Assembly (NCBI RefSeq): GCF_000002865.3
Contig: NW_001865064.1
Coordinates: 62,041 to 98,651, forward strand
Reading direction: 5' to 3'
DNA: 36,611 nucleotides
Source of the DNA: Monosiga brevicollis MX1
Taxonomy: Eukaryota > Opisthokonta > Choanoflagellata > Craspedida > Salpingoecidae
This document shows, in pieces, positions 1 through 36,611 of this stretch. The first letter of the stretch is position 1; the number at the start of each line of letters is the position of its first letter. The position numbers and the translations under genes were made by a program. The notes under the pieces are model-generated. The model saw only the letters and a program-made list of their open reading frames with translations. It was not told the DNA's origin and searched no databases.

Positions 1-727
1 GCGAAGGCACTGGTTACAACCAGGCCAGCGGTCGGTTCAGCAGCGGCGGGTAGGAGGGTGACGGTGCCGGCGGCGGGTGGTAACAAGGTCCAACCAGTGT
101 AGGTGCGGGGTGTTGTGTTGTTGCTATAAAAGATGTAGGCCGTGGACAAGCTGTTGTCTTGGGGGGCGGCGGTGAACGAGGCGGGTCGCTGGGACTGTAG
201 GGCGGCTTTGACGGAAGCAGGTTCAAAGCCAAGTGGCTGGCGGTAAGTGACGACCAGTGAGACGGCTTCGGCGACGCCCGTGCCCGTGTTGCTGTCCTCC
301 AGAAACAGGGCAAGATGAGAGGCACCGTCGACACGCAAAAGTTTGGAGAGGGAGGAGACGACGTCGATGGCCACGTGGCTATGGCCAGATGACGTGTTGA
401 ACGTGTTAAGATACGGGCGGTGCACGAGTGTAACGGCATTGTCATCCGTTCCCAAGGTCACGCGCCAGGTAGCTTGGAGCAGATTGCTTTGGGCGTGCTC
501 CGTCAGGTTGGACACGAGCAAATGTGCCGAAGCCGGGATCATTGGCCCAAATGCCCCAGCATCCTGAAATCTAAAGAGTCGAGAATTCAAGTCGGCGGGG
601 TCGATCGTGGCCACGCGGGTCACCACCGAAGCAGCTGCGGATTGAAAGAAGCAAAAAATAGATGATAAGAAGACCAAGAGCGAACAAGAACCAAAAAAAA
701 AAACGCAAGAGCAAGCCAGACAGATAA

Positions 728-762
<35 letters not shown>

Positions 763-2347
763 GTGTGTAAGGCAAGATGAGGCGAGCAACAAAAGCTCAA
801 AGCAGCGCTTCTGAATCCTAGACAAAGCTCCAAAAAGGCACCATGTAGCTCATAAACGCACCAGAAGCCTGACCGGCGGCCGATCGCAAGGCAGAGGGGG
901 CTGTGCCACGAATGTAAATATCGTTGAGATCATTATCGCTTGCAGAGACCAGATCTAAGTAGGTTGTGGCACTGGTGGATACTGCAAGCATTGATGGGCA
1001 CCAGGCAAAATAGATACGTGGAGAATGAATACACTTCATCTGTCAGTCTTGTTTCTTTGCGATTGTTCTTCGCTTTGTGTGGGGGTGAGTGACAGCACAG
1101 GGCCGTGCCAAGCTGCATTTGTCGATGAAGTCAAAGCGAAAGAGATGGAGGCGATCATACACACCGGAGCAGGACAACGACGTGACGAAAGGGCTGACGA
1201 CGGGGACAGCAGGGACAAGAACGCCATTGGCCCAGATGAGGTGGGTGCTTGGAAGGCGATCAGAAGTCGATGCTGCTAGTTCAACGCCGCGACTGTTGTT
1301 AAGGCTACAGCCCCAAGAGTCGTCAAGGATGGGGTAGCCCTGAACCAGGACGAGCCCGATCAGGCTGCTGTTGGCGGGGACAGAGGTGGTGGGGGGCATG
1401 GGGGTGGTAGTTGTGGTGTTTGCAGACGGGGCAATGGTTGTGGTCGCCGCCAGTGTTGTGGTGATTGTGGGCATTGTGGTTGTAGTCGTGGTTGTAGTCG
1501 TGGTTGTAGTTGTCGTCGTCGTTGTAGTTGTTGTCGTCGTCGTGGTTGTTGTAGTCGTTGTGGTTGTCGTTGTGGTTGTGGTGGTGGTGGTGGTGGTGGT
1601 GGTGGGACGAGAACAGATGGGACAGGCACGCGTAAAGCGACAGTCTAACTGATGACCAACCACGGGGAGCGTGACAGCGGTACACGTCTCCACTTGAATG
1701 TTGTCCTGTTGAATGGCAACACCAAAAATGTCGGTTGTGCACACGTCATTGGCGAAGAAACGAAAGCCGTAAAGATCCGTGTTTGTGACACCACGACTGG
1801 CGCGCATGTACGCCTCATTGATGCCGAGTCCATCAAAGCCTTCAGCGTCAATCTCTTCACAAACATCAACCTCAACCAGTTGACACCAAGCATTACCTGT
1901 GCAAATGGACCAAACAAAAAGGACCGCCACGCACCAGGTCAGGCAAAGAGGTAAATGACAACCGAGTGGGCCAGCAGCGCAAGAACGCCGACACGCAGCG
2001 GCAGACGGGAACGCAAGGACGTGAACAAGATCGGAACGCACTGTTGTAAGCACAGCCTTCGTCGGGCGCAAAGGTGCAAAAGTAAATTTCATTGGCCGCC
2101 AAATCTACAATGATGATGGGCGGGTGGCAGGAGCGACGGAAGTGAGTCTCGATTTGTGTCGCGGGTTGGGGGGCCGCGGCAAAAAGAGCCGAGGCTTGGG
2201 TGACGGAACAAACACACCATCTTCACAAGTGACAAGCACCGTAAGGCAGAGCAAATTTAGCAACCAAACCAGCGAGGCTGAAGCATAGCGCCGGCGCGGG
2301 TATCCGCGGCCTCCATTGCCGCGACTCGCTACACCCGGCCGCCACAT
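1..2347 (-). CDS. Secreted or membrane-anchored protein with polythreonine mucin-like linker (partial, 3' end outside window)
   Basis: I do not recognise the family. Four introns link five exons: 2218-2347, 2042-2104, about 1099-1896, 862-981 and 1-634, the last running off the left edge. The start is the ATG at 2347. An Arg-rich N-terminus is followed by a hydrophobic segment (LVWLLNLLCLTVLV), so a signal peptide or signal anchor is likely. A Cys-containing region follows (motifs FCTFAPDEGC and CEEIDAEGFDG), then 43 consecutive threonines at 1475-1603 and further Thr/Pro/Ala-rich sequence, which suggests a stiff O-glycosylated stalk. The downstream exons resemble an extracellular beta-rich region with NxS/T sites. 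Phases agree at three introns: donors GTGTGT, GTGCGT and GTGCGT pair with acceptors at 2105, 1897 and 635. The third intron, 982-1098, has a weak GTGCTG donor and is less certain. A poly-T tract in the last intron appears as A(31) at 729-759 on the plus strand. Confidence 0.65.
1475..1603 (-). repeat. Threonine-codon repeat (43 Thr)
   Basis: The minus strand reads only ACN codons over 129 nt. It opens with a block of pure ACC and then mixes ACA, ACC and ACG. Mixed synonymous codons suggest selection for threonine as well as simple slippage. The tract lies inside the exon of the mucin-like gene, and further Thr-rich sequence continues to about 1390. Confidence 0.85.
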
Positions 2348-3254
2348 GGCGCGCACGGGGGGCGGAGAAAAGAAGAAGGCGGGGAAGAAAAAGACCAAGA
2401 AATCGATGGAAGAGAGGCAGGAGAACACGAGGGTACAGCGCCGGGCCAGAGGCAAGAGGCAACAATAAGGGCAGCCCCCGTTCAGGGCAGCGCGCAAACG
2501 CCTACGCGCGGCAACACGACGGCGACGGCGGCGACGACGGGACGGCGACGTCGTTCAAGTCGTTGCCTCCCGACGCAGAGACAAGGCACCAAAGGGGGTC
2601 GTCCGGTAGAGAACAGTGGGAACCGGGAAGAAAAGTGCAGAGATGTTGAGAAGTAGCTGATACCAAAGCGAGGATTTTCTACTACGTTTACAATCTTATG
2701 CAGAGACATGAAGTTGTAGGGTTTAAAATTTAGAGAATAGGTACTCAGCTGTGACTCGGACAGAGAGACGAACAAACATTGTGTGCTCCAGTTGGACACG
2801 CTCTCTCGAAAGCTCTCTCGAAAGCTCTCTCTCTCTAAAGCTCTCTCTCTTTTGGAAGCTCTCTCTCTAAACTAAAGCTCTCTCTCACGCTAAAGCTCTC
2901 TCCTAGCTCTCTCTCTCTCTAGCTCTTGCTCTAGCTCTCTCTCTCTCTAGCTCTCGCTCAAGCTCTCTCTCTCTCTCGAAAGCTCTCTCTCTAAAGCTCT
3001 CTCTCTCTCGAAAGCTCTCTCTCTCTCGAAAGCTCTCTCTCTAGCTCTCTCTGTCTCTAGCTCTCGCTCTAGCTCTCTCTCTCTCAAAGCTCTCTCTCTC
3101 TCTCAAGCTCTCTCTGTCTAAATATCTCTCTCTCTAAATCTCGCTGCATCAATAAAAAATGAATTGCAGGCACAGAGATCAGGCAAGCAGGTCGGGGTTT
3201 AGACGTGGTGGGAGCAACTCAACAGGCGCTCGAATGAGCTTCAAACGACAATGC
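2348..3254. other. Spacer upstream of the mucin-like gene, with a CT array
   Basis: No convincing gene is seen. Positions 2348-2800 would hold the promoter and 5' leader of the minus-strand mucin-like gene, and include GAC/GGC-rich sequence near 2515-2560. From about 2800 to 3145 the sequence is an AGCTCTCT-type array. The OTC gene ends at its right border. Confidence 0.6.
2798..3146. repeat. Interrupted (CT)n array with AGCTCTCTCTCT units
   Basis: Runs of CTCTCT are separated by AAAG, TAG, CGAAAG or TAAAG spacers, giving repeated units near AAGCTCTCTCTCT. The repeat is imperfect, with units of varied length, typical of an expanding microsatellite. Seen directly. Confidence 0.9.
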
Positions 3255-4424
3255 CTAACAGGAACAGCGAGTGGGCATTGAGTTTGTTTTTCCACGTGAT
3301 GTCTGCATCGGCCATATGAGTAAGCATGGCGTACCTTTGAGGAAGCAGACGACGGCCTTTTGGGCGTGCAAACGGTTTTCGGCCTGCTGGTAAATAACGC
3401 TCTGTGGGCCATCAATGACCTGTTCCGTGACTTCAATGCCACGATATGCTAAGGAAAAAAAAGAAAAAAAAAAAAGCATAAATGAATCGAGGCGCCCGTG
3501 CGTGAGCAGCGCTCAACTCAAAACAGCAAGGCCAGAATAAAAGGGTCGTGCAATCTCTCGCTCCACCTCCGTTTGCGCCCCTCTCTGTTCGGAACATCAA
3601 TGGAACAAACCGGGCATGTCATGCATAAAGATGGCAGTGGGTTTGGCGTGGGCCATGACGTCCTGCGTGACTTGGTAACCGTCAAACTCTTTGAGGCGGC
3701 GGGCCTTGTCGGCTTCTTGGCCCATGGAGACAAAGGTGTCGGTGTAAACCACGTCGACATCGCGCACGGCTTCTGCGACATCCTCCGTCTCTGTGATGGA
3801 GCCGCCACTGATCTGGGCCAGCGCCTCGGCTTCTGCACGCACGGCCGGGTCCATGGCGTGAGCTGCGGGGGCGGCCACGCGAAAGTGCATGCCGAGGTAG
3901 CCAGCCGCCAAGGCCAGGGAGTGGGTGACGTTGTTGTTGCCATCACCCACAAAAGCCAGCGCCAGGCTGTTGTCAAGACGGCCGTAGTGCTCGTAAATGG
4001 TGAGGACGTCGGCCATGGCCTGGCACGGGTGCTCGCGATCGCACAGCGCATTAATGACGGGGACGTGCGAGTGATCGGCCAGCTCGCGGACCGTGTCGTG
4101 CTTAAAAACACGGGCAATAATTACATCCACCATCCGGGACAGTACGTTGGAAACGTCCTTGATGGGTTCGCGCGTACCCAGACCAATGTTCTCCGGGCCC
4201 AGGTACATGGCATGGCCACCCAGCTGAGTCATGCCGGTTTCAAACGACGTGTGTGTGCGCAGGGATGGCTTTTCAAAAATCATGGCCATCGTATTACCCG
4301 GCAACAACTTGAGCTGCTGGCGCTTGGGCATCTGTTTCAATCGCGCTGCCGACGCGATCACCGACCGCAGCTCCACCGCGTTGAGGTCTGTGATGCGCAA
4401 AAAGTGGCGCAAAGGTGGTGACAT
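3255..4424 (-). CDS. OTC: Ornithine carbamoyltransferase
   Basis: Joins carbamoyl phosphate to ornithine to give citrulline (arginine biosynthesis or urea cycle). Two exons: 3611-4424 and 3255-3448. The intron has donor G|GTTTGT and a poly-T acceptor, and phase 1 closes, giving about 335 aa. Motifs counted from the ATG at 4424: [11 protein letters not shown] (carbamoyl-phosphate loop, from residue 54), [14 protein letters not shown] (from 132), [15 protein letters not shown] (ornithine SMG loop near 233-235), and after the splice AYRGIEV, IDGPQS and [10 protein letters not shown]. The usual HCLP motif reads HDMP (268-271), with Asp at the Cys position. The frame stays open upstream to 4595 without another ATG, so a mitochondrial leader could lie on an unseen exon. 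The C-terminus after FLKG is uncertain: a stop at 3255 follows an unusual tail, and a GTACGC just after FLK could be a further donor. The sequence looks closer to bacterial-type OTCs than to vertebrate ones (inference). Confidence 0.9.
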
Positions 4425-5272
4425 GATGAACCGTTCCGGCGATGCAACAGCGTGCAGGCACGGAGAACGTCGTTGCAATGCCTCGTGTTCCTCGGTCTCA
4501 GATACCCAGTGAACGGGCTGCGCTCTACATGCACCCAAAGTCAGCGGCACGGACGCGGGCACGACGTCAGCACGTGAATCAACTCGGCTCGCCACTTACA
4601 CACACACACACACACACAAACACATTAAGCAAGCAACTGGACACGAAGAAGCCAACATGTCCCTGTGACTCTTGACATTGTATACGATCCATCTGATCAG
4701 ACAGGGGCAGCCCACTGGCCACCGGGGGAGCGGGCGGGGAGCAGCGCGGCTCCGGGGACTGGCTGCCGTTTCCGTTCCCATGTGCCCACTGACCCAAGTT
4801 GCTGACAATTGGAGTTTGAGGCGAGAAAATGCGGCAAACCTTCGACTTGTTGCAGATGTTAAAGCATACCCTGATTTACTTTATGAAGTTTTCAACAGCG
4901 TTTTGCTTATTTGGGTCTGGAAAGGCGTTTATGCTCCTAAATCCAGACTTTTCGTCGTTTTGTTGAGAACAGTAATGTAAGTTGATGCACATGTCCGCGT
5001 CGCTTTTAACCAAAATGCCGAGTCTGGTTCGTGCATCCAATATCACACTTTCTGAAGAATGTATAATGTTCACAACGTTATTTGATAAAAGTTATTTTAC
5101 GGTTTTCGTAGTCTTGCGCCTCACACAATGTGAGGGTACAATAACCCTCAACGCAACAACACGACACGGCACGACGGGCTCGACGGGTGGACCAGTGGGT
5201 ACGATTTGGGCAGCAGCCAGGTGGCCTTATTGGGCTAACTCGGCGCTTTAAGCAGAGGTTCCACCTGCCAAG

Positions 5273-5545
5273 ATGCCTCGTCCCGATACATCGACAGCAG
5301 CGCACACGGCAGAACACCTGACAAACTGTACCCTGGTCATCCCAATGGAATGGGGAAGAGTGACCCGGCGGCGTCGTTTCCTTGTTGCCTACAATGAACA
5401 TGATGATGTCGACTGCTTGTCGACCTGCCAACTTGAATCGGCCCATGCCTCTTTCAGATACTACAAAAGACGCAAGGGTAGACTCCAATGGCATCCACCC
5501 CTTTTGACTGTTGCTGGTTGTCTGTGTCTGCTGTCGGACTGGTAG
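5273..5545 (+). CDS. Possible small ORF, unknown (90 aa)
   Basis: It opens with ATG and has a mixed, protein-like composition, including NCTLVIPMEWGRV, a basic RRRR run and a YYKRRK motif. No family is recognised. The antisense strand is also open here (5078-5494), so the coding strand, if any, is undecided. No splice partners were found. Weak candidate. Confidence 0.2.
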   Translation: MPRPDTSTAAHTAEHLTNCTLVIPMEWGRVTRRRRFLVAYNEHDDVDCLSTCQLESAHASFRYYKRRKGRLQWHPPLLTVAGCLCLLSDW

Positions 5546-5751
5546 AGATCAATCAACCCAAACCATGTCATTGACCAGACGAGCAACGTCACTTGTGGAG
5601 CAGCCAGCCAGCTCAGCGTCTGTTGACGTTCTGCAAGCAAAGTGTTTGCGCTACCTATGCTCGAGAACCTGGCTGCTTGCTGCTGGTTGCTCTCAAGCTC
5701 AACACACAAGCATACAAGCAAAAAACACTCTTCCATCATAAGGTTGGCTCT

Positions 5752-5868
5752 ATGGAAGCACATACAAGCACTTGGTGCTTTCATGGAAGCACATACACAT
5801 ACAAGCACTTGGTGCTTTTATGGAAGCACATACAAGCACTTGGTGCCTTTGTGGAAGCACATACAAGC
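5752..5868 (+). repeat. Tandem repeat of about 30 bp with hairpin core
   Basis: Four copies of a unit beginning TGGAAGCACATACAAGCACT lie head to tail, starting at 5752, 5783, 5821 and 5851. The last copy is truncated, and copy 2 carries a short internal CATACA duplication. The first two copies contain AAGCAC-TTG-GTGCTT, a 6-bp stem with a 3-nt loop; copy 3 has one mismatch (GTGCCT). The array ends about 230 bp before the ATG of the giant gene. Confidence 0.85.
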
Positions 5869-6097
5869 TCACACCACTGGCATGGCATCATTTTTCAATC
5901 TCGGGCTCTGGTTGTCTTCAAACGACTCCCTTGCGCCCAGTGATCCGTGTCTTCCCCATCCACCCTACGGCTCGCCCTTTCCCGCCTTCTGCTCGACTTG
6001 CTCTACCGACCTCAACTACACCACAACGACTTTCCTCTTCGCTTCTGGTCCTCCAAACCGGATTTCTTCCTTCACCTCCTCCCCCGCGACCGTGATC

Positions 6098-9000
6098 ATG
6101 AGCTTTTGGTCTGCTTTGAACAAGTAAGTCAAGTTGATGCTAACCCCTGCCATTGCCCTTCAAGTCATCTCATGCGCGTACCCGACTGGCTGCAATGGAT
6201 GTGATAGACTTGAAACGTCTGACCTGCCTCCGCCACCGGATGAAACTACTGAAGCTGCGGAAACAGATGAAGGATGGGATGCTGTCACAATTGTCAGCGC
6301 AGGTACGTCGGGTTCCCTGAAAGAGCCTTGATTATCGTCATCTTGCCACACCTCACTCAATTTGTGCACGTAGTGTCGGGCGAAGAACCAACACTCGAGG
6401 TCTCGGCTGTTTCCAAGATCAAGGAGAAGGCTCAAGCCCGCTCGACCAACGAAGAAGAGCGTCGTCCACCGGGCGAGCATCCTCCTCCAACAGTGCCTCC
6501 TGTTCCCCGTGCTGTCTCTCGTGCAGCCTCGAAGGTGGAAGAGACCGTCAAGACTGCGCGTCAAGTGGACGCCAGTGAGCTGGCGCGCGAGGCTCAAAAG
6601 CGGATCGAGCTTCTTGAGGCTAATCTTGTTGAGTACAACCTGGTGGGCTCGGACGCCAACACTGGAGTAATCTTCCTCGCTCCAACGAGCTCTGGCAAGA
6701 CGACCACGCTGCTCTGGCTTGAAGGCCATCCGATTGAAGAGCGTGCTGTTCCCGGCAAAGAACACTTGCGCCATCTTAACGTGGCCTGCAGCGCCCCCGA
6801 CGAAGTGCAGGGGCTAGTGGGGGACGGTATATCGGCCAGGACCATCACGCCGCGCTATCTCGCGAGGGATCGCATCGTGTACGTTGACCCTGCTGGGTTC
6901 AACGACACCCGCTCGGTCATCCTCGCCATGATCAACAGCATGGGTTTGCGCCACCTCCTGGACAAGATGCCCCGCAAGCGAATCGTCCTGCTCGTCAACT
7001 TCCGGGGTCTCTCCCGCCTTGATGCCGTCTCTAGCATGCTGCAGAGCTTGCAACGGCTTTGCCCCGACTTTGAGGCTCTGGCTCCGGGAATCCTCTTTCT
7101 GTACTCCCGCCTGGACGGGAATACGAGCAAAGAGGTCATCGTCGAGCTTCTCAACGGCTACAAGGCGCGCCAGGGCATTCGCGAAGTACCCTACTACACC
7201 AAGACGCTGGACCTGATGATCCACCAACTCGAGCGCCACGAGGACACTGTCCTCCTCTACCCACACCTTGATGCCCCCGATGGCGTGCGCAATATCATTG
7301 CTCGTGGCATTCGCGATTGCTTGCCGTTTCATCATATGGGGTCACCCCTTGAGGATGGCGAGATTGCCATGATACAGCAGGCCATTGGCAAGGAACTGGG
7401 TAGCTTGCATACCTACCTCAGCAGTGAACAGCCCAGCGTTTATCGCCAGGGCATCAAACACCTGACCACGATTCGCACGCTTGCTCAGCTCATTAATGAC
7501 GAGGCCATCTCTGAGATGTATCACCAAGCTCTCGATCTCCTGGGCAAGGTCATTCAAACGCATGCTGTGAGCTTTGCGCGCGCTCTGAAATCTGGGCAAT
7601 TTGAGGTAGCCGCCCGTCACGACAAGACCCTTCAAGCTCTGGAAGGCTACAACCAAGAGTTGCAACAGACCACTGCCATCTCTCGAAACCTTTGGTCGCG
7701 TGTGCAGCAAGCCTGCGACCTTGTCGACAGTGCGCAAGCCTTTGAATCTCTCGCCGATTTGCAGCGAGCGCTTCGAGCGGCGGCTGCAGCGGTGGGCATG
7801 CGCTTGGCCAAGGACGTATCAGACGCTAACGAGCAAGAGGCGTTTGCCGAGTGCGCGCTGCCGGCCGTGGCCACGCTGTGTCAGTTTGACCAACACCTTG
7901 CTTCTTCCTGCTCGGGACGCTTGCTATGGAATCCAATTGCCGAATCGCTGCTGAACGAGGCAGTGCAAGCTTCAGCGGCCATCACCGCCGTGGTCCAGGC
8001 CCTGAACAGCGCTATCACCGTCCCTTCTTCGCGCAATGATCTCTCTGTTGACATGTGGCAGGCGCTGCGCTCTGCTCTGGGCCTGCACCAGCGCGCACAA
8101 GCGTACAGCGGATATGTGCTTTTGGACCAGCTGCGCACTTGCTATGATCAGGACAAGACCTTGCTTCTCGAAGCTGCCAGCCAGCTCTGTGCAACCATCA
8201 CAACCATCCACAAGCTGATGGCCGAGTATCACGCAGAAGACCTTATGCTGGAGCGCTTGGCTAGTCTCATGGCCTTGCTTCGGCACGTGGAAACGGTAGC
8301 CGGGCCCGAGTGCGTGGCCCCTGGCTCGCGCCATGCCGACATGCAAAGTGCTTTTGCTCGCGTTGTCCGCGATCGCTTGAAGAAACCCATCGCCCACGCC
8401 GTCACCGACGAGCAGCCAGCGCTTGCCGCATCTGCCCTCGGGCAGCTACTTGCCCTCCTCGAACCCTTTGGAGCAGACGAGGTGGTGCAAGATACTCAAC
8501 GCGATGCCCTCCTACTCCTCAATCGCCTGGCCAACCAGCAGCGCCACTGCCAAGAGACCCTGCGCACGATACTCGCCCACGAGGGCTCTGCACGGGATTT
8601 TGAGGCCTTAGTCAAGGCGATAAAAGCGCTCACCGCGTGCCAAGTTCTTGACAAGATTATCGAGGATGCCCGCTGGTTGCCTGCAGATGCCGGCTCACCA
8701 GACGCCCAAGCGCAAGATCAAGGGCAAGAACAGGGTGCTTTGTCAGCCAAAGTGACTTGGCAAACCAGCGCCCCGCTTATTAAGCGCACTATCCAAGAGC
8801 TGCACGACTTTCTTGGCTCCTTGTGCAAGGACCTTGCATCCGCGCTCAACACGCGAGCCACTCCCGGAGATCGCGTTTTGACAAGCCTGCAAGCCTTCCA
8901 CCTCGTTCAGAGCCTGCTCGACGATGAGATTGTGCAAACCCTGGTGGCGCAAGTCGCTGCTACCATCACGCAAGCCTGCGACCATCTTGCTTGTTCCAGC

Positions 9001-12000
9001 GTTGAGAGCATGAGTGGTCACACCCGGGATGGCCACTTGAAGTGGTTAACGCAGACGGCCGAGTTTGTCGGTGATCTCGACGCTACCTATCCGCTCTTGC
9101 GCAGCCCAGAATGGGCTTCGGTTCAGGCTAGCCTCAAAGATCAAAATGAGCGCATGCTCGCCGACACCAAGGCTTGGGGGGACCAACTGGTTGCTACAGT
9201 GCGTGACACAGTTTCCGAGGATCGCCTGGGCGAAACAGCATCTGAGCTCGATGCGCTGCACGAGTTGGGCCATGCGCAGGATCTGCAGGTCCAAGGCATT
9301 GCAGCCCCCTTGTATGAACAAGCATTGGAGGTTGTGCGTCGTCGTTTGAAAGAGCTTTACGAGGAGTTTAATCTCTCTATCAGCGCGACAGATCTGGGCG
9401 TCTCAGTGAAAGCCAAAAAAGTTCTCATTGATGCCATAGTGTTGCATCCCCATCTCCCCGAGGCCAATCTTATTACCAAGTCCATTGAAGAAAAAGACCA
9501 AGCCATGATGAATGCCCTCCGGGAGCAATTTGACACCGACCTTCTTGCCAACAACTTCCACGCAATCCATGATGTTCTTACGGGTCTGTTACAGACTCAA
9601 GACGCCCCAGAATGGCGCGCCGCCTACCGAGGGCTCAAGCGCACTGCTATTCTCAAGATGCAGCCAGAGTTGAATCAGCGTGTGGAGGAAATGCAACGCG
9701 CGGCGCGTGGCATTCGTGCCACCCATGCCAGTACTCAGATTGGCGATTTGCTACAAAGGCTCGATCAGCAGGACGCCTGGTTTGTCAAGGCGCGTGTCCT
9801 GGATGCTGCCCTTCCTGAGCTGCGTCTAGCCGAGGCAGAAAAGCAGTTTTCAATCATTGTCAAGAACATCTACCACCGCTTGTGCAGCCGACTCTGGGCA
9901 GCTATGAAAAAGTACCATTTCAATACAGCTGAGACTCTCTACGGTCACCTCCAAGCGTGGCAATGCGTACACCGCGCTGACCTGGACTCTTCCGATTTCC
10001 TTAACGATACATCCATGGCTGACACTTCCGTTGCCGGTGAGGCGCCGATGAGCGATAGTGCCAGCGAGGCCCCCAGCGATGTTTTCGGCGCCCCTAGCAA
10101 GTTGACGGCCATTGAACGCTACGCCGCCGAACTAGATACACAGGTGACCAATCATGTCACGTCTCTTTTGAAGGAGCGGCGTGGTGTGGAACTCGCTCGT
10201 GTGCTACGCAGCCTGAAGTCAGTGTACGATGGGGTGTCAGAGCAGGGTCTGTTCACAACGGATCTGGTTGGGCTGGTGGATCAAGTCTTCCACCAGGTGC
10301 ATCGCGAGGCACAAGCCGAGCTTTCGGGCATGCAGCGCACCCTGTACCGACAAGGAGGTCCTGCGGCAGCCCGCGAGCAGCTGGCCGCGTTCGACGAGTT
10401 ATTTCGACCGCTGGAAACGCAACGTCTGCCGCCCTTTGAGAATGACGAGTCGCAGATTTGTCAGCTGCACAGAGCAGTACTGACAGAAGTCCGCGATACC
10501 GAGGAATATTTCACCTTGCCCGCGCTTTCACCTGAGGTAGCAGATGAAATTCTTGCCATGCTGGCTCAGGGTCGAGCGGGGAACATGGGCAGAGTACTTG
10601 ATTCGGTCAAGGCCCTCTGTAAGAGGGCGGTGGCTGATTTGCAGGGAAATTGCTACGCCAATGAATTGGGCCTTGGTCTGACTGACATTGTCGTGGACCG
10701 CTTCTTGGGGCTTGCCAAGCTTGGGACCGAACTCAAGCGTCCCGACATTGCTTTGGCATCACAACACGTCAATGCCATGCTGGGCAGCAGCGTCACCGAA
10801 GGCTTTCGAGCCGTCAACAAATGGCTGCGCTCAGATCTTCAAACAGTCCATAATATGTTGAAGGCTTTTAATGTGGACCAAGCGCGAGAGGCCCTCTCGG
10901 GCCTGACGCAAAGCGTCAATCGCCTCTCTGCTACAGGCCTTCCAGCCGAGTCGCTGGATTTCCTCAAGATGCTTCAGGACACTCTCGAGTCGTTTACGGT
11001 CAATGTCAAGTATGGCACCGATCCGGTGGATCGACTCGACTTGGCTGGCTTCATTGCCGATAGCTTTTCAGCCGAGACCTTGGCGGCTCGCATCGACCAA
11101 TTGGCCATGGTCACCTCGGCACAGCACTCGAGCAAGAGCGCACCCGTGTTTGGCAGCCAGGACGTCTTCAATCCCGGACAAGCCCTGAATAAAGTCCTTG
11201 TGCATTGGCAGGGTCTACTGCGGCAGGCTACCACAGTTGTAGAGGAGTGCATTGCTGGCTGTCAGGATGTTAGCATCCTTGCGGCACACTACGCGGCCGT
11301 GGCCAAGCTGGCACAACGACAGCCTGCCGAGCTGAACGACGACGTAGCCAAGACACTGCACCACTTGAATGACCGCCTCGCGGCCTTTGCGCGTTCGGCC
11401 GGGGCTCGCGTTCAAGCCCGGGTCGAGGGAAAGCACTGGCACGAGCTAAACGAGAACCTTTCGTTCACTTATCAGGTCGAACGTGCCCTCGCCACTTTGG
11501 CACAGGCCCAGCTCCCCGCGCTGACCACACCCCTTGCAGATTCGCAGGAGCAAGCACTCCTTTCGCGGGTCCAAGCCGAGGACTATGTGGGCAACGACAC
11601 ACTCGACGAACTCGCACGCTGTTTGGGGCGCCTTCAAGAGCTGTCCTCCAACTGTCTCGCAGAACGAGTCAAGACTGAGGTCAAATCGCGCATCAAGGCT
11701 CGACTAGACGGTCTGAAGGGCCAGGGGAGCACTGTCGACTTGGACCTGGCCGACTGCTTGTCCGACGTTGGCGAGTATGGCGAGGAGGTCAAGCAATCTT
11801 ACAACCAGTTTGCGGAGGCATTGGTTCGCCAGCGAAAGGCAGCAACCAAGACCATGACGATTGACAAGGCCTTGGCCGATATGCAAGCGGGGCCTCACGC
11901 CATCTCTGCCGCACATGCCGATCGCCTGCGAGCTGCCTATGACAGCTACCGTCGTGAGTTTGAAACACACATTGCAAAATCAACTTCGGCCATTCCGGCC

Positions 12001-14514
12001 CTCGTGGATGCCGTTCGTCAAAAGTGCGACAAAGTGGCCCACCGACCCAACGCCCTGTTGACGGAGTTGCCGGTCATCCTCGCTGTGCTCGCAGCGATTT
12101 GGTCCCTGGGCAGCCGCAAAGCCATGGCTAAAGCCTCGCAAGCGGATCGCGGGATTTACAAGGAACTGCACACGATTCAGGTGTTGGCACTCTTTGAGCT
12201 GCTGGGCTTGTGCGACGCCAAGGTTGGCTTGCGGCGCGTGGCCTCTTGGGTCAAGTCCTTTGTCCCCTTTGGTGCCCACGACAAGCTCAGTGGAGCCTTC
12301 GTGCAGATACAAACAGGCGGGGGCAAGAGCATTTTACTCGGGTTTGCCAGCACGCTCTACGCCCTTCTGGGGTTTGAAGTGTCCTGCGCCTGCTTTAGCA
12401 ACATTCTCAGCTCGCGCGACTACAACGACTTTAAAGACTTTTTTGATGTGGTTCAAGTGGCAGGACTTGTCAAGTATGGCCCCTTGAGCGAGTTGGCCCG
12501 AGCCGAACTGAACGTCAACGGAGATATCCGCCAGGCCCTGCAGACGCTCGTGATCGACGGCCGCCTTTCGGATCCAACGGTGCGGCCGGGTGCCCTGCCC
12601 AAAGTCCTGCTGGTCGACGAGGTCGACACGTTGCTGTCAAATGTTTTCCTGACCGAGCCATATACTCCCGGCACGCTGGTGCACGATGACAGCTTTTTGG
12701 AGCTCCTGCGCGCCGTGTGGCAGGACCAGTCGCTCACCTTGGCGCAGATCCAGGCGCTGCCCAGCGCGCAAAAACTGCTGCAAACCTATGCTCACACCGA
12801 GAAGTTGGTGCTCGCTGCACTGGAGAACGTCGCGTTGGCCCGAGCAGCATTTGAGCGTCGCGAGCACCCATATGAAGTGCAGGAAGGCCTCATCGCGTAT
12901 AAGCGTGAGGGCCTGGACGAGCCCAGCTCTGATATTTCCTACGGCTACGAGACGCAGTTTGCCTACTTGGCCGAAGAAGCGCGCGGCGCAGTGATGCCTG
13001 AGGTGTGCAGGCAGCACGTGGGGCTTTTCTGCTCGGGCGGCCGCTTCAGCTTTGTCAAGTTGATTCAGAAATTTGACCTCATTAGCGGCGTCACCGGGAC
13101 CATACCCGACGACCTGGCGCTCCTGCGCACCAAGTTTGGGGTTGGGCGGTGTTCGTACATGCCAAGCATGTATGGCAAGATCAACTTTCAGCGCGACCCA
13201 GTGCAGCTGACCAGCAACAAAGCGCAGCAGCACCAGGCGATTGCAGGAGAGACCTTTGAGCGGGCCCAAGGGCGGGCAGTTATTGTCTTCTTTCAGACCA
13301 CGGCCGATCTCGAGGCCTTTCGAGCTTCGCCCGAGTTTACTGCCAAGCTTGGAGGACGGCCCATAAACATCATCACCGTGGGGTCGCCCGACATTCCTCA
13401 TCGCATCAAGCAAGCCACGCGAAAGGACATGGTGACGCTGGCCACGGCACCCTTTGGTCGAGGCTCTGATTTCACCGTTCTGAATCGCGACATTGAAAAG
13501 AACGGGGGCATTCACGTGATTCAGGCCTTTCTCTCTGTCGAGGTGACTGAGCAAATCCAGATTGAGGGCCGGACCGCTCGCGAGAGCAATAGCGGCAGTT
13601 ACCGCCTCGTGCTCTGCCTGGAAGACGTGCAAGCGCTGCTGGGCGAGCACTTCCCGTCGGACATTCATGAGGGTGCCTTTGCCGAACTGCCCCCGACGCT
13701 GGATGCAGCCCGGCGCACCTTGCATGCGGAGATGCTTGCGCAGTCTTTTGAGGCACTGGCGGCGTGTGAGGCAGCGCACGACACGTCCCTCAAGCTGGTT
13801 CGAGAGCTCTTCAGCGGCAAAAAGGGCGACCCCCAGAACGCGCTGCGCTACGTGCATGAATATTCGGCCCAGGCAGAGTATGCCGAGGCCGTGGATGTTG
13901 TTGTGGTGGTGGATATTTCGGGTAGCATGGGGCCCCATGTCCCGCAGGCCCAGGCATTCGTGCGCACCATTGCTCAGGAAGGGTTTCACTTGGACCAGGC
14001 TTCGAGTCGGAATCGCCTGGGCATCTTGACGTTTGATGTGCAGGCTCAAGCCATGGGTGGAGAGGACTTTTTGTCCGACGACTGGACCACAGTGCAGCAG
14101 CGCGCCGCGGCCATTGCCACCAAAGGCTACCAAACCTTTTATCTGCCGCCTCTGAAATTGTTGGAGGAGAAGCTGTGCCAGGCCAAGGCCGCTGATCCAA
14201 CTCGCTACGCTTCGACTCGCCGCATTGTACTCTTCCAAACGGACGGCGCCAACATGGACACGGAAAAGTCAAGCGCCATTCGCGCAACCGCAGAGCGGAT
14301 CGTTGACGAGCTGGACACGACGCTCATGGCCGTCTTGACGGGGCCAGACGTGCCCCCAGATAGCGTGGCCTACTTTGTGGGCCGGGCGGGTCAGTTTAAG
14401 ACCATGGACCGCAGCGACTCGGACTTTTTGGCTCAGCTCATCATCACGGTGGACACTTACGACGCACTGGTGCAACGCGCCAGCAACATTGCCAACTGCG
14501 CCACCTCAATGTAG
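6098..14514 (+). CDS. Giant GTPase-like / SecA-like motor / von Willebrand A fusion protein (2753 aa)
   Basis: Three exons: 6098-6123, 6208-6302 and 6374-14514. The two introns have strong donors (GTAAGT, GTACGT), and both phases close, joining MSFWSALNK to LETSDLPPPPD and then to the long exon. Residues in the spliced protein: a P-loop APTSSGKTT at 143-151 (Ala at the first Gly position), DPAGF at 212-216 (G3-like) and a following SRLD (G4-like) suggest a septin/AIG1/dynamin-type GTPase domain. About residues 400-2000 are Leu/Ala/Glu/Gln-rich helical sequence with no recognised domain. A SecA-like motor follows: QTGGGKS (2020-2026), ILSSRDYNDF, LLVDEVDTLL (Walker B, DEVD 2122-2125), SGVTGT (from 2278), APFGRGSDF (motif V, near 2400) and EGRTARE (motif VI, near 2440). 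A VWA domain closes the protein, with a DISGS MIDAS (2554-2558) and FQTDGANMD (Asp near 2664). There is no signal peptide or membrane span, so it is probably cytosolic. The cellular role is unknown. Confidence 0.9.
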
Positions 14515-15255
14515 GGAAGCAGCCGATGATTTCCTGTAGCATGTCGAAATGGGGAGGATTTGATCTGTTTCTTCTTGCGTGTGCGTGTGTGTGTGTGTCA
14601 GGCTCCAGCACGCGTGGAAGCACGGATTTGACGCTAACACTGTGTGTGTGTGTGTGTGTGTGTGTCGGCCACTGATGGCGAGGGAGAGGCGGGAAGCTCT
14701 CCTTTGCCGTCAAGGTCTTTCACGAAAAATTCAAACAGTTTACATCCAGATGTTCTCCTAAGCACGTTGAACGCACCACCATTCCGCAACAAAATCAGAA
14801 TCACATGTACATGCTATGGCTTGCTGGAAGGAGCGCTTGACGGCAACCCTTCATCGGGCCAATGCAGAGATGCTTCGCCATCGCTTTGGGCAGATCCTTG
14901 AACTCATCACCGACGTCTAGCCACTTTGCTTCACTGCATCGTGCGCTCCCTATTACAGTAGTGTTCTTTGAGTCGTTCGTTCAGGTTTTTCTTTTTCCCT
15001 AAGAAGTCACTCTTTGGTCTTTTGACTCTCTTTTTCGTTTTCTGTTTCAGTCGCGAGACGCTTTGACACTTGTGGTGGTGGTGGTGGTGGTGTACAGGCT
15101 TTGACCTTCAACCTCCAGGCGTGGAAGAGTGCACACTGACTATTGCCAGCTAATGAAGAGCACCCCTCGAATCAAGCGTCAGTACTGTGTGTATCTACCA
15201 CTATAAAACAACAAGCGAAAAAAAAAGCACAAAAACAGCGAAAAATTCTGAAAAA

Positions 15256-15456
15256 GAGAGAGAGAGAGAGAGCAGAGAGACAGAGACAGAGAGACAGAGA
15301 GACAGAGAGACAGAGAGACAGAGAGACAGAGAGAGACAGAAAGACAGAGAGAGGACACAAGACAGAGACAGGGACAGCGAGAGGATACAAGACAGAGACA
15401 GGGAGACACACAGAGAGGACAGAGACAGAGAGAGACAGAGAGACTGAGAGACTGTA
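15256..15456. repeat. GAGA / CAGAGA purine-rich array
   Basis: (GA)n grades into repeated GAGACAGA units, then interrupted GACAGAGACAGG sequence. The plus strand is almost pure purine with regular C interruptions. Open frames across it on both strands are products of the repeat. Confidence 0.9.
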
Positions 15457-15866
15457 AAGCCCAAGAGAAAGACTGATTTCTGGTGCACTTTGGAGACCAA
15501 ACTGAGAGAGGACCTCGTTTGCATGTGACGACGACTCCGGCCGGTTCTGATGATGCAGGGCGCCTGTCATTGACGTTGCGCGATACGCTGATGTGTGCAA
15601 GCAAAGCGCAAAGCACCCCCACACGCCCCACCACCAAGGAAAAAAAAAGGAAAGACAAACAATCAAGACCGAGGGGCATCGCTTGATCACTGCCCGCCGG
15701 ACCAGCCAGAGCGACCTCAAACTGCCATTCCATTTGGCACCACCATACCAGCGCAGCCCAATAGGACCTTGGACGCGACTGCCGTTTGAATCGCCCTCGT
15801 ATCACATTATTGCAGCCCATCAGTGAAATTGCAGTATATTCTGCATAGGCCGAAATTTGGCCTAGA

Positions 15867-15981
15867 GTTTGAGAGAGATTTTGAGAGAGAGATTGAGAGA
15901 GAGAGAGATTTTGAGAGAGAGAGAGAGAGAGATTTTGAGAGAGAGAGAGAGATTTTGAGAGAGAGAGAGAGAGAGAGAGAT

Positions 15982-16016
<35 letters not shown>

Positions 16017-16052
16017 GAGAGAGAGAGAGATTTAGAGAGAGAGAGAGAGATT

Positions 16053-16084
<32 letters not shown>
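15867..16084. repeat. Array of (GA)n blocks separated by TTTTGAGAGA
   Basis: Blocks of GAGAGA of varied length are separated by a regular ATTTTGAG spacer, then by ATTTAGAG in the distal part. The spacer recurs about eight times, so this is a higher-order repeat rather than a plain microsatellite. Confidence 0.9.
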
Positions 16085-16089
<5 letters not shown>

Positions 16090-16331
16090 TACAAAGAAAG
16101 GCACATGCCTGGACATGAGCAAAGGACGAAGCGGACGCACGCGCAAGTGGTGGGGGTATGGGTTTGGGTGGGTTCAGTGATATCGACGTCATGAAGCCGC
16201 GACACGATTTTGTAGAAACGTGTTGAGAGAAGGTTATGAGTGCGGTGTGCGAGGGGCGGGCGAACCCTTTGTTGTTTTGTTGGATGTGCTGGTGGTGGAT
16301 ATACTGTTGGAAGCTCGCAAAAGTTGATCGC

Positions 16332-16553
16332 ATGGAGAGAATCGTGCAACAAGTGGAACAAGACGGCCACGAGCATCGCAAACGCGGCGACGATGCTGTT
16401 GCCACCCCCGTGGAGCGCGCAAAGTTCAACCGAGCACATCAACTACAGCTCGAACCATCGTCGCCCTTTGGTCGCCGCCCAACCGCCACGCGTGTACTCT
16501 CCATTACGTGTGTGTGTGCGTGTGTCAAAAATTGGATAAGCAAAAAAAATTGA
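16332..16553 (+). CDS. Possible small ORF, unknown (73 aa)
   Basis: The first 50 or so residues are hydrophilic and protein-like (MERIVQQVEQDGHEHRKRGD, then ATPVERAKFNRAHQLQLEP). The end runs into a GT-rich stretch and a Cys/Val tail that looks non-coding. It sits between two GA arrays. It could be an exon of an unrecognised gene or chance. No family is recognised. Confidence 0.2.
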   Translation: MERIVQQVEQDGHEHRKRGDDAVATPVERAKFNRAHQLQLEPSSPFGRRPTATRVLSITCVCACVKNWISKKN

Positions 16554-16706
16554 GAGATTGAGAGAGAGAGAGAGACAGGAGAGAGCGAAGAGGGATTGAG
16601 AGAGAGAGATTGATTTAGAGAGATTTAGAGAGAGGGAGGGACGAGGCAACCAGAGATAGAGAGAGATCAAGGGATAGATCAAGAGATCAAGTGAGAGAGA
16701 AACCTG
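16546..16706. repeat. GA-rich array with TTGAGAGA / TTTAGAGA units
   Basis: It has the same style as the array at 15867-16084: short GAGAGA runs broken by GATTGAGAG and GATTTAGAG. The similarity suggests duplication of one repeat type within this spacer. Confidence 0.85.
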
Positions 16707-16834
16707 CAACATGACCAAACCCCACCACCCACAAAAGGACCCACATTCACACCCCTAACTCCATACCACCTGTACCCACCCATACCCAATACCCCATACA
16801 GGGACACATTTCGTGTGTGTGTTGCCTTTACAAC

Positions 16835-16842
<8 letters not shown>

Positions 16843-16917
<75 letters not shown>
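16843..16917. repeat. (CA)n microsatellite, about 37 units
   Basis: Essentially uninterrupted CA over about 75 bp. Long enough to be highly length-variable. Confidence 0.95.
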
Positions 16918-16919
<2 letters not shown>

Positions 16920-17127
16920 GCATGGCACGGGTACGAGTGTGCTCTCGCTTCTCGCCCCCCACTGCCGCCCGCCCTCCCCCGCCCGCCCCTGCCCGCCCAC
17001 ACCCACAGACACAGACACAGACACATGTAGATGGCATTTCCCGCGGAAGTTTGATCGTAGCGACGAAAGTGCAAGGCACGGTTTCGGTGCTGTTCAATAC
17101 AGTCCGACACGGGCCCGGTACTAGTAC

Positions 17128-17162
17128 AACTGCGGCTACGGCTACGGCTACGGCTACGGCTG
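17128..17162. repeat. GGCTAC hexamer repeat in the aminotransferase 5' leader
   Basis: About five copies of GGCTAC end roughly 50 bp before the ATG at 17211. They probably lie in the 5' untranslated region or core promoter of the aminotransferase gene. The copies are nearly perfect. Confidence 0.8.
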
Positions 17163-17210
17163 TAGCTCGGATTGATCTGAAGCAAAGAGGCAGACGGCGC
17201 AAAGATCGCC

Positions 17211-17632
17211 ATGGAGTCGGAATACACGAAGAATCTGGCAGCGCTGGATCTGGAGGCGCAGGCCGAGGCCAACATGTCGGATGAGTCCCGTACCCTTCTG
17301 GAACGCATTCGCACTGGCATCATCGGCGATTATACCAGCATTGAAGGTCAGCCCCGCGCTCTCATCGGACCAATGGCCACCATCACATCGGCTGCCGTGA
17401 CCCACAACACTGCCACACGGGCTAAACAGACACTCCCCCCTTCCCCGCCGCGCCCCACTCGCTGTCCTCTGGCAAACAACAACCCTGCTCCTTGCGATTT
17501 TGTGACTTTGTCCACCGGCTGACCACCTTGTGATGGCCTTGTGATGGCCTTGAGAGCAGTCTGGTCTCGGCTCCACCAAACCTCACACTTGGCATCCATC
17601 CACCTCTTTTGGCTTGCAAGTCATCCGCGCAG

Positions 17633-17725
<93 letters not shown>

Positions 17726-20203
17726 CCACCGCCGCCCTTGTTTACTTTGTGCATGCATTCCTGATCCCATTATTCCGGATGCCCTAGCACATGATCTCTC
17801 TCCACCCAAACCCTCTTCTGCCCCCTCACACCGCCTCTCTCTCCTCCATCTCCTCCATCTCCTCCCACTGTTCTTTCTTTCCTCGCCCCTTCCATTTCAC
17901 TCCCCCTTCTGCCCAATTAATCATGGTCAAACTCTTCCTCTCGCCCCTCTCAACCGCCACTGTCTCCATCATTTCGCTCGGGTTTAGGTCCGTTTGGCCC
18001 AAAGCCCATGATCTATGCCGACTTTACCGCTTCCGGCCGTAGCCTGCGCTTTGTCGAGGACTACCTGCACGACAAGGTCATGCCACTCTATGCCAATACC
18101 CATACCGAAGCAAGCGTCACCGGTCGGGTGACCACCGAGGCTCGAGAGGAAGCCCGTCGACTCGTGGTGGAGGCCTGTGGGGGCAACACCAACGAACACG
18201 CCGCCATCTTCACGGGTTCAGGCTCCACCGCCGCCATCTACAAATTCATGGGCCTCATGAACCTCATGCCGCGGGCTCGTGCCTCGAGCAGCCGCGCCGT
18301 GCAAGTGGAAAAGGATGGTCGGCGTGGTGTGAGCATCAAAGCCAACGCCCGCGAACCCGGCCCACCCCGCCGCCAACGACCCGTCATCTTCATCTCCGAG
18401 TACGAACACCACTCCAACGACCTTCCTTGGCGTGAAGCCCCCGTCGACTTGGTCCGCATCATCAGCGGCTCCGATGGTGCCCTCGACCTGCAAGACCTTG
18501 AGGAACAGGTCAAAAAGTACCGCCGCCGCCCTCTCTTAATCGGCTCCTTCAGTGCAGCTTCCAACGTCACCGGAATCATCACCCCCGTCCGGGAAGCCGC
18601 CAAAATCATGCACAAATACGGGGGCCTCGCCTGCTTTGATTACGCAGCCTCGGCCCCCTACGTCCCCATCAACATGGGCTCCCGCGAAAACGGCGACGAC
18701 GACTACCTCGACGCCATCTACATCAGCCCACACAAGTTTGTCGGTGGCCCTGGCTCGCCGGGCGTCCTCATTCTTCGTCGCAGCATCTGCACCAATCTGG
18801 TTCCCGTCATGCCAGGTGGTGGCACTGTCCTCCTTGTGGAAAAGGATCTGCATGTGGTACGGTCACGCCCCTTTTCGCGCCTACTTGTCAGCCGTAAACC
18901 CTGCCCCATGTACAAGACCTCATGTCCCACAATCTTCCGTGGCCTGCTTGTAGTATACCCAAGAGGTGGAACACCGCGAGGAGGGTGGCACTCCCGACAT
19001 TATGGGCTCAATCCGATGCGGCCTCATCTTTTCCATCAAGCAGCGCCTCGGTCCGGATTTTATCGTCGCCCGCGAACGCGAGCTCATTCGTCGCGCCAAC
19101 GCGGTAAAACAAATCTGCGCCTCTGAGGATGTCCAGATTGTTTTGAGCGCCCTCGCGCATCCATCTCACTCACAAACGTTGGGCTTTTTCTGGTGTTCGA
19201 CTCTAGATTTGGGAGCCCATCGCCCACCAAATGGTTTTGTTGGGTCCAGACACCGAGGAGAAGCTTACGGTGTCCTCCTTCCTTCTTCGATGTGCCGGCA
19301 AAATGCTGCACTACAATTTTGTCGTTTCCCTTCTCAACGATATCTTTGGCATCCAAACCCGCGGTGGCTGCTCTTGTGCGGGTCCCTACGTCACCAAACT
19401 GCTGCAGCCCACAGATGACATGACCAACTGGATGCACCATGAAGCCCGCAAGGGACACTTTGGTGCCAAACTCGGCTGGTTCGTTGATTGTCGTCCCATG
19501 ATCTGCGATGCCACAGCCTTGACCATTAAAGGCTCACTTGCACACAGCTTGATGAACTCACCACGAGGCCGGTCGTGTTGTGTTGTGTTGTGTTGTGTTG
19601 CACTGCAGGACGCGCTTGAACTTTCCGTACTTTTTCACCGACGAGCAAGCCGATTACGTCAGCAAGGCCGTTGCCCTGGTTGCCGTGCATGGCTGGCGGA
19701 TGCTCAAGCACTACAACTTTGACGTTGTCACTGGGTTTTGGACGCACAAGGACTTTACCCCAGCGCCGCGCCAATCCCTACTCAACCTGTTCAACGAGAG
19801 CTCGGAGCCCAGCCGAGATCCCTTGGCCGTGCCCGACTATGACGCCTTGTTGCGCGAGGGAGAGATCATTATGACCGGTGGAAAAGTTGACGAGTGGTCT
19901 GAGATTTTGCGGCAGACGGAAAGCCGCCACAGTGCCGATTCAGGGGTCAGTGTCGATTTTACAGTGGACGACGATTCCCCCCGCTGGTACCTGCTGCCCA
20001 GCGACATGGCCAGTTTCAGCGTGACTCTGTCCTTCAACAAGAGCAAAGACCAGAGCGGAAACAGTTCCCAGAACAATTCGCGTAAATCTTCCACGTGGAA
20101 CCCGCCCTCCAAGGCAACATATACGCCGGTCGCCCGGAAAGATCGCAAAAAGGAACTTGAATGCGCTGACGGAACCTGTCAGCTGGTCATGTCCGCTCCC
20201 TGA
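17211..20203 (+). CDS. Class V PLP-dependent aminotransferase (cysteine desulfurase-like fold), 673 aa
   Basis: Five exons: 17211-17346, 17988-18856, 18954-19103, 19207-19478 and 19609-20203. They sum to 2022 nt with every phase closing, which strongly supports the model. The start ATG has a good context (ATCGCCATGG). The joined protein reads GPFGPKPMIYADFTASGR, YANTHTEASVTGRVTTEARE, FTGSGSTAAIYKF, SEYEHHSNDLPWRE and FDYAASAPYVPI. The PLP lysine is in SPHKFVGGPGSPG (Lys295). Later exons carry EHREEGGTPDIMGSIR, HYNFVVSLLNDIFGIQTRGG, CSCAGPY and GWTRLNFPYFFTDEQ. These are hallmarks of the class V aminotransferase branch that includes isopenicillin-epimerase-like and cysteine-desulfurase-like enzymes; the substrate cannot be told. 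After the fold comes an acidic then Ser/Asn/Lys-rich tail of roughly 120 residues, which looks disordered. Intron 1 is 641 bp and carries CA arrays; the others are 97-131 bp. Confidence 0.92.
17636..17722. repeat. (CA)n - (CT)n - (CA)n array in intron 1 of the aminotransferase gene
   Basis: Two CA runs flank a short CTCTCTCTCT block. It is entirely intronic, between the donor at 17347 and the acceptor at 17987. Confidence 0.9.
19570..19600 (+). repeat. TGTTG pentanucleotide repeat before an acceptor
   Basis: About five copies of TGTTG lie immediately upstream of the CACTGCAG acceptor of the last aminotransferase exon. They may serve as its pyrimidine/GU-rich tract. Confidence 0.75.
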
Positions 20204-21258
20204 GCGGTCGTCGTGGTTCGTGTTCAAGCGGTGGCATAAGCTTGCCCCCTTATCTCTCTCATCGATGGTCAAGCTCATCGTCAGGACTGTCCGTGTATCG
20301 CATGTCCTCGTTTGCGCCGTGTTGTGAGTAGTGTTGCGCCAGAGTCGCTTTACAAGGGGGTTGGAAATCCCGCTCATTGAACTGACTCCATTTATCAATT
20401 GAGGCCCAGCCGCCACAGCACCTTGATTCCGACAACTCCACATTGCCCACGGTTCAACCTCCCCATGTTATTCTGAAACTCTTCTGCCAGAGACTCCTGC
20501 GTTGGCGTGCATAGTCAACATAAACTTGTGCCTGTTCTACCTACTGCTGCTGTATATCTGCTACTGGTACTGTACCTGCTGCTACTGCTGCTGCACCTGC
20601 TCCTACTGCTACTGTACCTGCTGCTGTACCTGCTGCTTCTGCTACTGTACCTGCTGCTACTGCTGCTGTACCTGCTGCTACTGCTGCTGTACCTGCTGCT
20701 ACTGCTGCTGTACCTGCTGCTACTGCTGCTGTACTTGCTGCTGCTACTGGACCTGCTGCCACTGCTGCTGTACTGTTCCTTCTGCTACTGGTACTGTTCC
20801 TGCTGCTACTGGTACTGTTCCTGCTGCTACTGGTACTGTACCTGCTGCCACTGCTACTGTATCTGCTGCCACTGCTACTGTATCTGCTGCCACTGCTACT
20901 GTATCTGCTGCCACTGCTGCTGTACCTGCTGCTACTGCTGCTGTACTGTTCCTTCTGCTACTGGTACTGTTCCTTCTGCTACTGGTACTGTTCCTGCTGC
21001 TACTGGTACTGTACCTGCTGCCACTGCTACTGTATCTGCTGCCACTGCTACTGTATCTGCTGCCACTGCTACTGTATCTGCTGTCACTGCTGCTGTACCT
21101 GCTACTACTGCTGCTACACCTGCTGTTATCTCTGCTTCACTTTTCGCTATTTCAATCACCCTCTCGGCTTTTAACTGTAAAAGCTCAAGTTTGTTAAAAA
21201 AAAATTCTGAAACTTTCAATCATTTTTAAATAAAATAAAATAAAATAAAAAGAAGGTC
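20204..21258. other. Spacer between the aminotransferase and the LRR-IQ gene
   Basis: The first 300 bp are the 3' flank of the aminotransferase, with no gene seen. Then follows the CTG/CTA minisatellite (20540-21125), a short AT-rich stretch, and a TAAAA pentanucleotide run at about 21225-21250 just before the ATG at 21259. Confidence 0.6.
20540..21125. repeat. CTG/CTA minisatellite with 18- and 21-bp higher-order units
   Basis: Built from CTG, CTA, TAC, TGT and CCA triplets in tandem. Three sub-blocks are visible: a 21-bp unit near TGTACCTGCTGCTACTGCTG (20610-20740), an 18-bp unit near CTGCTACTGGTACTGTTC (20780-20840, again 20950-21010), and a 21-bp unit near GCCACTGCTACTGTATCTGC (20850-20920, again 21015-21090). 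The second and third blocks recur in the same order, so a segment of about 170 bp was duplicated. Unit lengths are multiples of three, which keeps several frames open. Confidence 0.85.
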
Positions 21259-24200
21259 ATGGCGACGGGGTCGTCGTCCCGGCTGCCCGCGGGCGCTGCT
21301 GCAGGTCAGAGTGCTCAAATGATGGATGATTGGCCGGATGTGGATGATGCCGAGGCTATTGAGGCTTGGATTCAGGCGCAGCTTGAGGCGCTGCCCGTTC
21401 CGACGCCTCGGAAACGCGCCTCTCCGGCAACGCTGGCCTTGGCGACGGGTGCGGCGGACAGTGCAGCGCGGCCAGAGGGCGTCGTAACCGATGCCTCGGT
21501 CGCCACTGGGCATGGGGAGTCTGCCATGATGGACGCGCCTCTGACCACGCGTACGAGCGCTTTACACCCGGCTACGCCGCGTCTGGGCTGGCGATCCATC
21601 AGCCAGCGCCTGGCGCATGCGCCTTCAGCTCCAGTCGACCCGGACACGGATGATCCCGACGACATTGACTCTCCAGCTTATCTCGAGCGCAAGGTGCAAA
21701 TTTTACGCGCCGAACGCGCAGCCAGCTTGAGCGATGACAACGTCAAACGCAATGCCGGTCCACCGCCGCCTCATCGGCCCTCGAGCAGTGTCAGCCACGA
21801 TCAACATTTGGATTCTGCGGCCGTCGCCCCACAAGACCGCCGTCCCTGGGAGCTCCTGGTCCGCGAGTTTGTCACAAAGTCTCAGCAGCTGGCGGAAGCG
21901 CATCACGCGGCACTGCAAGAACTTGCGGCGACTACTTTGCCGACCCCAATCCTGGCGTGGGGCGAACCTGCCCAGGACGACGAGGCCAACCAGCCAGCCC
22001 GTAACGAAGCGACCCCCGATACCTCCAGCGACCTGCCCGCCTCCCCCGCGAGTGCAAGTCACACAGGCAACAGTGCAGCAGACGAGGGACAGCCAAGCGC
22101 TAGCGGTTTGAATCTCAATCCTGCACCACACCCTCAAGCACAGCCTGCACAGCAATCCCGGCAAGCAGCAGCCAAACTTCAGGCACGCTTGGCTGAGCTG
22201 GAAAAAACGCGCCAGGCCAGCCAACAAGCCCGTCAACTTGCCTCTGCCAGAGTTTTACAGCGCGTCTTTACTGCTTGGTGTGCCCGTGACTTGTGGCGTC
22301 CGCGCTTGCACGCTGCACATGTGCAATACCAGGCCCAACAGGCCCGGGCCGCCACGCGCCTCCAGGCCCTTGTGCGGGGCTGGTTGTGTCGCCGGCGCTA
22401 CAGCAGCGCCATAGCCACCGCCATCCAGCGCACAAGAGCCAAATCGAAACTGCTTCAGACTTGGTGCCACAGCGGGTTGGGTACAGGGCTCACTCAGCGC
22501 TGCCGTGGTGTAATCGTACGACAACGCATGGCTGTTGAACTTGCAGATGCCGCTCATCGTGGCTTGGCTGCACATCATCGAGCACAAGAGGAACAGGCTG
22601 AGCGACAGCGACTGGAAGCAGAGCGCCAGGCCGCCCTTCAGGCTCATCGACGACAGGAAGAAGAAGCTGCGCGCCTTGCCGCCCAACGGGCAGCCGAAGA
22701 AGCCCGCCTGGCTGAAGAGCGGGCTAAACGCCAAGCCGCCCAGCGAGCACACGAAGCACAACTGCAGCGGGCCGAACAGGCGCTCACCCAACTAGAGCTA
22801 GCTCGCCAACAAAGCTCTCCGCGTCTATTGGGTACGTGCCACCACATCAACATTTGAGGCTGACTCAGGCCCTCACGCCACTTTTTTCCGCTTCCTCACT
22901 GCCTCGCTCATTTCTGCAAAATACTCACCTCTATTTGGCTTTCACGTAGACGCCCTTCACGCTGTAACAGCGCCTCCTCGGGACGTCTTTGCCGACGATC
23001 CAGCCAGCCATGTCACTCTACGCACGCCCACCAGCGAGGTACCTGTCGTCACCAAACGTGACGTCTGGCCCCATGCCTGCATCCTGCATCCTGGCTCCTC
23101 TGATGTTGACACACCTCTTCTGATAGCATGCACCTACCATGCGAATCCTGAGCTCCGGCGGCCGCTGGTCCCATTTTCCCGGTTTCACGAGCCATCTTTC
23201 AGTTCTCCGGTAAGAAGCCACCCTCTAGATGGTTCACTGAACCTTCCCTCAACGGTCCTCGTCTCACCGTGCTCGCGCACAGGCTGCAGGGTTGTAACTT
23301 GTCAACCATCCCAGAGCTGGCCGCTCTGCCCCTCTTAACCTACCTGGATGTTTCACACAACAAGCTGGCCTCGATCAATGTGCACCACTTACCGTGGCTG
23401 ACCTATATGAATGTGGCGCATAACGACCTGACTGCGTTGGAAGTCATTGAGACGGTATTCATTCACGTTGTGCCCGCTTGCTCGGCCCTTTTGAACGTCC
23501 AAGCTCTTGTGCTCATAAAATGAAATGAAATTCCTCTTCCTTGCACGCTTAGCCCTCGCTTCGTCTCTTAGATTGTAGTCGGAACCAGTTGACCACCTTC
23601 CCGACGTGGCCGGCACCGCTGGCGCAGCTGCAGCACCTGGATGTTAGTCACAATCAGCTACAGGATCTGGGTGGTATTCTCAGTCACGTGGCACCTGGGC
23701 TGCGTCGGCTTGTGGCGCTGGATAACCCGCTTCAAAAGTTGACCGTGGATGACATCCCTGTTTTGACCACGGCTACCATCAGCGTCGAGACTTGGGGAAC
23801 CGCGGTGGGCGTCGACGAAGCCGAGCGCTGGCGCATTGTCTCTGGTGATCGGGCCAAAATGATGATAACCCTACCTCGACTCGCCCCCGAACATCCAGCC
23901 TGGGCAAAACTGGAAGCGGCAGCCCCCCTCGTGGAATTGAATCCCTTGCAGACTTTGGTGCAAACCGACGGCTCGGTGGCAGAACTTTTGGCTGCGCTCC
24001 GTCGCTGGCTTGCGCTAACCAACTCCCATGCCGTGCAACCCAAAGACTTGGATGCGTTGTGGCCGCTGGCCCCAAATCGGCGCAAGCACGTTGCAGCCAC
24101 CCGTATTCAGGCCGCTTGGCGAGGGCATCATTTACGCCGTCATTTGGATGCCATTTTACACAATGTCTTTGCCGTGAACGCTGGTGCTTCGAATGAGCAT

Positions 24201-24749
24201 GGCGAAGATGATCAGGTCCTCCGTTTCAACGAACCAGACGCGTCGGATCTGCTCGACTTGGAGCGTGCTCCTCGAAAAACCTCAGGGCCAACTATGAGTC
24301 GCAGCAAAGTGCGCACTGGCAATGTCACGCCCGCCGATGCTCGAGCAGAGGCAGCGGTTTCCCAGGCCACTGAGCCCGTCCCGTTGCCCGCTCCTGATCG
24401 GTGGATGCAGCCCATGTCTGCCACCTCGCGTCCCCGTTCGGCCCAAGATCTACCCCCGGTCCGTGCATCACGCGATGCCCCACCTAACCACGATGCCACA
24501 ACCCGAAGCCTTCCGCCCGAAGCCAGCGACCGCGCGGCTCTGCTCTACACCCAACGTCAAAAAAGCGCTCGGGCCCAACATCACAAGAGGCGCTCCACCT
24601 CGGTCTGTTTCATTGTTTTGCAACAAGTCACCCAAATTGTTTTTTTATTGTGCATTTCCTTCGGCTCTTGTCTCATTCGCGCACGCTTGTGTTTGTGCTG
24701 GCGTTTGGTAGACATGGAAGTAGCTGGAGAGGCCAGTTTTGGCAGATAG
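21259..24749 (+). CDS. Leucine-rich-repeat and IQ-motif protein (LRRIQ1-like)
   Basis: Four exons: 21259-22831, 22950-23209, 23290-23454 and 23553-24749. All phases close, giving about 1064 aa. Residues 1-300 are low-complexity and Pro/Ala/Asp-rich. IQ-like helices follow, the clearest LQALVRGWLCRRRY near 368-381, then a charged coiled coil rich in Gln/Ala/Arg/Glu (about 430-520). The LRRs span the later exons: LTYLDVSHNKL, LTYMNVAHNDL, LRLLDCSRNQL (created only by the third splice) and LQHLDVSHNQL, at about 21-23 residue spacing. A second IQ motif, IQAAWRGHHLRRH, begins at 851. Coiled coil and IQs, then LRRs, then IQ matches LRRIQ1-type ciliary or centrosomal proteins; calmodulin would be the expected IQ ligand. 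The C-terminus is uncertain: a T-rich GT-AG segment (24604-24711) looks like an intron and would move the stop to 24723. Confidence 0.8.
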
Positions 24750-24913
24750 CCGGATTCTGATTTGATTGAATATGCGCTGGTCGCAAGGCCACTTGCAAAG
24801 GGGTCGAGGCTTGTCATTGAGCAACAATGTCAAAAATCCAAGCCACCCATTTCTTCTTTTTGATTTTGCTACGGGCCGCCCGATTGAGTTTAATCGAGCC
24901 AAAGACGCCCGGG

Positions 24914-27900
24914 CTAACTAAGAAGTGCCAGGATTTTCTTCGTGTCGGTAAAATTGGTACCCTAAGACCATGGACAGAGTAAAAAAAGCATTCAGGGCAG
25001 TCATATAAGCGAATTTGTCGGTGCAAAATTGTGGACGCAGGGGATACCTCTGCGACACAGCCTTGGATCAAACTGTTGAGATGGGATTGTGCTGCCTCGG
25101 GCAGGGTCGATAAATTTTCTGCAACCTGCATGACAATCTCCTTGACAATGCCGGTTTGGTTGGCCTAAAAGCGGCGGCATTCAATCTTGTCAGCTATAGT
25201 ATAGACATTTGTGCACCTCAAAGAGAGGCAATGGTTGAAAACGGAAAAAAAAAAAAAAAAAAAAAAAAATTAATGGGGCGTGCTTGACTGACCTCAACCG
25301 ATAACGTCAAACACTCTTGCAACAGGCGCAAGGCATAAAAGCTATAATTGCAAGCGTTGCTGGCATGAGTTAAAAGTGCAAATGTTCTGCGCTTAGCCCT
25401 TGCACCAACTCTTAGACACTTGAACGAACTTGTAAGGGTCCACCAGAAGCACTTCGTCGACGACATAAGTCGCAAGGGTCGGGATGGATACTAGTTTGTA
25501 GGCCAGCAGCATGCGCCAGAGTGCCGACGCGATGGCCGAGTTGAAGTTGAGCGTAGCTACTAGTTGATGTGTGAGAACATCCTCATCAAGTCCAAGCAAC
25601 ACTGGCAAGAGCCCGAGCCTAGCAAATGGGGGGTGAATTGAGGCTAATCGCTTGCTGTTGTGCTAGCAACGACAAGGCATGGCGGTGTGCACCCACTGTT
25701 CAAGACGGTGCACAATGCCCATGTGAAATTGCTGAGACTGGAGGCCAAGCAAAAGCGCAACAAGGGCCAGTCGTTGACCCTCCTCCAGTGCTGCAAAGCA
25801 TGAGCAAATCACAAGTCAGTAAACACTATCCGAACAAGGCCGGCGTGCTGGTTGATTAAGCGTAGGCCTCGAGACACGCGAATGTGCCACGCGCACACAG
25901 TTTAACGATAGAGACTCACCTTCCAGGCCTTCAATGGGCGCGGCACTGAGGGCATCCCGCAACGAATCAGGGAGCGCGCCGTCATCATTGGCCGAGGCTA
26001 CCAGTATCGGTTGAAAACGGCTGCATATGAGTGCCCGGCGTGCATAACGGCTGGGAAAATAGCGTTCATACCTGCCGGTGAGGCGGTCGCAAGGAGAGAT
26101 ATCAGCTGGTGACCACGGGGTTCTGCCTCGCCCTCTGCGTTTGTCAGGGTTTCGGCAAACCAGGCCGAAAGTGGGGCAGTCTCGCGAATGGGCGGGCTTT
26201 GCTGTGTATAAATGTGATGCTCGGCCTTGAGGTCGCGGCGCAGGCGAGCTGGATAGCTGAGCCTGTGGAATGCACGTGGACGAGGAGTGAGCGGGGTGAT
26301 GCTTTTTCACATTTTAAGACATTTGTGTCCTGATCACGTCAAAAGATTCAGGGTCCTAAATGGGCACGCACTCGATGGCTGCGCCCAGGATGCATAGCGC
26401 CAAACTGCAACGTCGTGGCTCGTTCTACGAGTAGGAGCAATGCGCCAAGTGTCAGTGTTTCATGTAGAGCGTGAACTGGCTCGTTGACGCCAAAATAAGG
26501 TCGGCAACAGGAACACACAGAATCGAGGGCCAAGCTGATGAGAGGCCAGGGGAGATCCCATTCAATCTGAGCGCCAAAACGGGCGAGCACACCAGCCAGT
26601 CGAAGCTGCGCCAAGGTGGAGAGATATTGCCCACGCTGTAAGGCAGCCGCCATGACGTGAATGGAAGCCTCGGCAAAGTGCGCCTCCCTACCATGACAGG
26701 CACGCGCATGAGGACAGGCACGCGCATGAGGACAAGCACACAGTGTGCGAATGTGTGTGCTGAGTGCGTGGGCAAATGAGACGAATGACGATGATGATGG
26801 TGATGGAAGAAGGGGAGGGCCGAACCGCATAATGTCCCTTAGAAGATACTCGACAAACGCCCGAAGGCGGGCAACACCATGCATCGCAAAGCTGATCAGT
26901 TCCTGAAACACGGGGCAATGCCGAGGAGTTAGGCAGTAGAAAAGGAAGGAAAGCGGGGATCCTGGTTGCATGTCCGAGTGAAGCGGTGCGTACGAAGCTT
27001 GGTGCTTTGCGTCTGCGCTTACTTCAATGACGGGGACTGTGAGGTCATGACTGTAGCAGAGATGCATGAGCTGCTTTAACTCGTCAATGGCGGTCCGGGC
27101 TTCGCCACGACACTGGGCCACGATGCGACGAACGAGACGTTTGATGAAGAAGCGTTCAACGGTGCCTGGGGGAGGAACCACGACCTCTTTGGGCAGGTGT
27201 TCGGGCAGGACAAGGTCAAGAAAGCCAGCTCGAAGGTCAAAGCCAGACTCTTGCCGAGGACCTGTGGTGACGGCTGATTCGACGTCCCACTTGACCACCA
27301 TCTCGTGCTGGTAGCCATCAGATAGTTCAGCAGCAAAGTGGATGTAGGGGCGATGAACGAGCGTTTCACGCCAAGATTGCTGTTCAAAGTGTTTGAGACA
27401 GTGCAGGGCCGTGGCCGCAATGCCTGCAGGCTCAATCAGAAGGTCTGTTGTTCCTGGGGCTGCAGCAGGACAGGTTCTGTTGGTGATGCAGTGGCGGTGA
27501 GGTGCGGGGTGAAAATTGAGCTGAGGCCGATCAAAGCAAAGGAGGGGGCGAACGGAGAAGGCGGGTGAACGGGGGGGGGAATGCAACTTGCTCGAGATGT
27601 TCGCGGAGGGTTTGTAGAAGCTTTTGGAAGAGTTTTGGAACCCGATTGCTGAGGTCGCGGCTGCAGAGGACCATCAATTCGACGAGGGCCAGCAAAATCT
27701 CGAGTCGATCGGCAGGGTGGAGGTCGGCGTTGGCGGCCAGGGCTTCCAGGAGATCAAGGACCATGGACACGAGGGCTTCCGGGGTCAAAGAGCAGGCGTT
27801 GCAGCAGTCACCGGCCAGAAGCAGCAGGTTGGCCAGCCGATCAAACTGGCGGCCTGCGAGCGCATGACGAAGGCTTGAGGCCAGGCCATCCACAAACTAG

Positions 27901-28687
27901 GAGCCGATGATGGCGAACCAGGTGGTTGCAGGGAGATGCGGGGCGAAGGGTGAGTGGACCGTGAGGTGGCAAAGCTGAGGGGGTGAGACACGGAACGAGG
28001 CAGGGAGGTGACGGTGTTGCGAGGCCACGGGACAATGAGTATGGATAACTGCAAGAAAAGGCTCTCACCATCCGACCGAGGCGCGAGTCGCGGGCGTTGA
28101 CGAGGCTGGCAACGGTGCTCACAGCAGTCGTACTAGCAGGGTGTCGATAGGCACTGGTGCAGGCGGATGAAAGCGAACCAAGGTGAGCTCAGCCACTCTA
28201 GGCTACAGCTTCCATCTCTCCGGGCCAAGCTGAAAGGGCTTTGATCACCGGCAAGCGTGCATGGGCACATTCACATCACTTGACCGGGCGGCGAGTGCAG
28301 TGCGCGGGGACGTACTGGGCCAGCAGTCGATCGGCGACGTCGACGGGGTACGGCACCTGGTTCACGTCCTGCATAAAGGCTTCCGCAATATGCAGCAGGG
28401 TGTTTCGGTACTGCGAGACGGCCAGCTGGGACGGGCAGATCGGTAGTGAGTGAGCCAAACGGTGAGCCGCGAACCGTTGGCCGCTACGCGCGAGCCGCAG
28501 CCCCCGCCTCGTGTTCACCCCCCTGCGAGGCCGCTCGTCCCCACAGTCAACCCTCCGCTCCTCCCCTCCACTTCCTCCTCCACCTCCTCCCAATTCTACG
28601 CCAGTCACCTGCGCCATCCAAGAGCTGGAGGAGGAGGCTGCCACTTACATCGCTCTGCAGCGCCGACAGCGCTCCCGGAAGCGCCAT
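24914..28687 (-). CDS. NCBP1: Nuclear cap-binding protein subunit 1 (CBP80)
   Basis: Large subunit of the nuclear cap-binding complex, which with CBP20 binds the 5' cap and guides splicing, export and decay. It is an all-helical MIF4G-type protein. Well-supported exons, 5' to 3': 28649-28687, about 28352-28425, 28069-28153, 27588-27896, 27023-27520, 26826-26902, 26687 to about 26372, one ending 25920, one starting 25790, one ending 25430, 25293-25359, 25048-25164 and 24914-24961. Family landmarks: SLVNARDS followed after a splice by FVDGLASSLRHAL; SWRETLVHRPYIHF (vertebrate pattern W-x-E-x4-RPY); GTVERFFIKRLVRRI; AALQRGQYLSTLAQ; and LEEGQRLALVALLLG. Spliced neighbours agree in phase, for example GLE|ALEEGQ. 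Borders between 25440 and 26370 are unresolved. The N-terminus may lack an upstream exon, since the first 13 codons precede a GTAAGT donor. The gene converges on the LRR-IQ gene with a gap of about 165 bp. Confidence 0.75.
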
Positions 28688-28711
28688 TCCTCTCCGTTTC
28701 GTCAACAGAGA

Positions 28712-28808
<97 letters not shown>

Positions 28809-29418
28809 TGAGAGAGAGAGAGAGGAAGTGCCGATGTTGAGACAGAGAGAGAGAGAGACCGAAAAAAAGTCAGAGAGTGAATGGGTTCAAAAGGAAAAAA
28901 AAGACAAAATGAGTGTGGTAAAAAAGGGGAAGAAAGAGAGCGTGATTGAGACGGACATGGAGTCAGAGATCGAGAGGGATCAAGAGGGTTATTAGAGAGG
29001 GGCATAGTTCTCTTCGTTTTTTCCCCCAGCGACGCGCAGAAATAGAAAGGAGAGTACGACGGGACAGCAACGAGCGGCGCGAGGTGGTTGCTGCCTGTGG
29101 TGGGGTGAAAGGGCATCCATCTACCAAGCATGAGCGGCAACGGCCCAAGAAGTGATCAACTTGCAACTTTTGACAGGACCATCAATTTTGCACGGGCTCT
29201 GGTGTGTGATGCCGAGCCAGCGCAGTGGGAGGAGAGATAGATCAGAAGAGGTGGCCCGATATGTGTGTATGTGTGTGATTGAGGCACGGCCACGACATGA
29301 GAGAGGCGAGGAGGAGGAGAAAAAGAAGAAGAAAAGGGGAATAGGTCCTACCCCTTGATCAACAAGGGAGAAGGAGATCTTGAGAAGAAGAAGAGGAAGA
29401 GGGGGGAGCAGAGACGGC
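28688..29418. other. Spacer between NCBP1 and malate dehydrogenase
   Basis: Both neighbours are on the minus strand, so this holds the MDH 3' flank and the NCBP1 promoter or 5' leader. It contains the GA-GT compound microsatellite at 28709-28830 and purine-rich sequence to about 29000. No gene is supported. Confidence 0.55.
28709..28830. repeat. Compound (GA)n(GT)n(GA)n microsatellite
   Basis: (GA)n of about 55 bp switches cleanly to (GT)n of about 37 bp near 28768, then to GAGTGAGAGA. It lies just upstream of the first recognised NCBP1 exon. Confidence 0.9.
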
Positions 29419-32000
29419 TTAGTTGTCGTTGGCCCACTTGATGCCCTTCTCGATGGAGGCCTTGAGCTCGGGGATGACCTCGGTGTCGAGCTTGTGCTTC
29501 TCGTAGTCGCTGAGCTCGCCCAGGCCGAGGTTGCGCTCAATGCCGTTGACGCCGAGCTCAATGGGGGTGCTGAAGTACTGGCACTCGGTCACGTCCGACT
29601 CGACCATGGCGCACTCGACAATGCCCTTCTCGCCCTTGAGGGCGCGGATGAGGGAAAAGGCAAACTGGGCACCGGCCCAGGCCATGGAGAGGGTGGCCGA
29701 ACCGGCACCGGCCTTGGCCTGGACAACCTCGGTACCGCCGTTCTGGATGCGGTCCGTGAGGGCATCACGGTCCTCATCGGAGAAGGAGCAAGAGGGCTCG
29801 ACACGGGAGAGCAGGGGAAGGATGGTACCACCGGCGTGGCCGCCAATGACGGGGACGTTGATCGACTGGGGGTCAAAGCCCTTGTTCTGGCCGATAAAGG
29901 TGCGGGCGCGCACAACATCGAGGGTGGTGACACCAAAGAGCTTGCGGGGGTCGTAGACACCGGCCTTCTTCAGGGCCTCGGCGGCAATGGGGACCGTGCT
30001 GTTGACGGGGTTGGAGATGATGGCAATGCAGGCCTCGGGGCAGTACTTGGCGCAGGCCTCGGCCAGCGACTTGACAATCGAGGCGTTGGTGTTGAACAGA
30101 TCGTCACGGGTCATACCGGGCTTGCGGGGCACACCAGCGGGGATGATGACAATCTTCGAGCCAGTCAGCGCGGCGCCGAGCTCCTCGTTGCCGACGTAAC
30201 CGTGGCACTACGAGCAGGAAGGGGGAAGGAAAAAAAAAAAAAGCAATGAGGATGACAGATTTTGAGACGAGAAGCGTACACGAGAAGAGCACAAGTCGTG
30301 TGCCAGGGGGAAGAACAACAAAGGCTTTCGCTCAAGGCGAGAGGGCAAAAGAAAGAAATGACTCGAAAAGGCGACTTCAGTCCAGTGGCACGTGATGCAA
30401 AGGTGTGTACCACCAAAAGGAAAAAAAAAAAAAAAAAAAGAAAGGATCGGGATGAAACAATGGCAGTGGTCAGAGTCGGGAAAGGTGCGAGCCAACCGAG
30501 AGCACGGAAGAAATTCCAAATTAAAAAAGAAAAACGACAGGCCTCGCACACTGCCATCAGACAAAACAACCAGGGCAATGCATGTTTTGTTCTGTTTTGT
30601 TTCTTCCTGGCCAGTGATTGGATTGGCAGGTGCGCGGCGAGAAAAACAACAACCACCTTGATGGCCTCGGGTACGTTCAACCCCAAAGAGCATTATCATC
30701 CCCATGCGCGTGTGTGGGGCGGGCAGTGCTGCACAGACAAAAGGACACAGCCGAAGCAACAACCAGATTCGGGGGCAACTTGTTGAGACTTACGCTGGAG
30801 GGGGTATCAATGTGGCTGAGGTCAGCGGCGACACCCTTGGCATGGGCGAGATCGTAGACGGCCACCTCCGAGACGTGGGCCGGGGGGTGGGAGATCTTCA
30901 TGAGCATGGAGAGGGGCTGGCCAATACCGCCAGCACCACCCAGCACCGCCACCTTCATGTCCTGCGCCATGATGAAAAATTATAAAAATACAAAAGATAG
31001 TGAGTGAGAGAAGAGAGAGAGAGAGAGAGAGTGAGTGAGTGAGTGAGAAAATGAGTGTGTGTGATAGAGAAAGAGAGAGAGAGAGAGATGTAAAACGTGT
31101 AAGAAAATGTTGTGTGACAGCAACACAGTGAAAGCCTGTGTGGTGTGTGTGAAGAGAGAGAAAGAGGGGAAGAAAGAGAGAGAGTGCAAGAAACCTGTCA
31201 TACACAACACACACACTGGCACACCGAGGACCCAACACAAGGGGGAAATTGGTTACCACAGCAGTAGCAGCACACAGACACACACTCATCATGATGATCG
31301 ATTGACCAACACACACACACACACACACACACTGGCCAGCTCAACTCCAAACTCAACACCTTCTTCGCTTTTGGCACGGGGCCCCAGATAAGCAAGGAGA
31401 GAGAGCGCCGACTGAGGAAAGGCCTGTGATGTGTGTACGTGGACGTGTCTGAAGAAAAAAGAAAAAAAAAAGAGGGCACAAGCTCGAACATGTACATGTC
31501 ACAAGTGCCAAAGACTCCGCTGGCTCACAGTACCAGAGGCGCCAGCAAAAAAAAAAAAAGCCTTGACCTCGAGAATGTACAAGACATCACGGCCACAAGC
31601 CACCAACGCTGTGCGTGTGTGTATGTGTGTGGGCGGAAGCGAGGACAACAGAAAGACAAAAAGGACGCTCGCGTTTCAGAGTTCAGAGAGAGACAGCGCC
31701 CAAACGACGCCAAAAGCGGGCACACAGGCCTCAAGCCCCCCAACGACAACAACCCAAGGACAGAACGTCGACCTCCCCCCATCTTCCCTGCCAGAAGACT
31801 CGACAATCACGGCGCTCTGCCAAGGACCACAGAACCCAGTACAGTATCGGGCAGCGCGCACATGTTCACAAGCAAGACGCCACATTCTTTTCGAGTTGAA
31901 GATAACTTAAACTTACGTTGCTGCCAGTGGACATGGCACGGAGCGCCGTCGAGGCAGCCGACTGCGCCGAAGCGCTACGCAGAGCATTGACCATCATCAT
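29419..32000 (-). CDS. MDH2: Malate dehydrogenase, NAD-dependent, mitochondrial type (346 aa)
   Basis: Interconverts malate and oxaloacetate in the citric acid cycle. Three exons: 31917-32000, 30794-30961 and 29419-30207. All are phase 0, and the first two donors are perfect GTAAGT. Exon 1 encodes a 28-residue leader rich in Ala, Ser and Arg with no acidic residues, a classic mitochondrial presequence. Then come the Rossmann motif [10 protein letters not shown] (35-43), [15 protein letters not shown] with substrate arginines 112 and 118, [22 protein letters not shown] (catalytic Asp near 181, Arg near 184) and GGHAGGT (catalytic His 208). No residue needed for catalysis is missing. Of the three ATGs in tandem, the first (32000) is taken as start, but any could serve. 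Intron 1 is 955 bp and holds GA/GTGA and CA microsatellites. An ATG GCG CAG directly before exon 2 could act as an alternative start without the leader. Confidence 0.95.
31008..31090. repeat. GAGA / GAGT repeats in MDH intron 1
   Basis: GAGAGA runs alternate with GAGTGAGTGAGTGAG and a second GA run. On the transcribed strand these are CT-rich. Intronic; a (CA)n tract also lies near 31308-31331. Confidence 0.85.
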
Positions 32001-34133
32001 CTTGAACGGTGTCGTGTGTGTGTGCGTCGAGTCCTCGACCTCTCTCTCTCTCTCTCGGTTCGAGCGCGCGGTTTTTTTTTTTAATAAAATACAACACAAA
32101 TGGCAGACTAAGGTTAGGAGTGGAAGTCAGAGGGACGGCAGTCGGATGGATAAAGTTGCAGAGAGTCTTTTAACACTGGTCTCAAAATCAGAGATATATT
32201 GGAGAAAGCGATGGCCAACAGCACGAAATTAAACAGTAAAAAGGAGATTATTGTTAAAAGCAGCTTCTTTCAGAGAAGTATGCAGTCTACAAGGAAAAGT
32301 CAGAGAGGTGAGAAAGGCGCCACATGGTTCAGGAACAATGTGCACGGCGTATCATGGCAGAGCGACACATGCCGACCGCACTCCGGGCAGAGATTGGGGT
32401 GTCAACCGGTTGCATCCTGACCAAGAATGGCTTTGAATTCCCTCACCACCCAGAGGTGGTGGTAACCACTGCTCATCTGCAGAGACCATCGCATCGCACG
32501 ATCCGCGATCGGGCATGCATGCAGGTGTAGCAGTCGTAACGTGTTATCCATTCACACCTGACTGTCAGGTGTGGTCTTGCTTCTTCTCTCGCAGCTGCAC
32601 ATTACCACGAATTGCAAGTTGATTCTCCTACACGCTCAAGCAACGCGTTTTAATCATGGAAAAATGTAACATATGTCACACTGTTTGTGTCTCATGCCGT
32701 CAGGTGGTGCTACTTGGCAGGCAATTGTCAGAGTTTCGAGTAAATGTCAATGTCAGATAGATGTAGATAACAGGTGTTATGAACGCGACTGCGCCGGTGC
32801 TCAGCCCGCTGCCTCGTCGACCTGATCGCGCCATCTCATTCTTCCAGCGTGCGTGCTGTCTCCCATCGCCGCGGCGACGACATCACACGGGACCGCACAT
32901 GGCCCCCAGTCAACCACCTCCCCGGAGCCAGCCGGGATAGTACTGTACATGCATTGACCATTCTTCTGATTTTAGATCACGGACATGCTCTGCTACGTAA
33001 AAGACCCATGATGACACGATCGTCCGCCCGCGCACAGCTGGCGCGCCGAAACCCACACGCAGCACCCCAACCCCATACATCCCCGTCGTGGGTTCCTGCT
33101 TCACACGAAACGGTACGGCAGTGCTGCAGCGTCATCCCCCTCGACAATGAACGACCGAATGCTCCTTCCTCATCTACATCCATACATGCATGCATGCATG
33201 GACGTTTGACTGATTCGAGTGCCAAGCCCCGGAAGCAGGTGGGGTGGGGCCAACCTTTTCCTCGTGCACTGCCCTTTTCACTCATCGCCTCACCCACCAC
33301 CTCGCCACTCGCCTACCTTGCTGTAACTGTCCTGCGCCCCAAAACTTGGGGGCGAGCTTTTCTCCGTGTCGACTGTTCGTCACGTGCGGACCGTCCAGAT
33401 CCTTGCTTGCTTGCCTGCATCCACCACTATACCCAATGTGTCATGGTGTCACCCACCCCTGCATCTCGGCTGTCATGTCCGCCACGACCTCTACCTCATC
33501 CGTGATTTTCAAACGAGTTTAACCGTCGGCTAGGCGTCGTCAGTGAGGAATTCAAGCCGAGGCTGACGACCGCCTTCCCCCTTGTCCTGTCCTTTTTGAG
33601 GCCCTCTCACGTCCAACCATCTGTATGTTTCTGACCTGCATGCAAACGCCACCACCTGCGCTCCCCACCCCCATCCCCACAACACTCACTCACTCGCACA
33701 CACTCACACACACATTCCGTCCCTTCCTCCATTCTTTCTTCCATTCCCCTTCTCATCGCGTCAGCCCGGACCAGTCGTTGCTAAAGACGACTTTGGCCGA
33801 CCACGCCCCCCCTTCCCACCCACACCCCACCACGACCTTCAAACGAATCACAATCCAGCCTGCGAAAGTGCCGCCCATCTATGTCACATACACCTTCACA
33901 TACACAGACACATACAACCGTCGCGCGCATGGCCTCTCCCTACCCAACCGCTACTCACCTTGTTGTTGGCGCGCTGTTGCCCCCACCTGCCTGCCGCCGT
34001 CTGCTTTCCACCCAGTTGCTCCACCGGCATTTTTTGCTTCATCACGCGTGCCATTTTGCTTTTTCTCCGAGCCTCTGCCACCCTGCCTTTGACGCACGCC
34101 TGGAACACCTTCACTGCCTTGGGCTCCGCTGCC
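32001..34133. other. Divergent intergenic region between MDH and the Cys-repeat surface protein
   Basis: Both flanking genes start outward from here, so two promoters are expected. The first part (32100-32800) is less GC-rich than the rest. There is a short ATGC/CATG repeat at 33178-33201. The 33600-34130 stretch is C/T/A-rich with scattered CACA runs and may be 5' leader. Several frames are open for 60-220 codons, but composition, frame overlap and lack of splice logic give no support to any. No RNA gene was recognised. Confidence 0.5.
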
Positions 34134-35579
34134 ATGTTTCGTCTGTTGGTGGCCGGCTTGGTCGTGGCTGCTCTCGGTTTGTGTCCTTGCGCTGCCGTGC
34201 ACGACCCTCGTGTTGAAGACGCACGACACATGCCGTCTCACCCTTGTGCCTTGCTGTTGTGACGCTGCCTGCAGCCCCCTCGACATTGGCCGAGTACATG
34301 ATTTTTGGCGACTGCAATGCCAACCGCAGTGATTCCGTCGTCACCTACACTGTTTACCCCGCCGACACTTGCATGGGCTATCCTGATGGCTTTTCGGAGC
34401 GCAACTACTGCGAAAACGGCCGCGTACGCCGCCCCCCCCGCCTCCCCCCCCCTTTTTTTTTCGGGCCTCTTTGCCCTTGCTACCTTTACTGCCCTTGCTG
34501 CCCTTGCTGCCCTTTCTTCTCGTTGGGCAAGCATGTGCGTGTGGGCATGTGTGGAGGCAAAGCCAAGCCTCATCCCTCGCTTGGTGCTGATCATGTCATT
34601 AGGCCTACTTTCGTGTCTGGAATGATGTTTCCAACTGCTCCGGGGTGAGTCTTGTTGCCGATAGCGCGGAGAGAGGGGATGAGAAAGGCCACCTCGCGTC
34701 GCCATGTCACGTGGCTGCCATGTGCTCGCCTCACCTGACACGCAACGACGATGCCCTGGTGCGGTTGATACCATAGAATGCCGATGCCGCCTTTAGCTAT
34801 CCTGTGAATACCTGCAACGATGGCTATGAGTTTTATTGCACGGAAGAGCTGCCGACGGACGTTGTGGCACACATCACTTACCATGAAGACAACGGCTGCA
34901 GCGATGAGCCTTTCCACATGAAGCTGTTGGCCGAAACCTGTACGCGGGGTCACAGCTCGGCGTCGGCCAGCGTCTCCTGCAGCGGTAACTCCTTTAGCAT
35001 CACCTCCTATACTGAGTCAGACACGTGCGACGCCGCGACGCCTTCCAAGGTCAAGCAGTTTAACATCGGCGAGTGCTTTGACGATCGCGCGTATGACGAT
35101 GACGTTGTCGACATGGATGATTTCAACTGGTGCGTCCCGTCGGCGGCGCTCTGTAAACGGCTGTCTTTGTATCTGTCTCTGCCTCTGTCTCTCTCTGTCT
35201 GTCCGTGCTTGAAGTCTTTTGTCGAATACTGACGTGTGGTGTGCTTGTTTGCGCGCGACGATGTAGGCGTGCCAATGATGGCGATGACGCTCAAGATGAT
35301 CTTTGGGTTGATGATGACCCGAACGATACCCCAGCGCTGGTAGCCCGTCGTTCCACACTCCCGGTCCCGGCTGTCGAACTCCTAGGCGTGGCACCACGGG
35401 CGCGCTCGCGACGAAGCGCAGAGCAATGGTCGGTTGCCATTGGCTGTGGCCCATACGACCCCTTTAGCACGTCTACATTCACCACGCGCACCACCACCAC
35501 CACGGGCGCTGCTGCTGCGGCCCTTCCCTGGACAATGTTGGGCCTGTTTGCGGCTCTCCTGGCCCGACTGTCCCTCTAA
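34134..35579 (+). CDS. Secreted Cys-repeat protein with probable GPI anchor (299 aa)
   Basis: Five exons: 34134-34176, 34275-34423, 34603-34644, 34777-35129 and 35267-35579. They total 900 nt with all phases closing. Exon 1 and the first splice give a clear signal peptide (MFRLLVAGLVVAALA). The body has four related Cys units of about 30-45 residues, each with an aromatic or polar strand, a Cys, then 10-17 residues to a second Cys followed by a Gly or Asp turn: YMIFGDC...DTCMGYPDG, YFRVWNDVSNC...NTCNDG, HITYHEDNGC...ETCTRG and SYTESDTC...GECFDD. Extra cysteines lie between units. An acidic stretch follows (GDDAQDD, VDDDPND), then a low-complexity Thr run and a hydrophobic C-terminus ending LPWTMLGLFAALLARLSL, typical of a GPI-attachment signal. 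The family is not recognised. Likely a cell-surface or extracellular-matrix protein. Confidence 0.82.
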
Positions 35580-36611
35580 GCTCTGCCAGCGCATAGCAAG
35601 CTGGGTGGGCCCGGCTCGGCTCTCTTGCTCTGTCTGTGTGTCTGTATTTGTGCTTCTGGTTCTTGTTTTCTTGTTGCGCCATGCTTTAAATTTTTGTAAA
35701 GGAGTGCTGTCCGTCCCTGTCTCGTTGTTCCTGACCGGTTTTTCTTTTCCCGCTTCGCGAGAGAAGTCGTGTCGCGCCACCACCAGCATGTTTGCCCCCA
35801 AGCGGGCATATTCACGGGACGGTGCGTGTGTGCGTTGTTTCTTGACCACACGGGGCAGTCGTGTCTTTCTCTCTTTAGACCCGTACCCTTTCTGCCCTTG
35901 CTACTTTGTAGCTGTGTTTTTCCCTCGTTGTGCCTGCTTTGGCGCCTTTCTTTCCGTGGCGCAGTATCTCCAGATGCTGCTGCTTGGAACGTGCCCAATC
36001 TGACGCTGACCGTGGACATGTCGCTGCCTTTTCTTTTTCTTTTTGACTGACCTGTGTTATCTCCTCTCCGTCTTATCGTCTTCTTGAGATGGGTTTTTTG
36101 TTGGACCCTCCCCTGGACTGCGTCAACAGGCAATCGAAGTCCCTTTCTACTTTTTGATCTTTGTCGCGCGTCCCAAAGGCGGATGGCTGCGGACTTTTGT
36201 GCCGATGACGTTCCCTGTGACTGTTTGCTCATCTTTCCGCCCGTCGATCAAGGTGGATGTGTAATCTGCGTCTTTGCCAGTCTGCCGCCGAGACTGCCAG
36301 CCGCCAGCCGCCAGCCGCCAGCACTTTCTGAGCTCAAAGACGGACTGTGAAACATCATCTTGACTTATGACCCGGTTACTGTATCTAATATAAAAGTTAT
36401 TGTAGATTATCAGAGGAAACGCAAGGCAACATAGTGTAAAATAACTTTGAGTTTATGAAGTAATTGATGCGGTTAAAGTAATACGAGTCGCACGCCCCAA
36501 TCTCGATTCCCATCGCTGCGATTCAAAGTCATAAAAGTGACGAGCTCAGCTCGCCAGCAACCCCGTCTGTGCCCTCTCCGTACGTGTATGTGTGATAACG
36601 CCGTCAGTGAC
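35580..36611. other. Right-hand flank, possible start of another gene
   Basis: After the surface-protein stop there is T-rich sequence. At 35788 an ATG opens a short frame (MFAPKRAYSRD) ending at a GTGCGT donor (35822), and an acceptor at 35964 continues in phase into VSPDAAAWNVPNLTLTVDM. After that a stop follows near 36048 unless a further intron is used, so this is only a weak gene candidate. A GCCGCCA repeat lies at 36297-36320. The last 270 bp are more AT-rich and show nothing recognisable. Confidence 0.35.

Follow-up and report, generated by a model that had tools for sequence, protein, structure and literature searches.

The window analysed here is a stretch of 36,611 nucleotides from the choanoflagellate Monosiga brevicollis MX1 (contig NW_001865064.1, positions 62,041 to 98,651), and it contains a very long gene for which we predict three exons; this gene and all of its features lie on the plus strand. 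The first predicted exon (6098-6123; 26 nt, encoding MSFWSALN..) ends at the GT donor GTAAGT, the second (6208-6302) follows an AG acceptor and ends at the donor GTACGT, and the third (6374-14514, with the stop codon at 14512-14514) again follows an AG. The spliced product has 2753 amino acids and no internal stops, which is exactly the length given in the original prediction, and a reading frame at 6274-14514 is open for 2746 codons. Exon 3 carries an N-terminal GTPase-like domain (G domain), a SecA-like motor and a VWA domain in one unbroken frame. Because that exon is unbroken and the order of the motifs is kept in intact paralogues, we rejected the possibility that the three parts belong to separate genes and regard the locus as one gene; at the level of sequence, the fusion of the three modules in a single chain is confirmed.

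Close to the N-terminus lies GWDAV (6272-6286), an instance of a short GWxxV motif that resembles an LIR by eye only. The form GW..[VIL] occurs once per sequence, within residues 12-31, in all four sequences examined (the window protein, its paralogues C51 and C48, and an 822-codon frame of C44), of which C44 is a copy of C51 and hence not an independent instance. The G domain follows at 6586-7383, located by structure prediction and Foldseek and conserved in C51, C48 and one C41 copy. Its Walker A, APTSSGKT (6679-6702, residue 143), is a variant in which A replaces the first G, and its DPAG (6886-6897, residue 212) corresponds to the G3 DxxG. The best of five structure models is fair (pLDDT 71.5, pTM 0.75) and the only one of the five that is, the remaining four scoring 46.9-52.9; going by that model, the domain may be assigned a GTPase fold with P-loop and DxxG at moderate confidence, as had been proposed. 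Its best fold match is GIMAP7 (E 3.3e-4, TM 0.37-0.39), although identity to the GIMAP/AIG1 GTPases is 12% and the TM normalised on the query does not exceed 0.38 in the listed Foldseek rows. Moreover, the place of G4 (N/TKxD, guanine specificity) appears by eye to be degenerate (SRLD/SRLG/SHLE/THAE). A Pfam scan of the domain gave no GTPase family above cut-off and no AIG1 match, AAA_16 and ABC_tran head the weak matches obtained for this domain in C48 and C51, and a PDB profile search with the domain returned nothing below 0.1.

Between the G domain and the motor extends an Ala/Leu-rich linker of ~1560 residues (7384-12069), presumably alpha-helical from its composition, in which a Pfam scan found no convincing family. 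Its identity to C51 is mostly 23-41% per 100-residue block and rises above 50% adjoining the motor. The motor core itself (12070-13857), delimited by PDB profile search and hhalign, has the arrangement NBD1-PPXD-NBD2 plus a short helical tail. It bears, in order, the Walker A TGGGKS (12313-12330, residue 2021; TGEGKT in SecA), SSRDY (12409-12423, residue 2053) in the region of the SecA LAxRDAE, the Walker B DEVD (12616-12627, residue 2122), SGVTGT (13084-13101, residue 2278), GRGSDF (13456-13473, residue 2402) and GRTAR (13567-13581, residue 2439), the last being the GRTxR form of symbiont proteins described below and not the GRSGRQ/GRAGRQ of bacterial SecA. Between DEVD and SGVTGT sits a putative clamp (PPXD-like) insertion of 152 residues (12628-13083), which hhalign aligned end to end with a set of short SecA-like ATPases with its length kept; the window protein, C51 and C48 have no Pfam SecA_PP_bind match.

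How firmly can this motor be called SecA-like? A profile of it matched 26 PDB chains at E<=10, 24 of them SecA chains and the other two, with E above 1, chains named Aurora kinase. Comparison by hhalign with bacterial, short, symbiont and ankyrin-SecA sets gave 98.2-99.5%, against 0.5 and 3.2% for controls, and in each of five bacterial genomes the single match overlapped the position of secA, at E<=1e-4 in only two. In Foldseek, SecA accounted for 35 of 37 matches at E<=0.001. The underlying motor+VWA model is poor (pLDDT 41.9, pTM 0.30; SecA matches at TM 0.17-0.26), so we used only the ranking, and the support for clamp geometry comes from sequence. We compared the SecA Pfam set PF07517/PF21090/PF01043/PF07516: the SecA_DEAD scores of the window protein (20.9 bits) and C51 (22.1 bits) fall below the cut-off of 24.6 and that of C48 (34.1 bits) above it, and the window gene is not among the listed matches of a six-frame SecA_DEAD search of the genome. 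NCBIfam SecA2 models reached 30.8 bits at best, far below their cut-off of 862. SecA is itself an SF2-type motor, and together with a weak Helicase_C match in C48 (0.035) this could be taken to mean that the protein is a nucleic-acid helicase or remodeller merely resembling SecA. We consider that quite improbable: the PDB profile matches include no other helicase, the fold search, made with the poor model, lists 35 SecA chains ahead of UvrB and DDM1, and the clamp insertion is aligned by hhalign. No helicase family outdid SecA in either search, and a nucleic-acid helicase was rejected as the better match. Judged by these profile and alignment matches, the module is a SecA-type two-RecA motor, nearer SecA than other helicases, as originally predicted.

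The window protein shares the motor motifs, their order and a clamp-sized insertion with bacterial SecA/SecA2, whereas it lacks a recognisable wing/scaffold or SEC-C, is fused to a GTPase-like domain and a VWA, and sits on a very long branch. Neither SecA_SW (wing/scaffold) nor SEC-C gave a Pfam match up to E=1 in the window protein, C51 or C48, in a scan for which E. coli SecA, as control, matched at 2.1e-72 and 1e-10. A preprotein motor is therefore not implied. A true preprotein translocase coupled to an organelle membrane channel would account for a SecA-type motor with a clamp, but, given these two domains without a match, no transit peptide in the original prediction and the lack, to our knowledge, of a plastid in choanoflagellates, we think it most improbable. 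One short bacterial SecA-like motor that we scanned is core-only, without wing/scaffold, so that a core-only SecA motor exists elsewhere.

The VWA domain (13894-14334), placed by Pfam and paralogue alignment, retains the MIDAS pattern DxSxS..T..D, in agreement with the intact MIDAS originally proposed: DISGSM lies at 13912-13929 (residue 2554), the T, placed by paralogue alignment, in GYQTFYL within 13894-14334, and the D in TDG at 14239-14247 (residue 2663). These residues are common to C51, whose VWA is above the Pfam cut-off (2.3e-10); the matches of the window protein (VWA 1.8e-4, VWA_2 1.3e-4) are both below it.

Besides the window gene, the same genome holds two further intact paralogues and decayed copies. 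C51, at 41% identity to the window protein (62% in the motor), possesses the three modules complete; C48, at 35% identity (50% in the motor), combines G domain and motor without a VWA, which suggests that client recruitment is modular. Both keep the module order, and the arrangement is not due to chance. Between C31 and C51 the motor+VWA has dN 0.33, dS ~2.5 and w ~0.13, and on this comparison, with dS near saturation, that part is under purifying selection; in the N-terminal part of C31/C51, as in C31/C48, dN/dS is saturated. Might the protein then be a binding scaffold that has lost motor or GTPase catalysis? The degenerate G4, the variant Walker A of the G domain and a Walker A changed to GKR in C44 would fit such a role, but C44 is a truncated recent copy of C51, so its change says little, and the window protein, C51 and C48 do not differ in the motor Walker A, DEVD, GRGSD or GRTAR. 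We regard a scaffold as distinctly unlikely.

The original prediction had treated SecA as a motor of bacteria and plastids, a restriction that is not borne out: passages of a 2013 report record SecA-domain genes of giant size in insects, Daphnia, Tetrahymena, Polysphondylium and Salpingoeca, alongside Wolbachia wBol1_1091/1092 and Amoebophilus Aasi_1610/1144 (PMC3639933). As described there, these genes are, like ours, very long, largely intronless and apart from bacterial SecA, and they include those of another choanoflagellate, Salpingoeca, the likeness being one of description and not of sequence; unlike our protein, they come with no mention of a GTPase or VWA in those passages. The window gene is of a giant, intron-poor, eukaryotic type with a SecA core apart from bacterial SecA. 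Our literature searches for the GTPase–SecA–VWA architecture found no account among the matches listed.

In our trees very long branches separate the motor, an ankyrin-SecA protein and giants of Rickettsiales symbionts from bacterial SecAs, seven rows (four host, three symbiont) splitting at 99/99 and 100/100 from bacterial sets of 20 or 25 rows, a split that is open to artefact because the trees are unrooted and those branches very long. Giant SecA-like proteins are found on plasmids of the intracellular symbionts Ca. Megaera polyxenophila and Ca. Bandiella woodruffii. With the family profile their best domains reach 38 and 30 bits, compared with 5.7 for E. coli SecA, and the Megaera motor has NGGxHVxxxFLxxxxxxExQxxGRTxR in common with the window family, whereas the lengths (1589, 5225 and 2966 aa) and flanks differ. 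No VWA was found in the two proteins scanned (the 1589-aa Megaera and a Bandiella protein), and a G-domain search of the three symbiont giants gave no match. Short SecA-like ATPases of proteobacteria (638-760 aa among the rows included; up to 52.8 bits) are the best hhalign partner of the motor, at 99.5%, yet unlike it fall with bacterial SecA in the tree. One such short ATPase gene adjoins adaptor-subunit genes and TolC. Among plasmids, 17 records matched at E<=1, the best being Ca. Megaera (3e-6), and among phages four Listeria records at E 1e-2 or weaker. Two scans of viral contigs with two peptide patterns each gave 61 and 44 pattern stretches, and one scan of prokaryotic genome contigs with two patterns gave 54, none of them confirmed; such pattern scans miss distant kin.

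These plasmid-borne relatives, the GIMAP7 match, the copies and relics of the family within one genome and the common N-terminal GWxxV, which we take to have the shape of an LIR motif, would all suit an innate-immunity or xenophagy-type sensor, in which intruding bacteria or vacuoles are the site where a GIMAP-like GTPase assembles, with the VWA attaching to a surface and the motor pulling out or unfolding proteins. However, choanoflagellates eat bacteria, so gene exchange alone could explain the shared genes, the LIR reading was made by eye, no repertoire-like diversity was shown, and three family members matched no PADLOC model at E<=0.1, leaving the defence role raised in the original prediction with no positive evidence. 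A sensor therefore seems to us unlikely.

What, then, might such a protein do? We give about an even chance to its being a choanoflagellate single-chain remodelling ATPase, SecY-independent and GTP-gated, with clients recruited by the VWA. Client capture by the VWA would depend on an acidic residue completing the metal site; after that the SecA clamp would grip the client and thread or unfold it with ATP, in the cytosol and without a membrane channel; and GTP binding by the N-terminal domain would switch assembly or recruitment. Against this count the facts that SF2 motors also include nucleic-acid translocases, that motif I is TGGGKS and not TGEGKT, and that G4 is degenerate. Midasin and MoxR/VWA likewise pair a motor with a MIDAS VWA, midasin with a long linker as in the window protein, but their motor is AAA+ where ours is SecA-type; the working mode of the remodelling ATPase could thus be similar, with a SecA motor replacing AAA+. 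More tentatively, the fusion to a MIDAS VWA and a GIMAP-like GTPase may have made a channel-freed SecA motor into a new kind of eukaryotic machine, a cytosolic GTP-gated polypeptide unfoldase that converged on the midasin/MoxR-VWA design. We know of no functional study of any eukaryotic SecA-domain protein, nor is there one among the literature matches listed. If this is a channel-free SecA motor with capture and switch domains of its own, it would demonstrate SecA's ability to act as a soluble unfoldase, and one could then ask in a choanoflagellate what role an overlooked motor class plays and whether it is traded between symbiont plasmids and hosts.

On the forward strand of the window an open frame runs without a break from 6274 to 14514 (2746 codons), and splicing three exons with GT donors and AG acceptors (6098-6123, 6208-6302 and 6374-14514, all +) gives exactly the 2753-residue protein of the original prediction. 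The two short 5' exons are predicted by this splice model; the three modules are independent of them because the N-terminal GTPase-like domain (G domain, 6586-7383), the SecA-type motor (12070-13857) and the VWA domain (13894-14334) all lie in the unbroken frame of exon 3. A GWxxV motif at 6272-6286 (+) is, by its shape, a putative ATG8-binding LIR motif; each of the four family sequences examined has a single copy of it, close to the N-terminus (for the C44 copy of C51, in its 822-codon frame only). Past the stop the DNA appears non-coding, with GT-repeat tracts at 14580-14670, and five of ten neighbouring frames have Pfam matches (carbamoyltransferase, class-V aminotransferase, IQ motifs, in one case with a sub-cut-off LRR, and lactate/malate dehydrogenase).

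The window belongs to an assembly of 39.47 Mb in 57 contigs, and a 43-residue UNC18 peptide encoded there agrees at 43 of 43 positions with PDB 2xhe chain A, from the Unc18-syntaxin complex of the choanoflagellate Monosiga brevicollis, which makes this species almost certainly the host. The protein has two intact paralogues in its own genome, on contigs C51 and C48. The C51 paralogue (2759 aa) carries the G domain, motor and VWA and is 41% identical overall and 62% in the motor, while the C48 paralogue (35% and 50%) is a 2546-codon frame that ends just ahead of where the VWA would begin, and no VWA was found for it in the own-genome search; about 2 kb beyond its stop was covered by readable sequence. 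The remaining copies have decayed. C44 (G000:C44:453406-460568) was copied recently from C51, to which it is 93-94% identical (dS about 0.08); it is split over two frames, its motor Walker A reads GKR in place of GKS, and no G domain was found in it. What is left on C52 (G000:C52:233855-234718) is short pieces, of which one contains a stop. C41 (about 695-699 kb) retains weak matches (G domain 3e-5, motor 7.6e-4); both are relics of further members, with pieces of G domain and motor. Between the window gene and C51 the motor and VWA are constrained (dN 0.33, dS about 2.5), with the caveat that dS is near saturation. More distant is an ankyrin-repeat protein on contig C16, a 3707-aa frame with a clearer SecA domain (SecA_DEAD 2.1e-47), which is a second SecA lineage within the same genome; its locus (G000:C16, about 126515-137638; L004, L005, L013) also has PSAKGPAVAPK-type repeats and SecA_PP_bind.

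Against Pfam SecA_DEAD the window motor scored 2.4e-4, under cut-off, and C48 2.2e-8, over it; a six-frame genome search listed C16, C48 and C51 and missed the window gene. At E<=10 a three-row motor profile picked out 26 distinct sequences in the PDB, of which 24 were SecA (top 7.3e-8) and two were 68-69-residue chains named Aurora kinase, with E above 1. By hhalign the motor reached 99.5% with 14 short proteobacterial SecA-like ATPases, the best partner (perhaps owing to the diversity of that set), 99.1% with three giant proteins from plasmids of Rickettsiales symbionts, 98.3% with C16 and 98.2% with bacterial SecA (20 rows, and in addition a second segment from E. coli), and controls using the G domain gave 3.2 and 0.5%; the alignment that was printed, with the short set as partner, continues across the clamp region. 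In five bacterial genomes the profile had one match each, all overlapping that genome's secA locus as determined by hand (contig numbers agree in three), a weak control in that E was <=1e-4 in two and 0.02-0.19 in three. The predicted structure of motor and VWA (814 residues, three rows) was poor (pLDDT 41.9, pTM 0.30), and of its 37 Foldseek matches at E<=0.001 the first 35 were SecA chains and the other two UvrB and DDM1, with TM-scores on the query of 0.17-0.26 that are no proof of fold. The original prediction had named a better-fitting helicase family as evidence against SecA; none appeared among the PDB profile matches, and SecA came first in the Foldseek ranking of that poor model. A motor for nucleic acid is improbable.

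In SecA, it is through the wing/scaffold and SEC-C parts that the motor is coupled with SecY and SecB. Neither Pfam SecA_SW nor SEC-C matched any of four proteins (window, C51, C48 and C16) at an E of 1 or less, whereas the E. coli SecA control gave 2.1e-72 and 1e-10. Since these domains are unmatched and only about 100 residues separate the final motor motif from the VWA, the coupling parts are absent or unrecognisable, and the protein is therefore a carrier of a SecA-type motor and is not classed as a SecA preprotein translocase; of the original prediction, the SecA-like motor stands. An organelle translocase is very improbable.

The C-terminal MIDAS is intact, as had been predicted, with DxSxS, T and D all present in both the window protein and C51 (VWA_2 1.3e-4, under cut-off, and 2.3e-10, over it). 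Equally, the predicted N-terminal P-loop (AxxxxGKT, and GxxxxGKS in C51 and C48) and DPAG/DPPG are present and kept in the paralogues. Pfam gave the G domains sub-cut-off matches only (AAA_16 and ABC_tran leading for C48, ABC_tran for C51), and a sequence search against the PDB nothing under 0.1. Of five models, built from four rows each, the best was fair (pLDDT 71.5, pTM 0.75; the others 46.9-52.9) and had five Foldseek matches at E<=0.001, namely GIMAP7 (3.3e-4), two pre-60S chains (probably Nog1) and two Gi-complex chains, followed by FeoB, dynamin-type proteins and two further GIMAPs, with modest TM-scores (about 0.3-0.4 on the query) and large rmsd. The modelled fold is likely of TRAFAC GTPase type; kinship with GIMAPs is no more than a lead, and, the G4 motif being degenerate, any specificity for guanine is putative. 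An immune sensor is a doubtful though conceivable role for the chain.

In a 27-row motor tree seven rows (window, C51, C48, C16, two from Ca. Megaera polyxenophila, one from Ca. Bandiella) split at 99/99 from 20 bacterial SecAs (19 loci of 72 fetched, and E. coli), and in a 32-row tree the same seven split at 100/100 from 25, made up of 10 loci from the same 19 together with E. coli and 14 short SecA-like rows (the 15 loci L130-L144 without L135, a giant frame, and L141, where no frame was found, plus a Methylosinus row). Because both trees are unrooted and the window family stem is 6-7 changes per column, long-branch attraction, of which the tool warned for the first tree, stays a possible cause of the split. 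The position of C16 among the seven is without support, its nearest rows by path and identity being bacterial SecAs. Independently of the trees, the best domains under the family profile scored 38 (Megaera), 30 (Bandiella), 22 (Megaera-2), 16 (C16) and 5.7 bits (E. coli SecA), and an FL..ExQ..GRTxR signature is common to the window family and Megaera. Against symbiont kinship, bacterial frames, mostly of 660-830 aa, reach 52.8 bits, with matches at E<=1e-5 in 33 of the 398 genomes, yet the 13 placed in the tree all group with bacterial SecAs, so the evidence on the nearest outside relative points both ways.

The Megaera genes, 4770 and 15678 nt, lie side by side on plasmid CP113870.1 (36608-57076; L120, L124), and this pair resembles the adjacent wBol1_1091/1092 of Wolbachia (4488 and 11829 nt) in PMC3639933. 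The SecA-like protein encoded on the Bandiella plasmid (NZ_CP110822.1, 1-8901; L121) has 2966 aa and a LysM domain and is annotated as a DEAD/DEAH box helicase, and a 1.4 Mb proteobacterial genome has a giant SecA-like gene across at least two frames (G348:C1:712500-724500; L145). The short proteins (NZ_AP022333.1, L122; L130-L144) have 638-760 aa in the rows used; in the one scanned the wing/scaffold was not found, and its gene, annotated 'prepilin peptidase', adjoins genes annotated as PqqD-family, two RND periplasmic adaptors and TolC, perhaps a SecA-driven exporter.

An intact MIDAS lets a VWA domain bind, by way of a metal, an acidic side chain of its partner, and in midasin and MoxR/VWA pairs the VWA holds the client while the AAA+ motor pulls; the SecA clamp shuts on unfolded polypeptide, which the motor pushes. 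With a VWA, a SecA core and a GTPase-like switch on one chain, along with a linker about 1560 residues long, the simplest reading, to which we give roughly even credence, is a cytosolic, SecY-free protein remodeller, in which the GTP state of the N-terminal domain would set assembly or location, the VWA would deliver the client and the SecA core would thread or unfold it. Of its rivals, the immune sensor comes first and a scaffold whose catalysis has been lost, also unlikely, second, with the nucleic-acid motor and the organelle translocase behind both.

Giant secA-domain genes occur in Wolbachia wBol1-b and Amoebophilus, wBol1-b matches extend to mosquitoes, ants, Daphnia, Tribolium, Tetrahymena, Polysphondylium and Salpingoeca, and eukaryotic-type and bacterial forms make two clades (passages of PMC3639933). 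Passages elsewhere describe Amoebophilus effectors including SecA-like and GIMAP-type domains (PMC3482391), a SecA DEAD-like protein listed for a Legionella species (PMC4256840) and giant secreted actinobacterial toxins with SecA-like ATPase domains (PMC8195603). A GTPase-SecA-VWA chain is absent from the passages of these four papers, and no account of one was found among the open-access papers that the searches listed. The window protein is no one-off: its eukaryotic family is real, conserved and unusual, a variant, with GTPase-SecA-VWA order in the window protein and C51 and a putative function, of the known but little-studied giant SecA-domain proteins.
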